Positions 1 through 64,000 of a DNA stretch of 64,000 bases are shown one piece after another; within the stretch, counting starts at the first letter, position 1; every line of letters begins with the position of its first letter. Made by a program: the position numbers and the translations under genes. Source of the stretch: Flagellatimonas centrodinii (lineage in GTDB: Bacteria; Pseudomonadota; Gammaproteobacteria; Nevskiales; Nevskiaceae); assembly GCF_016918765.2 (NCBI RefSeq), contig NZ_CP092104.1, positions 1,302,001 through 1,366,000 on the forward strand. Direction: 5' to 3'. The notes under the pieces are model-generated. The model was not told where the DNA came from. It worked only from the letters and a program-made list of their open reading frames with translations, and made no database searches.

Positions 1-1266
<1,266 letters not shown>

Positions 1267-1281
1267 CGACGTCTAACACTC

Positions 1282-2253
1282 ATGGCTGAGGTTCCGGCCC
1301 TCCGCGTGGGGGTGGTGGTGGATGCGTCTTGCGATCTGCCACCCGACACCCTGCGGGATGCGGGGCTCAACGTATTGCCCATTGAGCTGGTGCTGGCTGA
1401 AGGCATCCGCCGCGACACGCGCGACCCCGAGGCGACCCAGCGCTTCTATGCCCGCGACCTGGAGGCCAAGGGATCGCAGGCGGAAGCGCGGGCGCTGTCT
1501 GCCGAGGTTATCCGCGCTTGGTTCGGTGAACACATCGCAGAACGCTACGACTACGTCTTCTGCCTCACCCTGATGCAGACCCGCGGTACCCTCTTCGAGA
1601 ACGCCAGCAAGGCGTCGTTTGCCATACTCAACGACGTCAATACGCAACGAAAACAAAGCGATAAACCACCATTCGCGCTGCGGGTCGTGGACAGCCGCAC
1701 GCTCTCGGCCGGCCTTGGCGTGCTGGCGCTGGAAGCGGCCGACATGGTGGCAGCGGGGCGCAGCCCGAACGATATCCGCCGCCGGCTGGACACCCTGCGT
1801 GACCATATCTGCGCCTATTTCGTCCCCGGTGACCTCTACTACCTGCGGACCCGCGCTGTCAGCCGTGGCGAACGCAGCGTCAACTTCTTCACCTATGCCC
1901 TGGGGTCGACGCTGTCGGTCAAGCCGGTGATCCTCTGCTACCGCGGCGAAACCCAGACCCTGACCAAGGTGCGTGGCTACGACCGCGCCGTCGAGCGCGT
2001 CCTCCTCCATCTTGCGACCCAGCTGCGCTTGGGCGTACTCTCGAAGCACGTCTGTATCAGCTTCGGCGGTGACCCCGCACGAATCCGCACGCTACCGGGT
2101 TATCAGGCCCTGGCCGAAACGGTGAGATCGCTGGATATGACCTTGCATGAGACCTTCATGTCGGCCGCCACGGCCATCAATGCCGGCCCTTCGGTGCTGT
2201 CGGTCGCCTATGCGGGTGATCTGAGGCCCTTCGGCGATCGCGCCACGCCCTGA
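1282..2253 (+). CDS. DegV family fatty-acid-binding protein
   Basis: 323 residues. The start VGVVVDASCDLPPD and the later VDSRTLSAGLGVL match the DegV fold, whose members bind fatty acids and in Firmicutes act as FakB carriers for fatty-acid kinase. No FakA-type kinase is visible in the window, so the substrate route here is unknown. The protein is slightly longer than usual DegV proteins (about 280 residues), with a charged insert around residues 114-123 (NTQRKQSDKP). The gene sits 15 bases after gyrB, and its TGA shares one base with the ATG of the following ParA-type gene, so the two are probably translationally coupled. The family assignment is firm; the physiological role is not. Confidence 0.85.
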   Translation: MAEVPALRVGVVVDASCDLPPDTLRDAGLNVLPIELVLAEGIRRDTRDPEATQRFYARDLEAKGSQAEARALSAEVIRAWFGEHIAERYDYVFCLTLMQTRGTLFENASKASFAILNDVNTQRKQSDKPPFALRVVDSRTLSAGLGVLALEAADMVAAGRSPNDIRRRLDTLRDHICAYFVPGDLYYLRTRAVSRGERSVNFFTYALGSTLSVKPVILCYRGETQTLTKVRGYDRAVERVLLHLATQLRLGVLSKHVCISFGGDPARIRTLPGYQALAETVRSLDMTLHETFMSAATAINAGPSVLSVAYAGDLRPFGDRATP

Positions 2254-3005
2254 TGAAAACCCTGGCGCTGTACCAGCTCAAAGGCGGCGTCGGCAAGACC
2301 AGCAGTGCCGTCAACCTGGCCGCCTTCGCGGCTGCCCAGGGCTACCAGACCCTGTTGTGGGACCTCGATCCCCAGGGGGCGGCAACCTGGTATTTCGAGG
2401 GTCGGGCCGACGAAGACATCGCGCCCAAACGTTGGCTCAATGGCCAGACCCCGATCGGGCGGCTGGTGCAACGGACCGGCTACGACCGTCTCGACCTGCT
2501 GCCGGCGACCCTGTCCAACCGCTTTCTCGATGTACTGCTGCGCAAGGTGGAACCGCCGCGGCAGGCGCTGAGCCGCCTGCTCAAGCCGTTTTCCGAGCAC
2601 TATCAACTGGTGGTGCTGGACGCGCCGCCCGGGTTGTCGCACCTGGCCGACAACATCATGGAAGCCGCCGATCTGGTGTTGATGCCGGTGGTGCCCGGCT
2701 TTCTGTCATCGCGCGCGGCCGATCAGGTGCTGCACTACGCTGCCGCTGAAGGCCTGCCGAAGAAGCGCTTGCTGGGTTTTCACAGCCTGGTGGATCGCCG
2801 CCGCACGCTGCACCGCCAGCAGGCCGACGAAGGCGCCGAGGCCGCCACGCTGCCGTTCAGTGCCGTCAGCGTGCCCTATGCCAGCAGTGTTGAACGGATG
2901 GGCGAGCACCGGGCGCCGCTGTCCGCCTTCGCGCCCACCGACGATCCGGCGCTGCAGGCCTACGCCGAGCTGTGGCTGGATGTGAAGCGTCGCCTGTCCC
3001 TGTAG
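2253..3005 (+). CDS. ParA/MinD-type P-loop ATPase, no ParB partner
   Basis: 250 residues. The deviant Walker A motif KGGVGKT lies at residues 10-16, with both signature lysines. The Walker A' region reads DLDPQGAATW, and LDAPPG (about 125) is the Walker B-type strand. Such ATPases position chromosomes, plasmids or protein complexes. No parB, minE or centromere-like repeats lie nearby, so it is an orphan member close to the soj/COG1192 type. The start ATG overlaps the stop of the DegV gene by one base, which makes co-translation likely. It ends seven bases before the convergent purK stop. The cargo cannot be told from sequence. Confidence 0.85.
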   Translation: MKTLALYQLKGGVGKTSSAVNLAAFAAAQGYQTLLWDLDPQGAATWYFEGRADEDIAPKRWLNGQTPIGRLVQRTGYDRLDLLPATLSNRFLDVLLRKVEPPRQALSRLLKPFSEHYQLVVLDAPPGLSHLADNIMEAADLVLMPVVPGFLSSRAADQVLHYAAAEGLPKKRLLGFHSLVDRRRTLHRQQADEGAEAATLPFSAVSVPYASSVERMGEHRAPLSAFAPTDDPALQAYAELWLDVKRRLSL

Positions 3006-3012
3006 GCGCCGC

Positions 3013-4107
3013 TCAGCCCCGGCTGGCGGCCTCGACCTGCGCGGCTGCAGTCTCCAGCGTCGCCGCCAGCGCCGCCGGTGTGTCGGCGCAGAGATTCAGG
3101 TGGCCGATCTTGCGGCCTTCACGCGCGGACTTGCCGTAGAGGTGCAGCCGCGCCCCCGGTAGCGCCAGCAACGCTGCCGTCGCCGGCGCATCGCCAATCA
3201 GGTTGAGCATGCTGCAGGGGCCGCGCAGGCCGGTGTCGCCCAACGGCCACCCGAGGATCGCCCGCAAGTGGTTCTCGAACTGCGAGGTGTGGGCACCATC
3301 CTGCGTCCAGTGGCCGGAGTTGTGCACCCGCGGCGCAATCTCGTTGGCCAGCAGGCGATCGCCGCTGACGAAGAACTCGAAGGCCATCACGCCGACATAG
3401 TCCAGCGCCGCCATCACCTTGTGCGTGTGTTGCTCGGCCAGCGTCTGCAGCGGATCGTCTACCGCCGGCGTGGACTGCCGCAGGATGCCGGCACGATGCA
3501 CATTGGTGGCGATGGGATAAAAGCGGCAGTCGCCGTCGCGTCCACGAACGCCGATGCACGACACCTCGCGGTCGAACGGCACCCACTGCTCAACGATCAG
3601 CGGGACGCCACCGAGGTGCGCCCAGGCGGTCTCGATGTCGGCCTCGTTGCGCACCACCCGCTGTCCCTTGCCGTCGTAGCCCATGCGGCGGGTCTTCACC
3701 ACCGCCGGCAGGCCGGTCTTGGCCACGGCAGCGCGCAGCGCCTCAAGGCTGTCAGCGCAGGCGTTGCGGGGGACGGGAATGCCCAGTTTCTCGAACAGGG
3801 CCTTCTCGGCGGCGCGGTCCTGCGCCGTTGCCAAGGCCTTCGGCCCCGGAAACAACGGGCGATGCTCCGCCACATAGGCGGCGGCGGCGGCCGGCACGTT
3901 CTCGAACTCGTAGGTCACCACGTCGACGGCGCCACACAGCCGCCCGAGGGCATCGGTGTCGTCATAGGCGGCGTGAATCTGCGTGCCCACCGGCGCCGCA
4001 CAGGCGCCCTCCGCCGGGTCGAGAAACACGAACGACAGGCCCAGCGGGTGGCCCGCCAGCGCCAGCATCCGGCCCAATTGGCCGGCGCCCAGCACGCCGA
4101 TCTTCAT
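3013..4107 (-). CDS. purK: N5-carboxyaminoimidazole ribonucleotide synthase
   Basis: 364-residue ATP-grasp enzyme that carboxylates AIR with ATP and bicarbonate to N5-CAIR in de novo purine synthesis. The N terminus [14 protein letters not shown] is the PurK nucleotide-fold start. The C-terminal half carries [14 protein letters not shown], the family signature of the ATP-grasp active site. The start ATG overlaps the stop of the upstream purE by four bases, giving a purE-purK operon. Length is normal and no damage is seen. Confidence 0.96.
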
Positions 4108-4613
4108 GCGTCGGGCGTTTCGAGCTGCGCGCTGTCGAGCACGCGGTCGGTCTGCGCCTGGCGGTAGGAATCGAGCCGCGCCGCCAGCGCTGCATCATCG
4201 TTGGCCAGCATCGCCGCCGCCAGCAAGCCGGCATTGGTGGCGCCGGCCTTGCCGATGGCCAGGGTCGCCACCGGAATACCCGCCGGCATCTGCACGATCG
4301 AAAGCAGGGAATCGACCCCGTTCAACACCCGGCTCTGCACCGGCACGCCCAGCACGGGCAGTCGCGTTTTGGCCGCACACATGCCCGGCAGGTGAGCGGC
4401 ACCGCCGGCACCGGCAATGATCAGTTTCAGGCCGCGCGGGACCGCCTGCTCGGCATAGGCAAACAAGCGGTCAGGCGTGCGGTGCGCCGACACCACCTCG
4501 GCTTCGTAGGGGATCTCGAGCGCCCGCAGCACCTCGCAGGCGTGCTGCATCGTGTCCCAATCGGAACGGGACCCCATGATGACGCCAACCACGGCCTGCT
4601 GAGGGTTCGCCAC
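4104..4613 (-). CDS. purE: N5-carboxyaminoimidazole ribonucleotide mutase
   Basis: 169 residues, the usual size for class I PurE, which converts N5-CAIR to CAIR and acts with Pur[11 protein letters not shown] near the N terminus, SAHRTPD around residue 43 and [11 protein letters not shown] around 69-79 are the conserved active-site segments, including the catalytic histidine in SAHR. The gene is first in the purEK operon, and its TGA overlaps the purK ATG. About 75 bases upstream begins a block of short repeats (4690-4844). Confidence 0.96.
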
Positions 4614-4689
4614 GCGTGCGTACTCCAGATCGCAAACGGCGAATTATGGCAGCCCTTCCCGGTCACCGCGAGCGCCCGGTGTTGCCACC

Positions 4690-4746
4690 GTCATGCGGCT
4701 CGCCAAGCCAAACCATTGTCATCGCGACCCGCCAAGCCAAACCAAT
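4690..4746. repeat. Two imperfect direct repeats of 28-29 bases
   Basis: Copies at 4690-4717 and 4718-4746 share the core CGCCAAGCCAAACCA preceded by GTCAT. A third GTCATCGCGA begins at 4747 and runs into the larger palindromic repeat. They lie in the gap between the purE start and the stop of the SIMPL gene and contain no gene. Confidence 0.75.
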
Positions 4747-4844
4747 GTCATCGCGAGCCGCGAAGCGGCGTGGCGATCTCATCGCTGCCAAGCCGCCACC
4801 CGCCGGGCGAAATTGCCGCGCCCGCCATGCGGGCTCGCAATGAC
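4747..4844. repeat. Palindromic intergenic repeat ending in GTCAT...ATGAC
   Basis: About 98 bases that start GTCATCGCGAG and end CTCGCAATGAC, so the two ends are inverted copies. Internal parts GGCGATCTC and AAATTGCCGCG are also roughly complementary. This matches, from memory, the widespread intergenic element that begins GTCATTGCGAG and ends CTCGCAATGAC in many proteobacterial genomes. It is non-coding and may form a long hairpin in mRNA. Confidence 0.75.
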
Positions 4845-4854
4845 ATCAATGTCC

Positions 4855-5595
4855 TTACCGCGGCAGCAGCTCGAACTCCACCTGCACCTGCGCCGTGAAC
4901 GGGATCTCCCCGGCATTCAGGCCCAGGGTGACGTTGCCGCTTTCCATGCTGCTGTCGGCCGCCATCGCTGCCATCCGGTACATCGGCTGCGGCGGCTGCG
5001 ACCGCATCGGCTGGGCATTCACCTGGCGCGCCGGGCCCAACGTGTCGCCCAGTGCGGCGCTGACGGTTTCCGCCTGCAGGCGCGCGGCCTCGGTGGCGCG
5101 GGTCAGCGCTTGCAGGTGCAGGCTGGCGGCCTTCGACGAACCCATCACCGGCGGGTTGATGTGGTTGATACCAGCCTCGGTGGCGGCCACCAGCACGTCG
5201 CCCAGCTTGGCGAGGTCGGTCACCCGGATGTTGATGTCGCGGCGCACCCGGTAGCCCACCAGCTCATTGCGGCGGGTCTTCTCGTTCCACACCATTTCCG
5301 GCTGGATCTGCACGCCGGTGGTGCTGATCGCCTTGGTGTCGATCTTCAGCCCGGCCAGCGCCGCGAGATACTGCCGCACCACGCCGTTGACCTCGGTCTC
5401 GGCCAGCTTCAGTTCCTTGTTCATGGCGTCGACCGCCAGTGACAGCTGGGCCTGGTCCGGGGTGGCGCGCACCTCGCCTTCGCCGGTGACGGTGATCACC
5501 CGCGGGGCCGGGGCCTCGGTGGACGGGGCGGCCGCCGCCAGGGCGGGCGCGGACAGCAGGGATATCAGCAGCAATGACGCCAGTGAGCGGTTCAT
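4855..5595 (-). CDS. SIMPL (DUF541) domain periplasmic protein
   Basis: 246 residues when started at the ATG at 5595, which is followed by a signal peptide (SLASLLLISLLSAPALAAAA). AAGGAA lies about six bases upstream as ribosome binding site. The open frame continues 37 codons further upstream, but that part precedes the signal sequence and overlaps the divergent sufT start. The body matches the SIMPL/DUF541 family (YggE-like): ITVTGEGEVRATPDQAQL near the mature N terminus is the family signature. E. coli YggE is linked to oxidative stress tolerance, but the biochemical role is unknown. The gene stands alone, divergent from sufT. Confidence 0.85.
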   Translation of the reverse strand: MNRSLASLLLISLLSAPALAAAAPSTEAPAPRVITVTGEGEVRATPDQAQLSLAVDAMNKELKLAETEVNGVVRQYLAALAGLKIDTKAISTTGVQIQPEMVWNEKTRRNELVGYRVRRDINIRVTDLAKLGDVLVAATEAGINHINPPVMGSSKAASLHLQALTRATEAARLQAETVSAALGDTLGPARQVNAQPMRSQPPQPMYRMAAMAADSSMESGNVTLGLNAGEIPFTAQVQVEFELLPR

Positions 5596-5675
5596 GGAGC
5601 GTTCCTTGTTCGGGGTTCGTAATCTGCAGGGGAATAGGGCTTGCTTTAACCTAAGCGCCCCACGCTGAATTCGCC

Positions 5676-6227
5676 ATGAATACCGACACCGCCACCCCCC
5701 TGACACTGACCCGCGACGTCGTGGGTGTCCTGATTCCCCAGGGGACCCGCGTCGAGCTGCCCGAAGGCGCCCAGGCGCGCCTCACCCAGGCGCTGGGGGG
5801 CAGTTTTACCGTGCAGGTGGAAGGGCATCTGTTCCGCATCGACGGCAAGGATGCCGACAGCCTTGGCCTGCCGCCGCCGGAGCGTCCCGAGATACCGGAG
5901 AACGCCACCGACAAGGAAATCGAAACCGCCGCCTGGGCGCAGATGCGCACCTGCTTCGACCCCGAGATTCCGGTCAACATCGTCGACCTCGGGCTGATCT
6001 ACGAATGCCGCATCGAGCCGCTGGATGACGGTGGCCGCCGCGCTGTGGTCAAGATGACGCTCACCGCCCCCGGTTGCGGCATGGGCGACATTCTCGTCAA
6101 CGACGTCAAGACCAAGGTGAGCCAGCTGCCCACCGTCAACGAGACCGATGTCGAACTGGTGTTCGATCCGCCCTGGACCCAGGACATGATGAGCGAAGAG
6201 GCACGTCTGCAAACCGGCATGTTCTGA
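5676..6227 (+). CDS. sufT: Fe-S cluster assembly protein SufT (MIP18/DUF59)
   Basis: 183 residues. An N-terminal SufT-specific part of about 85 residues is followed by a DUF59 domain with CFDPEIPVNIVDLGL and TAPGCGMGD, the segments conserved in MIP18-like Fe-S maturation factors. SufT proteins help assemble Fe-S clusters. No suf operon is adjacent; sufE lies 51 kb away in the window. The gene ends eight bases before apaG on the same strand and is probably co-transcribed with it. Confidence 0.88.
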   Translation: MNTDTATPLTLTRDVVGVLIPQGTRVELPEGAQARLTQALGGSFTVQVEGHLFRIDGKDADSLGLPPPERPEIPENATDKEIETAAWAQMRTCFDPEIPVNIVDLGLIYECRIEPLDDGGRRAVVKMTLTAPGCGMGDILVNDVKTKVSQLPTVNETDVELVFDPPWTQDMMSEEARLQTGMF

Positions 6228-6235
6228 GTACCCCC

Positions 6236-6622
6236 ATGAGCGACTGCACCACCCGCAACATCCGCGTGCAGGTTCGCCCGCGCTACCTGCCGGAAGCCTC
6301 GCGCCCCGCAGCGCAGCAATGGATGTTTGCCTACGAGATCGAGATTACCAACACCGGCCCCGAAACCGTGCAGTTGCTGCACCGCCACTGGATCATCACC
6401 GACGGCGAAGGCCGCACCCAGGAAGTCCGTGGCCCCGGCGTGGTGGGCCAGCAGCCGGTGCTCGGTCCCGGTGCCGTCTACCAGTACGCCAGTGGCTGCC
6501 CGCTGGGCACGCCGGTGGGCACCATGCACGGCAGCTACCAGATGCGGGTGCTCGATGACGGCCCCAGCTTCGACGTCAAGATCGCCCCATTCCGCCTGGC
6601 GGTGCCCAGCGTCCTGAACTGA
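6236..6622 (+). CDS. apaG: ApaG, Co2+/Mg2+ efflux-associated protein
   Basis: 128 residues, typical ApaG length. NIRVQVRPRYLPEAS at the N terminus, HRHWIITDGEGRTQEVRGPG in the middle and GSYQM near the C terminus are family hallmarks of this fibronectin-III-like fold. The start ATG at 6236 is chosen because the ApaG homology begins there; a longer frame upstream overlaps sufT. In many proteobacteria apaG lies next to apaH or ksgA. Here it follows sufT and immediately precedes the accessory signalling locus, so the left boundary of that locus is just after 6622. Confidence 0.92.
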   Translation: MSDCTTRNIRVQVRPRYLPEASRPAAQQWMFAYEIEITNTGPETVQLLHRHWIITDGEGRTQEVRGPGVVGQQPVLGPGAVYQYASGCPLGTPVGTMHGSYQMRVLDDGPSFDVKIAPFRLAVPSVLN

Positions 6623-6624
6623 GC

Positions 6625-6654
6625 GGGGTCCAGATCCCGCCAAACCCCCTCTCA
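6625..6654 (+). promoter_or_regulatory. Candidate ECF promoter upstream of first sigma gene (copy 1 of shared element)
   Basis: GGGGTCCA (6625-6632), 17 bases, then TCTCA (6650-6654). The same two boxes with the same spacing occur at 9803-9832 before the TonB receptor, and the spacers agree at 11 of 17 positions. A 17-base gap suits -35 and -10 boxes. That the locus sigma factors recognise it is inferred. Confidence 0.5.
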
Positions 6655-6682
6655 CACAGAAGACCCTGAAAACCTGTGAGAG
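6649..6682 (+). promoter_or_regulatory. Inverted repeat covering the ribosome binding site of the first sigma gene
   Basis: CTCTCACA (6649-6656) and TGTGAGAG (6675-6682) are perfect 8-base inverted arms separated by 18 bases. The right arm contains GTGAGAG, the only Shine-Dalgarno-like sequence, seven bases before the ATG at 6690. It could be a protein operator or an mRNA stem that hides the start. Confidence 0.5.
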
Positions 6683-6689
6683 CCTCGCA

Positions 6690-7274
6690 ATGGACATGCG
6701 CGCCGCGCCCGCGCGGATCGACGACGACACCCCCGACGCCCTCGGCCCCGGCGAGGACACGGCCGCCGATGCCGCCCTTGGCCGGGCCGAACAGGCGCTG
6801 ATCGAACGCGCGTACCGCGCCCACTACCCCGCCGTGCTGCACCTGCTGCAGCGCCGCCTGGGCAACCCGGATGATGCTGCCGAGCTGGCGCAGGAAGCCT
6901 TTCTGCGCCTGATGCGCTACCGCCACTGCAGCGAACATTCGCTGCGCTACTTGCTGTTCCGCGTGGCGCTCAACCTGGCCGCCAGCCAGGGCCGTGCGCG
7001 GGCGCTGCGCCCCAGCGTTGACCTCGACGAAAACGAACTGGTCAGCGAGCTGCCGCAGCCGGATGAATGGCTGGAACACCAGCAGGGCCAACAGCAACTG
7101 GCCGCTGCCGTCGCCGCCCTGCCGCCGCGCTGCCGCCAGATGATCCAGCTGTCGCGCCTGCAAGGCCTGCGGACCCGCGACGTGGCGGCCCGTGCCGGCC
7201 TGTCCACCCGCATGGTGGAACGCCACCTGCAAACCGCCCAGGGCCTGCTGCGTGCCCGCCTGGTGGACCAGTGA
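6690..7274 (+). CDS. RNA polymerase ECF sigma factor, FecI-like (first of two)
   Basis: 194 residues. Region 2 runs from about residue 35 (ALIERAYRAHYPAVLHLLQRR) to 90. Region 4 ends the protein with LPPRCRQMIQLSRLQG and the helix-turn-helix RAGLSTRMVERHLQTA. These are ECF sigma features closest to the FecI/iron-type group. It carries a roughly 30-residue acidic N-terminal extension and a second possible start at 6696. An unusual inverted repeat covers the ribosome site. It lies 95 bases ahead of a second FecI-like gene with fecR and a TonB receptor downstream. No separate anti-sigma gene accompanies it, so both sigmas may share FecR (inference). Confidence 0.88.
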   Translation: MDMRAAPARIDDDTPDALGPGEDTAADAALGRAEQALIERAYRAHYPAVLHLLQRRLGNPDDAAELAQEAFLRLMRYRHCSEHSLRYLLFRVALNLAASQGRARALRPSVDLDENELVSELPQPDEWLEHQQGQQQLAAAVAALPPRCRQMIQLSRLQGLRTRDVAARAGLSTRMVERHLQTAQGLLRARLVDQ

Positions 7275-7369
7275 ACACCCATCCACAGCCGCCACCCCGG
7301 TGGCCGCCGAAGCTGCCCGGGGCCATACTGCGGCCTCGCCCGGCTTCGTGAGCCTGCCGCGCCCGCGCC

Positions 7370-7894
7370 ATGTCTGCCCGTCCGACACCGCCGCACGTCA
7401 CCGCGTGGTTCCACCAGTACCACGACCAGTTGCTGCGCTTTCTCACCCGCAGCCTGGGCGAGCGGGCCGAAGCCCAGGACCTGGCGCAGGAAGTGTTTCT
7501 GCGCATTCTCCGCATCGACGAACCCGACCTCATCCAGCACCCGCGCGCCTACCTCTACCGCGTGGCCATCAATGTCATTCAGGAATGGCGCATGCGTAAC
7601 CAGCGCTTCCCCCTGCAGGACGACCAGGACCTCGACCAGATCCCCGACCTGCACGAACCCGCCGCCGATCTCGAAGCCGATGAACAGGCCGCCCGCGTCA
7701 ACGCCGCCGTGGCACGCCTGCCGGCGCTCTACCGCGCCGTGCTGAAACTGCGTGTCACCCAGGGCATGACGCACAATGAAGTCGCCGCCCAACTGGGCCT
7801 GAGCCCGCGCATGGTGAAGCGCTACGTCATCAAGGCCTACGCCCGCCTGCGCGAACTGTTGGGCGAACCGCCCGTCGACGGGGGCCCGACATGA
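7370..7894 (+). CDS. RNA polymerase ECF sigma factor, FecI-like (second of two)
   Basis: 174 residues. Region 2 contains HDQLLRFLTRSLGERAEAQD followed by LAQEVFLRIL. Region 4 ends with LPALYRAVLKLRVTQGMTHN and the helix-turn-helix LGLSPRMVKRYVIKA. The TGA overlaps the ATG of the following fecR-like gene by four bases, the standard arrangement of a FecI-type sigma with its own regulator. Its region 4 recognition helix (SPRMVKRY) is close to that of the preceding sigma (STRMVERH), so they may see related promoters. Membership in the iron/TonB-receptor ECF group is well supported by context. Confidence 0.9.
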   Translation: MSARPTPPHVTAWFHQYHDQLLRFLTRSLGERAEAQDLAQEVFLRILRIDEPDLIQHPRAYLYRVAINVIQEWRMRNQRFPLQDDQDLDQIPDLHEPAADLEADEQAARVNAAVARLPALYRAVLKLRVTQGMTHNEVAAQLGLSPRMVKRYVIKAYARLRELLGEPPVDGGPT

Positions 7895-9033
7895 CCCTCG
7901 ACTTCCACCCCCGCGAACCCGCCATGACCGTCACCGAACACGCCGCCGAATGGCTGGATGCCTTCGAAGACGGGCCGCTGGACGAGACCCAGCGCCGCGC
8001 CTTCGTCGCCTGGCTGAAACGCGCGCCCACCCATATCGAAGCCTTTCTCGAACTCAGCCTGCTGCACGAACAGTTGGGTGGCAGCCCCGCCCTGCAGGTG
8101 GACCTCGACGCCCTGCTCGCCGAGGCCGACGCCACCCGCACGCCCCTGGACGGCCAACCCCTGCCCAGCGTCGCGCCGCCCGCAACCGCAACCACACCTC
8201 ATGTCGCCACGCCCCGGCGTCGCCGCAGGCCCTGGGCCATCGCCGCCAGCGTGTTGGTGCTGGTCACCGGCAGCCTCATCGGCGGCCTGCTGTGGATGGA
8301 CCGCGCCGAGCGCAGCTACCGCACCGGTTTCGGCGAGCAGCGCTCCATCCCCCTGGCCGATGGCACCGTCGTCACCCTCAACACCGAATCGCACCTGCGT
8401 GTGCGGCTGGACGAACACGGCCGCCATGCCGACCTGCTGGCCGGCGAAGTGATGTTCGACGTTGCCAAGGACAAGGCCCGCCCCTTCACCGTCACCGCCG
8501 GGCCGGTGGACGTGCGCGTGGTCGGCACCCGCTTCAACCTCTACCGCCAGCCGGACGCCACCACCGTCACCGTCATCGAAGGCATCGTCGACGTCACGCC
8601 CCATCGGGCGCCCTCGCCCCCACGGGGAGAGGGCCAGGGTGAGGGGGCCAACACATCGCCGCACCCCGCACCCCACACCCCTCACCCTGCAAAAGCCCGC
8701 CTCACCGCCGGCCAGAAACTCGACATCGCCGCGGCCGCCCCGGTACCGCCGCAATTGGCCCTGGCCCCGCAGCCCGCCCGCGTCGACCAGGCCACCGCCT
8801 GGACCACCCGCCGCGTCATCTTCGAAAACGAGCGGCTCGACGACGTCCTGCTGCAGTTCAACCGCTACAACCCCCGCCCCCTGGTCGTCACCGACGCCGA
8901 CCTCGCGGCCCGGCAGATCAGCGGCGTCTTCAAGGTGGACGACATCGACCTGCTGCTGGCCTTCCTCAAACGCCAGCACGACATCCGCGTCATCCCCACC
9001 GAAACCGAACTGCAGATCGAGCGGGCGCGCTGA
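7891..9033 (+). CDS. FecR-like transmembrane sigma regulator
   Basis: 380 residues. An N-terminal DUF4880 segment (AAEWLDAFEDG, FVAWLKRAPTH) is cytoplasmic and binds the sigma factor in this family. After a basic stretch, one membrane helix follows at about 113-135 (AIAASVLVLVTGSLIGGLLW). The periplasmic FecR domain starts with YRTGFGEQRSIPLADGTVV. A C-terminal STN-like domain (about 305-378) would contact the receptor. A 25-30 residue proline/glycine-rich insert at about residues 241-270 (PSPPRGEGQGEG) is encoded by a short palindromic repeat inside the FecR region. The start overlaps the upstream sigma gene; a second ATG at 7924 is possible. Confidence 0.88.
   Translation: MTLDFHPREPAMTVTEHAAEWLDAFEDGPLDETQRRAFVAWLKRAPTHIEAFLELSLLHEQLGGSPALQVDLDALLAEADATRTPLDGQPLPSVAPPATATTPHVATPRRRRRPWAIAASVLVLVTGSLIGGLLWMDRAERSYRTGFGEQRSIPLADGTVVTLNTESHLRVRLDEHGRHADLLAGEVMFDVAKDKARPFTVTAGPVDVRVVGTRFNLYRQPDATTVTVIEGIVDVTPHRAPSPPRGEGQGEGANTSPHPAPHTPHPAKARLTAGQKLDIAAAAPVPPQLALAPQPARVDQATAWTTRRVIFENERLDDVLLQFNRYNPRPLVVTDADLAARQISGVFKVDDIDLLLAFLKRQHDIRVIPTETELQIERAR
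8611..8646. repeat. Short palindromic repeat inside fecR-like coding region
   Basis: The segment CCCTCGCCCC...GGGTGAGGGG has complementary ends and resembles, from memory, the common intergenic element with CCCTCACCC/GGGTGAGGG arms of GC-rich gammaproteobacteria. It is in frame and adds a Pro/Gly-rich loop. The next 50 bases (CACCCCGCACCCC-like) are also low complexity. Confidence 0.65.
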
Positions 9034-9095
9034 GGCGGAACCCCACTCGCAACGTGCTAGTCTTTTGCGTGTCCCTGACCAACGTGAGTCAAACC

Positions 9096-9323
9096 ATGGA
9101 TCAGAGCAATCGCATTACGGTTGAACCGGGCAAACGCAGCGGCCAGCCCAGTATCCGCGGCCTGCGAACCACCGTTGCCGATGTCCTCGGCTGGCTGGCG
9201 GACGGCCAAAGCCACGCCCAGATACTGGAAGACTTTCCAGAGTTGGAAGAAGCCGACATCATGGCCTGCCTGGCCTACGCCGCCAGCCGCGAAGGGCACA
9301 CACGGGTGGTACTCGCCCAGTGA
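9096..9323 (+). CDS. DUF433 family antitoxin-like protein
   Basis: 75 residues from the ATG at 9096. The body (ITVEPGKRSGQPSIRGLRT, DVLGWLADGQSHAQILEDFP) matches the small DUF433 proteins, which have a VapB-like/winged helix fold and are usually paired with DUF5615 toxins. The frame extends 14 codons upstream, but the family homology begins at MDQSN. Its stop codon shares bases with the GTG start of the next gene, the coupled arrangement of antitoxin then toxin. It sits between the fecR-like gene and the TonB receptor, where such systems normally have nothing, so it looks inserted. Confidence 0.85.
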   Translation: MDQSNRITVEPGKRSGQPSIRGLRTTVADVLGWLADGQSHAQILEDFPELEEADIMACLAYAASREGHTRVVLAQ

Positions 9324-9655
9324 AGTTGTTGCTGGACGAGAACCTGTCGCGAAGACGGGTTCCATTTCTCCAGGACGATTATCCCGATACCTCCCAGGTG
9401 GCATTGCTGGGCCTTGAGCAGGCGAGCGACCGAGAGATCTGGCAGTTCGCCAGAACACATGGCTACGTGCTCGTCACCCAAGACAGCGACTTCCGCGATC
9501 TCGCAGAGTTATTCGGGTCGCCACCACAGGTACTTCTGCTGAAAATTGGCAACTCCAGCAAAGTTCAAGTGCTCAGCCTGCTGCAAGAACGCAAGGCGCA
9601 GATTGAGGCCGAACTCGCTGACGGCACGATACGCTGCCTTCAGTTGACCGACTGA
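9320..9655 (+). CDS. DUF5615 PIN-like toxin
   Basis: 111 residues starting at GTG 9320, which overlaps the upstream antitoxin stop. The N terminus KLLLDENLSRR supplies the first acidic residues of the PIN-like fold. TQDSDFRDLAELFGSPPQVL carries the conserved second acidic cluster of DUF5615, and LLLKIGN follows. PIN-like proteins of this type are predicted metal-dependent RNases, with the DUF433 partner as antitoxin. No ATG alternative fits the domain start. The module is complete and shows no damage. Confidence 0.85.
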   Translation: MKLLLDENLSRRRVPFLQDDYPDTSQVALLGLEQASDREIWQFARTHGYVLVTQDSDFRDLAELFGSPPQVLLLKIGNSSKVQVLSLLQERKAQIEAELADGTIRCLQLTD

Positions 9656-9698
9656 GGGCGGATCGGTCGTCACCTTTGCCGCCGACACCCAAGCCCTC

Positions 9699-9725
9699 GT
9701 CATGCCCGACTTGATCGGGCATCCA
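9699..9725. repeat. Palindromic repeat, copy 1
   Basis: GTCATGCCCGACTTGATCGG followed by GCATCCA: the arms TGCCCGA and TCGGGCA are complementary. A reverse-complement copy lies at 17006-17034. It is non-coding, in the 265-base gap between the DUF5615 gene and the TonB receptor gene. Confidence 0.8.
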
Positions 9726-9760
9726 GCGCCCCGCACCATGCCCAATCAACGCTAAGAACT

Positions 9761-9788
9761 CGGCACTCAACACTCGCCACTCAGCACT
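9761..9788. repeat. Four degenerate heptamer direct repeats
   Basis: Consecutive units CGGCACT, CAACACT, CGCCACT and CAGCACT, followed by a partial CAGC. They share the frame C-N-N-C-A-C-T or close to it and lie just upstream of the candidate promoter of the receptor gene. Confidence 0.6.
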
Positions 9789-9802
9789 CAGCTTCAAAAG
9801 GG

Positions 9803-9832
9803 GGGGTCCACTTTCTCCCAACCCCCCTCTCA
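9803..9832 (+). promoter_or_regulatory. Candidate ECF promoter upstream of TonB receptor (copy 2 of shared element)
   Basis: GGGGTCCA (9803-9810), 17 bases, TCTCA (9828-9832), matching the element at 6625-6654 in sequence and spacing. It lies 88 bases before the receptor ATG. TGAGAG at 9873-9878 again forms an inverted pair with CTCTCA, as at the first copy. Confidence 0.5.
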
Positions 9833-9920
9833 ACCAACAGCGGGCGAATCGCACCCACACGCGATCGCCGGATGAGAGCCAACAAGGGGCCGGCGCAAAG
9901 CCAGGCCAGGGAGAAGACTG

Positions 9921-12900
9921 ATGCCGTATACAAGGTGGTTGTTCGCACTGCTGCTGGCCGTGGCCGCACTGGCGCCCATCGCCAACGCCCACGCCCAAGC
10001 CAACCGCAGCTTCACCCTGGAGCTACCCGCCCAGCCATTGGGTGACAGCCTCACCCAGTTGGCCACCCAAACCGGCGTTCAGATCGTCTTCTTCAGCGAA
10101 GTCACCCAAGGCCTGCAGGCGCCACCACTGGACGGCAGCTACACCCCGGGTGACGCCGTACAACAACTGCTCGCCGGCACCGACCTCATCGCCGTGCCCA
10201 TGGACGACAACGGCAGCATCGCCGTGCAACGCAAACCGCCTGCGATGGCCGATGAGTTCGACTTCAACATCCCCGCCCAAAGCATGGCCGGCGCCGTCGA
10301 AGCCTTCGAACGCACCACCGGCCTGCCCATCACCTACAGCACCGGCCTACTCGATGGCCTTACCGCCAAAGCCGTGCAGGGCAGCATGAGTGTGGCCGCC
10401 GCATTGGCCACCTTGTTCGACGGCACCGGGGTGGAATACGCCCCCAACGCCAATGGCGGCGTCACCCTCAACCTCGTCAGCGCCAACGTGGACTTTGGCA
10501 CGGGGGGCAGCGGCACCGCGAGCGTCGAAATCGCGAGGCGCGGTGGTGTCGAGGAGATCATCGTCACCGGGCAGAAGAAAGCCGAGCGCCTGCAGGACGT
10601 GCCCATTGCCATCAGTGCATTCGACATGGAGAGTCTGGATGCGCAGAAGATAGAAGGTGGTTTTGACCTGTTGAAGGCGGTGCCCAACGTTACCTTCAGC
10701 AAGACCAACTTCACGGGCTACAACTTCCAGATTCGTGGCATCGGAACGCAAGCGGTATCGGCCACGACGGATCCTGGCGTGGCAGTGTCGTTCAACAACA
10801 CCACCCTCATCGTGAATCGTCTATTCGAGCAGGAGTACCTCGACATTGAGCGTGTCGAAGTACTACGCGGACCCCAAGGAACGCTCTACGGGCGCAATGC
10901 CACGGCGGGGGTCATCAATGTCATCTCGGCCAAGCCGAAATTGGATGTTTTCGAGGGCGAGGTAAAGATCGAAACGGGCAATTTTGATGCGCGACGGCTG
11001 CGTGCGCACTATAACTTTCCCTTGAATGCCAGCGGAACAGTCGCCGGGCGTGTTGCCTACTCGAGTACGGTCCGCGACGGATACGGCATCAACGAATTTG
11101 ATGGATCAGATGTCGATGACCGTGATCTGTGGACTGGACGTTTGTCACTATTGTGGCAGCCAACCGATCGACTCAAAACGACCGTGCTGTGGGAGCGATT
11201 CAGTGAATCGGATCGCCGCGTTCGATCTGTAAAGCAGCTCTGCCATCGAGATCCAGGGCGCGACGAGCTACAGGGCTTCGACATCGCAGCGCTTGACAAC
11301 GCACATGGTGGAACAGGGCTTCCAATGAGCAGGATCTATCGGGACCAGCTCACACAGGGATGCCTTCCCGGATCACTCTACGATGAAGGGGCCTTCGGCA
11401 CCCCGAACGGACTGGCACTACCGTTTGTTGCCGCCGGTCGCCTGAGTGGGATCGCGGGCACCTACGGGTATAACCCGTACAGCCGCCCCGAGTTTTCCGC
11501 TGACGCGCCGTGTGACCTCTACCGTACGACTGCGGTTTTCAGCATCGGTTTTGTCAACCTTTGCAACGATGACCCTTATGGAGCCCTAACCCAGTCACGT
11601 GATCTGCGGACGATCACATCTGAAATCAAACCACTCTACAAAGCGGATGCAGATCTTATCGAGCTCGCGATTGATTTCGAGCTTTCCGATGAACTCCTGA
11701 TCTCATCGCAAACCGTATACGTCGACGATAGCGTTCGCTCGACACAGGACTTGAACCGTTTTAAGACAGCCCCCGGGTTCTTTAACGATAGCGCGGCTGC
11801 GTGCGGCGGATTCATCAGCTGCGAGCCCGGAGGCTATATGAACGGGCTCCTCGCTGAGATGTCGCCCGGAGGGGTTCTGTGCGATCCCCAATTGGGTTGT
11901 TCGAACCGCTTCCGCTCGATGGACCTATCACGTTCTGTCAGTACCCAGTTCAACCAGGAAGTACGTCTGGTCTCCAGCTTTGATGGCGATCTTAACTATA
12001 GCTTTGGTGCCAATTTCACTCGATTCGAAACACTGAACGACTACTTCGTGTTCTCGAATACCCTGACCGCGCTGGCGAACCTCCCGCCCTTTAGAGGCAC
12101 TCAACCAGAAGCGATCATTGTTTGCCGTCCGCCGGGGCTCGATTGGTTTGGTGGGGATGTCCTGACCTGCATCCACACGGATGACCAATCGCTGGATGAT
12201 CTCGTCGATGGTGCAGAGCCGACTGGTCATAACTACTTCCTCAGCCGAAACCCTTACGAGTTGCAGTCCATGGCCGCTTTCGGCGAGCTGTATTGGGAAG
12301 CCGCAGCCAATTTGAAGGTCACGGGTGGACTTCGTATCACGTTTGACCAAAAGACCTTCACGCCAGTGCCATCACAAGCACTACTGATGGATTATCGCGA
12401 AGGCGTCAGCTTCAATGAGCATCCTTCACTGTGTTACGGATACAGCCCGACCAACTTCTGTGGCCGCATGGGAACTGGCCTGCGGGGGGCTGGATATCCA
12501 GCGGATCCGGATATCGTTCAGACTTGGGTCGAGCCAACGGGTCGCTTGGGGGTCGATTGGAAGCCAGCGCTGGGGGCGTCCTGGATTGATGAGAGCCTGG
12601 TCTACGCGTTCTATACGCGCGGATACAAGGCGGGTGGCGCAAACCCCTCTGGCATCGCCGATCCGGCGGGCGCGTTCATCGAGGAATCACAGGGCGCGGA
12701 ATCTCCCCGTCTATTCAAAGCAGAGTATGTCAACGCATTCGAGATTGGCACCAAGAACCGGCTCTTCGACGGCGCTCTGACAGTCAATGCAAATGCCTTC
12801 TACTACGACTATCGAGACTACCAAGTCAGCAAGATTGTCAATCGATCAGCTGCCAATGAGAACTTCGACGCCACGATCTGGGGTACTGAACTTGAGGTTC

Positions 12901-13745
12901 TGTTTGCGCCCACGACAACCACCGTACTGAATGCCACCGTCGGTTATCTCAAAACGCGAATTGGCCAAGGTGAAAAGAGCATCGACCTGATGGATCGAAC
13001 TCAAGGTGGGGGAGAGATGTTTGTCACCGGGCAGATCAACCCGGCCTTCGATCCTCAGCTGCCACCACGCGCAGTCGAAGATTACGTAGCGGGGCTGGAT
13101 GCGCCTGCGGACCAGGAGTTCTTGGCGTACGACGACTGGGTGGTCGTGAAGCCATCGGTGGTGCAGACCTCGAACTGTGTCCTTCCTGCCGATCTACTGG
13201 TAGCCCTGATGGGCGACCAGGGCAGCAAGGGGCTCGGAACCGCGGCCCATTTCTCGCTCTTCTGCCCTGGTGGATCATTCAGCGGCTACTCTTATGTTGA
13301 AGAACCCATACCGGGCACCGACAATCTTTACTTCAATCCCATCACAGATGCTCCGAACGCAACGGCCGGATTCTTCGCTGATCTCAGTGGCCGCGAGCTC
13401 CCGAACGCGCCGAATCTCACCGTTTCGTTAGGAGCTCAGAAGACGTTCCTGCTCCCCCGGGGATGGGAAGCAACCGCGCGAGCCGATTGGTACTGGCAGG
13501 GGGAATCGTTTGCGCGCGTTTACAACACCCGCTACGACCGCTTGAGGGCTTGGGACAACACCAACATCTCGGCCTGGGTGGCGAACGCGTCGAGCGGGCT
13601 GAAAATCGAGGCCTACGTCAAGAACCTCTTCGACGAAACGCCGATAACCGGTGCGTTTCTCGGTTCAGACGATACCGGGCTTACGACAAACGTCTTCACA
13701 TTAGATCCTCGTCTGATCGGCGTGTCGATCAGCAAGCAGTTCTGA
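9921..13745 (+). CDS. TonB-dependent outer-membrane receptor with two tandem STN signalling domains
   Basis: 1274 residues. A signal peptide (about 1-26, ending AHAQ) is followed by STN domain 1 (about 31-103, FTLELPAQPLGDSL) and STN domain 2 (about 113-187, FDFNIPAQSMAGAV). A TonB-box-like EEIIVTG lies at 211-217, then the plug (about 225-340, with IRGIG and VEVLRGPQGTLYGRNATAG), then a long beta-barrel ending in ISKQF with terminal Phe. Two STN domains are unusual; one is normal for receptors that signal to FecR. Predicted loops hold many paired cysteines. AGGGAGAAG precedes the ATG. From about base 10650 on, codon use becomes less GC-rich than in the STN part. The transported ligand is unknown. 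Confidence 0.93.
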   Translation: MPYTRWLFALLLAVAALAPIANAHAQANRSFTLELPAQPLGDSLTQLATQTGVQIVFFSEVTQGLQAPPLDGSYTPGDAVQQLLAGTDLIAVPMDDNGSIAVQRKPPAMADEFDFNIPAQSMAGAVEAFERTTGLPITYSTGLLDGLTAKAVQGSMSVAAALATLFDGTGVEYAPNANGGVTLNLVSANVDFGTGGSGTASVEIARRGGVEEIIVTGQKKAERLQDVPIAISAFDMESLDAQKIEGGFDLLKAVPNVTFSKTNFTGYNFQIRGIGTQAVSATTDPGVAVSFNNTTLIVNRLFEQEYLDIERVEVLRGPQGTLYGRNATAGVINVISAKPKLDVFEGEVKIETGNFDARRLRAHYNFPLNASGTVAGRVAYSSTVRDGYGINEFDGSDVDDRDLWTGRLSLLWQPTDRLKTTVLWERFSESDRRVRSVKQLCHRDPGRDELQGFDIAALDNAHGGTGLPMSRIYRDQLTQGCLPGSLYDEGAFGTPNGLALPFVAAGRLSGIAGTYGYNPYSRPEFSADAPCDLYRTTAVFSIGFVNLCNDDPYGALTQSRDLRTITSEIKPLYKADADLIELAIDFELSDELLISSQTVYVDDSVRSTQDLNRFKTAPGFFNDSAAACGGFISCEPGGYMNGLLAEMSPGGVLCDPQLGCSNRFRSMDLSRSVSTQFNQEVRLVSSFDGDLNYSFGANFTRFETLNDYFVFSNTLTALANLPPFRGTQPEAIIVCRPPGLDWFGGDVLTCIHTDDQSLDDLVDGAEPTGHNYFLSRNPYELQSMAAFGELYWEAAANLKVTGGLRITFDQKTFTPVPSQALLMDYREGVSFNEHPSLCYGYSPTNFCGRMGTGLRGAGYPADPDIVQTWVEPTGRLGVDWKPALGASWIDESLVYAFYTRGYKAGGANPSGIADPAGAFIEESQGAESPRLFKAEYVNAFEIGTKNRLFDGALTVNANAFYYDYRDYQVSKIVNRSAANENFDATIWGTELEVLFAPTTTTVLNATVGYLKTRIGQGEKSIDLMDRTQGGGEMFVTGQINPAFDPQLPPRAVEDYVAGLDAPADQEFLAYDDWVVVKPSVVQTSNCVLPADLLVALMGDQGSKGLGTAAHFSLFCPGGSFSGYSYVEEPIPGTDNLYFNPITDAPNATAGFFADLSGRELPNAPNLTVSLGAQKTFLLPRGWEATARADWYWQGESFARVYNTRYDRLRAWDNTNISAWVANASSGLKIEAYVKNLFDETPITGAFLGSDDTGLTTNVFTLDPRLIGVSISKQF

Positions 13746-13754
13746 GAGCGGGCT

Positions 13755-16142
13755 ATGAACAAAACATCAAAGCGATTGATTGTCTCGATCTACGGCGCCC
13801 TGTTGACCTTAGGGCACGTTCTGACACCGGCGTACGCGCTCGATGAGTGCGGCCAAGGACCTCAGGTTACCTGTTCGGGAAATTACTCGGCATCAGGCGT
13901 GACATATAACTTTGACACGGACTTTGTCTTTCGCACACCGTCGGTGCCACCGTTAATTACGGGTGTTGGGGGGCTGACGTTGGTTGGCTCGAATGGAGCC
14001 AATCTCGACTTCGAATCACTCGGTGCCATCATCGCGCCCGGCGGCGTACATATCGAGATGGACGCAGGCGATATCAATATGCGATTTCGAGGGCTGATGC
14101 CAAGCGGACAGCTGACGATTCGCACGGCAGGAACTGCAACGATCGATCTGGCGCCTCTGAATCCCTCTGGGATGATCAATGGCGTTCGGATCGGCGACAC
14201 CATCGCGGTTGCGGGCGGCCAGTCAAGCCTCAATATCGGCGCGGGACGTCTGGTCGGCTTTGTCAGCCTAGAGTCACAACCTGGGGGATCGTGGACAGTT
14301 GTAAATGGTGGCTACATTGGAAGTGGGCTCGTGACCCCGATACAGGATGCCGTCGCATTTGCAAGCGCCGGGCAAGGGTCGTTGCGGATCGATAACTCGC
14401 TACGGCGAGGTCGGATCGTTGGCACACTCGACCTGAGCGCGAATGATGGCGACGTGTTGTTGATCAATGACTACAGTGCTGTGAAAGAATCGGGAGGCGG
14501 CTGGACGTCGTGGGGAACCAGCCACTTCGGAGGTGGGCGGGTCGAGATCATGAATGGACCAAGGGGCGTCATCAGCACGATCGGTTCCAGCACTTTTGAC
14601 TTCAGCCAAGGCCTTGACAGTGAAATTGTGAATGAAGGGGTCATTCGGATCGGTTCTCCGGCCCAGGCAGCCCCGGTTGAAAGTGATCTGAGGCTCCAGG
14701 GCCTCAGGAGCTTCCGAAACTCTGGCCGAATCCTGATGGGTGTAGGTGGTGAAGCGATTCTGCAATCGAATCGACGGCTCGATGCTCGGTTGATATTCGA
14801 AGGAACGGATTACATCGGAGAGCCCGGAGCCCAGATCGAGATGGACACAGGTCTTTCGGATGCGACGCAGGCGGACTGTGGTTCGGTGGTGGCCTCGGAC
14901 TGTGTCCTCTTCGACGGCGGAAGTACAAGCGGCGTAACCACGCTGCTGGTTCGTGATCGATATCCGAGCATCGAGAATGCGTCCTTCAATGAGGGCATCG
15001 TACTTATAGAAGGGGCCTCGGGTGCTGACCACTTCGAACTTGATCCGGCATCACAGTATTTCGTGCAACACAGTTCAGCCGGTGCCTCGCTTCAGAAGGG
15101 GCTCATCGCCTACAGATTGGCGTATGACCCTCTCGAGCAACACCACAAGTTGGTCGGAACGCTTGCCGATGAGGCCTTCCAATCATCCATCTATGTGACC
15201 ACGCTGCAAAACATATGGCGAGTGACCACAGAGAGCTGGTTTGATCGTGAGCATACCCCTCGTGCAGGGCTGGATAATGGGCTCACGGCGGGAGGTATTT
15301 GGGGTGGCCTAACGGTAAGCAGGGGTTCGCGCGAGCTACAAGGTAGGGTTAACGTCAGCAGTGGCGATGTCGGCTTCAACGCGGATTACGACGAGCAGGT
15401 TACCCATTTGGCAATTGGCGTTGACGTTCTGCGTGGCGAGACAGAAGCTTCGGTCTGGAATATTGGTCTTACTGGCGGGTACGTTCATTCTGAGACGAGC
15501 TTTGATGCGACGCAGCAGAAGAGCTCACTGGCGGGTTTCGCTGGCGGAGTTTATGGGGAGATTCAGACCGGCGATCTTTCGGTTAACGCGATGGTCAATC
15601 TCAACGTTCTCACTCAGAGCATCGAGGCTGCCAATCTTGGTCTGGGCGAGCACTATCAGCTGCGGACGACCGCCGAAGCGTTGGGCGTACGCGTTGACTC
15701 GGGTTGGAAGATAACGCTGAGTCCGACGATCTGGGTACAGCCGATCGTGAGCCTCTCATTCGTAAGCTCAACACTCGATGATATTGAGTTGGATCGGGGC
15801 GGACACTCGCTAGCGTTTGGTCATGACGCAAGCACACGCGCCGGTGCGGGTCTACGTTCTGTGATGGATACAGATTTGGCAGGCTCCAAGGCGCGGTTTA
15901 CGCTCACCGGGCGGTGGTGGAACGAGTTTTCTGCCGAGAACACGTCGAGCGTACGCATCGCGGCAGCTGATGATCAGGTGGCGCTCGAAGATGACTTTGG
16001 TGGGCGATTCCTTGAAGTTGGCTCAACTCTTGAAGTCACCGATGATTCTGGCGCGCTGAGCGGAGAGCTGATGCTTCAGGGCACGTTCGGTGACGATTAC
16101 TACACGATGACGGGTGGACTTGGAGTGACCTATCGCTGGTAA
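13755..16142 (+). CDS. Autotransporter-type outer-membrane protein
   Basis: 795 residues. The signal peptide (about 1-28, ending PAYA) leads into a roughly 480-residue passenger rich in Gly, Ser and Asn with short beta-strand repeats (GGLTLVGSNGANLDF, NEGVIRIG, NSGRILMGVGGEAIL), as in beta-helical passengers. A last part of about 270 residues (from AGGIWGGLTVSRG) resembles a 12-strand autotransporter barrel and ends YRW with a terminal aromatic residue. No protease triad or known enzymatic motif is seen. The start lies nine bases behind the TonB receptor stop, so the pair is probably one transcript. Base composition matches the receptor barrel, not the flanks. Confidence 0.8.
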   Translation: MNKTSKRLIVSIYGALLTLGHVLTPAYALDECGQGPQVTCSGNYSASGVTYNFDTDFVFRTPSVPPLITGVGGLTLVGSNGANLDFESLGAIIAPGGVHIEMDAGDINMRFRGLMPSGQLTIRTAGTATIDLAPLNPSGMINGVRIGDTIAVAGGQSSLNIGAGRLVGFVSLESQPGGSWTVVNGGYIGSGLVTPIQDAVAFASAGQGSLRIDNSLRRGRIVGTLDLSANDGDVLLINDYSAVKESGGGWTSWGTSHFGGGRVEIMNGPRGVISTIGSSTFDFSQGLDSEIVNEGVIRIGSPAQAAPVESDLRLQGLRSFRNSGRILMGVGGEAILQSNRRLDARLIFEGTDYIGEPGAQIEMDTGLSDATQADCGSVVASDCVLFDGGSTSGVTTLLVRDRYPSIENASFNEGIVLIEGASGADHFELDPASQYFVQHSSAGASLQKGLIAYRLAYDPLEQHHKLVGTLADEAFQSSIYVTTLQNIWRVTTESWFDREHTPRAGLDNGLTAGGIWGGLTVSRGSRELQGRVNVSSGDVGFNADYDEQVTHLAIGVDVLRGETEASVWNIGLTGGYVHSETSFDATQQKSSLAGFAGGVYGEIQTGDLSVNAMVNLNVLTQSIEAANLGLGEHYQLRTTAEALGVRVDSGWKITLSPTIWVQPIVSLSFVSSTLDDIELDRGGHSLAFGHDASTRAGAGLRSVMDTDLAGSKARFTLTGRWWNEFSAENTSSVRIAAADDQVALEDDFGGRFLEVGSTLEVTDDSGALSGELMLQGTFGDDYYTMTGGLGVTYRW

Positions 16143-16466
16143 CGAAGCATCGCCGAGGCTCCTCCCGGCGGATGCCGTACGGCAGCACGGCTCTCCCTTC
16201 TGCCGTTTTCTTTGAACAATCAGGGACAGACCACGATAACGAGCAGTTGGGGTGGCTTCAGTTTTAACCGCGGCCGCACTTGAGGCGCACCCGTTCCGTC
16301 GTGTGAGCCCTTCAAGACACCTCGCATACCCTTGTGACTGCAGTCGTTCGGTCAGCCACACCTTGATACCGATTGCCGGGTGACGCCCATGCGGGAAAGT
16401 CGACGCTGCTGCCGTCGTCAATAGAGCGATCAAACGGTTTGGCTTTTATGTGCGTGGGGACCGGCG
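16143..16466. other. Gene-free stretch behind the signalling locus
   Basis: 324 bases between the autotransporter and the brnA stop. Apart from the terminator at 16179-16213, no gene, RNA or repeat is recognised. Open frames on both strands have no family features. Confidence 0.5.
16179..16213 (+). terminator. Probable intrinsic terminator after autotransporter gene
   Basis: ACGGCAG (16179-16185), a 14-base loop, CTGCCGT (16200-16206), then TTTCTTT. It lies 37 bases behind the autotransporter stop and fits the end of the receptor-autotransporter transcript. Confidence 0.6.
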
Positions 16467-16742
16467 TCACAGCGCGAAGCGCTCTCGCAGCATCTGGTTG
16501 ACGCGGGTTTGCCAGCCGGGGCCGGTGGCGCGCAGGACAGCCAGCACATCGGGGTCCAGGCGCAGTTTTACAGCTTGCTTCACCGCCGGCTTGGGCGGCC
16601 GACCCCTGCGGACGGTGGGCGCTGCGGCTTTCCATTGCGCATCGGTCAGTGGCTTTGCATCGGGATCGCGGTGCGCTGCGGCGGTGATGGCCTTGTCGTC
16701 CGCCACGGTGGGAATGACAGTTCCAGACTTAAGTTTTGGCAT
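16467..16742 (-). CDS. brnA: BrnA family antitoxin
   Basis: 91 residues. The C-terminal ribbon-helix-helix half (KQAVKLRLDPDVLAVLRATG, PGWQTRVNQMLRERF) is the BrnA signature. The N-terminal part (PLTDAQWKAAAPTVRRGRPP) is the usual toxin-contact and linker region. BrnA binds its operator and neutralises BrnT. The expected brnT gene directly upstream is reduced to a 21-codon reading frame (16729-16794) that overlaps the brnA start by 14 bases. The antitoxin is therefore intact but orphaned in this module. Confidence 0.88.
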   Translation of the reverse strand: MPKLKSGTVIPTVADDKAITAAAHRDPDAKPLTDAQWKAAAPTVRRGRPPKPAVKQAVKLRLDPDVLAVLRATGPGWQTRVNQMLRERFAL

Positions 16743-16794
16743 AGCGTTTGACGCGGTTCGCCTTGTCCTTGGCAGAGTCGAACTCGACTTCCAT
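16729..16794 (-). pseudogene. brnT: brnT toxin remnant with large internal deletion
   Basis: A 21-codon frame reading MEVEFDSAKDKANR then VKRYAKT and stop. The first part equals the N terminus of BrnT (normal start xxEFDxAKxxxNRxKHG). The last part equals the usual BrnT C terminus (REVKRYA-like), normally some 70 residues further on. Position, strand and overlap with brnA are those of brnT. The middle of the toxin, with its catalytic residues, is missing. KAN-type codons occur at both ends of many BrnT proteins, which suggests deletion between short repeats (inference). The frame is too short to be a working toxin. Confidence 0.72.
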
Positions 16795-17133
16795 GCAAAT
16801 TAACGTACACCCAATAAATACGTTGGTCAATGCTGATAATCGGCCTAAGATCTACGAGCACCCCTGATGTGATGGGTCTCTAGGGCTTGTCCGATCTGCA
16901 CCAGTACCCCTGGACCTGGGCCGACCTCCTCCTGCAGGTGGTGCCGCAGTTGGGGTTGTGGGGAGGGTTCGGGGCAGACCACGATGGCGACAGCGGTGCT
17001 GGGCCTGGATGCCCGATCAAGTCGGGCATGACGGCAACCCGTGTCATTGGGGCTCGCCGCACTGCAGACCGTCGATTTCGAGCCCCGGCGTTCGACGTGT
17101 TACCAAACCCCCGTACCCGATCCGGAGCCCCCC
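16795..17133. other. Gene-free stretch with one short repeat
   Basis: About 340 bases between the brnT remnant and the GST gene. It holds the palindromic repeat at 17006-17034. GGAG at 17123-17126 is the ribosome site of the GST gene. Nothing else is recognised. Confidence 0.5.
17006..17034. repeat. Palindromic repeat, copy 2
   Basis: TGGATGCCCGATCAAGTCGG followed by GCATGACGG, the reverse complement of the repeat at 9699-9725. Arms TGCCCGA and TCGGGCA can form a hairpin. Confidence 0.8.
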
Positions 17134-17793
17134 ATGTCCCTCGCCCTCTACGGCCACCCGTTTTCGTCCTACACCCAGAAGGTGCTGATCGCGCTCTACG
17201 AGAACGGCACGCCCTTCGAATTCCGTTGCATCGGGCCTGACACGCCGCAGCACGCGGCGGAGTGGCTGCGGCGCTGGCCGTTGCGGAAGTTCCCGATGCT
17301 GCTGGATGGCGACCGGCAGGTGGTGGAGAGCAGCGTCATCATCGAATACCTGCAGGTAGCGCATCCGGGACCGGTGGTGATGGTGCCGGCGGAACCGATG
17401 GCGGCGCTGCAGGTGCGGTTTCTCGACCGCTATTTCGACCTGCATGTGATGGATGCCATGCAGGTGGCGGTGGACACCGCGCTGGGCCGCTATCCGATGC
17501 AGCGGGACGAAGGTGTGGCCATTGCCCGCGAACGCCTTGAGCGTGCCTACGCCTGGCTGGACGGCCACCTGGCAGGCCGTACCTGGGCTGCGGACGACGG
17601 CTTCACCCTGGCGGACTGTGCGGCCGCGCCGTCGCTGTTCTATGCCGACTGGATCTACCGGATCCCGGACCACTACCCCGCGCTGCGCGCCTACCGCAGC
17701 CGCCTGTTGGCACGGCCCAGTTTTGCCCGCGCCGTCGACGAGGCCCGCCCGTTCCGCCCGCTGTTCCCATTGGGTGCGCCGGACCGGGATTAA
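17134..17793 (+). CDS. Glutathione S-transferase family protein
   Basis: 219 residues. The thioredoxin-like N-terminal domain begins LALYGHPFSSYTQKVLIALY, with Ser or Tyr near residue 10 as candidate glutathione contacts. KFPMLLDGDRQVVESSVII supplies the cis-proline and the ES motif that binds the gamma-glutamyl group. The all-alpha C-terminal domain (about 90-205) includes FTLADCAAAPSLFYAD, the N-capping region of GSTs. The start at 17134 has GGAG seven bases upstream; the frame extends further 5' but without homology. It heads a same-strand run with a P450 and an aldehyde dehydrogenase, which hints at detoxification of oxidised intermediates (inference). Confidence 0.88.
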   Translation: MSLALYGHPFSSYTQKVLIALYENGTPFEFRCIGPDTPQHAAEWLRRWPLRKFPMLLDGDRQVVESSVIIEYLQVAHPGPVVMVPAEPMAALQVRFLDRYFDLHVMDAMQVAVDTALGRYPMQRDEGVAIARERLERAYAWLDGHLAGRTWAADDGFTLADCAAAPSLFYADWIYRIPDHYPALRAYRSRLLARPSFARAVDEARPFRPLFPLGAPDRD

Positions 17794-17796
17794 GGA

Positions 17797-17814
17797 CGCC
17801 GGCGCGTGCCGGCG
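17797..17814 (+). terminator. GC-rich hairpin after GST gene
   Basis: CGCCGGC, loop GCGT, GCCGGCG, four bases behind the GST stop. There is no T-run after it, so termination there is uncertain. Confidence 0.35.
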
Positions 17815-17938
17815 CCTAATGCCAACTAATCGGCGTGTTTTGCCAAGTCGGCCGCGGTGACAACCGCCCATGCTGTCCTCCAGCCCGGCATTGCACGCAG
17901 ATGCAATCCGGGCAGCTCACCAATCCTGGAGGATTCGC

Positions 17939-19165
17939 ATGACCGCTTCCGCCTTGCCGATCGGGCCGTTGACGCCCGACACCGTGCCCCCGCACCTGGT
18001 GGTCGACTTTGACGTCTACCGCCCGGCGACCGACGCCGAGTCGTTTCATCAGGCCTATATCGACTTCCAGGCTGCGACGCCGCATCCGCTGGTGTGGACG
18101 CATCGCAATGGCGGCCACTGGATTGCCGTGCGGGGCGAAGACGTTTACGCCCTGTACGCCGACCACGAGCGCTTCAGCTCGCGCCACTATTTCGTGCCGG
18201 CCACGCCGGACCAGGGGGCGCTGGGAGCGTTCACGCTGGACCCGCCCCAGCATGCGCCGTTCCGCGCCTTTCTCAACGAGGGGCTGTCGGCCAAGGTGGT
18301 GGGAGCGAAGCTGCCGCGGGTGCGGCAACTGGCGGTCGACCTTGCGGATGATCTGGCCGGACGGCAGGGCTGCAACTTCACCACCGACTTCGCCGATGCC
18401 CTGGCGTTGACGATGTTCCTGGACATGGTCGATCTGCCGTTCTCCGACCGCGAACATCTCAGCGCATTGGTGGAAATCGCGGCGCGCGATCCGGATGCCA
18501 GCCAGCGCATCGCCGGCCTGCACCAGATCGCCGACTATCTGTTGCCGCACATCCATCAGCGGCGCGCCGAGCCGGGGGACGACCTGCTCAGCCGTGCCGT
18601 CAATGCCGATATTGACGGCCGTCCGATCACGCTGGAGGAATCGCTGGGTGCGGCCATTCACCTGTTGGGCGCCGGACTCGACACGGTGTCGTCATTGTTC
18701 AGCTTTTCAATGTTGTATCTGGCGCGCGATCCGGCGTTGCGCCGCGCTCTGGTGGACCATCCGGACCGGATTCCGGCAGCCGCCACCGAGTTGATCCGCC
18801 GCTTTCCGGTGGTGGTGATGGCGCGTCAGGTGCGAGCGGACATGGACTACCTCGGGGTGCCGTTGCGGCAGGGTGAAATGGTGGCGATCCCCACCGCCTT
18901 CTACAACCTCGACGCCACCGTGTACGACCGGCCGCTGGTGCTGGACTGGGACCGCCGCGCCGGCAAGGTGCTGAGTTTCGGCAACGGCCCGCATCGGTGT
19001 CCGGGCTCCACGCTGGGGCGACAGGAACTGATCATTGGCCTGCAGGAATGGTTGAAACGCATCCCCGACTTTTCGGTGGCGCCGGGGGCCCGCATCGAGG
19101 TGGCCGGCGGCACCGTCGCCAAGGTACTGGGCCTGCCGCTGGTGTGGGGCCGGAGCGCGTCATGA
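17939..19165 (+). CDS. Cytochrome P450 (bacterial class I, CYP101-like)
   Basis: 408 residues from the ATG at 17939, which has CTGGAGG about seven bases upstream; a longer frame upstream lacks homology. The I-helix GAGLDTV (244-250) gives the acid-alcohol pair D248-T249. ExxR is E284-R287. The haem loop FGNGPHRCPG puts the thiolate ligand at Cys354. No membrane anchor is present, so it is a soluble enzyme needing ferredoxin and ferredoxin reductase, neither of which is found nearby. VSSLFSFSMLYLARDP and the PHLVVDFDVY N-terminal region recall the camphor/terpenoid CYP101 group, but the substrate is not proven. Its TGA overlaps the aldehyde dehydrogenase ATG. Confidence 0.92.
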   Translation: MTASALPIGPLTPDTVPPHLVVDFDVYRPATDAESFHQAYIDFQAATPHPLVWTHRNGGHWIAVRGEDVYALYADHERFSSRHYFVPATPDQGALGAFTLDPPQHAPFRAFLNEGLSAKVVGAKLPRVRQLAVDLADDLAGRQGCNFTTDFADALALTMFLDMVDLPFSDREHLSALVEIAARDPDASQRIAGLHQIADYLLPHIHQRRAEPGDDLLSRAVNADIDGRPITLEESLGAAIHLLGAGLDTVSSLFSFSMLYLARDPALRRALVDHPDRIPAAATELIRRFPVVVMARQVRADMDYLGVPLRQGEMVAIPTAFYNLDATVYDRPLVLDWDRRAGKVLSFGNGPHRCPGSTLGRQELIIGLQEWLKRIPDFSVAPGARIEVAGGTVAKVLGLPLVWGRSAS

Positions 19166-20595
19166 ATGCCATTCCGAAATCCGACGCCAGCGCCATCCAG
19201 CGGCTCGATGCCCGGATCGTCACCCAGAAAGCGGCCTTTCTGCGGAACCCCTACCCATCGGCCGCGCAGCGGCGCGAGCACCTCGGCGCGCTGGCGGCCA
19301 TGATGCTGCGATACCGCCCCCGTATCGTCGATGCGCTCGACGCGGACTTCGGCAGCCACCCGAAGGCGGCCGGCGAGTTGATCGAGGTGCTCGGCGTGGC
19401 CGGCCGCGCGGCCTTTGTCGCCGAGCATCTGGCGGCCTGGATGCAAGCGGAGCCGCGTGCCACCGACCCCGGCCTGTTCGGCAGTGGTCGTGCCTGCATG
19501 CTGCCGCAGCCGAAGGGGGTGATCGGCAACATGGTGCCGTGGAACTTCCCGTTCGAAATTGCCCTCGGGCCTCTGACCGAAATGCTGGCGGCCGGCAACC
19601 GGGTCATCCTCAAACCTTCCGAATACACGCCGGTGAGTGCGGCGCTGCTGCAGGAGATGATCACGGTCACGTTTGATCCGGATCTGGTCGATGTGGCGGT
19701 GGGCGGCCTGGAACTGTCGAAGGCATTCCCGATGCGACGCTGGGATCACCTGTTGTTCACCGGCAGCCCGCAGGTGGGGCGCAGCGTCGCGCTGGCCGCG
19801 GCCGAGCAGCTGGTGCCGGTGACACTGGAGTTGGGAGGCAAGTGCCCGGCGATCCTCGCCGATGACGCGGTGAACGCGAAGAACGTCGGCCACATTCTCG
19901 GGATCAAGCTGATCAAGAGCGGCCAGGTCTGCATTTCGGTGGATTACTGCTTGGTGCCGCGGGCAAGGATGGACGCCTTCATCGACCTCGCCCGTGCCCA
20001 TGCCGAGGCCCATCTGGGGAACTACAGCCAGGGCCCCAGTTGCACCGGGGTGCTGCCGCGCAGCCTCGACCGCCTGCGCAGCGGGCTCGACGAGGCACGC
20101 GACCGCGGCTGCCAAGTCATCCGGCTGGAGACGAGGGTCGATACCGATCCGGCCTGTCGACGCTGGCCGCTGCATCTGGTGATCGACCCGCCCGCAGATC
20201 TGCTGTTGATGCGGGAGGAAATCTTCGGCCCGATCCTGCTGGTGCGGCCCTACGACACGCTGGATGAGGTGATCACGGAGATCAACCGCGGCGAGCGGCC
20301 CCTGGCCATCTACGTCTTCAGTGAGGACCCGGCGGTGGCCGATCGCGTTCTCCACGAAACCGTTTCTGGCGGCTTCTGTCACAACGCCGCGGCGGTACAC
20401 GGCGCCATCCCCACTTTGGGCTTCGGCGGTATCGGTCGCAGCGGTAGCGGTCGTCATCACGGCATCGAAGGGTTCCGCGAGTTTTCCAACCTGAAGGGCG
20501 TGTTCGTGCGTGGCGAGGGCGACCATCTCGATGCCCTGGCGCCGCCCTACGGCGAGCTGGCCGCCGGCATCGTTGCCGCTGCCACGGCGGGCTAA
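19162..20595 (+). CDS. Coniferyl-aldehyde-type NAD(P)+ aldehyde dehydrogenase
   Basis: 477 residues. PWNFPFEIALGPL (126-138) and KPSEYTP (151-157) are cofactor-binding segments of the ALDH fold. TLELGGKCP places the general base at Glu223, and SGQVCISVDY puts the catalytic thiol at Cys257. The absence of an N-terminal extension and the QVCISVDY active-site form match the coniferyl aldehyde dehydrogenase and long-chain aldehyde dehydrogenase group. The start ATG overlaps the P450 stop by four bases, so the two are co-translated. A P450 hydroxylation followed by aldehyde oxidation is a plausible pathway step. The true aldehyde is unknown. Confidence 0.92.
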   Translation: MNAIPKSDASAIQRLDARIVTQKAAFLRNPYPSAAQRREHLGALAAMMLRYRPRIVDALDADFGSHPKAAGELIEVLGVAGRAAFVAEHLAAWMQAEPRATDPGLFGSGRACMLPQPKGVIGNMVPWNFPFEIALGPLTEMLAAGNRVILKPSEYTPVSAALLQEMITVTFDPDLVDVAVGGLELSKAFPMRRWDHLLFTGSPQVGRSVALAAAEQLVPVTLELGGKCPAILADDAVNAKNVGHILGIKLIKSGQVCISVDYCLVPRARMDAFIDLARAHAEAHLGNYSQGPSCTGVLPRSLDRLRSGLDEARDRGCQVIRLETRVDTDPACRRWPLHLVIDPPADLLLMREEIFGPILLVRPYDTLDEVITEINRGERPLAIYVFSEDPAVADRVLHETVSGGFCHNAAAVHGAIPTLGFGGIGRSGSGRHHGIEGFREFSNLKGVFVRGEGDHLDALAPPYGELAAGIVAAATAG

Positions 20596-20678
20596 CCCGG
20601 GCGATCCGGCATGTGCTGGCGTTGGCAGGCCACGCCGGATTGCGGCGAGAATGCATCAACACTCCTCGAGGGCACCGC

Positions 20679-21683
20679 ATGCCCGGCACCCTGGTCAGAA
20701 GCGTCATCCTGAGTGGCGCCGAAGCCAAGCTCCGCGAGCTTGGCCAGCGGCCGGGCGCGGTTGCCGCCGCCGCCGGTGTGCCGGTGGCCGCCCTGCGCGA
20801 TCCGGACCTGCTGGTCACCGGCCGGGCGGTGATGCAGTTCTTCGACCTCGCCGCGCAGATGTGTGCGCACCGCAACTTCGGCCTGGAGTTGTCGGTGGGC
20901 AACCGGTTGGCGGCCATCATCGGCCCCCTTTGGGTGCTGCTGCGGCATGCCCGCACGGTGGGTGAACGCTGTGACGAACTGGCGCGCAACTACGACCTCT
21001 ACAGCAGCGCGGCGTTGATGCACTTCGAGCGCACCGACGACGTGGGCATCCTCAGTTGGTCGGCCGCCAGCGGACAGGCCGACAGTGAAGTGCAGATTGC
21101 CGAGTTTGCCCTCGGCATCTTCGTCAGCGAGATTCGCGTGCACGCACCCCGTGACTGGGCGCCGGTGGAGGTGTGGTTCCGTCATCAACCACCACGCGAT
21201 CTGCGACTGCATCGACGCCTGTTCGGCTCGCGGCTGCGGTTCAATGCCGACCACAATGCGCTGCTGCTGGATGACGCCGTGATGGCGCGCCCGTTGAACG
21301 ACAGCGTGCCCGGCAACAAGGCCTTGGTGCGGATGATCGTGCGGCACGGTGAAGACCTGCCGACGACGGCAGTTTCGCCGCAGGTCGAGGGCATCATCCG
21401 CGCCCTGCTGCCGTTCGCCCCCTGCGGTATCGACGATGTCGCCAATGCCATGGGGGTGTCGGTGCGCACCCTGCAGAAGCAGCTTGAAGTGACCGGCGAA
21501 GGATTTCGCGCCATCAAGGACGCGGTGCGCTCTGACCTGGCCGGCAAGTACCTTCGGCATTCGCAGATGAGCGCCACCGATATCGCCGCGCTGCTCGGCT
21601 ACGCCGACCTCACCTCCTTCAGCCGTGCTTACCGCCGCTGGACCGATCGCAGCATCCGCGCGTCGCGGCCGCGGCTGGGGTGA
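20679..21683 (+). CDS. AraC family transcriptional regulator (arabinose-binding-like N domain)
   Basis: 334 residues from the ATG at 20679. The N-terminal 230 residues resemble the PF12625 ligand domain found in regulators of P450, alkane and lipid genes. The C-terminal AraC DNA-binding domain contains GIDDVANAMGVSVRTLQKQL (first helix-turn-helix) and MSATDIAALLGYADLTSFSR (second), ending FSRAYRRWTDRSI. It follows the P450-ALDH pair by 83 bases on the same strand and is the obvious candidate to control it. An upstream in-frame start at 20613 lacks homology. Confidence 0.9.
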   Translation: MPGTLVRSVILSGAEAKLRELGQRPGAVAAAAGVPVAALRDPDLLVTGRAVMQFFDLAAQMCAHRNFGLELSVGNRLAAIIGPLWVLLRHARTVGERCDELARNYDLYSSAALMHFERTDDVGILSWSAASGQADSEVQIAEFALGIFVSEIRVHAPRDWAPVEVWFRHQPPRDLRLHRRLFGSRLRFNADHNALLLDDAVMARPLNDSVPGNKALVRMIVRHGEDLPTTAVSPQVEGIIRALLPFAPCGIDDVANAMGVSVRTLQKQLEVTGEGFRAIKDAVRSDLAGKYLRHSQMSATDIAALLGYADLTSFSRAYRRWTDRSIRASRPRLG

Positions 21684-21752
21684 GGCGCTACGGAAACGCC
21701 AACATCGGCGCCCCGTGGTGGGCCAGCAGGTGCTGCATCCGCCCGGCGCGGA

Positions 21753-22754
21753 TCAGCGTTTGCGATATTCCCCGGGCGACTGACCAAACCAGCGGCGGAA
21801 TGCGCGGGTAAAGCTGGGGGTGTCGCCATAACCCAGTTGCAGGGCCATTTCGTCCAGCTTCATCTCCGTGCCTTCCAGCAGTTGTTGCGCGAGCTGCCGC
21901 CGCTCGGCTTCCACCAGGTCACGAAAACGGGTGCCCTCGGCGTCCAACCGACGGCGCAGGCTGCGCGGTGCCATGGCGAGCTGCTGCGCCACATCCTCCA
22001 GCGTCGCCACCAGGCCCAGGGGGCCGAGCAACAACTGCCGGACTTGACCGGTGACGCCGCCAACCTGTCGGCGCTCGAGCTGGCTGCGGCACTGGTCCTC
22101 CAGCAGTCGCACCAGGTGGGCGTCATACATGGGAAGGGGAATCTCGGCGTCCTCGCGCCGCAGCACCACGGCATTGCGCGCGCTGCCGTACTGCGGCGTG
22201 ATGCCGCACAGCGCCTGGATGCGGTCGGCATGCTCGGGCGCGCGGCCCTGGTATTCCAGCCGTTTGAGCCGCACCCCGGCGAGGCTCAGTTCCTTCAACA
22301 GGTTGATGGCGGTGCCGGTGTCGCGTTCCAGCAGGAACTGGCGCAGGTGCCGGGGAATCGGATCGGGGTCGGCAATCACGCTGAACTCGTCGTCATCGCT
22401 GGCCACCGACAGCGTGCAGTAGGCGGTGCTCAACGGGATGTAGCGCATGGCCATCAGGCAGGCCTCGCGCAGGGTGCGGCTGATGCGCAGGGCGAAGCCC
22501 CAGATGCCGAAGGTGGCGATGTTGTACTGCAGGCCCAGTTCGAATCCGAGGGCGGGCACGTCGGGCAGCGCCAGGATCAGGTTCTCGATCAGCCGCATCT
22601 CCTGCTCGCGGTCGATCAGGGTGTCGCCGTTGCGGAGCTCGGCCATGGTCATGCGGGTGCCGAGCAGGCAGGTGTCGGCATCGACGCCGTAGCCGGCTGC
22701 GAAGTTCACCATCACCTGGGTGATGGCCGCGGGATGCTGGACAGGGCGGTCCAT
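21753..22754 (-). CDS. AraC family transcriptional regulator (second, divergent from desaturase)
   Basis: 333 residues from ATG 22754; the frame opens 19 codons earlier at 22811. It has the same architecture as the neighbouring AraC protein. The N-terminal ligand domain has FELGLQYNIATFGIWGFALR. The C-terminal helix-turn-helix pair is LEDVAQQLAMAPRSLRRRLD and LDEMALQLGYGDTPSFTRAF, ending FRRWFGQSPGEYRKR. It is transcribed divergently from the desaturase-like gene, with 126 bases between starts, the classic layout of a local regulator and its target. It faces the other AraC gene tail to tail, suggesting two adjacent regulons. Confidence 0.92.
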   Translation of the reverse strand: MDRPVQHPAAITQVMVNFAAGYGVDADTCLLGTRMTMAELRNGDTLIDREQEMRLIENLILALPDVPALGFELGLQYNIATFGIWGFALRISRTLREACLMAMRYIPLSTAYCTLSVASDDDEFSVIADPDPIPRHLRQFLLERDTGTAINLLKELSLAGVRLKRLEYQGRAPEHADRIQALCGITPQYGSARNAVVLRREDAEIPLPMYDAHLVRLLEDQCRSQLERRQVGGVTGQVRQLLLGPLGLVATLEDVAQQLAMAPRSLRRRLDAEGTRFRDLVEAERRQLAQQLLEGTEMKLDEMALQLGYGDTPSFTRAFRRWFGQSPGEYRKR

Positions 22755-22880
22755 CGTCACGACTGCCCGGGTGCCGGCACTGGCCGCAAATGCTGGCAAG
22801 CGGGCCGGCAAGGCCCTCCCCGGCGATGATGGTCATCGCTAAGGTATGGGCACAAGCACAACAGTGCGCGGGAGAAAACC

Positions 22881-23762
22881 ATGCAGCAGGATCTGAGTAC
22901 CTTGAACCGGCAAGCCATCGATATGGCCCGAGAATACACCGGTGCGGTGGCGTGGCCGACCGTACTGCTGACGGCGGCGGTGATTGCCGGTGTGGTGCTG
23001 ACCCTCGGCGCCTTCGCCAGCGGGGCCCTTTCGCTGTGGCTTGCGATACCGCTGTATGCGGCGCTGACCTACATGTCCTACACGCCGCTGCATGAGGCGG
23101 CCCACGGCAACATCCATGGCGGACAGGACCGCCTGCAGTGGCTCAACGACCTTTGCGGCTATCTGGTGGCGCCGCTGATCATGGTGCCGTACTCCACCCA
23201 CAAGGTGGAGCATTTCACCCATCACCGGTACACCAATCAGCCGGAGAAGGACCCGGACTACGTGGTCAGCAACATGCGCCACGGCTTCGTCTCGTTTCTC
23301 ATCTACGGCTTCCGCTTCCTGTGGGTGCAGAACACCTTCCTGTTCCGCGACTACTGGGCGACGGCGCCGCGGCGGGAGCGGCTGGCCTATTTCGCCGAAG
23401 TGGGGTTCGCCATCGGCTGGCGGGTGGCGTTCGTGGTGCTGGTGGGCCAGACATCGGCACTGGTGCTGCTGGTCGCCGGCTATTTCGTCGGCGCCTTTTT
23501 CACCGCCTACTGGTTTGCCTACCGGCCGCACCTGCCCTATGACGAATCCGCCCGGTATCGCAACACCAACAGCCTCTTCATGCCGCGTTGGATGAAGCCG
23601 CTGGAATGGTTCTGGCTGGGGCAGAACCTGCATTCGGTACATCACCTGTTCCCGCGGGTCCCGTTCTACCGCTATCACGCCCTGCATCGTCGCATCGAGC
23701 CGGCAATGCGGGCACACGGTACGCCGATGATCGGTATTTTCAGCCGGCAGCCCGAGGGCTGA
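22881..23762 (+). CDS. Membrane di-iron fatty acid desaturase/hydroxylase family protein
   Basis: 293 residues with about four hydrophobic membrane segments. Three histidine clusters for a di-iron site are present: H71EAAH75, H107KVEHFTHH115 and H251SVHH255. This arrangement is shared by acyl-lipid desaturases and beta-carotene hydroxylase-like enzymes. NLHSVHHLFPRVPFYRYH at the C-terminal end is particularly close to the latter. GGAGAAAACC precedes the ATG. The substrate could be a fatty acyl chain, a carotenoid or another lipid; the neighbouring AraC, SDR and OYE genes favour lipid or terpenoid modification (inference). Confidence 0.85.
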   Translation: MQQDLSTLNRQAIDMAREYTGAVAWPTVLLTAAVIAGVVLTLGAFASGALSLWLAIPLYAALTYMSYTPLHEAAHGNIHGGQDRLQWLNDLCGYLVAPLIMVPYSTHKVEHFTHHRYTNQPEKDPDYVVSNMRHGFVSFLIYGFRFLWVQNTFLFRDYWATAPRRERLAYFAEVGFAIGWRVAFVVLVGQTSALVLLVAGYFVGAFFTAYWFAYRPHLPYDESARYRNTNSLFMPRWMKPLEWFWLGQNLHSVHHLFPRVPFYRYHALHRRIEPAMRAHGTPMIGIFSRQPEG

Positions 23763-23768
23763 CGGGGG

Positions 23769-24755
23769 TCATCCGCGCGCGGCTTTTCGCGCGTTCTTCA
23801 CCTCGTACATGGCGGCGTCCGCACGGGCCATAAGGCTGGCGACGGTGTCGTCGGCGTCGGCGCGCACCACCCCGGCACTGGCGCCGCCAAAGGTGATGGT
23901 TTCACCCTCCCAATGCAGCTCGCGGCTGACCAGACGCTGCAGGCGCACGGCAAGCTCGGCAGGGTCGCGTCCGTTGGCGATGACGACGAATTCGTCGCCG
24001 CCATAGCGGCCCACCACATCACCGGTGCGCATGCCCTGCGACAGTTCGCGCGCCACCTGACACAGCAGGGCGTCGCCGGCATCGTGACCATGGACGTCGT
24101 TCACGGTCTTGAAGCCGTTGAGGTCGAGGAAGGCCAGCAACAGGTCGTTGCCGTCACGCTGGCGGCGGGCCAGCGTGCGCCCGAGCTCTACCAGCAGCGC
24201 GCGGCGGTTGGCGATGCCGGTGAGCGCATCCACCAGTGCATGGGCGCTGAGTTCGGCGTTCGAGCTGCGCAGGCGGTCTACCAATTGTTCGCGCTCAATC
24301 TGCTGGGCGATGAGCTGGGCGAACAGGCCGAATATCCGGAGGGTTTGGGGCGGAATTTCATGGCGTGCGCCGCTGGCGGCACAGAGGGTGCCGAACAACG
24401 CGCCGTCCGGCGCCCGCACCGGCTGGCTCAGATAGGTCTTGATCCCCAGCGCCCGCGCCGCCTCGGAGTCACCCCAGCGGGTCGCGACATCGTTGACGAA
24501 GGGGATGTCCTCTTCCAGCGAGCGGCGACACAAGGTGTCTTCCCACGGCACGCTCAAGCCTTCGGGGATGGTCATGTCCCCGGTATTGCGGGCATAGAGA
24601 ATGTGCTGCAGCGTGCGTGTCGGCTCGATCGAGGTGAGGTAGGTCGACTCCATGCCGGTCACCGTCTCCAGCAGCTCCAACAGCGGCCGGGTGAGGGTTT
24701 CGAGATCTTCGGCGCCAGAAACCGATTGCGCCAGTTGGTTCAGCAGAGCATCCAT
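23769..24755 (-). CDS. GAF-GGDEF diguanylate cyclase
   Basis: 328 residues. An N-terminal GAF sensor domain (about 15-155, with FVNDVATRWGDSEAARALGI and GTLCAASG) is followed by a linker helix and a GGDEF domain (about 165-325). The active-site loop RYGGDEFVV is intact, so c-di-GMP synthesis is expected. A feedback I-site RxxD cannot be assigned with certainty. The protein lacks membrane segments, so it should be a cytosolic sensor. It ends six bases from the convergent desaturase stop. A partner H-NOX protein in the window lies 33 kb away, and no direct link is suggested. Confidence 0.92.
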   Translation of the reverse strand: MDALLNQLAQSVSGAEDLETLTRPLLELLETVTGMESTYLTSIEPTRTLQHILYARNTGDMTIPEGLSVPWEDTLCRRSLEEDIPFVNDVATRWGDSEAARALGIKTYLSQPVRAPDGALFGTLCAASGARHEIPPQTLRIFGLFAQLIAQQIEREQLVDRLRSSNAELSAHALVDALTGIANRRALLVELGRTLARRQRDGNDLLLAFLDLNGFKTVNDVHGHDAGDALLCQVARELSQGMRTGDVVGRYGGDEFVVIANGRDPAELAVRLQRLVSRELHWEGETITFGGASAGVVRADADDTVASLMARADAAMYEVKNARKAARG

Positions 24756-24811
24756 GGGGTTGTCAGTCGGTTTCGCGGCGGCAGACGGGACCCGAAGGCT
24801 AGCACCGCCCG

Positions 24812-24831
24812 TGTCCCCGATTTCGGGGACA
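24812..24831 (-). terminator. Hairpin between SDR and GGDEF genes
   Basis: TGTCCCCG, loop ATTT, CGGGGACA: a perfect 8-base stem in the 150-base gap downstream of the SDR stop. There is no clear T-run on the transcribed strand, so it may only stabilise mRNA ends. Confidence 0.4.
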
Positions 24832-24906
24832 GGCCGTCGGGAGGCGGTGGGGTCGGTGGTTGTACAGGTCTGGCTGCGACGAACCCCGTCGCGGCAGCTT
24901 GGGCGT

Positions 24907-25968
24907 TCAGGGTTTGTTGAACTGTCCGCTGTCCACCAGCTGCTGGAAGAAGTCGTTCATCGACGCGGCCAGGGGGCGATAGGTGATCCCCAGATCCTCG
25001 CGGCTGCGGCGGTTGTCGGCGCGCCAGGGCAGGTTCATGTTGCGCGTCACCATCTTGCGGGTCAGCGCCTTGTTGACCAGCGGTCCGCTGAGCCAGACCA
25101 GCCACTTCGGCAGGGTGCGGCGCGGCAGCGGAAAGCGGTCGCCGAAGCGCGGGCGCAGGGCGTCGGCGAGGTCGAGCAGGCTGGCATCCTGGCCCGACAG
25201 AATGTAGCGACCGGACGCCGACGGCGTGAAGGCAGCGCGGACATGGGCGTCGGCCACCTCGCGCACGTCCACCACCCCGATCCGCAGGTCGGGCACGCCG
25301 GGCTTCATCGAGCCGTCGCCCAGCTGGCGCACCAGGGCGAAGCTTTCGGAGGTGGCAAAGGGATTGATCCCCGGCCCCACCACCAGTGCCGGGTTAATGG
25401 TGACCAGGTCCCAGTGCTGCTGTCCGTCATGGATCTTCCAGGCTTCGCGCTCGGCCAGTGTCTTGGAATAGGAGTAGGGCTGATGGGTGGTCGAGGAACT
25501 GGTGTTCCACACGGTTTCGTCGAACACCCCGCGCGGGGTGGTGGCGAGGTCGGCGCTGTCGCCAAAGATCGCCGCGCAACTGCTGGTGAGCACCACGCGC
25601 CGCACGCTGGCGGTGGCGTTGACGGTGTCGAGCACGTTGCGAGTGCCGAGCTGCGCCGGTTCGATCAGCTCTTTCTGCACATCCCGAACGTGGGTCTTGA
25701 ACGGCGAGGCGGTGTGGAACACCACCTGGCAGCCGGCCATCGCCTCGGCATAGGCACCCGGCGTCAGCAGATCGGCCTTGAAGTAGCGGATGCTGCCGGG
25801 CAGTTCGGCGGCCAGCGCATCCAGGTACTGCCGTTTGCTGGTGTCGTCCGGGTCACGGATCGGTGCATGCACGGTGAGGCCCTGTTCGAGCAGCCGTTTG
25901 ACCACCCAGCCGGCGACATAGCCGGTGGCGCCGGTGATCATCACGGGAAGGCGGGTGTCGATCTGCAT
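24907..25968 (-). CDS. Extended short-chain dehydrogenase (dihydroflavonol-reductase-like)
   Basis: 353 residues. The nucleotide motif TGATGYVAG (13-21) and the catalytic YSYSK (Tyr-x3-Lys) mark an NAD(P)-dependent extended SDR of the dihydroflavonol-4-reductase/cinnamoyl-CoA reductase/3-beta-hydroxysteroid dehydrogenase type. LTSSCAAIFG supplies the serine of the catalytic triad. DVREVADAHVRA and the C-terminal substrate domain are also typical. It lies 18 bases behind the OYE gene on the same strand, and together they could reduce an enone and a ketone or aldehyde. Substrate unknown. Confidence 0.9.
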   Translation of the reverse strand: MQIDTRLPVMITGATGYVAGWVVKRLLEQGLTVHAPIRDPDDTSKRQYLDALAAELPGSIRYFKADLLTPGAYAEAMAGCQVVFHTASPFKTHVRDVQKELIEPAQLGTRNVLDTVNATASVRRVVLTSSCAAIFGDSADLATTPRGVFDETVWNTSSSTTHQPYSYSKTLAEREAWKIHDGQQHWDLVTINPALVVGPGINPFATSESFALVRQLGDGSMKPGVPDLRIGVVDVREVADAHVRAAFTPSASGRYILSGQDASLLDLADALRPRFGDRFPLPRRTLPKWLVWLSGPLVNKALTRKMVTRNMNLPWRADNRRSREDLGITYRPLAASMNDFFQQLVDSGQFNKP

Positions 25969-25986
25969 GCGAAGCTCCGGTGGGGA

Positions 25987-27273
25987 TCAGCGTGCGCGCC
26001 AGACGCGGAAGGCGGTCTTGTACTCGTCCCACAGGTACGCGAAGAACGCCTTCAGCACGCCACGACCGAGGTCCGGTGCCTGGCCATGGCCGAGCCGGGC
26101 GATCTGCTGGTAGTACCAACCCTGTTGCCCCAGTACGTTGAGAATCTTGAACAGGAAGATCGGGCTGGCGCCGCTGAGCCAGCGGGCGTTCCCCAGCTTC
26201 AGCGTCTTCTCGTAGGCTGGCATCACCGGCAGTTCGCCGCGCAGGGCGCGGGCCGGGGCATCGGTATCGGTGCACAGCGGCCGGCCGAGGCCGATGACAT
26301 CACAGTGGCCTTCCTGCAGCGCCGCCTCCATGCCCGCCGTGGTGCGGAAGCCGCCGGTCACCATCATCGGCATCTTCGCCACCTTGCGGATGCCCTCCGC
26401 GTAATCAAGGAAGTAGGCCTCGCGGGCGCGGGTACTGGCGCGCTGCGGGGCGGCGCTGTCGGCCTTGCCGGAAAAGCCCAGCAGCTGCGGCTGCTCGTAG
26501 GTGCCGCCGGAAATCTCCAGCAGGTCCACGCGTTCGCTGTTGAGCCACTCCACCACCTGCAGGCAGTCTTCGTTTGAAAAGCCGCCCTTGCGGAAGTCAT
26601 CGGAGTTCAGCTTGAGCGCCACCGGGAAGTCGTCGCCCACCGCCTTGCGGACCGCACGCAGGGTTTCCAGCAGGAAACGGGCGCGATTCTCCAGGCTACC
26701 GCCCCAGGCATCGGTGCGGCGGTTGGTGACCGGTGACAGGAACGACGACAGCAGATAGCCGTGCGCCGAGTGCACCTGCACCCCGGTAAAGCCGGTGTCG
26801 CGGGCGGTGACCGCCACCCGTGCAAAGCGCTGGATGAAGTCGAGAATCTCGTCCTCGGTGAGGGCACGCGGTTTGGCGTAGTTGCCCAGCATGTCGAGCT
26901 GGACCGCCGAGGGCCCCAGTGGACGCCCGGTCACATACCGCGGGGACTGCCGCCCGGCGTGCGAAATCTGCATCCACAGATGATTGCCGTTGACGGTGCC
27001 GGCCTTGGCCCAGGCGCGCAGTGCGGCTTCGCCCCCGTTGTTGTCGATGGCCACATTGCCGGGGCGCTCCAGCACCCGGCGGTCGATCTGCACATTGCCG
27101 GTCAGCAACAGCCCGGCGCCGCCTTCCGACCAGCGGCGGTAGAGCGTCTCCAGTTCCGGCGTCGCCTGCAGTTGCGGGTTGGCGAGGCCCTCGGTCATCG
27201 CCGCCTTGCACAGGCGGTTGGGCAGGGTGGCGCCACAGGGCAGGGTCAGCGGGCTGGACAGCAGGGCAGTCAT
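25987..27273 (-). CDS. NADH:flavin oxidoreductase (Old Yellow Enzyme family)
   Basis: 428 residues from ATG 27273, since the OYE fold begins at SSPLTLPCGATLPNRLCKAAM. The frame continues 46 codons upstream without homology. MTEGLANP, QISHAGRQSP (FMN and substrate His region), FTGVQVHSAHGYLLSSFLSP and TNRRTDAWGGSLENRARFLL are family blocks. GGFRTTAGMEAAL and DVIGLGRPL form the phosphate-binding end of the barrel. No Fe-S domain follows, so it is a single-domain ene-reductase-type enzyme with a C-terminal extension of about 65 residues. Probably co-transcribed with the downstream SDR. Confidence 0.92.
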   Translation of the reverse strand: MTALLSSPLTLPCGATLPNRLCKAAMTEGLANPQLQATPELETLYRRWSEGGAGLLLTGNVQIDRRVLERPGNVAIDNNGGEAALRAWAKAGTVNGNHLWMQISHAGRQSPRYVTGRPLGPSAVQLDMLGNYAKPRALTEDEILDFIQRFARVAVTARDTGFTGVQVHSAHGYLLSSFLSPVTNRRTDAWGGSLENRARFLLETLRAVRKAVGDDFPVALKLNSDDFRKGGFSNEDCLQVVEWLNSERVDLLEISGGTYEQPQLLGFSGKADSAAPQRASTRAREAYFLDYAEGIRKVAKMPMMVTGGFRTTAGMEAALQEGHCDVIGLGRPLCTDTDAPARALRGELPVMPAYEKTLKLGNARWLSGASPIFLFKILNVLGQQGWYYQQIARLGHGQAPDLGRGVLKAFFAYLWDEYKTAFRVWRAR

Positions 27274-27519
27274 CGACGGGGCTCCACGGTTGAACATACC
27301 GCAGGGTATGTGACGGATTGGTCCAGAGCAAACGTGAGGCTGGCGCCCGCAATGGGGAAAGGCAACAGCGACCGGACCGAGTGTGGTTGATTCCAACGAA
27401 TCACCAATCACGGGGCAAGTCTCAGCATTAACTGCACGGTTGAATTTAGGGTAATCCCCCCACAGGATAGCGGCAGCCGGGAGTGGAATTTTCTCGTAAC
27501 CTGAGTCGAGGAGGTTCCC

Positions 27520-27786
27520 ATGCGGAAATCACGATTTACCGACAGCCAGATCATGGCGGTGTTGAAGCAGGCAGAAGGTGGCGCGCCCGTGCCTGAGCTG
27601 TGCCGGGAGCACGGCATCAGCTCGGCGACGTTCTACAAGTGGCGGTCGAAGTTCGGCGGCTTGGACGTCTCGCAGCTCACCCGGATGAAGGAGCTGGAGG
27701 ACGAGAACCGGCGGCTGAAGAAGATGTACGCCGAGTCCCAGATGAGCGCGGAGCTGCTGAAGGAAGCGCTGTCAAAAAAATGGTGA
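27520..27786 (+). CDS. IS3-family transposase OrfA
   Basis: 88 residues with a helix-turn-helix ([36 protein letters not shown]) and a leucine-zipper-like tail ([15 protein letters not shown]), the DNA-binding and multimerisation part of IS3-family transposase. It ends SKKW then TGA, with AAA AAA read from the A7 run at 27774-27780. Slippage by -1 there joins it to OrfB. GAGGAGG precedes the ATG. Confidence 0.93.
27774..27780 (+). promoter_or_regulatory. A7 slippery site for programmed -1 frameshift in the IS
   Basis: AAAAAAA within TCAAAAAAATGG at the end of orfA. In the orfA frame this reads AAA AAA TGG TGA; slipping back one base gives AAA AAA ATG GTG and continues into orfB. IS3-family elements use such sites to make OrfAB transposase. 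Confidence 0.75.
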
Positions 27787-28607
27787 GGCCATCTCAGCGC
27801 CGAGAGATGGCCCGATGGGCGGTAACTTCCAAGGCGATCAGCATCCGGCAGGCCTGTGTGACCTTTCAGGTCAGCGAGACCTGCTACCGGTACCAAGCCA
27901 AAGCCGAGCCTGAAAACGTGCGCATTGCCGATTGGCTGGTGCGGCTCACCAGTACCTACCGCAACTGGGGCTTTGGGCTGTGCTTCCTGTACCTGCGCAA
28001 CGTCAAGGGGTTCGGGTGGAACCACAAGCGCGTCTACCGGATATATCGCGAACTGGAGCTCAATCTCCGCATCAAACCGAAGAAGCGGCTGCTGCGACAG
28101 CTGCCGCGGCCCCTGACAGTACCGCTGGCATGTAACGAGGTCTGGTCGATGGACTTCATGCACGACCAGCTCAGTGACGGCCGCAGCTTTCGGTTGTTCA
28201 ACGTGCTGGATGACTACAACCGGGAAGGGCTCGGGATCGAAGTGGATCTATCGCTGCCATCGACACGGGTTATCCGCAGCCTGGAGCAGATCATCGAATG
28301 GCGCGGCACACCGCGGGTCCTGAGGTGCGACAACGGCCCGGAACTGATCAGTGGCGCGCTCATGACCTGGGCCAGGGAGAAAGGCATCCGCATCGAATAC
28401 ATCCAGCCGGGAAAGCCGCAGCAAAATGCCTATGTCGAGCGCTACAACCGAACCGTACGCTACGACTGGCTGAGTCAACACCTGTTTCACAGCATCGAGC
28501 AGGTGCAGCAATCCGCCACCGACTGGCTCTGGTCGTACAATCACGAAAGGCCAAATATGGCACTTGGTGGCATTACCCCCATGCAGCGGCTTGCTGCCGC
28601 TGCGTAG
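27780..28607 (+). CDS. IS3-family transposase OrfB (DDE integrase core)
   Basis: About 275 residues counted from the ATG at 27780 that lies in the slippery region; the functional enzyme is probably the OrfAB fusion. The rve-type core has the catalytic acids in [21 protein letters not shown] and [10 protein letters not shown] (DD35E). [29 protein letters not shown] and [15 protein letters not shown] are hallmarks of the IS407/IS2 side of the IS3 family. No internal stop is seen. Confidence 0.93.
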
Positions 28608-28644
28608 CTCCACTTCTGAATGCCGTTAAAAATGGGGGGATTAC

Positions 28645-29615
28645 CGCACCTTGTCGAAAAGCCACTTTGATTTGATCGCACGGGTTTCGCCCTGCTGGGT
28701 GAGCTCCGCCGTTTAGCGAGCACTGCTCGCTGGCGGGGCTCACGACCCGGCATGGAAGCCGGGGCCGGAGTGGATTAGCGAGGTGATGTGTCGCCAGGAT
28801 GGCCAATGCCAAGGTGCATTCGCGGCAAACCCCAAAAGCGGCGTCGGCTCTGAGGATGGAACTTCGTCGACACGCTTTCCTATTTCGGTTGCAACGGTTC
28901 CGCCCTGCTGGGCGGGTCTCTTTTCTTTGCTTGCCCAAAAGAAAAGAGACGAAAAGAAAGGGCACCCGGAGAGGGCGCCGGCTGCGCACTTCGGACACAC
29001 CTCGCGCCGGTCATCCTGACGACACGTCATCTCTCGCACCGACCCCGGCCCGGACATCCATGTCCGGGCGTTCGCCCCGCCAGCGAGCTGTGCTCGCTAA
29101 ACGGCAAGGCTCACCGTGCTCGGGGCCGGGCCAAAGCGGCTCCTGCCGCGATGGCCCTGAGCGGGACATCGTGTCCCGCGCTCCCCTGCGCTCGTCAGAC
29201 CGTCCGGCGCCCTCTAACGGGACGAAAAGCCACAGCGACCGGACCAGGACGCTTTTCGCTTCTGGGGCCCCTTGGCGTGGACCGAGCAGCGCAGCGCGCA
29301 CAGGGGTCAGCCGGACACGATGTCCGGCTGAGGGATGCGACGACAGGATGTCGTCTCAGACCGACCCCGAGCACGTGAGCAGCGCAGAGCACCGGCGACA
29401 GCCGGGACACGCCTCGGGGTGTGCTTTCTTTTGGTTACTTTTCTTTGCACAAGCAAAGAAAAGTGACTCGCCCAGTAGGGCGAAACCGTTGCTGGCGAGT
29501 GAAGAACAGGTGTCGACGCAGTGGCTTACCGTCGGTTGGACTTACGCCAAGTGAAAGCGCATGTGCAGGAATCGCTGAGACTTGCCCAATCACCTGTCAC
29601 GGCGCCAAAGGCGCC
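28645..29615. repeat. Gene-free island of nested inverted repeats and hairpins
   Basis: 970 bases between the IS and mutM. Outer arms: 28891-28965 and 29419-29492 are inverted copies, and each contains a hairpin (28916-28950 with a 13-base stem; 29434-29467). Inner arms: 28708-28739 and 29074-29105 are inverted copies differing at one of 32 positions, each again with an AGCGAGC hairpin. Small palindromes follow: 29048-29069, 29161-29179, 29308-29330 and 29339-29355, all with an ACA-N3-TGT centre or close to it. A partial third copy of the outer arm lies at 28683-28700. A 251-codon open frame (28799-29554) crosses these repeats and looks spurious. Confidence 0.8.
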
Positions 29616-30434
29616 TCACCGCTGACAGCGCGGGCAGTAGCAGCTGGCGCGCTGACCGATGCGGGACAGCCGGATCGGGGTGCCGCAGGTGCGGCAGGGG
29701 GCGCCGCCGCGGCCGTAGACGAACAGGTCCTGCTGAAAGTAGCCCGACTCGCCGTGGGCGCCGGCGAAGTCGCGCAGGGTGGTACCGCCCTGGATGACAG
29801 CGGCCTCCAGCACCGCCTTCACCGCTTCAGCCAGTGCGTGGTATTCGCGACGGGTCACCTTGCCGGCCGCGCGGCTGGGGCGGATACCGGCCCGGAACAG
29901 CGACTCTGCGGCGTAGATGTTGCCGGCGCCCACCACCGTCTCGCCGTCCATCAGGAAACTTTTGACCGGGCCGCTGCGCCGGCGTGAGCGCTGGAACAGG
30001 TAGTCGCCATTGAACGCCGGATCGAACGGTTCGGGGCCGAGATGATCGAGCAGCACATGGCCGGCGGCATCGCCCGGCCATAGCAGCACGGCACCGAAGC
30101 GGCGCGGGTCGTGCAGGCGCAGCAGCACGTTGCCGGACAGTTGCAGGTCGACATGGTCGTGCTTGCGTAGCGGGACCTCCGGCGTCAGCACGAACAGCCG
30201 GCCGGACATGCCCAGGTGCACCATCAGCCGGTCGCCGGAATCCAGCAACAGCAGCAGATACTTGCCGCGGCGGTCGGTGCCGGTAATGGTCTGGCCGGTC
30301 AGCCGCTGCTCCAACCCGGGCTCGACCGGCCAGCGCAGCCGCCGGTCGCGCACGGTGACGGATTCGATCCGCTGCCCGGTCACATGGGGGGTGACACCCC
30401 GCCGAACCGTCTCGACCTCGGGCAGTTCCGGCAT
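29616..30434 (-). CDS. mutM: Formamidopyrimidine-DNA glycosylase
   Basis: 272 residues. The mature N terminus PELPEVE gives the catalytic Pro1 and Glu2. GHVLLDHLGPEPFD and GAGNIYAAESLFRAGI are the helix-two-turn-helix region, and GGTTLRDF precedes the zinc finger C-x2-C-x16-C-x2-C at the end (CRTC...CPRC). It excises oxidised purines such as 8-oxoguanine. It ends at the GGCGCC-rich hairpin next to the repeat island. The DUF4340 gene ends nine bases before its start in the same direction, so it could lie at the end of that operon. Confidence 0.96.
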   Translation of the reverse strand: MPELPEVETVRRGVTPHVTGQRIESVTVRDRRLRWPVEPGLEQRLTGQTITGTDRRGKYLLLLLDSGDRLMVHLGMSGRLFVLTPEVPLRKHDHVDLQLSGNVLLRLHDPRRFGAVLLWPGDAAGHVLLDHLGPEPFDPAFNGDYLFQRSRRRSGPVKSFLMDGETVVGAGNIYAAESLFRAGIRPSRAAGKVTRREYHALAEAVKAVLEAAVIQGGTTLRDFAGAHGESGYFQQDLFVYGRGGAPCRTCGTPIRLSRIGQRASCYCPRCQR

Positions 30435-30443
30435 GGCGGACGG

Positions 30444-31307
30444 TCAGCCGGCGCTGGCGTCGTCGGCCGGCGCTGCTTCGGCCGGCAACTGCAACAGCGT
30501 GTCGACCAGGGCCCGCGACAGGGTATGCCGCACCCGACGTTCGAGGTCCACCAGTTCGAACTGCGGTTCGCGGCGGGCGATGCCGTACCGCTGCTGGCGG
30601 CCATCGGCGAAGCGCAGCGTGACGAATTCGGTGGGGGCTTCGGCATCGTCTTCGAGCGCGCCGTTCCACATCGCCTGCGCCTCGCGCCAGCCATTGACCA
30701 CCGCCATCATGCGGTCGGCACTGGCCTGCGGGTGCTGGTCGGCCTGCCAGATGCCGTCGGTTTCGGTGAGGGTCAGGTCGGGCGTTTCGATGGCCACGAG
30801 CGTGGCCTCGGGGGCCACCAGTTGCTTGCTGACAAGGTCACTGTAGTCGGCATCCAGCGCGGCGCTGGGCGGGTCGTCGACCAGCACCACGCGATCGCCG
30901 GTGTCGACATAGCGCTGGAACGCCAGCGGCTCCATGCCGCCAAAGGCGAGGGACCGGTCATTGAGCGTCACCGTGTACTGCGGCGGCGCCAGGCCGACCA
31001 CGGCGCGATCGACGCTGGCATCGACCGCGCGTTTCACCGGCAGGCTGGCGACACTGAGGATGCCGTTCACCTCCAGGTTGTCGGCGCGGGCCTGCACCGG
31101 GGCCACCAATTGCCAGGGGCCCTCGCCTTCGCGTTCAAGCCGGATCGCCGGCTTGCCGGTGTGGGCAACCTCGAGACGGGTGATCGCCGCTTCGGTGAGC
31201 GGCGTCAGCGGTTCAACCGGCTCGACCTGCTCGCGGCTGAACCACACCGCGGCGCCGAGCCCGGCCACCGCCAGCAACAGCAGGCCATTGAGATGGGTAC
31301 GTTTCAT
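30444..31307 (-). CDS. DUF4340 periplasmic-side component of Gld-like ABC system
   Basis: 287 residues with one N-terminal membrane segment (GLLLLAVAGLGAAVWF) followed by a soluble DUF4340 body with repeated beta motifs (ITRLEVAHTGKPAIRLERE, WQLVAPVQARADNLEVNGIL). In many bacteria DUF4340 genes follow a three-gene ABC set like the one upstream (ATPase, permease, GldG-like). Only eight bases separate it from the GldG-like stop. Function unknown; a role in an envelope complex is inferred from context. Confidence 0.8.
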   Translation of the reverse strand: MKRTHLNGLLLLAVAGLGAAVWFSREQVEPVEPLTPLTEAAITRLEVAHTGKPAIRLEREGEGPWQLVAPVQARADNLEVNGILSVASLPVKRAVDASVDRAVVGLAPPQYTVTLNDRSLAFGGMEPLAFQRYVDTGDRVVLVDDPPSAALDADYSDLVSKQLVAPEATLVAIETPDLTLTETDGIWQADQHPQASADRMMAVVNGWREAQAMWNGALEDDAEAPTEFVTLRFADGRQQRYGIARREPQFELVDLERRVRHTLSRALVDTLLQLPAEAAPADDASAG

Positions 31308-31315
31308 GGTTGACC

Positions 31316-32653
31316 TCAGCGACGCCGGCGCACCAGCCAGCGGCTGACGCCGAAGCCGAGCAGCAACAGCGGCAGCACGCCGACGAAGCCGGCCACGATG
31401 ACCTTCGAGCCGATGGCGCCAAGGGTGATGACGGTATCGGGCGCGGCGGGCACGTCGATGTTGAGCTGGGCATCACGGGAGGCCAGCCATTGCAGCAGGT
31501 TGAGCGCCAGCGCCTGGTTGCCGAGCTCCACCAGATGGGCGTTGCTGAGGAAGTCAGCGTCGCCGATCAACGCCACCCGCTGGGTGCGGGCGTCATCGCC
31601 CTCGCCGAGGGAGCGGGTCAGGGTGGCACCGATGGTCAGCGGGCCGGGGATATCCAGGTCATCCAGCGCCACCGTGCCGCCGCTGATATCGCCGGTCTCC
31701 AGCCAGGCGGCCTCACTGGTCACCAGCAGGGCCTGCTGCTGCCAACCCTCGGGTGGTGTCAGTGCCAGGGCCCGCGCCAGTGGGAACAGGGTGACCTGGT
31801 CCATGCCGCGGGTGACCGGGTTTTCTGGGTAGCTGATGGCGGCAAAGAAGCCGGGGTGGCCGGTGCCCAGCAACTGGTATTCGGGGAAGATGGCGTAGCC
31901 GTCGAGCCAGCGCAGGCCCAGATCGTCGGCCAGCGGCGCCAGACCGGTTGGCGTATCGGGATCGGCCAGCCACAGCAGATTGCCGCCGTCAGCGACGTAC
32001 TGGCGGATCAGCTCGATTTCGCCGGGCAGGTAGTCCTTCTCCGGGCTGGCCAGCACCAGCACGCTGGTGTTCTCGGGAATCTGCGGCGTCTGCACCAGAT
32101 TCAGGCCCTGCACCTTGAGGCCCTTGTCGCGCAGTACGGCGGCGAGACCGGACAGCGCCAACTGGTTGTCGTCCCCTTCCAGCGGCCGCTCGCCATGGCC
32201 ACCGACGAACACGGCCCATTGCTCGCCACCGTAGGCGAGGCGTTGCAGCGCGGTGGTGACCAGCGGTTCGGTGGTGCCGGTGATGGTCTCGCGGCGGCCC
32301 TGATACTCGACCACGATCTGGCCGGGCTGGCGGATCTCGAATTCGCGCACCGCCTGCGGGTTGGTGCTGGGGTCGATGAAGCTCAACTCGATGTCCGGCT
32401 TGGCGCGGGTGTAGCGCTCGAGATCGGCGGTGACGCTCTGCCGGATCGGATCGCCGGAGTAGGCGAAGACACGGAAGATGATCGGTTCGGGCATGGACGC
32501 CAGCTGCGCCTCGCTGGCGGCGGTCAGGCTATTGCGACCGCCGGCAGTCCAGTCCATCGCGGTGCTGAAGCGGACCGACAGCCAGCCGAGCAGCACGATC
32601 ACGGCGACGAACAGGCCGATCCCGGTGAGTTTCTGCAATCCTTGGGTTTTCAT
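31316..32653 (-). CDS. GldG-like ABC transporter auxiliary protein
   Basis: 445 residues. An N-terminal membrane helix (GIGLFVAVIVLLGWLSV), a large extracytoplasmic domain with VEYQGRRETITGTTEPLVTT and LVLASPEKDYLPGEIELIRQYV (ABC_transp_aux/GldG type), and a C-terminal helix (VIVAGFVGVLPLLLLGFGV) ending in basic residues. Such proteins accompany ABC-2 permeases; GldG is needed for gliding in Bacteroidetes, but most proteobacterial homologues have no known motility role. It lies 12 bases behind the permease gene and is clearly in the same operon. Confidence 0.85.
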   Translation of the reverse strand: MKTQGLQKLTGIGLFVAVIVLLGWLSVRFSTAMDWTAGGRNSLTAASEAQLASMPEPIIFRVFAYSGDPIRQSVTADLERYTRAKPDIELSFIDPSTNPQAVREFEIRQPGQIVVEYQGRRETITGTTEPLVTTALQRLAYGGEQWAVFVGGHGERPLEGDDNQLALSGLAAVLRDKGLKVQGLNLVQTPQIPENTSVLVLASPEKDYLPGEIELIRQYVADGGNLLWLADPDTPTGLAPLADDLGLRWLDGYAIFPEYQLLGTGHPGFFAAISYPENPVTRGMDQVTLFPLARALALTPPEGWQQQALLVTSEAAWLETGDISGGTVALDDLDIPGPLTIGATLTRSLGEGDDARTQRVALIGDADFLSNAHLVELGNQALALNLLQWLASRDAQLNIDVPAAPDTVITLGAIGSKVIVAGFVGVLPLLLLGFGVSRWLVRRRR

Positions 32654-32665
32654 CGGCGCGTTCCT

Positions 32666-33406
32666 TTATTGCCGTTCGAGGTCGAGCCGTTGCACGGTCA
32701 ACCCCAGGAACAGGGCGGTGAAGAGCAGGTAGTAGGCGACGTCGGCGGTATCGAAAACGCCGCGCCGCAGGCTTTCGTAATGGTCGATCAGCGACAGGTA
32801 GGCGAACACCTCGGCGAACGGCATGCCGTCGTTGAAGCTGAGGATGTTGATCAGCCACACCAGCAGCAGCAGACCGAAGCTGCCGACGGCCGCAATGGTG
32901 GGTTCACGCGTCAACGAGGAGACGAACAGCCCGGCGGCGGCAAACGCCATCATCAGCAGCAACAGGCCCAACAGGCCGGCCGCAACCCGGCCGAGGTCAA
33001 GATTGGTGGCGTGCATCAGTGACAGCGGCATCAGCGCCGCCAGCCCGACCAGCGCCAGCACGAAGCCCATCACCCCGAGAAACTTGCCGAGCACGATCTC
33101 GCTGAGCGAGACCGGCGCCGACAGCAGCAGGGTGAGGGTGCCGGATTTCCGTTCCTCGGCGAACAGCCGCATGGTCATCAGCGGCATGATCAGCAGCACC
33201 AGGATGGTGGCAAAGCCGAACACCTGGCCGGCCACCACATCGGAGACACCGAACTGTTCGCCGGGAAACGGGTTGGTGATGTACTCGAACAGCACGTTGA
33301 CGAAGACGAAGCCCAGCAGCAGCTGGACCACCGCGAGCACGGCCCAGGCCAGGGGAGAGAGAAAGATGCGCCGCAATTCGGCGCGGGCGATGGTCAGGGT
33401 GTTCAT
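32666..33406 (-). CDS. ABC-2 type transporter permease (GldF-like)
   Basis: 246 residues with six predicted membrane helices, including WAVLAVVQLLLGFVFVNVLF near the N terminus and YYLLFTALFLGLTV at the C terminus. MTMRLFAEERKSGTLTLLLS is the signature loop of ABC-2 permeases of the GldF/NosY type. The start ATG overlaps the ATPase stop by four bases. It probably forms the membrane part of an exporter with the ATPase upstream and the GldG-like and DUF4340 proteins downstream. Confidence 0.88.
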   Translation of the reverse strand: MNTLTIARAELRRIFLSPLAWAVLAVVQLLLGFVFVNVLFEYITNPFPGEQFGVSDVVAGQVFGFATILVLLIMPLMTMRLFAEERKSGTLTLLLSAPVSLSEIVLGKFLGVMGFVLALVGLAALMPLSLMHATNLDLGRVAAGLLGLLLLMMAFAAAGLFVSSLTREPTIAAVGSFGLLLLVWLINILSFNDGMPFAEVFAYLSLIDHYESLRRGVFDTADVAYYLLFTALFLGLTVQRLDLERQ

Positions 33407-34344
33407 GCGGCCAGCCTCGGCGTATCGCTGGAGGTGAGGGAAACAAAGATGTCTTCGAGGGTGCGGGTCTGGGCGTGCAGCTCGTAGAGCCCCCAGTCAC
33501 GTTCGGCGGCAGCAGCGGCCAGCGCCTCCCGCGGGTCCTCGCCGTCGTTGCAGCGCAGCTGGAAGCTGCCCTCGCCGGTTGCGGCGACCCCGGCAATGCC
33601 CGGCAAACCGGCCAGCACCTCGGCCGGTGGCGGGCGCCGCAGCCGCAACTGCAGCGTTTCCAACCGGTCGGCGCCCTCCGGCCGCACCGGTTCGTCGTAG
33701 ACCGCTCGGCCACGGGCGATGATCATCACCCGCGAACACACCGCCTGGATCTCCGGCAGGATGTGGCTGGACAGGATCACCGAATGGTTGCGCCCGAGAT
33801 CGGCAATGAGGGCGCGGATCTCGCGAATCTGGATCGGGTCGAGCCCGACGGTGGGTTCGTCGAGGATGATCACCGGCGGCCGGTGGATGATGGCCTGCGC
33901 CAGCCCCACCCGCTGTTGGTAGCCCTTCGACAGGTTGCTGATGAGCCGCCGACTCACGTCGGTGAGGCCGCAGTCTTGCTTGGCGGAGGCTACCGCCTCG
34001 CGCCGCGGGGCGCCGCGCAGGCCGTGCAGGCCGGCGGCGAAATCGAGGTATTCGTCGACCGTCAGCTCGCCATAGACCGGCGGCTGTTCGGGCAGGTAGC
34101 CGAGGGCCTGTTTGGCCTTCTTCGGGTCGTCGGCGAGGGCGACCCCCTTGATGGCGACGGTGCCGGCGCTGGGGGCCAGGGTGCCGGTCAGCATCTTCAT
34201 GGTGGTGGACTTGCCGGCGCCGTTGGGGCCCAGCAGGCCGAGCACCTCGCCCTTGCGCAAGGTCAGGGAGAGGTCTTCAACGGCGGTCTGCGGGCCATAG
34301 CGACGGGTCAGGCCGCGTGCTTCGATGAGGATTTCGTGATCCAT
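33403..34344 (-). CDS. ABC transporter ATP-binding protein (GldA-like)
   Basis: 313 residues. Walker A GPNGAGKS (about 39-46), signature LSKGYQQRVGLAQ, Walker B VIILDEPTVGLDP and the H-loop SSHILPEIQAV are all present. A C-terminal domain of about 90 residues with weak sequence signal is typical of ATPases that pair with ABC-2 permeases. First gene of a four-gene operon (ATPase, permease, GldG-like, DUF4340). The substrate is unknown. Confidence 0.92.
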   Translation of the reverse strand: MDHEILIEARGLTRRYGPQTAVEDLSLTLRKGEVLGLLGPNGAGKSTTMKMLTGTLAPSAGTVAIKGVALADDPKKAKQALGYLPEQPPVYGELTVDEYLDFAAGLHGLRGAPRREAVASAKQDCGLTDVSRRLISNLSKGYQQRVGLAQAIIHRPPVIILDEPTVGLDPIQIREIRALIADLGRNHSVILSSHILPEIQAVCSRVMIIARGRAVYDEPVRPEGADRLETLQLRLRRPPPAEVLAGLPGIAGVAATGEGSFQLRCNDGEDPREALAAAAAERDWGLYELHAQTRTLEDIFVSLTSSDTPRLAA

Positions 34345-34434
34345 GCCGATATTCTTCGTTCTGGGTGGATGACGCGGTGATAGACGCGTCGGCGCGGCGG
34401 GAGTTCCCGCCCCGGGGTGTCGATGATGCGGATT

Positions 34435-34463
34435 CCGCCGCAGGCTTCAAGCCCTTGCGGCGG
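34435..34463. other. Strong hairpin between TRAP protein and ABC operon
   Basis: CCGCCGCA-GGCTTCAAGCC-C-TTGCGGCGG: an outer 7-8 base stem and an inner GGCTT/AAGCC stem. It lies 33 bases downstream of the TRAP gene stop on the transcribed strand. No T-run follows, so termination is possible but unproven. Confidence 0.4.
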
Positions 34464-34495
34464 GGCCGGCGGGGCGTGCCGCCGACCCTCGCGGG

Positions 34496-35599
34496 TCATG
34501 CATCCCGGGCGTTCAGATAGGCATGCTCGCTGATGCGGGTGGTCTGCATCACCTGCTGGCGGAAGGCATCGTAGGAAGCAAACACCCGGCCGGTGAACGC
34601 ATCCGCTTCGGCCGCCTCGCGGATCACCGTTTCCGAGGTCTCGCGCAACGCGGCCAACACATCGTCGGGGAAGGCCAGCACGGTCACCCCGTGTTCCTCG
34701 ACCAGGGTCTTGAGCGCCGCCTGGTTGCGGGCAGTCATCTCCGCCAGCATGGTGTGCGAGGTGGATTCGCAGGCGGTGGCGACGATGCTCTTCAGGTCAT
34801 CCGGCAGCGCGGCCCAGGCATCGGCGTTGACGATGGCTTCGAGGCAGGCGCCGGGCTCATGCCAGCCCGGGTAGTAATAGTAGGGCGCCGCCTTGTGGAG
34901 ACCGAAGGCGAGATCGTTGTAGGGCCCCACCCACTCGGTGGCGTCGATGGTGCCGTTCGACAACGCCGTGAACAGTTCGCCGCCGGGAATGTTGACCGTG
35001 GTGACCCCCAGGCGGTCGAGGACTTCACCGCCCATCCCTGGCATGCGCATCTTCAGGTTCTTGAGGTCGGCGACAGACTCGATCCGCTTGCGGAACCAGC
35101 CGCCCATCTGGGTGCCGGTGTTGCCGGCATCGAAGGGCACCAGATTGAAGGGCGCGTAGAGTTCGCGCCACAACTCCATACCGCCGCCGTAATAGAGCCA
35201 GGCATTCATTTCCTGTGCGGTGAAGCCGAACGGCACGCTGCAGAAGAAGGGGGCGGCGGGGGCCTTGCCCTTCCAGTAGTAGGCGCCGCCATGGCCCATC
35301 TGCGCGCTGCCCCGCGAGACCGCATCGAACACTTCCAGCGCTGGCACCCGCTCGCCGGCACCATAGACGGTGACGGTGAGGCGCCCGCCCGACATCTGGG
35401 TGATGCGCTCTGCCAGCCGGTTGGCGCCGGTGCCCAGGCCGGGGAAGTTCTTCGGCCAGGTGGTATACATGCGCCAGTCGATTCGTTGCGCCTTGTCGCT
35501 GGCGGCGGCGGTCGCGCAGTCGCTCTGGGCGGAGGGCTTGCACCCGGCCAGCGCGGCGCCTCCGGCGGCCAGTCCCAGCAGCATGTCTCGGCGTTTCAT
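34496..35599 (-). CDS. TRAP transporter solute-binding protein, TakP-like
   Basis: 367 residues from ATG 35599; the frame extends 13 codons upstream without signal sequence. The N terminus KRRDMLLGLAAGGAALAGC combines a twin-arginine-type start with a lipobox (LAGC), so it is probably a lipoprotein, perhaps Tat-exported. The DctP fold is clear: RIDWRMYTTWPKNFPGLG, GAYYWKGKAPAAPFF, ATEWVGPYNDLAFGL. The GAYYWKGK and WVGPYND segments are those of the TakP group that binds 2-oxo acids. No DctQ/DctM membrane genes lie nearby, so it is orphaned. Ligand assignment is inferred. Confidence 0.9.
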   Translation of the reverse strand: MKRRDMLLGLAAGGAALAGCKPSAQSDCATAAASDKAQRIDWRMYTTWPKNFPGLGTGANRLAERITQMSGGRLTVTVYGAGERVPALEVFDAVSRGSAQMGHGGAYYWKGKAPAAPFFCSVPFGFTAQEMNAWLYYGGGMELWRELYAPFNLVPFDAGNTGTQMGGWFRKRIESVADLKNLKMRMPGMGGEVLDRLGVTTVNIPGGELFTALSNGTIDATEWVGPYNDLAFGLHKAAPYYYYPGWHEPGACLEAIVNADAWAALPDDLKSIVATACESTSHTMLAEMTARNQAALKTLVEEHGVTVLAFPDDVLAALRETSETVIREAAEADAFTGRVFASYDAFRQQVMQTTRISEHAYLNARDA

Positions 35600-35684
35600 G
35601 GAATCGCGTCTCCCCTCGGCTTTAGGTCTTGTCGGCATTCATGCCGCGCAAAGGGTACACCGGCGGTGGGGCCGATCGTCCAGA

Positions 35685-35714
35685 CATAAAGAAGGCCCGG
35701 TCGCTGACCGGGCC
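35685..35714 (-). terminator. Leftward intrinsic terminator in a divergent intergenic region
   Basis: GGCCCGGTCAGCGACCGGGC-C read on the minus strand, followed by TTCTTTAT. It has a 7-base GC stem with 7-base loop. It lies upstream of the TRAP gene start (35599) and downstream of no annotated minus-strand gene, because dtd at 35850 is on the plus strand. It may end a small leftward RNA. Confidence 0.5.
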
Positions 35715-35776
35715 AAAGGGAGGAAGTAAAACCATGTGCCGGAACCGAAGCGGCCATTGGCCAATCGTTCAATTCT

Positions 35777-35801
35777 GGCCGGTCGAGTGTAGCGACCGGC
35801 C
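35777..35801. other. Second hairpin in the TRAP/dtd gap
   Basis: GGCCGGTCG, loop AGTGTAG, CGACCGGCC: a perfect 9-base stem about 50 bases before the dtd start. It resembles the stem at 35694-35714 in sequence. No T-run on either side. Confidence 0.5.
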
Positions 35802-35849
35802 TGCGTGCGGGATGTGGCCGGAGGCGATGGCCGGTGTAGGAGATTGCCG

Positions 35850-36287
35850 ATGATCGGCCTGATCCAGCGGGTGCGGTCGGCTGCGGTCGAGGTCGCGGGC
35901 GAGACGGTGGGGGCCATCGACCAGGGCCTGTTGGTGCTGGTGGGCGTGCAGCCGGCCGACGACGCCGGGCGGGCGGCGCGGCTGCTCGAACGGCTGCTGA
36001 GCTATCGCGTCTTCGAAGATGCGGCCGGACGCATGAACCTGGCGTTGCGCGACATCGGCGGCGGGCTGCTGCTGGTGCCACAGTTCACACTGGCGGCCGA
36101 CACCCGGCGCGGGACCCGGCCCGGCTTTTCCACCGCCGCGCCGCCGGCGCTGGCCCGGCATCTGTTCGGCGAACTGCTGGATCGGGCCCGGGCGCAACAC
36201 CCGGTGGTGGCAGCGGGCCGGTTCGGGGCCGACATGCAGGTGAACCTGGTCAACGACGGACCGGTCACCTTCTGGCTGGAAGCCTGA
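35850..36287 (+). CDS. dtd: D-aminoacyl-tRNA deacylase
   Basis: 145 residues, normal Dtd length. [16 protein letters not shown] at the N terminus, [12 protein letters not shown] with the SQFT-like loop (here PQFT) and [22 protein letters not shown] with the Gly-cis-Pro-type region are the active-site segments. It removes D-amino acids from mischarged tRNAs. The ATG at 35850 has TAGGAG upstream; a longer frame lacks homology. The usual serine of SQFT is replaced by proline here, a small deviation worth checking. It precedes the his genes on the same strand. Confidence 0.93.
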
Positions 36288-36334
36288 ACAGCACCGGCCG
36301 GCGCCCCGGAGCCACCGGCAAACGTTCGCCCGGC

Positions 36335-36362
36335 TTGCGTTTGAAGGCCTGCGGAGTATCCT
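36335..36362 (+). promoter_or_regulatory. Candidate sigma-70 promoter of the his-tat cluster
   Basis: TTGCGT (36335-36340), 16 bases, TATCCT (36357-36362), then the hisB start 28 bases on. It lies in the 103-base gap after dtd. Supported by box similarity only. Confidence 0.4.
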
Positions 36363-36390
36363 ACGCGGCTTCCTGACAGCCCCCGGGCCC

Positions 36391-36984
36391 ATGTCCGCTC
36401 GTATCGCCAGTCTCAGCCGCAACACGCTGGAAACCCGCATCGAGGTTGAAATCAACCTCGATGGCAGCGGTGCTGCCCGTCTGGATACCGGGATCCCGTT
36501 CCTAGACCACATGCTGGATCAGGTGGCCCGGCACGGGCTGGTCGACCTGACGGTGACAGCCAAGGGCGACCGTCACATCGACGACCATCACACGGTCGAG
36601 GACATCGGCATCACCCTCGGCCAGGCGTTTGCGCAGGCCATCGGCGACAAGAAAGGTCTGGTGCGCTATGGCCACGCTTATGTGCCCCTCGACGAAGCAC
36701 TGTCCCGCGTGGTGCTCGACCTTTCGGGCCGCCCCGGTCTGGAGTGGTTCGTCGACTTCACCCGTGCACGCATCGGTAATTTCGATGTCGACCTGTTCCG
36801 CGAGTTCTTCCAGGGCTTCGTCAACCACGCGCAGGTGACCCTGCACGTCGATGCCCTGCGCGGTCGCAACAGCCATCACATCGCCGAGACGGTGTTCAAG
36901 GCGTTCGGCCGTGCCCTGCGCATGGCGGCCGCGCCCGACCCGCGCGCCGGCGGCGCGATGCCGTCCACCAAGGGCGTGCTGTAA
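36391..36984 (+). CDS. hisB: Imidazoleglycerol-phosphate dehydratase
   Basis: 197 residues, the monofunctional dehydratase without the N-terminal phosphatase of the enteric fusion. [32 protein letters not shown] and [19 protein letters not shown] carry the metal-binding histidines and acids. It performs the sixth step of histidine synthesis. First his gene of a plus-strand set followed by hisH, hisA, hisF and hisE; hisG, hisD, hisC and hisI are not in the window. Confidence 0.97.
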
Positions 36985-37018
36985 GCCGCTCGGATCGGGT
37001 TTCCCCAGGATTCATCTT

Positions 37019-37657
37019 ATGGCGGCCATTGGCGTCATCGACTACGGCATGGGCAACCTGCACTCGCTTGGCAAGGCGCTGGAGCGGGTCTGCAGTGCGA
37101 CCCGGGTGGAGGTGTCATACGACCCCGAGGTCCTGCTCAAGTGCGACCGGCTGGTGCTCCCCGGCGTCGGGGGCGTGCGCAGCTGCATGAACGAGCTGCG
37201 GCGGCTGGAACTCAATGATCTGGTGCTGGAGGCGGCGGCCACCAAGCCGTTGCTGGGCATTTGCCTCGGCATGCAGGTGATGATGGACCGCAGCGAGGAG
37301 AACGGCGGGGTCGACGCCCTCGGATTGTTCCCGGGCGAGGTGGTGCGCTTCCCCGACCCGCCCGCCGACACCGCGTATGAACGCCTGAAGGTGCCGCACA
37401 TGGGCTGGAACCGGGTGCGCCAGACGCAACCGCATCCGATCTGGGACGGCGTTCCCGATGACAGCTGGTTCTACTTCGTCCACAGCTACCACGCGCGGTT
37501 GAAGAACCCGGCGCATGCGCTGGGCACCACCGACTACATCCATGAATTTCCGTCGGCGCTGGCGCGCGACAATATTGTCGCCTTCCAGTTTCACCCCGAG
37601 AAGAGTCAGGCGATGGGCATGGCATTGCTGTCGAACTTCGTGACCTGGTCGCCATGA
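37019..37657 (+). CDS. hisH: Imidazole glycerol phosphate synthase, glutaminase subunit
   Basis: 212 residues from ATG 37019; the longer frame upstream overlaps hisB and has no homology. Class I glutamine amidotransferase: nucleophile in GICLGMQVMM (Cys of the elbow), and His-Glu in FQFHPEKSQ. PHMGWNRV and YFVHSYH are HisH-specific segments. It provides ammonia to HisF, which lies two genes downstream. Confidence 0.96.
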   Translation: MAAIGVIDYGMGNLHSLGKALERVCSATRVEVSYDPEVLLKCDRLVLPGVGGVRSCMNELRRLELNDLVLEAAATKPLLGICLGMQVMMDRSEENGGVDALGLFPGEVVRFPDPPADTAYERLKVPHMGWNRVRQTQPHPIWDGVPDDSWFYFVHSYHARLKNPAHALGTTDYIHEFPSALARDNIVAFQFHPEKSQAMGMALLSNFVTWSP

Positions 37658-37814
37658 CCTGCCACGACCGGCTTGCGCTGGCCTGCTCGCTGGGGCACGC
37701 TTGCGTCTCGTCAGGCCCTGACCGCTGACTCCTGCACCGACGACCGAAACGGGCGTTTGAGAACGCCCCCGAACCGCCTCCCCATTTCTCACCCGACTGC
37801 TGCCTGCTCAGCTC

Positions 37815-38546
37815 ATGCTGCTCATCCCTGCGATTGACCTCAAAAATGGCCAGTGCGTCCGCCTGCGCCAAGGCCGGATGGACGATGTCACTGTCTTTTC
37901 CGATGACCCCGTGAGCATGGCCCAGCGCTGGGTCGACGAGGGGGCCGAACGTCTTCATGTCGTCGACCTCGACGGTGCGCTCAAGGGGCAGCCGCTCAAC
38001 CTCAAGGTGGTGGAGGCGATCACCTCCGCGATCAACATTCCAGTGCAGGTCGGCGGCGGCATCCGCGATGAGGAAACCGTGCAGCGGTACCTCGACGCCG
38101 GGGTGCAGTACGTCATCATCGGCACCAAGGCGGTCAACGCGCCGCACTTCCTGCACGACCTCTGCATCGAGTACCCGCGGCACATCATCGTCAGCCTCGA
38201 TGCCAAGGACGGACGTGTGGCCCTCAACGGCTGGACCAAGATCACCGGTCACGACGTGGTGGAGACCGCTCAGCACTGCGAGCGCGACGGCGTCGAGGCG
38301 ATCATCTACACCGACATCGGCCGCGACGGCATGATGGGCGGTTTCAACGACGAAGCTACCGGGCACCTTGCCCGCAGCCTCAATACCCCGGTCTTCGCCA
38401 GCGGCGGCGTGTCGTCGCTGGACGACATCCGCCGGCTCACCACGCTGGAAGGTGACGGTGTCGCCGGGGCGGTGATCGGGCGGGCGCTCTACGAAGGCGG
38501 CTTTACGCTGTCCGAGGCGATCAAGGTCGTTCAGGAAAGCGCCTGA
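37815..38546 (+). CDS. hisA: ProFAR isomerase (HisA)
   Basis: 243-residue beta/alpha-barrel. LIPAIDLKNGQCVRLRQG carries the first catalytic Asp (AIDL), QVGGGIRDEETVQRYL the phosphate-binding glycines, and YTDIGRDGMMGG the second catalytic Asp. FASGGVSSLDDI is the second phosphate site. It isomerises ProFAR to PRFAR. A 157-base gap separates it from hisH, longer than elsewhere in the cluster, without a recognisable element. A 7-base hairpin (38547-38566) follows its stop. Confidence 0.97.
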   Translation: MLLIPAIDLKNGQCVRLRQGRMDDVTVFSDDPVSMAQRWVDEGAERLHVVDLDGALKGQPLNLKVVEAITSAINIPVQVGGGIRDEETVQRYLDAGVQYVIIGTKAVNAPHFLHDLCIEYPRHIIVSLDAKDGRVALNGWTKITGHDVVETAQHCERDGVEAIIYTDIGRDGMMGGFNDEATGHLARSLNTPVFASGGVSSLDDIRRLTTLEGDGVAGAVIGRALYEGGFTLSEAIKVVQESA

Positions 38547-38588
38547 GTGCCGACGCTGTTCGGCACCCCCCACGGGCTCTGATATCCC

Positions 38589-39359
38589 ATGCTTGCCAAA
38601 CGCATCATTCCCTGTCTCGACATTGACCGCGGCCGCGTGGTCAAGGGCGTCAAGTTCGAGGACATTCGCGACGCCGGTGACCCGGTCGAAGTGGCGCACC
38701 GCTATGACCAGCAGGGGGCCGACGAGCTGGTGTTTCTCGACATCACCGCCAGCTCACAGGATCGCCCCACCCTGTTCCAGACGGTCGAAGCGGTCGCCCG
38801 CGAGATCTACATCCCGCTGACCGTGGGCGGCGGCGTGCGCACTTGTGCCGATGTCCGCGCCCTGCTGTCGGCCGGTGCCGACAAGGTCAGCATCAACACC
38901 GCTGCCGTCGAGCGGCCGGAGTTCGTCACCGAGGCCAGTGACCGCTACGGTGTGCAGTGCATCGTGGTGGCGATCGACGCCAAGCGCGTGAACAAGAAGA
39001 AGGAGCCGCCGCGCTGGGAGATCTTCACCCACGGCGGCCGCAAGCCGACCGGGCTGGACGCGGTCGACTGGGCCGCGCGGATGGTGCGCTACGGCGCCGG
39101 CGAGCTGCTGGTGACCAGCATGGACCGCGATGGCACCAAGGCCGGCTATGACCATGAGCTGTTGCGCGCGATCAGCGATGCCGTGACCGTCCCGCTCATC
39201 GCCAGCGGCGGCGTTGGCGCGCTGGAGCATCTCTACGAGGGGCTGACCTATGGCGGCGCCGACGCGGTGCTGGCGGCCAGCATCTTCCACCATGGCACCC
39301 ACACCGTGGGTGAAGCCAAGGCGTATCTGGCCGGCAAGGGTGTCCGCATCCGCCAGTAA
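38589..39359 (+). CDS. hisF: Imidazole glycerol phosphate synthase, cyclase subunit
   Basis: 256 residues, standard His[21 protein letters not shown] holds the first catalytic Asp, [17 protein letters not shown] the first phosphate loop, and [13 protein letters not shown] the second catalytic Asp. [15 protein letters not shown] is the C-terminal phosphate site. It works with HisH to make IGP and AICAR. It is followed by hisE after 69 bases; no hisI gene lies between, unlike the common hisF-hisI-hisE order. Confidence 0.97.
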
Positions 39360-39428
39360 TCCGTACGGGTTCAGCTGCGGTGGCAGGTGTAAGCTGTCGC
39401 CGGACCGTCACCGAGAGGGCATACACTG

Positions 39429-39761
39429 ATGAATCCGGGAGAGGTCCTGAGCGCACTGCAAGGCGTGCTGGAGGACCGCAAGCACGCGCAGGCGGACGAC
39501 TCCTACGTGGCCAGCCTGTACCGCCGCGGCGAGGATGTGATTCTCAAGAAGGTCGGCGAAGAGGCGGCAGAGACCCTGATCGCCGCCAAGAACCCCGACA
39601 CGGGTCTGCTGGTCCATGAAGTGGCGGACCTGTGGTTCCACACCCTGGTGCTGCTGGCCCACAAGGGGCTGCGGGTTGAACAGGTGACCGACGAGCTGGC
39701 GCGTCGGTTCGGTATTTCAGGCCATGCGGAAAAAGCCGCACGGCCGCAGGAGGAGGTGTGA
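39429..39761 (+). CDS. hisE: Phosphoribosyl-ATP pyrophosphatase
   Basis: 110 residues of the MazG-like all-alpha HisE fold. [32 protein letters not shown] and [17 protein letters not shown] carry the metal-binding E-E-x2-E and E-x2-D motifs. It converts PR-ATP to PR-AMP in histidine synthesis. It is separate from HisI (cyclohydrolase), which is not in the window. The stop is directly followed by tatA with AGGAGG overlap, so his and tat genes probably share a transcript. Confidence 0.95.
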
Positions 39762-39762
39762 G

Positions 39763-39993
39763 ATGGGTACTTTCAGTGTCTGGCACTGGTTGATCGTTCT
39801 GGCCATCGTGCTGGTGGTCTTCGGCACCAAGAAGCTGCGCAATGCCGGTGGAGACCTCGGTGCTGCCGTGAAGAATTTCAAGGATTCGGTGAAGGAAGGC
39901 GAGGCCGACGCACCGAAAACGGCCGAGCAGCTGGCGCGCAATCAGACCGACGAGCCCGCCAACGAGGCACAGAAGCACAAGCAGAACAGCTGA
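39763..39993 (+). CDS. tatA: Twin-arginine translocase subunit TatA
   Basis: 76 residues. A short N-terminal helix ([15 protein letters not shown]) is followed by a hinge and the amphipathic helix ([21 protein letters not shown]), then a charged tail. It forms the oligomeric pore element of the Tat system with TatB and TatC downstream. The start at 39763 is preceded by AGGAGG; an in-frame upstream Met at 39724 lies inside hisE. The three tat genes follow each other within 22 bases or overlap. Confidence 0.95.
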
Positions 39994-40014
39994 GCCTGAT
40001 CTCCGGCCCCGACC

Positions 40015-40305
40015 ATGCTCGACATCAGCTTCACCGAACTGACGATCTGTCTGGTCATCGCGCTGATCGTGCTCGGGCCGGAAAAGTTGCCGGCGGTGGC
40101 GCGTGCGGTGGGCCGTTGGACCGGTCAGGCCCGCGGCTACCTGCGCAACCTGTCGGCCGAGCTGGATCGCGAGACCCGGGCCAGCGATCTGCGCAAGCAG
40201 CTTGAAGACGCCAAAAAGCTGCTCAACGAGCAGGAGCGGTCCACTCGGGATGCCGTCAACAAGGTGATGACCGACGTCAAACCGCCGCCTGCAGACAAGC
40301 CATGA
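40015..40305 (+). CDS. tatB: Twin-arginine translocase subunit TatB
   Basis: 96 residues. N-terminal helix with ELTICLVIALIVLGPEKLP, containing the conserved Glu-Leu start and LGPEKLP hinge of TatB. The long amphipathic helix (VARAVGRWTGQARGYLRNLS, ELDRETRASDL) follows. It pairs with TatC in the substrate receptor complex. TGA overlaps the tatC ATG by four bases. Shorter than many TatB proteins, whose acidic tail is variable. Confidence 0.95.
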   Translation: MLDISFTELTICLVIALIVLGPEKLPAVARAVGRWTGQARGYLRNLSAELDRETRASDLRKQLEDAKKLLNEQERSTRDAVNKVMTDVKPPPADKP

Positions 40306-41072
40306 GCGGCGAAACCACCGGGACCGAACAACCGCTGATCGCGCATCTGCTGGAACTGCGCGACCGCTTGCTCAAAATCGTCTGGGGCGTGCTGCTGATA
40401 TTTCTGCCGCTCACCTTCTTCGCCAAGGACCTCTACACCCTGGTGGCGACCCCGCTGATCGCGCTGATGCCCGAGGGCACCAGCATGATTGCCACCGAGG
40501 TCGCATCGCCCTTCTTCGCGCCGATCAAGCTGGCGGGGGTGGCGGCGTTCCTGCTGTCGATGCCCTGGACCTTGTGGCAGATCTGGTCGTTTGTTGCCCC
40601 CGGGCTGTACAAGACCGAGCAGCGGCTGGTCGCGCCGCTGATGCTGTCATCGACCCTGCTGTTCTATTCCGGGGTGGCCTTCGCCTACTTTCTGGTACTG
40701 CCGACGGTGTTCGGGTTCCTCATCGGCATGGCGCCGGAGGGCGTGTCGGTGATGACCGACATCAGCCAGTACCTGAGCTTCGTGCTGACCCTGTTCATCG
40801 CCTTCGGGTTCGCCTTCGAAACCCCGGTGGCGATCGTGCTGCTGGTGCGGACCGGCTTCGTCACGCCGGCCAAACTCAAGAGCGTGCGCGAGTACGTTCT
40901 GGTCGGGGCTTTCGTGCTCGGCGCCATTTTCACGCCACCGGACGTCATCTCGCAGCTGATGCTGGCGGTGCCGGTGTACCTGTTGTACGAGGTCGGTATT
41001 TTCGCCTCGCGCTGGTTCACTCCGGGCATTGCCGAAGTGGAAGCGCAGCAGCGCGAAAACGGCAGTATCTAG
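40302..41072 (+). CDS. tatC: Twin-arginine translocase subunit TatC
   Basis: 256 residues with six membrane helices. LIAHLLELRDRLLK is the conserved cytoplasmic N terminus that recognises the RR motif, FFAPIKLAGVAAFLLSMPWT opens the first periplasmic loop region, and AFGFAFETPVAIVLLVRTG is the helix with the conserved Glu-Thr-Pro. Last of tatABC. Its TAG overlaps the stop of convergent aroE by four bases. Confidence 0.96.
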   Translation: MSGETTGTEQPLIAHLLELRDRLLKIVWGVLLIFLPLTFFAKDLYTLVATPLIALMPEGTSMIATEVASPFFAPIKLAGVAAFLLSMPWTLWQIWSFVAPGLYKTEQRLVAPLMLSSTLLFYSGVAFAYFLVLPTVFGFLIGMAPEGVSVMTDISQYLSFVLTLFIAFGFAFETPVAIVLLVRTGFVTPAKLKSVREYVLVGAFVLGAIFTPPDVISQLMLAVPVYLLYEVGIFASRWFTPGIAEVEAQQRENGSI

Positions 41073-41887
41073 CGGCGGTCGGCCGACCCCCAGGCGGCGC
41101 GCAGACCCGCGGTCGGCGGGCGAATGCCGTGCCAGCGTTCGAAGCTCTCTGCCGCCTGTTCGATGAGCATCCCCAGGCCGTCATGCACCCGGCGCGCGCC
41201 GGCCGCCACCGCCCAGTCGGCAAACGGCGCATGGGCAACGCCGTAGCTGAGATCGTAGGCTTCGGCCCCGGTCGCCAGCAGGCCGTCGGGCAGCCGGGGA
41301 ATGCCGCCGCCGTGACCGGCCGAGGTGGCGTTGATGACCAGGTCGTACTGATCGCCCTTGAGTGCCAGGTGGGTGCGAGGCACCAGCGGCCCCACCGAAC
41401 GGAAGGCGTCCGCCAGCGCCTCCGGCTTCCAGGGGTTGCGATTGGAGACCACCAGTTCAGCGGGGCCGGCCTGCAACAGCGGACCGAGGATGCCGCGCGC
41501 GGCACCGCCCGCACCCAAAACCAGGACCCGACGATCGCGGACGATGATGCCCAGAACCTCGAGGTCGGTGAGCAGCCCGGCGCCGTCGGTATTGTCGCCG
41601 GTCCAGCCGGCGGGCCCCCGGATCAGCGTGTTCACCGCGCCAGCGAGCGCTGCGCGAGGCGTCACCTCGGTACAGAGCGCTGCGACCGCCGCCTTGTGTG
41701 GCAGGGTGACATTGAAGCCGTCCCAGCCCGCGGCAAACAGCGTCGGCACCTGTTCCGCCAGCGCCTCGGGCGCGATATCGAGGGTGCCGTACTGCAGGGC
41801 CAGTCCGGTGTCCTCGGCGAACCGGGCATGGATCAGCGGCGAGCGACTGTGGGCCACGGGATGGCCGATGACCGCAAAGCGCTTCAT
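41069..41887 (-). CDS. aroE: Shikimate dehydrogenase
   Basis: 272 residues. GHPVAHSRSPLIHARF is the shikimate-binding N-terminal motif, NVTLPHKAAV contains the catalytic Lys, and GAGGAARGI is the NADP-binding loop with NRNPWKP behind it. It reduces 3-dehydroshikimate in aromatic amino acid and chorismate synthesis, which also feeds the chorismatase 4 kb away. The start overlaps the hemB stop by four bases, so hemB-aroE form an operon. Confidence 0.95.
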   Translation of the reverse strand: MKRFAVIGHPVAHSRSPLIHARFAEDTGLALQYGTLDIAPEALAEQVPTLFAAGWDGFNVTLPHKAAVAALCTEVTPRAALAGAVNTLIRGPAGWTGDNTDGAGLLTDLEVLGIIVRDRRVLVLGAGGAARGILGPLLQAGPAELVVSNRNPWKPEALADAFRSVGPLVPRTHLALKGDQYDLVINATSAGHGGGIPRLPDGLLATGAEAYDLSYGVAHAPFADWAVAAGARRVHDGLGMLIEQAAESFERWHGIRPPTAGLRAAWGSADRR

Positions 41888-42885
41888 GCCGGTGTGTCCT
41901 GCAGCCAGCGTGCGGCGCGCTCGGCGTAGTAGGAGAAAATGATGTCGCTGCCGGCGCGGTGCAGGCAGGTCAGGGCTTCAAGCAGCACCGCTTTCTCGTC
42001 GAGCATGTCGCGGGCAATGGCGGCATGCAGCATGCTGTATTCGCCACTGACCTGGTAGGCCGCCACCGGTACCGCAAAGCGGTCTTTTACCCGGCGGATG
42101 ATGTCGAGATAGGGCATGCCCGGCTTCACCATGACGATGTCGGCGCCTTCGTCGAGGTCCAGCGCGACCTCGCGCAGGGCTTCGTCGGTGTTGGCGGGGT
42201 CCATCTGGTAGGTCTGCTTGCCGCCCTTGCCCAAGTTGGGGGCGGAGCCCACCGCGTCGCGGAACGGCCCGTAGAAGGCGCTCGCATATTTGGCGGCGTA
42301 CGACAGGATCATGGTCCGGTGCAGGCCGTCGCGTTCCAGCACGCGGCGGATCTCGCCGATGCGGCCGTCCATCATGTCGGAGGGCGCCACCATGTCGGCG
42401 CCGGCACGGGCATACAGCAACGCCTGTTTGCGCAGCACTTCAACGGTGGCATCGTTCTCGATGTACCCCGCCGCATCGAGCAGTCCGTCATGACCGTGAG
42501 TCGTGTAGGGATCGAGCGCGATGTCGACGATCACCCCCAGCGTCGGCGCCGCCTGCTTGACCGCGGCGATCGCGCGGGGCACCAGGCCGTCCGGGTTGAG
42601 CGCTTCCTCGCCACGGTCGCTCTTGCGCGCCTGCGGGATCACCGGGAACAGCGCGATGGCGGGAATCCCCAGGGCCTGCAGGCGCTGGGCGGTGGTCGCC
42701 AGTCCTTCCAACGTCAGCCGTTCGCAGCCGGGCATGCTGTCGATCGGCCCGGCGAGCGCGCCCTCGGCGACGAACAGCGGCTGCACCAGGTGGGCGGCGG
42801 TCAGTCGGGTCTCACGCACCATCGCGCGAATGAAGGGCGCCTGCCGCAGCCGGCGCGGGCGGGTCAGGGGATACGCGCCGGACAT
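41884..42885 (-). CDS. hemB: Delta-aminolevulinic acid dehydratase (porphobilinogen synthase)
   Basis: 333 residues. Schiff-base lysines lie in SYAAKYASAFYGPFRDAVGS and VKPGMPYLDIIR. The metal-site segment reads ALDPYTTHGHDGLLD, without the cysteines of zinc enzymes, so it should be a magnesium-type HemB. It condenses two 5-aminolevulinate molecules to porphobilinogen in haem synthesis. First gene of the hemB-aroE operon. Divergent from the ECF sigma gene, with about 107 bases between starts. Confidence 0.96.
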   Translation of the reverse strand: MSGAYPLTRPRRLRQAPFIRAMVRETRLTAAHLVQPLFVAEGALAGPIDSMPGCERLTLEGLATTAQRLQALGIPAIALFPVIPQARKSDRGEEALNPDGLVPRAIAAVKQAAPTLGVIVDIALDPYTTHGHDGLLDAAGYIENDATVEVLRKQALLYARAGADMVAPSDMMDGRIGEIRRVLERDGLHRTMILSYAAKYASAFYGPFRDAVGSAPNLGKGGKQTYQMDPANTDEALREVALDLDEGADIVMVKPGMPYLDIIRRVKDRFAVPVAAYQVSGEYSMLHAAIARDMLDEKAVLLEALTCLHRAGSDIIFSYYAERAARWLQDTPA

Positions 42886-42992
42886 GGGAGCACTCCTGCA
42901 GGTCGGGGTTGGGGAATCGGGTCGGGGTTCATCATGATAGCGAGGTACGGGCAGGTGCCGGACCGCTGCGATGTTGGGCTATAGTGCCAGCC

Positions 42993-43562
42993 ATGCAATT
43001 CACCCCACCCGCGACCGAGGAGACGGAGCGGCTGGTCGCGCTGCTGCGTGCGACCGCCGAACGTGACGTTCTGGCGTTCCGCCGCCTGTACGAGGCAACC
43101 TCATCGCATCTGTTCGGTCTGCTCGTCCGTATGTTACGGCAGCGTGATTGGGCGGAGGAAGCCTTGCAGGATTGCTATCTCAAGATCTGGAACCGAGCGG
43201 AGTCGTATGCACCTGACAAGGGCACGCCTCTGGCCTGGATGATGACCATCGCACGGTACCGTGCCTTGGATCTTCTGCGTGCCCGACGCGAACATCTCTC
43301 GCTGGACGACGACAGCGGCCGCCCGGAGCCCATCGATCTGGAGCCTGGTCCGGCCGACGACGCCGAGACCCAGGAGCAGCTGCATCGGCTGGAAGACTGC
43401 CTGACCGAACTCCCCGATGAGCAGCGGCGATCAGTGCTGTTGGCCTACTACGAGGGCTACACCCACTCCGAGCTGGCATCACAGCTCAGCAGTCCCCTGG
43501 GGACCGTCAAGAGCTGGGTTCGCCGGGGGCTGTCACGCCTGCGGGAGTGTCTCGACCCATGA
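42993..43562 (+). CDS. RNA polymerase ECF sigma factor (SigK/RpoE type)
   Basis: 189 residues from the ATG at 42993; an upstream in-frame start lacks homology. Region 2 contains LAFRRLYEATSSHLFGLLVR and RDWAEEALQDCYLKIWNRA. Region 4 contains LPDEQRRSVLLAYYEGYTHS and LSSPLGTVKSWVRRGL. The stop overlaps the start of an RskA-like anti-sigma gene by four bases, so it belongs to the SigK-RskA type (ECF group 19-like). TATAGT at 42980-42985 could be a -10 box. Stimulus unknown. Confidence 0.9.
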   Translation: MQFTPPATEETERLVALLRATAERDVLAFRRLYEATSSHLFGLLVRMLRQRDWAEEALQDCYLKIWNRAESYAPDKGTPLAWMMTIARYRALDLLRARREHLSLDDDSGRPEPIDLEPGPADDAETQEQLHRLEDCLTELPDEQRRSVLLAYYEGYTHSELASQLSSPLGTVKSWVRRGLSRLRECLDP

Positions 43563-44329
43563 GCTCACTTAGCCTCAATGCCCGCCGGCAGCTCGCCGGT
43601 GCCTACGTGCTCGGTACCCTGCGAGGCCTGGCGCGTCGCGGTTTCAGCCGTCGGATGCAACGGGACCCGGCGCTGGCGGCTGAAGTGCAGTGGTGGGAAC
43701 GGCAGTTCCACCGGCTGCACCGCGGCTTCGCCGAACAGACCCCACCGGCACACATCTGGCCGGCCATCGCCCGGCAGTTGGTGCAGGTGGTTCCAGCGGC
43801 CCCCGCCGCAGCGACCGCCGACGGTCGGATCGCGCCGGTGCTCACGGCGCGCCGTCCGGGGCCGCCGCCACCGGCTGGCGTCAGCCGCGGCTGGCGTGTT
43901 CTGGCGTTGGCAGCCTCGCTGGTGGCCATGGTGCTGGGCGGCGTGCTGGTACGCGAGGTCCAACAGGTGCCGCCGGCACCGACCCTCACCGCAGCGGCAC
44001 AACCGCACTACATCGGCGCGCTCGAAGGAGACGGCGGCCGCTGGCTGGTCTCGGTCCCATTGCAGGGCGGGCTGATGAAAGTGCGAGTTGAAGGGACACC
44101 GGCCCTGGCGCAGAACCAGGCGGCCGAGCTGTGGTGGATTGGTGCGGACGGAACCCCGCGGTCGCTGGGCGTGCTGCCGTCCGGTGGCGAACTGCAGCGA
44201 GTGGTCGAGGCGCTGCCGCCGGCGCCCAGTCCGGTACTGGCGGTCAGTCTCGAGCCGCTGGGCGGGTCTCCCACCGGCCAGCCCACCGGGCCGGTGGTTG
44301 CCCAGTTCGCGGCCGTCCGCAGCTTATAG
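43559..44329 (+). CDS. RskA-like anti-sigma factor
   Basis: 256 residues. An N-terminal sigma-binding segment (RRQLAGAYVLGTLRGLARRG) has no zinc-binding Cys-His motif. One membrane helix follows at about 115-135 (RVLALAASLVAMVLGGVLV). The extracytoplasmic RskA domain (PHYIGALEGDGGRWLVSVPL to WWIGADGTPRSLGVLP) completes the protein. It should hold the adjacent sigma inactive at the membrane until released by proteolysis. The start ATG overlaps the sigma stop; a GTG 12 bases earlier is less likely. Confidence 0.87.
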   Translation: MSSLSLNARRQLAGAYVLGTLRGLARRGFSRRMQRDPALAAEVQWWERQFHRLHRGFAEQTPPAHIWPAIARQLVQVVPAAPAAATADGRIAPVLTARRPGPPPPAGVSRGWRVLALAASLVAMVLGGVLVREVQQVPPAPTLTAAAQPHYIGALEGDGGRWLVSVPLQGGLMKVRVEGTPALAQNQAAELWWIGADGTPRSLGVLPSGGELQRVVEALPPAPSPVLAVSLEPLGGSPTGQPTGPVVAQFAAVRSL

Positions 44330-44410
44330 GCCGCATGCGTCCGGTCGCTTGGCATCCGGTCCACATGCCCGTAACGTCGGCCTCTCATTCATTGCAGAGG
44401 CAACCGGACC

Positions 44411-45907
44411 ATGACGGCATTGGTGGCGATCGACCAGGGCACGACCAGCACACGGACCATCGTCTTCGCCCGTGACGGCGGCAGCCTCGGCAGTCATCAG
44501 GTCGAGCTGCCGCAGCACTACCCGCAGTCCGGTTGGGTCGAGCACGATGCCGCCGAGATCTGGCAGCACACCCAGCGGTGCCTGCGCGCCGCCATTGCCG
44601 ATGCCGGAATGACGGCGGCCGACATCACGGCGATCGGTATCACCAACCAGCGGGAAACCACGGTGGTCTGGGACCGCGCCAGCGGCCAGCCGATTCACCG
44701 CGCGATCGTCTGGCAGGACCGTCGCACCAGCGGCTGGTGTGCCGAGCGTGCCGATCGCAGCGATTGGCTGGCGGCGCGGACCGGTCTATTGCTCGACCCC
44801 TATTTTTCCGCCACCAAGATCGCGTGGATTCTTGATCACGTCGACGGCGCCCGCGCCCGCGCCGAGGCCGGCGAGCTGGCCTTCGGCACCATCGACAGCT
44901 GGTTGATCTGGAACCTCACCGGCGGACGTGTGCACGTCACCGACGCCACCAATGCCTGTCGCACCGCCCTGTTCAACCTCGACACCCAGGACTGGGATGA
45001 CGAACTGTTGGAGTTCTTCGGCGTGCCACGCGCCCTGCTGCCGACGGTCTGCGACAGCGCCAGCGAATTCGGGGTGACGGCCGATGGGGTGCTTGACCAT
45101 CCGGTCCCGATCCGCGGCGTCGCCGGTGACCAGCAGGCCGCCACCATCGGCCAGGCCTGCTTTCAGCCGGGCATGGTGAAGTCGACCTATGGCACGGGCT
45201 GTTTCATGGTGCTCAACACCGGCTCGGAGCGGGTGGCGTCGCAGAACCGCTTGCTGACCACCGTCGCCTATCGGCTCAACGGCCAGCCCACCTTCGCGCT
45301 GGAGGGCAGCATCTTCGTCGCCGGGGCGGCGGTGCAGTGGCTGCGCGATGCCGTCCACCTGATCCAGAACGCCGGCGAGACCGAGCGACTGGCGGCGTCG
45401 GTGGACAGCACCAACGGGGTGTATCTGGTGCCTGCCTTCACCGGCCTTGGTGCCCCTTACTGGGATCCCGAGGCGCGCGGCGCCATTCTCGGCCTGACCC
45501 GCGATTCCGGCATTGCCCACATCGTGCGTGCGGCGCTGGAATCGGTGGGGTATCAGACCCGCGACCTGATGAACGCCATGCGCGAGGACGCGCTGATGCC
45601 GGTGGAGCTTCGGGTCGACGGCGGCATGGTGGTCAACGACTGGCTCACCCAATGCCTGGCCGATGTGCTGCAGCTGCCGGTGGTGCGGCCGCGGGTGGTG
45701 GAGACCACCGCGCTGGGCGCTGCATTTCTCGCGGGTCTGCAGTCGGGCGTGTACGCCTCGCTGGACGAAATCGCCGAGCAGTGGGCGGAGGACCGGCGCT
45801 TCACGCCGGCACTGGCAGCCGACCGGGCCGATGGACTCTACAACGGCTGGCTGGCGGCGGTGGCACGGGTGAAGACGGCAGCGAGTGCGACCACTCAGAC
45901 GGCGTAA
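44411..45907 (+). CDS. glpK: Glycerol kinase
   Basis: 498 residues. The FGGY-kinase fold begins [17 protein letters not shown] (phosphate loop DQGTTS). [17 protein letters not shown] and [12 protein letters not shown] give substrate and nucleotide residues. [16 protein letters not shown] and [14 protein letters not shown] are the second-domain motifs. It phosphorylates glycerol to glycerol-3-phosphate. No glpF or glpD is adjacent, so it stands alone 81 bases after the anti-sigma gene. Its 3' end overlaps the convergent chorismatase gene by 13 bases. Confidence 0.95.
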
Positions 45908-46722
45908 ACCCCCTCCACTTCCACCGTCAGGTCGGCGCGGCAGATATCCCCGACGTGCAGCCCCCAGGGCACCCCCGGCGACCAGGCGCGGCATTGCCGC
46001 AGCAGCGGAATTGCGGTTCGCGGTGAGCGGGCGTAGAGCCGCATGGTCTGCGGCCGCAAGCGAACTCCGAAGCGCTGCATTGCGTCGTTGACCAGACAGT
46101 CAAGGTTGACGCGGGTTTCCGCCAACTGGGCGTCGGCATCAAAGGCGTGTGCGGTGAGGTGGCCGACCACGCTGCTGGTCCCCGACACCAGCAGCTGGCG
46201 CGCCTCGGGCAACCACAACGCACGCGTGAATCCCGGGCTCTGCGGGCCATAGGTGCGGGGGTACTGCCAGGCAGGCACCTGCCGCGGATTTTCCACCGGC
46301 ACCCCCGGGGTGCGCCCGGCCAGCACCCACAGCCACAGCCCGGGGCGGGCGCTGCCGATCACGGTCGCGGCAGGAAAGCGGTCATCGCCCTTCAGGCCCT
46401 CGGCCCGCCCGATGCAGAACTGGCGATAGCGCTCACCGTCGCCGTCGCCCTCATTGATGCGATCGAAGTAGGTCCAGGTTCGCAGCAGTTGCGGATAGCC
46501 GCGCGCCAGCAGCCGGGTGATCACGGTGGTGTAGGCGGTGCGAGCGGCCGCTCGGATATCCTCGGCGTCATCGACCTGCCAGGCCTCGACGGCATAGTCG
46601 GCGGCTGGTCCGCACCAGTGGTCCGGCGCCACCCCTGGCGTCGCCAGCGGGTGGTCGTTGCCGAACAGGCTGAACAGGGCGTCGGCCGGCGCGGGGTCGC
46701 CGAAGTGGACGGTGAGCGCCAT
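45895..46722 (-). CDS. Chorismatase of the FkbO/Hyg5/XanB2 family
   Basis: 275 residues from ATG 46722 (a longer 309-residue start at 46824 exists; neither has a strong Shine-Dalgarno). The body matches chorismatases: [66 protein letters not shown]. The tail [13 protein letters not shown] has a Cys and a Glu seven residues apart, positions important in Hyg5-type enzymes from memory. XanB2 makes 3- and 4-hydroxybenzoate for xanthomonadin-like pigments and ubiquinone. The N-terminal part is shorter than in Hyg5 or XanB2. No aryl polyene genes are seen here. Confidence 0.82.
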
Positions 46723-46857
46723 CAGGGAGTGCGGAGGAGCATGGGGGGTAAATGATACGGGGCGTTGGGAATTTCCGACGGTTTGTCGGGTCGGCGGTGG
46801 TGTCCTCGCGACCAATCGATGCACGCGGCGTCGTGCGCCCCACTGCCTCCCAAAGCG

Positions 46858-46883
46858 AAAAGCCCGCCGAGAGGCGGGCTTTT
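46858..46883. terminator. Bidirectional intrinsic terminator between mdh and chorismatase
   Basis: AAAAGCCCGCC, loop GAGA, GGCGGGCTTTT: an 11-base perfect stem with A- and T-runs on each side. It lies 28 bases behind the mdh stop and ends leftward transcription from mdh. Confidence 0.8.
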
Positions 46884-46911
46884 CACGGGCATCGTGAAAG
46901 GCAGAGCCCGA

Positions 46912-47889
46912 CTACTTGAGCAGCTCTTCGATGGCTGCCCGTTCCTCGCGCAGTTCCTGCTCGGTGGCGTTGATGCGGGTCCGCACGCTATCCGGCACGT
47001 CCAGCCCCTGGACGATTTCGTACTGGCCGTTGGCGCAGGTCACCGGGTAGCCGAACTGGATGCCGGGGGCGATGCCGTAGCTGCCATCCGAAGGAATGCC
47101 CATGGTCACCCACTGGCCATGGGTGCCCAGCGCCCAGTCACGCATGTGGTCGACTGCGGCGGAGGCGGCAGAGGCGGCGGACGAGGCACCGCGCGCCTTG
47201 ATGATGGCGGCGCCACGCTGCTGCACGGTGGGGATGAAGTCGCCGGTCAGCCAGCTTTCGTCCACCAGTCCGGTGGCGGCCTTGCCGCCGACGGTGGCGT
47301 GGGTGATGTCCGGCACCTGGGTGGCGGAGTGGTTGCCCCAGACGATCAACTTTTCGACATCGCCGGAATGCGCACCGGTCTTGGCGGCAAGCTGGCTCAT
47401 GGCGCGGTTGTGGTCGAGCCGCATCATTGCGGTGAACTGCTTGGGATCGAGGCTCTTGGCGTTGCTGGCGGCGATCAGCGAGTTGGTGTTGGCGGGGTTG
47501 CCCACCACCAGCACGCGGACATCACGGCTGGCCTTGGCGTCGAGTGCCTTGCCCTGCACCGAGAAGATGGCGGCGTTGGCGGTCAGCAGGTCCTTGCGTT
47601 CCATGCCAGGTCCACGCGGACGGGCACCCACCAGCAGCGCGTAGTCGGTGCCGTCGAAGGCTTCCATCGGGTCGGCAGTGGCGACGATTTCCTTCACCAG
47701 CGGGAAGGCACAGTCGTCCACTTCCATCACTGTGCCCTTGAGCTTCTCAAGGCCCTCGGGGATGTCGAGCAGCTGCAGAATGACCGGTTGGTCCTTGCCG
47801 AGCATGTCGCCGGAAGCGACGCGGAAAATCAGCGAGTAGGCAATCTGACCAGCTGCGCCGGTGATGGCGACGCGGACGGGCTTCTTCAT
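46912..47889 (-). CDS. mdh: Malate dehydrogenase (NAD-dependent)
   Basis: 325 residues from ATG 47889; a TTG five codons upstream is in frame but less likely. [20 protein letters not shown] is the nucleotide-binding loop. [20 protein letters not shown] gives the substrate arginines. [13 protein letters not shown] and [10 protein letters not shown] contain the catalytic region, and [13 protein letters not shown] includes the active-site His. The sequence is of the cytosolic-type/proteobacterial 325-residue class rather than E. coli type. Followed by a strong terminator. Confidence 0.96.
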
Positions 47890-48024
47890 CAGGGACACTC
47901 CCAAATCTGGATCGATGAGTGGAAAGGGGCCGGATTTTACCCCGGAAGCACCATCCCCGCCTGCCGCGGGTCGCCCGTGACCGCAGAGGCTTGCGGCTTC
48001 AGGCGTTGCGCGATGCCCGGACCC

Positions 48025-48381
48025 TCAGCTTTCGTTGCAAGGTCCTGTCTCACGCAACTCCACCGTGGCAAACGCCACGGCCGGGCAATCGCGGGCAATC
48101 GCGAGGGCCTGCTCGCGGTCGACGTTCTGCAACAGGAAAAAGCCGCCGACCATTTCTCGGGCCTCGGCGAACGGGCCGTCGGTCAGTCGGACGTTCCCAC
48201 CCTCGGCCTTGAGGCGAACCCCCTGTTCGTCACTCTTCAGTGACTGGCTGAGCACCAGCACGCCGCGTTGCTTCAGGGCATCGGTGTAGGCCTGCATGGC
48301 CTCGTAGCGCGCGTCGGCCACTTCGGGTGCGCGGGCACCCCGGTCCCCGGTGGGTTCCATGATCAACATCACGTAGGCCAT
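48025..48381 (-). CDS. YciI/DGPF family protein (distal)
   Basis: 118 residues from ATG 48381, which has a perfect AGGAGG upstream. MAYVMLIMEPTGDR, LKAEGGNVRLTDGPFAEARE and GGFFLLQNVDREQALAIA are the DGPF/YciI signature; the central DGPF motif is intact. Such proteins are small alpha/beta-barrel dimers of unknown function, repeatedly paired with SigJ-like sigma factors. It lies 50 bases behind the sigma gene, last in a four-gene operon. Confidence 0.88.
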   Translation of the reverse strand: MAYVMLIMEPTGDRGARAPEVADARYEAMQAYTDALKQRGVLVLSQSLKSDEQGVRLKAEGGNVRLTDGPFAEAREMVGGFFLLQNVDREQALAIARDCPAVAFATVELRETGPCNES

Positions 48382-48431
48382 GTCGGCTCCTCCTGGAAAA
48401 GACGGCAGCATAGCGCTGGCGGATGACCGTT

Positions 48432-49690
<1,259 letters not shown>

Positions 49691-49694
<4 letters not shown>

Positions 49695-50101
49695 TGGCGG
49701 CGCTGCATCTCCTCGAAGCCGGCGGCGGCCCGCTGTACGTCCTCGGGGAAGTCCTCCATGGCCTGCACCTGTCGCACCTCGATGATCTCGTTGTCGCCGG
49801 CCGGGCAGCGTGTGGCCCATTCAATGGCCTCCTCACGCGACGCCACTTCAATCATCCAATAGCCGCCCAGCACCTCCTTGGCTTCGGGAAACGGGCCATC
49901 GGTGACGGTCGCCCGGCCCGCGCTGAAGCGCACGCGCGCACCGGCGGCGGGCGGGTGGAGACCGTCCAGTGCCAGCAAGACGCCCGCCTCCTGCAGTGCG
50001 GTGTTGTATCGCATCATCGCCTCCACCGCCCTGGCATCCGGTACGGCATCGGCAGGGGCGGATTCGTAGCCGCCGGGAATCATCAGCATCATGAATCGCA
50101 T
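49691..50101 (-). CDS. YciI/DGPF family protein (proximal)
   Basis: 136 residues. MRFMMLMIPGGYESAPADA, ATVTDGPFPEAKEVLGGYWM and EEAIEWATRCPAG are typical of the DGPF family with the central DGPF motif. It differs from its downstream paralogue by a longer C-terminal tail (AMEDFPEDVQRAAAGFEE), the variant usually linked to SigJ-like sigmas. Its stop overlaps the sigma start by four bases. Confidence 0.88.
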
Positions 50102-50119
50102 GGTCGTTCTCCTGGCGGG

Positions 50120-50560
50120 TCAGGCGGTGGCGGGCGCGGTGACGTTGATCATCCAGCCCAGGCCAAAACGGTCGGTGAGCATGCCGAATCGCGGCGACCA
50201 GAAAGTAGGCGCCAGCGGCATGATGATTTCTGCCCCGTCGGACAACGCCGCGAAGCACGCGTCGGCTTCCGTCTCGGTGGCGAGGTTGAGCGACAACGAG
50301 AAGCCGCCCCCCGGTCGTGACTGGCCGTGACAGGGGTTGTCCGAGGCCAGCAGGGTGCTGCTGCCGATGGTGAATTCGGCGTGCATCACCTTGTCTTCGT
50401 AGCCAGGGCTGACCTGCTCGGGGGGTGGCGGTTCCGGGGCATCGCGATAGCGCATCAACATGCCGACGGTGGCACCGACCGCGCGCTGGTAGAACATCAG
50501 GGCATCGGCGCAGTGGCCGTCGAAGATCAGGTAGGGCTGGACAAATGGGGGCGTGGACAT
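50120..50560 (-). CDS. VOC superfamily protein (PhnB/glyoxalase-like)
   Basis: 146 residues from ATG 50560; the open frame continues far upstream without homology. FVQPYLIFDGHCADALMFYQ, GATVGMLMRYRD and FGLGWMINVTAP are typical of the PhnB-like VOC subgroup, which has a dimeric beta-alpha-beta-beta-beta fold. Metal-binding residues are not clearly conserved, so catalysis is uncertain. First gene of the VOC-YciI-sigma-YciI operon. Confidence 0.85.
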   Translation of the reverse strand: MSTPPFVQPYLIFDGHCADALMFYQRAVGATVGMLMRYRDAPEPPPPEQVSPGYEDKVMHAEFTIGSSTLLASDNPCHGQSRPGGGFSLSLNLATETEADACFAALSDGAEIIMPLAPTFWSPRFGMLTDRFGLGWMINVTAPATA

Positions 50561-50784
50561 GGTCGGCGACTCCAACTTCGGTGACGGGGAGGATCGCAGG
50601 GCAACGAGTGACATCGACATCGTGATCGGCTTGGTGTTGAGGCAGAACCCGTGGACCGGCGAAGCCCGGATCGTCCGGACTCGTCTCCACGTCGAAACAT
50701 CACGACGAGATTCGACACGGCGGTTGCACGGGTGCCGCTTCTGTTCGCCAGGCACCTGATTTCACGGAGAATATCGTTGCGACC

Positions 50785-52548
50785 TCAGGCCACCAGTTGT
50801 AACCGCGCCAGTCGTGCGTAAAGCCCGCCCTGCTGCAACAGCGTCTGCGGCGGGCCCTGCTCGACAATACGTCCCTGTTCCAGCACCACGATGCGGTCGG
50901 CCCGCTGCACGGTGGACAGCCGGTGGGCAATCACCAAGGTGGTGCGTCCGCGCATGGCCGCACTCAGCCCCTGCTGAACCATCACTTCGCTCTCGGCATC
51001 GAGCGCGCTGGTGGCCTCGTCGAGCAGCAGCAGCGGCGGGTTGCGGAGAATGGCGCGGGCAATCGCAATGCGTTGCCGCTGGCCGCCGGAAAGGCGCAGG
51101 CCGCGTTCGCCGAGGAAAGTCCGATAACCGTCCGGCAGGGCGCGGATGAAACCGTCCGCCAGTGCGGCGCGGGCGGCGGCCATCACTGCATCGTCATCGG
51201 CGGTGGCGTTGCCGTAGCGGATATTGTCGAGGGCATCGGCGCTGAAGATCACCGGGTCCTGCGGCACGATGCCGATGTGCGCGCGCAGGTCAGCCGGATC
51301 GAGGTCGCGCAGGTCGATGCCATTGAAGCGGATCGATCCGGCATCGACATCGTGAAACCGCAGCAGCAGTTGGAACAGCGTCGTCTTGCCGGCACCGCTG
51401 GGGCCCACCAGCGCGACCGTTTCGCCTTCGGCGATGTCGAGGGTCAGGCCGTCGAGCGCTGGGGTCAGTGGACGTGAGGGGTAGCGGAACTGCACCGCAT
51501 GCAACTGCAGGTGCGCCTGCCGGGTGGCCGGCAGCCGGGCCGGCGCGACCGGCGCAACGATGGCCGGTTCTGCGGCCAGCAGCTCCATCAGTCGTTCGGT
51601 GGCACCGGCGGCGCGCATCACTTCCCCCCACACTTCGGCGATGACCCCGAGGCCCCCCGCGGTGAACAGCGCGTAGAGCACGAAGGCGGCCAGCTCGCCG
51701 GCCGACATGGTGCCGGCGATCACCGCCTGTGCGCCCAGCCACAGCACGAAGACGATGGCCCCGAAGGCCCCCGCGATCACCCCGGCGGTGAGCCCGGCGC
51801 GCACCCGGGTGCGGCGCATGGCGGTGGTGAAACTGCGCTCCACCGCCGAGCCGAAACGGGCGGCTTCGTTGGGCTCCTGGGTATTGGCCTGCACCGTGGG
51901 GATGGCGTTGAGAATCTCGCCCGCCAGTGCCGAGGTGTCGGCAATGCGGTCCTGCGATGCCCGCGACAGCGAGCGCACCGCCCGTCCGGCGAGGATCACC
52001 GGCACGATCAACAGCAGCAGCAGCCCCACCGTGATGATGAACAGCTTGAAGCTGGTGACGGCCAACATCACCAGGCCGCCCGCCGACTGGAAGGCACTGC
52101 GCAGGCCCATGGAGATCGACGAGCCCACCACGGTCTGCACCAGCGTTGTATCGGTGGTGAGGCGTGACAGCACCTCGCCGGTACGGGTGGTCTCGAAGTA
52201 GCCAGGGGGTTGCGCCAACATGCGTCGGTAGATGGCGTTGCGGAGGTCGGCGGTGATGCGCTCGCCAATCCAGCTCACCGTGTAATAGCGCCCGGCCACC
52301 AGCAGGGCACTCAGCAGGGCCAGCAGGAACAGGGCGATGAAGTGCCGGTGCACCCCGCTGCCGCCAGCGAAGCCATGATCGATCAGGTCGGCGATGGCCG
52401 CGGGCACCGCCAGCGTTGCCGCGGCCGCCAGGCACAGCAGCAGGAAGGCCAGCGCCACCATCCGACGATAGGGGAACAGGAAAGGCCACAGGCCACGCAG
52501 TGACGCCAGGCGCTTGGTCGCCGGGGGCGTATCAGAGGGTTCGGTCAT
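50785..52548 (-). CDS. ABC exporter (fused permease-ATPase, MsbA-like)
   Basis: 587 residues. Six membrane helices in the N-terminal 320 residues (FLLLCLAAAATLAVPAAIAD; AFGAIVFVLWLGAQAVI). The ATPase part has Walker A GPSGAGKTT, signature LSGGQRQRIAIAR, Walker B LLLLDEATSALD and the H-loop IAHRLSTV. Intracellular loop YFETTRTGEVLSRLTTDTTL is typical. Close to lipid or multidrug exporters of the MsbA/BmrA group. It is probably co-transcribed with the CPXCG gene 33 bases upstream. Confidence 0.9.
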   Translation of the reverse strand: MTEPSDTPPATKRLASLRGLWPFLFPYRRMVALAFLLLCLAAAATLAVPAAIADLIDHGFAGGSGVHRHFIALFLLALLSALLVAGRYYTVSWIGERITADLRNAIYRRMLAQPPGYFETTRTGEVLSRLTTDTTLVQTVVGSSISMGLRSAFQSAGGLVMLAVTSFKLFIITVGLLLLLIVPVILAGRAVRSLSRASQDRIADTSALAGEILNAIPTVQANTQEPNEAARFGSAVERSFTTAMRRTRVRAGLTAGVIAGAFGAIVFVLWLGAQAVIAGTMSAGELAAFVLYALFTAGGLGVIAEVWGEVMRAAGATERLMELLAAEPAIVAPVAPARLPATRQAHLQLHAVQFRYPSRPLTPALDGLTLDIAEGETVALVGPSGAGKTTLFQLLLRFHDVDAGSIRFNGIDLRDLDPADLRAHIGIVPQDPVIFSADALDNIRYGNATADDDAVMAAARAALADGFIRALPDGYRTFLGERGLRLSGGQRQRIAIARAILRNPPLLLLDEATSALDAESEVMVQQGLSAAMRGRTTLVIAHRLSTVQRADRIVVLEQGRIVEQGPPQTLLQQGGLYARLARLQLVA

Positions 52549-52581
52549 GGTGCCGGCGACGATAACAGGACCGGCCTGGCG

Positions 52582-52770
52582 TCACTCGTTCTCGGCGCGG
52601 ACGTCGACCGTGAACTGTTCGCCGTCGTCGGCCACCCGCAGCATCACCAGGATCGGTCGGCAACAGACCTGGCAGTCCTCGGTGTAGGTGGCCGTGCCGC
52701 CCGAGAGGTCGAGGTCGATCTCGATCGATTCCCAGCAGCACGGGCAGGTGATCAGTGCGGTTTCGAGCAT
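52582..52770 (-). CDS. CPXCG-motif cysteine-rich protein
   Basis: 62 residues. ITCPCCWESIEIDLD and EDCQVCCRPILVML contain the two CxxC pairs for a likely zinc or rubredoxin-like site, the family signature. The longer in-frame region upstream (to 52983) has no homology. Often encoded next to unrelated housekeeping genes; function unknown. Divergent from the DUF3228 gene. Confidence 0.87.
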   Translation of the reverse strand: MLETALITCPCCWESIEIDLDLSGGTATYTEDCQVCCRPILVMLRVADDGEQFTVDVRAENE

Positions 52771-52873
52771 GGGCGAAGGATGCGCGGCGGCGCTGGGAAC
52801 GGCAAGTTGCCGCGACTGCAGCGCGACACCCGGCTGCCGTAAGGTAGGGCTCCCCTGCTGCCGGACCCCGCCC

Positions 52874-53431
52874 GTGTCGATTCTGCTCACCCCGTTTGCC
52901 CGTCGCCGCCTGTTTCCCACCGTCAGTCGCCGCAACACCGTCCAGGGCTGCACCCCGGAGGCGTTCGAGCGACACCTGAACACCCAGCCCCCGGACCGCG
53001 TGCTCGACGGCTATGCGCCGTTCTGCAAGCTTCACGTCCACGCCAATTGGACCCAGACCCGCTGCCTCACCATTCCGGTGACCGACGACAATCGACACCT
53101 GCTGCGAAGCGGTTATGAGGCGCGCAGCGACGATGAGCTGCCGGTTCTGGTGCGCTGGTTCGAAGGGTTGCAGGCACCCGTGGCGGACTGGCTGGTGGTG
53201 ATCCTCTACAGCCGTGAACAGATGGCCCGCGAAGGGAGCCCGGTGGACGCCGACTGGGGGGTCGTGGGCTGTCTGGCCACCGCCACGCCGGAGGAGATCC
53301 CGATGGCGCCGATCACCATGATGCGCAACGCGCTGGGGGTGGACGAAGGCGGTTCCGGGGTGCCGCTTGACCGTGACGCCTATCGTCGGAGTGTGGCGTT
53401 CTGGTCGCGGAACGCCAACTGGCGGGGGTAG
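52874..53431 (+). CDS. DUF3228 family protein
   Basis: 185 residues from GTG 52874, where homology begins (LLTPFARRRLFPTVSRRNTV). Family blocks are GCTPEAFERHLNTQ, NRHLLRSGYEARSDDELPVL and ITMMRNALGVDEGGSGVPLD. The frame extends to 52688, but that part is antisense to the CPXCG gene. Function unknown; soluble with no signal or membrane segments. Confidence 0.85.
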   Translation: MSILLTPFARRRLFPTVSRRNTVQGCTPEAFERHLNTQPPDRVLDGYAPFCKLHVHANWTQTRCLTIPVTDDNRHLLRSGYEARSDDELPVLVRWFEGLQAPVADWLVVILYSREQMAREGSPVDADWGVVGCLATATPEEIPMAPITMMRNALGVDEGGSGVPLDRDAYRRSVAFWSRNANWRG

Positions 53432-53446
53432 CCGCGGCGTTGCCCC

Positions 53447-54583
53447 TCAGGTGAGAAACAAACCCACCAGCCGATTGAGATAGCGATAGCCGCGTTTGCT
53501 GGCCCGGACCCGTTCGGGGTCGTCGGCGAGCAGGCCTTGCGCGCGCGCGCGCTCCAGCCCCGACATCAGCACCGTAAACGACAGACCGGTGGCGCGCTCG
53601 AAATCTTCTGGCGCAAAGCCGTCGACCCGGCGCAGGGCATTGAGCATGAACTCGAACGGAAGGTCGGCGGTCGGCACCCGTCGATCTTCCTGCAGGGCCT
53701 CGGCCGATCCGGCATGCCGGAGGTAGGTTTTCGGCAGCTTGTGGCGGGCGCGCCGGATCACCCCGTCCGCCGTTGTCAGCTTGCCGTGCGCGCCGGCACC
53801 GATGCCGAGATAGTCGCCAAAGGTCCAGTAGGTCTCGTTGTGGCGGCTGCGGCGGCCGTCCCGGGCATAGGCGGACACCTCATATTGCTGGAAGCCGGCA
53901 GCCGCCAGTGTCGCCTGGCCCTGCAGCTGCATGTCCGCCACCGTGTCGTCATCCGGCAGCGTCGGCGGCGCCGCCGCGAAGGCGGTGTTGGGCTCCAGCG
54001 TCAGCTGGTAGTAGCTGAGGTGCTGCGGTGCCAGTGCCAGGGCGCGCGCCAGGTCGGCCTCGGCCTCGGCGGGGGTCTGCGCCGGCAGGCCGAACATCAG
54101 GTCGAGGTTGAAGTTGTCGAAGCCGGCGTTGCCGGCAGTCTCCACCGCGCGCTCGGCATCGGCGCCGCTGTGGATGCGGCCGAGCCGGGTCAGGTGAGCC
54201 GGGTTGAAGCTCTGCACGCCGATCGACAGCCGGTTGATGCCGGCGCGGCGGTAGTCGCGGAAATGCGCCTCATCGATGGTGCCGGGGTTGGCCTCCAGGG
54301 TGATCTCAGCGTCGGCGACCCAGGGGCGTAGCTGATGAATCCCGGCCAGCAGCCGCTGCATGGCGGTACCCGAAAACAGACTGGGGGTGCCGCCGCCGAG
54401 AAACAGGCTGGTGAAGGCGCGGGCCGGGGCATCGCGAAGTTCCAACGCGAGGTCACGCAGCAGGGCGTCGACATAGGCCTGTTCGGGGATGGCATCGGTC
54501 CGCGCGTGCGAGTTGAAGTCGCAGTAGGGACATTTGCGCACACACCAGGGGAAGTGAACGTAGAGGGCCAGCGCCTCAGGCAT
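53447..54583 (-). CDS. hemW: Radical SAM haem chaperone HemW
   Basis: 378 residues. The SAM-radical cluster motif is C-x3-C-x2-C in PWCVRKCPYCDF. LFLGGGTPSLFSG and INRLSIGVQSFNPAHLTRLG are radical SAM barrel segments, and the C-terminal HemN-type domain ends YRYLNRLVGLFL. HemN-specific residues are absent, so it is a haem-trafficking HemW rather than coproporphyrinogen oxidase. Overlaps rdgB by eight bases; last gene of rph-COG0523-rdgB-hemW. Confidence 0.93.
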   Translation of the reverse strand: MPEALALYVHFPWCVRKCPYCDFNSHARTDAIPEQAYVDALLRDLALELRDAPARAFTSLFLGGGTPSLFSGTAMQRLLAGIHQLRPWVADAEITLEANPGTIDEAHFRDYRRAGINRLSIGVQSFNPAHLTRLGRIHSGADAERAVETAGNAGFDNFNLDLMFGLPAQTPAEAEADLARALALAPQHLSYYQLTLEPNTAFAAAPPTLPDDDTVADMQLQGQATLAAAGFQQYEVSAYARDGRRSRHNETYWTFGDYLGIGAGAHGKLTTADGVIRRARHKLPKTYLRHAGSAEALQEDRRVPTADLPFEFMLNALRRVDGFAPEDFERATGLSFTVLMSGLERARAQGLLADDPERVRASKRGYRYLNRLVGLFLT

Positions 54584-55187
54584 GGTCCGCGGTCCACTGC
54601 GCCAACAACTGGCGGAGCGCCCGGCCGCGGTGGCTGACGCGACCTTTCTCGTCCGCGGTCAGTTCGGCGGCACACCGGCCCAGCTGCGGGTCGAAGAACA
54701 GCGGGTCGTAGCCGAAGCCGGCCGTCCCGCGGGGTGCCGTCAGAATTTCGCCGGGCCAGGCGCCCAGCGCCAGCCAGGGCACCGGATCATCGGCATGCCG
54801 AAGGCACACCAGGGCGCAGACGAAGCGGGCCTGCCGCTGGCCGAGCGGGATGTCGGCGAGCGCCTCAAGCAGCTTGCGGTTGTTGGCGTCATCGTCGGCA
54901 GCCTCGCCGGCGTAGCGTGCCGACCGCACGCCCGGGGCGCCACCCAGTGCCGCCACCTCCAGCCCGGAGTCATCGGCCAGCGCCGGCAGCCCACTGACCC
55001 GCGCGGCATGACGGGCCTTGATCAGGGCATTCTCGATGAACGTCGGGGCATTCTCTTCAGGGGCCACATCGGTGAACGCCGACAGCGGTACCACCTGGCT
55101 CCCCAGGGGCGCCAACAGCGCACTCAGCTCCGCGGCCTTTTTCGGATTCTGCGAGGCCAGCACCAGTCGCGGCGGGATGCTGTTCAT
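54576..55187 (-). CDS. rdgB: XTP/dITP diphosphatase
   Basis: 203 residues. LVLASQNPKKAAELSALLAP (SxNxxK motif), NALIKARHAARVSGLPALAD (Lys and Asp), DDSGLEVAALGGAPGVRSAR, and GFGYDPLFF with SHRGRAL-type tail are complete. It hydrolyses non-canonical purine triphosphates. The start overlaps the upstream COG0523 stop by four bases; its stop lies within hemW. Confidence 0.95.
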   Translation of the reverse strand: MNSIPPRLVLASQNPKKAAELSALLAPLGSQVVPLSAFTDVAPEENAPTFIENALIKARHAARVSGLPALADDSGLEVAALGGAPGVRSARYAGEAADDDANNRKLLEALADIPLGQRQARFVCALVCLRHADDPVPWLALGAWPGEILTAPRGTAGFGYDPLFFDPQLGRCAAELTADEKGRVSHRGRALRQLLAQWTADHA

Positions 55188-56203
55188 GGGGGCGCCTCCG
55201 CCAGCAGGTAGTTGAGGGTGCTGCGGACGGTTTCCCGGCCCCAGCCCTGGGTGATGAAGACGAGGCGGGTCCGCTGGTCGGCACCGGGCCAGCGATCATG
55301 TTGCACGGGCGGGTGGAACGCGCTCTGCACGCCGTGCAGCTCCAGCGGCCCGGATTGGCCTTCGACGTTCACCAGACCCTTGACGCGCAGCAGGTCGGGA
55401 CCGGACAGGCTGCGCAGGAACGACAGCCAGCCGAACAGGCGCCATTCCGGCAGCGGGGTCTCGACCACCACGCTGAAGCTGTCGATGGCATCCGCCGCGG
55501 GCGCACGGACATCGTCGGACACCGGCGCAAAGGTCACCGGCGCGGCCGCCTCGAACCAGCGCTGCAGGCTCGGAGCTGGCGCAGTCGGGCGGGTTTCGAA
55601 CAGATGTTCGGGTCGGGCGCTGCCGCGGCGCAGCGTGGTGATCGGGGCGTCGGGATTGAGCCTGCGCAGGTGGGTTTCCAGGGTCGGCAGGTCGGCGGCC
55701 TCGAGCAGATCGGCCTTGCTGATCAGCAGCTGGTCGGCGCCGGCAACCTGAGCGCGGGCGATCGCCTGGCGATCGAGAGTCGCTGCCAGTTCGGCGGCGG
55801 CGACCACGGTGGTCACGCCCGACAGCCGGAACGCGGTCGTCAATTCCGGCGCGCCGGTCAGTTCGCGGACGATGGGCCCCGGTTCGGCCAGCCCGGTAGT
55901 TTCGATGATGACCCGCCGAATGGCGGGCAGCTCGCCGTTGCGGCTGCGGACCTGCAGTTGATCCAGCGCGCCGGCGAGGCGGCCGCGGACGGTGCAGCAC
56001 AGGCAGCCGCCCTCGATCAGCTCGACATGTTCGGGCGCGGTCTGCACCAGATGATGATCGAGACCGACATCGCCGTATTCGTTGATGACCACCGCGGTGC
56101 CGGTCATCTGCGGATGCCGCAGCAGAAAATTGAGCAGGGTGGTCTTGCCGGCACCGAGAAAGCCGGTGAGCACGGCGACCGGCAGCGGCCCGGCAGCGGT
56201 CAT
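55184..56203 (-). CDS. COG0523 (CobW/ZigA-type) metallochaperone GTPase
   Basis: 339 residues. Walker [10 protein letters not shown] (14-22), CxCC motif CLCC (67-70) for metal binding, and the G4-like SKADLL. The C-terminal CobW-C domain includes [12 protein letters not shown]. Homologues deliver zinc or cobalt under limitation. It lies between rph and rdgB with overlaps on both sides, an unusual position for this family; no zinc regulator site is seen upstream. Metal unknown. Confidence 0.9.
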
Positions 56204-56919
56204 GTGCCCGCCAGAGCCTCGCGCTGAAGCGCCACCAGGCGACCGATGCCGGCGCCGGCCAAGTCCAGCAGGCGGTCAAGCTCCTCACGCCGGAAGGCAT
56301 GGCCTTCGGCGGTGCCCTGCACTTCGATGAAATGCCCGGCGTCGTTCATCACCACATTCATGTCGCACTCGCAGTCCGAGTCTTCAAGATAGTCGAGATC
56401 GAGCACCGGCTCGCCGCGGTAGACGCCGACGCTGACCGCCGCCACCTGACCGAGAATGGGGTCGCGCTTGAGCTTGCCCTTCTTGCGGGCTGCGGCCACG
56501 GCATCCACCAGGGCGACATAGGCGCCGGTGATGCTGGCACAGCGGGTGCCGCCATCGGCCTGCAGCACGTCGCAGTCGAGGGTGATGGTCTGGCTGCCGA
56601 GTGCTTCGAGATCGACACAGGCCCGCAGCGATCGGCCGATCAGCCGCTGAATCTCCTGGGTGCGTCCGCTTTGCTTGCCCTGGGCGGCCTCCCGGCGCCC
56701 ACGGGTATGGGTGGCGCGCGGCAGCATGCCGTACTCGGCAGTGACCCAGCCGCCATCCTTTTTCCAGGCCGGACCCCGCTCTTCGACGCTGGCCGTACAC
56801 AGCACGCGGGTCTCGCCGAAGGTCACCAGCACCGAGCCTTCGGCATGGCGGGTGAAGCCCCGTTCGATTGAAACCTGGCGAAGCTGGTCGGCGCTGCGGC
56901 CGCTGGGGCGGTGGGTCAT
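56200..56919 (-). CDS. rph: Ribonuclease PH
   Basis: 239 residues. [50 protein letters not shown] and [15 protein letters not shown] are the phosphorolytic RNase PH blocks, and [20 protein letters not shown] carries active-site acids. It trims tRNA 3' ends with phosphate. First gene of a four-gene operon; its stop overlaps the COG0523 start. Intact, without the frameshift known in K-12. Confidence 0.96.
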
Positions 56920-57027
56920 GCTGGACCTCCATCGTTGAGGGCCGCGGAGTATACGGAAAGCCCCCGGCGCGACACAGGATATCCGTGCATGACGGGCGGT
57001 TGCCGGCGCACGCCGTAAAATGGCGGC

Positions 57028-57435
57028 ATGAGCCTACAAGACATCGCTGACACCTTCGACATGCTCGGGGACTGGGAGGAGCGGTATCGCTACCTGCTCG
57101 ATCTCGGCAAGCAGCTGGAACCGTTCCCCGAGCCCGAAAAGACCGACGACAGCATCGTGCGCGGGTGCATGAGCCAGGTGTGGATGGATCATCGGGTCGA
57201 GAATGGCCGGCTGCACTTTCGCGGCGATTCCGATGCGCACATCGTCCGTGGGCTGATCGCGTTGTTGTTCGCGCTGGTGCAGGACCGTCGCCCGCAAGAG
57301 ATTCTCGACACCGACATCCGCAAGGCATTTGCCGATCTCGGCCTGGAAAACCACATCTCGATGAACCGACGCAATGGCTTCTACGCCATGAGCGAGCGCA
57401 TCCGGGCGGCGGCTCAGGCGGCTGCGGCAGGCTGA
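57028..57435 (+). CDS. sufE: Cysteine desulfurase acceptor SufE
   Basis: 135 residues. [19 protein letters not shown], then [10 protein letters not shown] with the sulfur-accepting Cys47, and [16 protein letters not shown] near the end are SufE/CsdE features. It takes persulfide from a SufS-type desulfurase, which is not adjacent. Its last 22 bases overlap the convergent H-NOX gene. Divergent from rph. Confidence 0.93.
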
Positions 57436-57959
57436 ATGTCGATGATCATCTGATGGTGTTGATCGGCGTCGAGCCGCTCGGTGATCTGCACGCCGTCGCC
57501 GTAGTGGGCGGCCAGACCGTGAATGATGCCGCGGGCAGTGGCCGACAAGTTCCGCGGTGACCGATAGTTGAGCTGCAGGCGCTGTGGGCCGGTCTGCAGG
57601 ATCTCCAGCCGCGGCGGTTCGGCGCGTGGATCGCGTTGCCGGACAGCGCCATGGATCAGCGTTTCGGTATGCAGCAACAGATCCAGGGTGCGCCACTGCG
57701 GCTGGATCAGATCGGTGTGCAGCTGCAGCAGCTGAGGCGCGAGGAAGACCCCGAAGGCCTCCTGGATGTCCTCGGCCGGTTGGTCCAGCAGTGCTGCCGC
57801 CGCATTCACCAGCTGATGCATCTCGGCATCCTCGTAGACCGCGTCCGGACGATAGTGCTGGCCGGGCAGCCCGGCCCGGCCCAGCAGCACGGTCCATGTC
57901 GGGCGGCCATGGCGAGCGACAACAAAGCGTTCAAGCTGGCAGAACAGGAGGCCGTGCAT
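57414..57959 (-). CDS. Stand-alone H-NOX (haem NO-binding) protein
   Basis: 181 residues from ATG 57959; the frame extends far upstream without homology. MHGLLFCQLERFVVARHGRP and EDIQEAFGVFLAPQLL match the H-NOX helical part. The proximal haem ligand is His103 (LIH103), Pro116 matches the haem-distorting proline, and Y132-x-S134-x-R136 is the propionate-binding YxSxR. The place of the distal Tyr of oxygen-binding H-NOX is Thr141, so selective NO binding is expected. No kinase, cyclase or chemotaxis partner lies beside it. It overlaps sufE tail to tail. The low-scoring part is only the partner question. Confidence 0.85.
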   Translation of the reverse strand: MHGLLFCQLERFVVARHGRPTWTVLLGRAGLPGQHYRPDAVYEDAEMHQLVNAAAALLDQPAEDIQEAFGVFLAPQLLQLHTDLIQPQWRTLDLLLHTETLIHGAVRQRDPRAEPPRLEILQTGPQRLQLNYRSPRNLSATARGIIHGLAAHYGDGVQITERLDADQHHQMIIDIQPAAAA

Positions 57960-58045
57960 GGAGATGCGGAGCTGTGAGCATCCGCTACGGTGCCGGTCTG
58001 CCCGGCCGGGTGCAACCGTCTCCGTCGGCTGGATGCCGACGCCCG

Positions 58046-59314
58046 TCAGCTGCTGGGGGTTTCCTCGCGGAAGATCTTCCATTCGCCCGCGGCATCCTGG
58101 CGCCAGAACTGCTGCTTGATGCTTTCCGACTGGAAGTTGTTGGAGCGGTAGCGCATGCGGAATCGCGCCATCACGGTCGGCGTGTCGGTGCCGGGGTAGT
58201 GGAAGATGTCCGGCGCTTCCATTTCGATGTCGATGAAGGTCTTGCTGGCATTGACCCGACGCTTGTGGTCGGCAAATGCATCCCGGTCCAGGCCAGGGGC
58301 GGTGAAGTCCGGGTGATAGAAGGCGAGGTAGCCTTCGGTGTCGACGGCCGACCAGCGCTCGCGCCAGCGTCCCAGGCGCGCCAGCCAGGCGTCGCGCTCC
58401 GCTGCCTGCTCGCTGACAGAGCGCCACGACAGCTCGTCGCTGAACACCACCGGGGTTTCCCCCAGCTGGACGCGCGGTCGCAGCGCCCGCAGGTCGTCGT
58501 TGGCCATGGTCACGCAGCCCTCCGATGACCGTGGGGCGCGGGTGTAGGTGTCACGCGGCACACCGTGCAGCCAGATGCCGTGGCCGGTGCGTCCATGAAA
58601 GCGGTCCCAGGGGTTGGGATAACTCACCGGCAGTGCGCCGGCGCCGTAGAGCTCGGGCAGCACGCGGTCATCGATCCAGTCAGTGATGCGATAGATCCCC
58701 ACCGGCGTCCGCAGGTCGCCCTCGGATTCCTTGCGGGTGCCGTTGCGGCCGATGGCGGCGTAGTGGTGGTACCGCAGCTCGAGGCTGTCCCCGGACTGTT
58801 CCAGCAGGTAGAGCCGGGCGCGCGTGAGGTCGACCGTGACCAGGTGACGATGTGCGGGGTTGAGCGCGATCACAGCGTTGGGCACGGTATCCGCGCCGGG
58901 CGCGTTGGCCTCCGCCGACAGCCGCAACTGGACCTCTTCCGCCAGCGCCTGCAGCGTGCTGTCGTCGCCGTCACGCAGGGGCACCGTGATGTCGCGCCCG
59001 GCGCGTGCCGCCAACAGGTCGCCGTACAGCAGCTGGGCAATGCGGAACGTGGGTTCACGCACGGTCAAGGCCTGCAGCTGTGCCAACGCATCCTGCTGCT
59101 GGCCGGCCCGTAAGGCCTGCACCACGCCGGTCAGTGCCTGCTCGGGCGTCGGGGTGACCGCCGGCACCTCGGCGCCGGCCGTGCCGATACCGAGGATCAT
59201 CGTCAGCGCGAAGCGGGCCCGACGGGCCAGTCGACCCCGGGTTTCAGCGCGGCAGCGGTGGCGGGCAGCGCCCTGTTGCCGGATGTGGGCAACCGGGCCG
59301 AAAGGCCAGCGCAT
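58046..59314 (-). CDS. L,D-transpeptidase (YkuD) with C-terminal NTF2-like domain
   Basis: 422 residues. A basic N-terminal region and hydrophobic stretch (RFALTMILGIGTAGA) form a signal sequence; the start could also be Met39 at 59200. The YkuD domain holds the catalytic motif H250-G to S264-E-G-C267. The last 110 residues form an NTF2/Cds6-like domain (WRERWSAVDTEGYLAFYHPD; YRSNNFQSESIKQQFW). It would cross-link or anchor at meso-DAP in the periplasm. It lies five bases behind a TPR protein with a homologous C-terminal domain. Confidence 0.88.
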   Translation of the reverse strand: MRWPFGPVAHIRQQGAARHRCRAETRGRLARRARFALTMILGIGTAGAEVPAVTPTPEQALTGVVQALRAGQQQDALAQLQALTVREPTFRIAQLLYGDLLAARAGRDITVPLRDGDDSTLQALAEEVQLRLSAEANAPGADTVPNAVIALNPAHRHLVTVDLTRARLYLLEQSGDSLELRYHHYAAIGRNGTRKESEGDLRTPVGIYRITDWIDDRVLPELYGAGALPVSYPNPWDRFHGRTGHGIWLHGVPRDTYTRAPRSSEGCVTMANDDLRALRPRVQLGETPVVFSDELSWRSVSEQAAERDAWLARLGRWRERWSAVDTEGYLAFYHPDFTAPGLDRDAFADHKRRVNASKTFIDIEMEAPDIFHYPGTDTPTVMARFRMRYRSNNFQSESIKQQFWRQDAAGEWKIFREETPSS

Positions 59315-59319
59315 TCGGA

Positions 59320-60294
59320 TCAGCGACTGAACTCGCGCACGATCTTCCAGCCATCGCCTTCACGGATCAGGTCCAGCACCTTGGTGACCGTGTCGGAGAA
59401 GTTGTCGGAACGGTAGCCCTGGGTGAAGGTGGCACGGGCGCCACTGTCGGTCGCCTCAACGCGCAGGTTGTCGATCTCGACGCCGATGTCCTCCGGCCGC
59501 GAGATCCGATCCCGGCGCTGGTCTTCCCAGGCTGCGCGGGTGAGACCGCCTTCGGGGGTGAAGCGGTTGCGGGAGTAGGCGGCGAAATAGGCATCGAGGT
59601 CCTGTCCGGCCCAGGCCGTGGCCCAGGCCGAGACGGCGGCTTCGACCGCACCGGCATCGATCTCGGCCGGTGCCGGTGTCGCCGTTGTGGCGGGGGCCGT
59701 CGTCGCGGCGACCGGCGCTGTCGCGGCCGCTGCCGACGTCGCTGCCGGGCCGGGGCGGCTCGGGGTGGGGGCCGGGCGCGCACTGGCGATGGCGCCACCG
59801 TCGAGCTGGCCGATCAGCGACAGCTTGTTGCGGATGGTCTGGTTGTTCTGGTCCAGCTGCAGCGCCCGGTTGTAGGCAGCCCCGGCAAGCGCGGCGTAGA
59901 TGTCGCCGAGGTTCTCATGGGCCGTGGCATAGCTGGGATGGGTGGCCAGTGCCGCCTCCAGCGCATCGCGGGCCTGTTCGTAGTCGCCCTGCTGGGCATA
60001 GAGCACGGCCAGGTTGTTGTAGGGCTCCGGCAGTTGCGGGTAGTCGCGGGTGAGGTCGGCGAAGGCGCTGATGGCGTCGTCGACGCGGCCAAGGCGCACC
60101 AGCACCAGGCCGCGGCTGAACCGCGCTTCGGCATCCTGCGGATTGGCGTCCAGCTGGTCCTCAAGAACCGCCAGGGCGCCAGCGAAGTCACCGCGGTCCA
60201 TCAGGGCCTGGGGCGTTTCGGCGGCAAAACTCGTCAGCGGCAACAGGGCCAGGCAGGCGATGCCGGCAATGCGGCGAATGGGATGGGTAGGCAC
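59320..60294 (-). CDS. TPR protein with C-terminal NTF2/Cds6-like domain
   Basis: 324 residues. Signal peptide (IAGIACLALLPLTSFAA). About four TPR units (residues 28-165, ALAVLEDQLDANPQDAEARF; PEPYNNLAVLYAQQGDYEQA). Then a Pro/Ala/Thr-rich linker (about 170-215) and a C-terminal domain (SAWATAWAGQDLDAYFAAYS; FTQGYRSDNFSDT) homologous to that of the L,D-transpeptidase downstream. Probably a periplasmic partner. Function otherwise unknown. Confidence 0.8.
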   Translation of the reverse strand: MPTHPIRRIAGIACLALLPLTSFAAETPQALMDRGDFAGALAVLEDQLDANPQDAEARFSRGLVLVRLGRVDDAISAFADLTRDYPQLPEPYNNLAVLYAQQGDYEQARDALEAALATHPSYATAHENLGDIYAALAGAAYNRALQLDQNNQTIRNKLSLIGQLDGGAIASARPAPTPSRPGPAATSAAAATAPVAATTAPATTATPAPAEIDAGAVEAAVSAWATAWAGQDLDAYFAAYSRNRFTPEGGLTRAAWEDQRRDRISRPEDIGVEIDNLRVEATDSGARATFTQGYRSDNFSDTVTKVLDLIREGDGWKIVREFSR

Positions 60295-60358
60295 GCGCGA
60301 ACCTCGGTCAGGCAGGCTGAATGAATTTGAACTATATCAACAACCCCCGCCGGGGCGG

Positions 60359-61273
60359 TCAGCGGTAGGGGTCCGGCATGCCCGGCGGGCGCGCCTTGAA
60401 CCGCTTGTGGACCCAGAAGTACTCCGGCACCGAGCGTCGCGCTGCCGCTTCGATCACGGCGTTGATGCGGCCAGCGTCGGTGGCGTCGTCGCCGCTGGGG
60501 AAGTCCGCCAGCGCCGGCAGGATCTCGACCACATAGCGGCCCCGTTCAAGGCGGGTAAAGAAGGGCACCACCCGGGCCCGCCCCATCTGCGCCAGACGCG
60601 CAGTGGCGGTGATGGTGTGGACCGGTTGGCCGAACATCGGCAGGAACAGGCCGGTCTGGCTGCCCAGGGTCTGGTCAGGCGCGTACCACACGCGGCGGCC
60701 TTGCCGCAGGGCACGGACCAGCGCCTTCAGATCCTGTTTCGGCAGCGGCGGCAGGCCGGCGCGCTGTTCCCGCCAGCGATACATGTAGTGGTCGATCAGC
60801 GGGTTGTTGACCCGCCGATACATGGCATGAAACCGCCGTTGCGTGGCGAGCACGCGGGCGCCCAGTTCGAGCGTGGTGAAGTGCCCCGTCAGCATCAGCG
60901 CCCCGTGACCGTCCGCCTGCGCCGCATCAAGGTGCTCGACACCTTCCAGCCGGGCCAGGCGGAGAATCCGTTGATCACTGGCAAACCAGGCGAACGCGGT
61001 CTCGAAGATGCCGGCACCGACCGCGGCGAAATGGCGGTTGACCAGCCGGGCGCGGGCGTGGGCATCGAGTTCGGGGAGGCACTTCTCGAGGTTGACCCGC
61101 ACCACCGTGCGGCGCTCCCGCATGACATGTCCCAGGGTCCAGCCCAAGCCACGGCCGAAGGTCCGCAACCACGGAAGTGGCAACAGCACCACCAGTTGCA
61201 GCAGGCCGAGGCCGATCCAGGTCGGCCAGAAGCGGGGCGCGAAATAGGCACGACGGAAGGGCGACGTTGTCAT
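60359..61273 (-). CDS. lpxL: Lipid A lauroyl-type acyltransferase (LpxL/HtrB family)
   Basis: 304 residues from ATG 61273; the longer frame upstream lacks homology. One N-terminal membrane anchor (WIGLGLLQLVVLLPLPWL). LTGHFTTLELGARVL has the H-x4-E/D catalytic motif. VWYAPDQTLGSQTGLFLPMFG and RVVPFFTRLERGRYVVEI are LpxL/LpxM blocks, ending YFWVHKRFKARPPG. It adds secondary acyl chains to Kdo2-lipid IVA. Divergent from waaA, the preceding step. Confidence 0.92.
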   Translation of the reverse strand: MTTSPFRRAYFAPRFWPTWIGLGLLQLVVLLPLPWLRTFGRGLGWTLGHVMRERRTVVRVNLEKCLPELDAHARARLVNRHFAAVGAGIFETAFAWFASDQRILRLARLEGVEHLDAAQADGHGALMLTGHFTTLELGARVLATQRRFHAMYRRVNNPLIDHYMYRWREQRAGLPPLPKQDLKALVRALRQGRRVWYAPDQTLGSQTGLFLPMFGQPVHTITATARLAQMGRARVVPFFTRLERGRYVVEILPALADFPSGDDATDAGRINAVIEAAARRSVPEYFWVHKRFKARPPGMPDPYR

Positions 61274-61372
61274 GATCCGAAAATCGTAGCACCCCCGGCC
61301 GCCCGCCGGCACAGCGAGTCGACCGATCGGTATCACTGACGGGATGTCGCACAAGGGCAGTATCCTTGCGTC

Positions 61373-62641
61373 ATGCGTGTGATCTATATCTGTCTGCTCT
61401 ACGCGATCGGGCCCTTCCTGTGGCTGTCGCTGTGGTGGCGCGGCCAACGGCTACCCGCCTATCGCCACCGTCGGTTCGAGCGTTTTGGTCATGTCCGGGT
61501 GGCGCCGGTCGGTGTGGCGGTCTGGGTGCACGCCGTCAGCGTCGGCGAAACCATGGCGGCACTGCCGCTGATCCGGGCGTTGGTGGCGCGGCACGGCCAC
61601 GGCCGGGTCTTCGTCACCAGTGGCACACCCACCGGCAGCGAACGGGTGCAGGTGGCGCTGGGCGACCAGGTGCAGCACAGCTACGCGCCCTACGACCTGC
61701 CGCATGTCGTGCAGCGGTTTCTCGACCGACTGCAGCCACAGCAGGTGGTGGTGATGGAAACCGAGCTGTGGCCGTGCCTGTTTCGGCAGCTGCGGCGGCG
61801 CGGTATTCCGCTGGTGATCGCCAATGCCCGGCTGTCGCCCCGGTCGGTCCGGGGGTACGGCCGGGTCCGCGGCTTTGCCGCCTCGGTGCTCGGCGACATC
61901 ACCCTGGTGGCCGCCCAGAGCGATGCCGATGCCGATCGCTTCCGTCAGTTGGGCGCCTCGCGGGTAGCGACCCTGGGCAACCTCAAATTTGACGTCGAGC
62001 CGGATGCCACGCAGGTCGCCGCCGGCCGTGCCGACCGTGCCCGCTGGGGTGACGTGCCGGTATGGGTGGCGGCCAGTACCCACGAGGGGGAAGACGCGAA
62101 AGTGCTCGCCGCCCATCGCCACCTTCGTGCGCAGCTGCCGGGCGCGGTGCTGATCCTGGTGCCCCGCCACCCGCAGCGGTTCCAGCGGGTGGCCGAACGG
62201 ATCGCCGCGCAGGGTTGGCAGCTGCAGACCCGCAGCGCCGGGGGGCCGACCGCGCAAGTGCCGGAGGTGCTGCTCGGCGACAGCATGGGGGAGATGTGGC
62301 ATTACCTGGCGATGGCGGACGTGGCCTTCGTCGCCGGCTCATTTGCGCCCATCGGTGGCCACAATGTGCTGGAACCGGCGGTGCTCGGCCTGCCGGTGCT
62401 GTTTGGGCCGCACATGCACAATTTTCGCCCCGCAGCTGACCTGCTGACGGCAGCCGGCGGTGGCATCGAGGTGGCCGACGAAACGGCACTTGCGGCACGT
62501 CTGGTCGAGCTGTTGCCGGATGCGGGGCGCCGCCAGCAGGCCGGCGCAGCGGCGCTGGCCGCGCTCCAGCCCAGTCGCGGTGCGCTTGCCGCCCATCTCA
62601 GGGCGCTCTGCCCGCCTGCCCCGGAGCCCGCCCATGGTTGA
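61373..62641 (+). CDS. waaA: 3-deoxy-D-manno-octulosonate transferase
   Basis: 422 residues. An N-terminal anchor (YICLLYAIGPFLWLSLWW) is followed by the GT30 N-terminal domain (VWVHAVSVGETMAALPLIRA, with the catalytic Glu in VGE; VMETELWPCLFRQLRRRGIP) and the C-terminal domain (NLKFDVEPD; VAFVAGSFAPIGGHNVLEPA). It transfers Kdo to lipid IVA. Immediately followed by two glycosyltransferase-like genes, the first overlapping by eight bases. Confidence 0.94.
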   Translation: MRVIYICLLYAIGPFLWLSLWWRGQRLPAYRHRRFERFGHVRVAPVGVAVWVHAVSVGETMAALPLIRALVARHGHGRVFVTSGTPTGSERVQVALGDQVQHSYAPYDLPHVVQRFLDRLQPQQVVVMETELWPCLFRQLRRRGIPLVIANARLSPRSVRGYGRVRGFAASVLGDITLVAAQSDADADRFRQLGASRVATLGNLKFDVEPDATQVAAGRADRARWGDVPVWVAASTHEGEDAKVLAAHRHLRAQLPGAVLILVPRHPQRFQRVAERIAAQGWQLQTRSAGGPTAQVPEVLLGDSMGEMWHYLAMADVAFVAGSFAPIGGHNVLEPAVLGLPVLFGPHMHNFRPAADLLTAAGGGIEVADETALAARLVELLPDAGRRQQAGAAALAALQPSRGALAAHLRALCPPAPEPAHG

Positions 62642-63431
62642 CCACCCAGCGCTCACCGTCGTCTGCATGAAATGGGGAACGCTGTATGGCCCCGAGTATG
62701 TCAACCGCCTCTATCACGGCGTGCGCCGGCACCTGCCGCGGCCCTTCCGCTTCGTCTGCTTTACCGACGTTGCCACCGGGCTGGAGGCTGCCGTCGACAT
62801 CCAGCCGCTGCCGGAGACCGGCAGCCCGGTGACCGCCGATACGCGCTGGCGCAAGCTGGCGCTGTTCCGGTCCGGCCTGGCCGGGATCGAAGGCGAGGTG
62901 CTGTTTCTCGATCTCGACGTGGTGATCGTTGATGATCTCAGCCGCTTCCTCGAGCATCCCGGGCGGTTCTGCGTCATCCGCGATGCCGAGCTGTTCCGGC
63001 CGCGCTGGACCCGCCGGTGGTTCCGCCCGGGGCGCGAAGCGTTCTACCAGCGCGTCGGCAACACCTCGGTGTTCCGGTTTACCGCTGGCGCCCACGACGA
63101 CCTGCTGCAACGGTTCAACCGCGAACATGACGCAGTCGTCGCCGGTTATCGCAATGAGCAGGAGTACCTGTCGGATCACCTGTATCAGCAAGGGCATCTG
63201 TGCTTCTGGCCGGCCGGCTGGTGCGCCAGCTTCAAGCACGATGCGGTGCCGCGGGGGCCGGCCAGCTTCTGGCGCGATCCGCAGCCGCCCGAGGGCGCGG
63301 CGATCGTGGTCTTCGCCGGTCGCCCCAAGATGAGCGACGTGCTGGCCGGGCGTGGCGGGCGCTGGTATCGCCGGATCGGGCCAGCGCCATGGCTGGTGGC
63401 CGCCTGGACCGGGGAGGCTGGGGATGACTGA
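62634..63431 (+). CDS. Glycosyltransferase-like protein (DxD motif)
   Basis: 265 residues. HPALTVVCMKWGTLYGPEYV at the N terminus, LFLDLDVVIVDDLSRFLEHP with the D-x-D nucleotide-sugar motif, and RVGNTSVFRFTAGAH and YLSDHLYQQGHLCFWPAGWC are features of GT8/DUF-type glycosyltransferases of LPS clusters. The start ATG lies inside waaA. Sugar and acceptor unknown; it probably modifies the LPS core or lipooligosaccharide (context). Confidence 0.8.
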   Translation: MVDHPALTVVCMKWGTLYGPEYVNRLYHGVRRHLPRPFRFVCFTDVATGLEAAVDIQPLPETGSPVTADTRWRKLALFRSGLAGIEGEVLFLDLDVVIVDDLSRFLEHPGRFCVIRDAELFRPRWTRRWFRPGREAFYQRVGNTSVFRFTAGAHDDLLQRFNREHDAVVAGYRNEQEYLSDHLYQQGHLCFWPAGWCASFKHDAVPRGPASFWRDPQPPEGAAIVVFAGRPKMSDVLAGRGGRWYRRIGPAPWLVAAWTGEAGDD

Positions 63432-64000
63432 TGCCTTGACGGCGGGCTACGCCGCCGAGGACATCGTCTTCGTCACGCCGACCTGGCGCGGGGATTACGC
63501 ACGCTTTCAGCTGTTGCGGGCGTCGATGGAGGCCGTTGGCCTGGGGGCCGTGCCCCATCTGGCGGTCGTGCAGACAGAGGATCTTGATCGGTTCCGCGGC
63601 GGGGCGGCAGGCGTCACCTACCGGTCGACGGCGGAGGTGCTGCCGACGGAAGTGGAGCAGCGCCGGGTCCGGTTTCTGCAGCGGGCCCCCGGGCGGCGCA
63701 GCCAGACCGTGCTGCGCAGTCTCTACAAGCGCTTCGGGTGGTTTTCCGATGCCAACTACTATGGCTGGCACACCCAGCAGCTGGTCAAGCTGGGCTTGGC
63801 GCGGCAGCTCCCCAACCGGGTGCTGATCACCCTGGATTCGGATGTCATTTTCACCCGCCCGGTGCCCGCCAGCGTCTATGCCCGCGATGGCAAGGTGGTG
63901 CTCTACGAACGCACCCAGGTGCTGCAACGAAAGCTGCGCCGCCCCGGCTGGTACGAGACGGCCTGCCAGCTGCTCGACCGGCCCTGGTCGGCGGCCGCGG
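63424..64000 (+). CDS. DUF6492-like glycosyltransferase-type protein (3' truncated by window edge)
   Basis: 192 codons visible from ATG 63424, which overlaps the previous stop by eight bases, and the frame runs off the window. EDIVFVTPTWRGDYARFQLL begins the fold. LITLDSDVIFTRPV carries a D-x-D motif, and FSDANYYGWHTQQLVKLGL is a further conserved segment. It is like the preceding gene a likely LPS/polysaccharide glycosyltransferase. Family assignment is moderate as the C-terminal half is missing. Confidence 0.7.
   Translation, partial: MTDALTAGYAAEDIVFVTPTWRGDYARFQLLRASMEAVGLGAVPHLAVVQTEDLDRFRGGAAGVTYRSTAEVLPTEVEQRRVRFLQRAPGRRSQTVLRSLYKRFGWFSDANYYGWHTQQLVKLGLARQLPNRVLITLDSDVIFTRPVPASVYARDGKVVLYERTQVLQRKLRRPGWYETACQLLDRPWSAAA

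Follow-up and report, generated by a model that had tools for sequence, protein, structure and literature searches.

The window, a 64,000-nucleotide stretch of the Flagellatimonas centrodinii genome, carries on its minus strand a gene (57414..57959; ATG at 57959, stop at 57416-57414) for a solitary H-NOX (haem NO-binding) protein of 181 amino acids, hereafter P0001. Convergent with it on the plus strand lies a gene for a SufE-type sulfur acceptor (57028..57435; Pfam SufE, 1.5e-45), whose product does not reach the curated cut-offs that NCBIfam sets for SufE and CsdE. By their coordinates the two genes overlap tail to tail by 22 bases (57414..57435), the sufE stop codon ending at 57435, and the overlap comprises the last six H-NOX residues (QPAAAA) and the stop codon, antisense to the sufE tail. 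Upstream of the H-NOX gene on the same strand, after a gap of 86 bp, is the gene for an L,D-transpeptidase (58046..59314, minus strand; Pfam YkuD, 9.2e-19), with the gene for a TPR protein beyond it (59320..60294, minus strand). The transpeptidase and the TPR protein both end in a Pfam Cds6_C (NTF2-like) domain. Between 57000 and 60600 we found no sigma-70-like promoter and two terminator-like sites, both within sufE, a count close to the 1.0 expected by chance. The sufE and transpeptidase neighbours are the ones that the earlier note had named, and its description of the H-NOX gene as an orphan also stands: a Pfam scan of the neighbours revealed no adjoining kinase, GGDEF/EAL or chemoreceptor gene, and the sole GGDEF match in the window (gene 23769-24755) lies 33 kb away.

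The analysis confirms that 57414-57959 codes for a genuine H-NOX family member, exactly where the frame had been claimed, with profile and whole-length fold match in agreement. The Pfam HNOB profile (PF07700, positions 1-162 of 163) matches residues 2-160 with an E-value of 8.7e-29 and a score of 101 bits against a curated cut-off of 25.5, and because of these values the match is not due to chance; NCBIfam profiles gave no match to the protein. Among proteins of known structure, phmmer matched the H-NOX proteins of Shewanella (6.9e-17) and Nostoc (6.6e-14). An AlphaFold model built from a seven-sequence input (pLDDT 89.6, pTM 0.85) matched S. oneidensis H-NOX (4u99/4u9b) in Foldseek with an E-value of 3.3e-14 and a TM of 0.88, and VIA matches to H-NOX structures reached a Z of 24.1; the matches from both programs span the whole predicted model. 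Specifically, P0001 shares its full-length fold with S. oneidensis H-NOX (4u99, 4u9b), Nostoc Alr2278 (2o09) and Kordia algicida H-NOX (6bdd, 6bde), at TM 0.87-0.89 and Z 22.8-24.1, while its sequence is 18-28% identical to theirs. The genome encodes no other HNOB protein, and we predict that P0001 works in the cytosol as an NO sensor with ferrous haem. Published work already describes H-NOX domains that stand alone and H-NOX proteins of Bacteroidetes (PMC9510103), and the Kordia algicida structure, found here as a Foldseek match, has already been solved. P0001 joins a known H-NOX family, and its interest is the missing partner, not the overlap.

His103, Pro116, Tyr132, Ser134 and Arg136 are all present in P0001 and, like Thr141, stand where the earlier note had placed them. 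These five residues are invariant in alignments of eight and of seven near relatives, both of which include P0001. Across 53 extracted H-NOX rows, Pro and Tyr occur in all 53, Ser and Arg in 50 each, and the proximal His in 43; two of the ten rows that lack this His come from same-family genomes. Position 141 is Thr in P0001 and Tyr in none of the 53 rows, and we take it to be the probable equivalent of Tyr140 in the Thermoanaerobacter protein, given the numbering of that protein and a shift of one residue where the match begins. The predicted helix 139-152 (SATARGIIHGLAAH) contains no Tyr, the four Tyr residues of the protein being at 36, 42, 132 and 153. H-NOX proteins with a distal Tyr bind O2, a type described for obligate anaerobes (PMC8738867), and with a Tyr-free helix O2 stabilisation of this type is therefore unexpected. 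Judged by its sequence, P0001 is probably NO-selective, without O2 binding, which agrees with what the earlier note had predicted. Zinc-based redox sensing by a Cys cluster has been proposed for other H-NOX groups (PMC8738867); P0001 has a single Cys, Cys7, so the C-terminal Cys cluster that forms the zinc/Cys site of those groups is absent from it.

By identity, the best match found for P0001 is L098, an H-NOX-Ser/Thr kinase fusion from a Planctomycetia MAG (44% over residues 1-161), and Pontibacter and Hymenobacter H-NOX proteins, two of them on plasmids, are 30-40% identical by BLAST. In a phylogenetic tree, P0001 groups with seven Hymenobacteraceae proteins (96/93) near the planctomycete fusion, and the kinase-linked H-NOX proteins of its own family and order lie apart from it, within a clade that has 15 rows (100/99). 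Because the P0001 end branch is long (0.96) and its letter make-up is flagged as unlike the rest of the alignment, this placing deserves less trust than its support values imply. The tree excludes 13 loci that gave no usable row by tblastn extraction (L024, L028, L038, L050, L055, L057, L059, L060, L061, L069, L078, L082 and L083).

An order-wide search (85 genomes, E <= 1e-10) returned eight other H-NOX proteins, 27-34% identical to P0001, and the adjacent genes scanned for five of them code for a kinase in four cases and for a sigma-54 response regulator in the fifth. For family and order together, the neighbour scan took in 10 of the 16 H-NOX loci other than our own; eight of the ten adjacent genes code for HisKA/HATPase kinases, one for a sigma-54-domain response regulator, and one for a PAS/HATPase protein beside an HNOB protein without the His. 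The H-NOX proteins at the eight kinase-linked loci (L024-L027, L029-L032) have the domain and haem residues of P0001, but with a HisKA/HATPase kinase gene beside them; seven of these loci fall in the 15-row clade, L024 having given no row.

The Hymenobacteraceae proteins (L065, L066, L099-L103) resemble P0001 in starting with MHG, in consisting of a single domain and in lacking the C-terminal Cys cluster. As at our locus, annotation and scans of flanking genes showed neither a kinase nor a GGDEF gene nearby, except at L102, where a divergently transcribed PAS histidine kinase gene adjoins the H-NOX gene. This solitary call comes from annotation for L065 and L066 and from Pfam scans of one or two flanking genes for L099-L102, whereas for L103 no flanking gene was Pfam-scanned. 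Unlike P0001, these proteins belong to a different phylum, and their gene neighbours vary by species except at the P. mucosus and P. litorisediminis loci, which look alike; a literature search found no papers on the Pontibacter relatives. That these relatives have no evident operon partner suggests that such a partner is not obligatory. The earlier statement that bacterial H-NOX genes lie next to a kinase, cyclase or chemoreceptor gene thus holds as a tendency but not as a rule, given the solitary-looking genes in Pontibacter and Hymenobacter. L098 differs from P0001 both in its fused protein kinase domain and in its C-terminal Cys residues, and L068 and L070-L072 carry a QCM...C motif that P0001 lacks. 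The L098 fusion occupies one 535-aa frame (L098:1892-3499), and our literature search found no paper on a planctomycete 'heme NO binding'-kinase fusion.

We also considered a phage or viral origin for the H-NOX gene and rejected it: tblastn with the H-NOX in phages gave no match, and scanning IMG/VR for the pattern of alignment A2 found no relative. A scan of the contig collection with the single protein was likewise empty; because alignment A2 retrieved six relatives from the same collection, a set unlikely to be complete, this empty scan reflects a limit of the method.

Only one of the three genomes of the genus has the H-NOX gene, and the other two (G001 and G002) are without it. The sufE and L,D-transpeptidase genes of G002 meet stop codon to stop codon, and in G001 the two genes are separated by 758 bp that contain inverted repeats and no H-NOX. 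In the window the corresponding interval is 610 bp and contains most of the H-NOX gene; its longest match to either congener locus is no more than 14 bases. The most economical interpretation is that the gene was acquired laterally, probably into the space where two convergent genes end; alternatively, H-NOX loss in two congeners is possible, the comparison comprising three genomes. The codon composition of the gene carries no clear foreign signature, its GC3 being 0.786 and that of nine neighbours 0.80-0.86; this points to long residence or to a donor similar in composition. At the sufE/transpeptidase junction of G001 (L022:6649-7312) the long inverted repeats (119 nt, 80% complementary) bound a stretch that is possibly a MITE-like element.

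Homologues of the L,D-transpeptidase (E <= 1e-40) occur in 55 of 58 same-family genomes, our own included. At 30 loci, from 30 of the 55 matching genomes, we searched the stretch past the transpeptidase gene, about 1.4-1.5 kb long (316 bases at L120): sufE is adjacent in three of the 30, all of this genus, and a separate TPR gene in 29. The TPR count was rechecked because the TPR protein and the transpeptidase share a domain; a strict filter gives 28 of 30, and L133, where a near-complete TPR match overlaps the transpeptidase match by 41 bases, brings the number to 29. The H-NOX tail borrows antisense sequence of sufE. Since the sufE adjacency was seen in this genus alone among the 30 loci and the SufE C-termini are similar across the three congeners, including the two without H-NOX, the overlap looks accidental: the H-NOX frame seems to run into the tail of sufE through an accident of its landing site. 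Together with the presence of H-NOX in one of three congeners, these observations give no support to the functional link with SufE that the earlier note had thought conceivable, nor to the antisense control that it had suggested, for which the scan of 57000-60600 likewise showed no promoter-like site. A sulfur link was rejected on synteny; a literature search found no papers on an H-NOX/SufE link.

Elsewhere in the genome is a gene for a 773-aa protein with NorB cytochrome c-like and COX1 domains, followed directly by a gene for NnrS. The domain build suggests that the former is a quinol-type NO reductase; NCBIfam named neither protein, and both names derive from Pfam. The NorB-type reductase domain is found in one of the three congeners, the genome that has H-NOX, NnrS having been looked for in that genome only. 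This co-occurrence, a single contrast involving one genome of three, fits a lineage that gained NO physiology. The region concerned (L142:4935-12052) contains the NO reductase and NnrS genes and weakly SirB2-like and DUF6933 genes, and is followed by what appear by eye to be a group II intron reverse transcriptase gene and an IS3-type transposase gene; this NO island may therefore be a mobile or recent addition.

The idea of a further NO sensor, one of the FIST type, was rejected, as the genome gave no match for a FIST-domain (NosP-type) protein. The same genome has 15 GGDEF matches and 14 matches to a same-family H-NOX-adjacent kinase, and thus partners in trans are available. The best of the kinase matches is a PAS-PAS histidine kinase (38% over query residues 44-292), and an unlinked short kinase of the H-NOX type was accordingly rejected. 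These searches singled out no partner.

We favour, as rather better than an even bet, a reading in which P0001 is a laterally acquired NO sensor whose target in trans is a kinase or c-di-GMP enzyme encoded at an unlinked locus, with the sufE overlap playing no part. Kinases or DGC/PDE enzymes are the route by which most of the H-NOX proteins studied so far act (PMC8738867). From the sequence and the fold, the haem would be held by His103 together with Tyr132, Ser134 and Arg136. By analogy with studied H-NOX proteins, NO would bind the haem iron and weaken or break the His103 bond, and the two H-NOX subdomains would then shift about conserved glycines. In this shifted state the protein may make a partner whose gene lies elsewhere more or less active; a histidine kinase or a c-di-GMP enzyme is the likeliest candidate, and the output could be adjusted surface growth or NO tolerance. 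If this trans reading is true, H-NOX partners, usually sought in the gene neighbourhood, would be missed by that approach for a whole clade, and partner finding must be biochemical. The genome offers a tidy test case, with one H-NOX, no FIST protein, and two congeners that lack both H-NOX and the NorB-type reductase.

Several other readings have to be weighed. P0001 and its Bacteroidota relatives might make up a small, truly solitary H-NOX clade, partly plasmid-borne, that signals without a dedicated operon partner, via a shared hub protein in trans or via an output that differs from the known kinase and c-di-GMP routes; we regard this as unlikely. Somewhat less plausible is that P0001 buffers or scavenges NO alongside the NO reductase, with no signalling partner. 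The lack of an adjoining partner gene here, the lack of an evident one at most Hymenobacteraceae loci, and the presence of NO reductase and NnrS are all consistent with such a role, but a stoichiometric haem protein would remove NO poorly next to an NO reductase, and in adjacent branches of the tree the relatives carry fused output domains (Ser/Thr kinase, PilZ).

It is also doubtful, and a little more so, that the H-NOX gene is a transferred gene under no selection that is drifting towards loss. Its presence in one of three congeners, the failure to find a partner, the lack of a promoter match in 57000-60600 and the end branch of 0.96 would suit such drift; against this, the frame is intact, the haem-site residues are kept and the GC3 is near that of the neighbours. 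We consider it very unlikely that the protein is haem-free or senses another ligand or a redox state. H-NOX proteins without the proximal His are common, with group 5 mostly His-less (PMC8738867), and 10 of our 53 rows lack it, but P0001 has His103 and the Tyr-Ser-Arg triad, and its one Cys leaves it without a Cys cluster for zinc-based redox sensing.

Three genomes of the same family contain divergent HNOB proteins without the proximal His (L036:7234-7788, L037 and L017; by alignment for the first two and by eye for L017), and a PAS/HATPase gene adjoins in the one case scanned. Least probable of all, and barely credible, is that P0001 works with SufE such that NO, which damages Fe-S clusters, adjusts sulfur delivery for Fe-S repair by contact or antisense transcription: the 22-base physical overlap and a single distant relative beside a rhodanese-domain gene (L071) speak for it, but sufE adjoins the transpeptidase gene in this genus only, with H-NOX at one of those three loci, no sufE turned up near the closest relatives in annotation or in scans that covered part of the flanking ORFs, and the SufE C-termini are similar with and without an H-NOX neighbour.

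Elsewhere among the relatives, L084:684-1946 and L085:1429-2751 code for H-NOX proteins of 420 and 440 aa with a fused C-terminal PilZ domain. The other loci in their tree clade have open frames mostly of 400-520 aa, known by length alone, and 8 of the 14 rows in this clade are without the proximal His.
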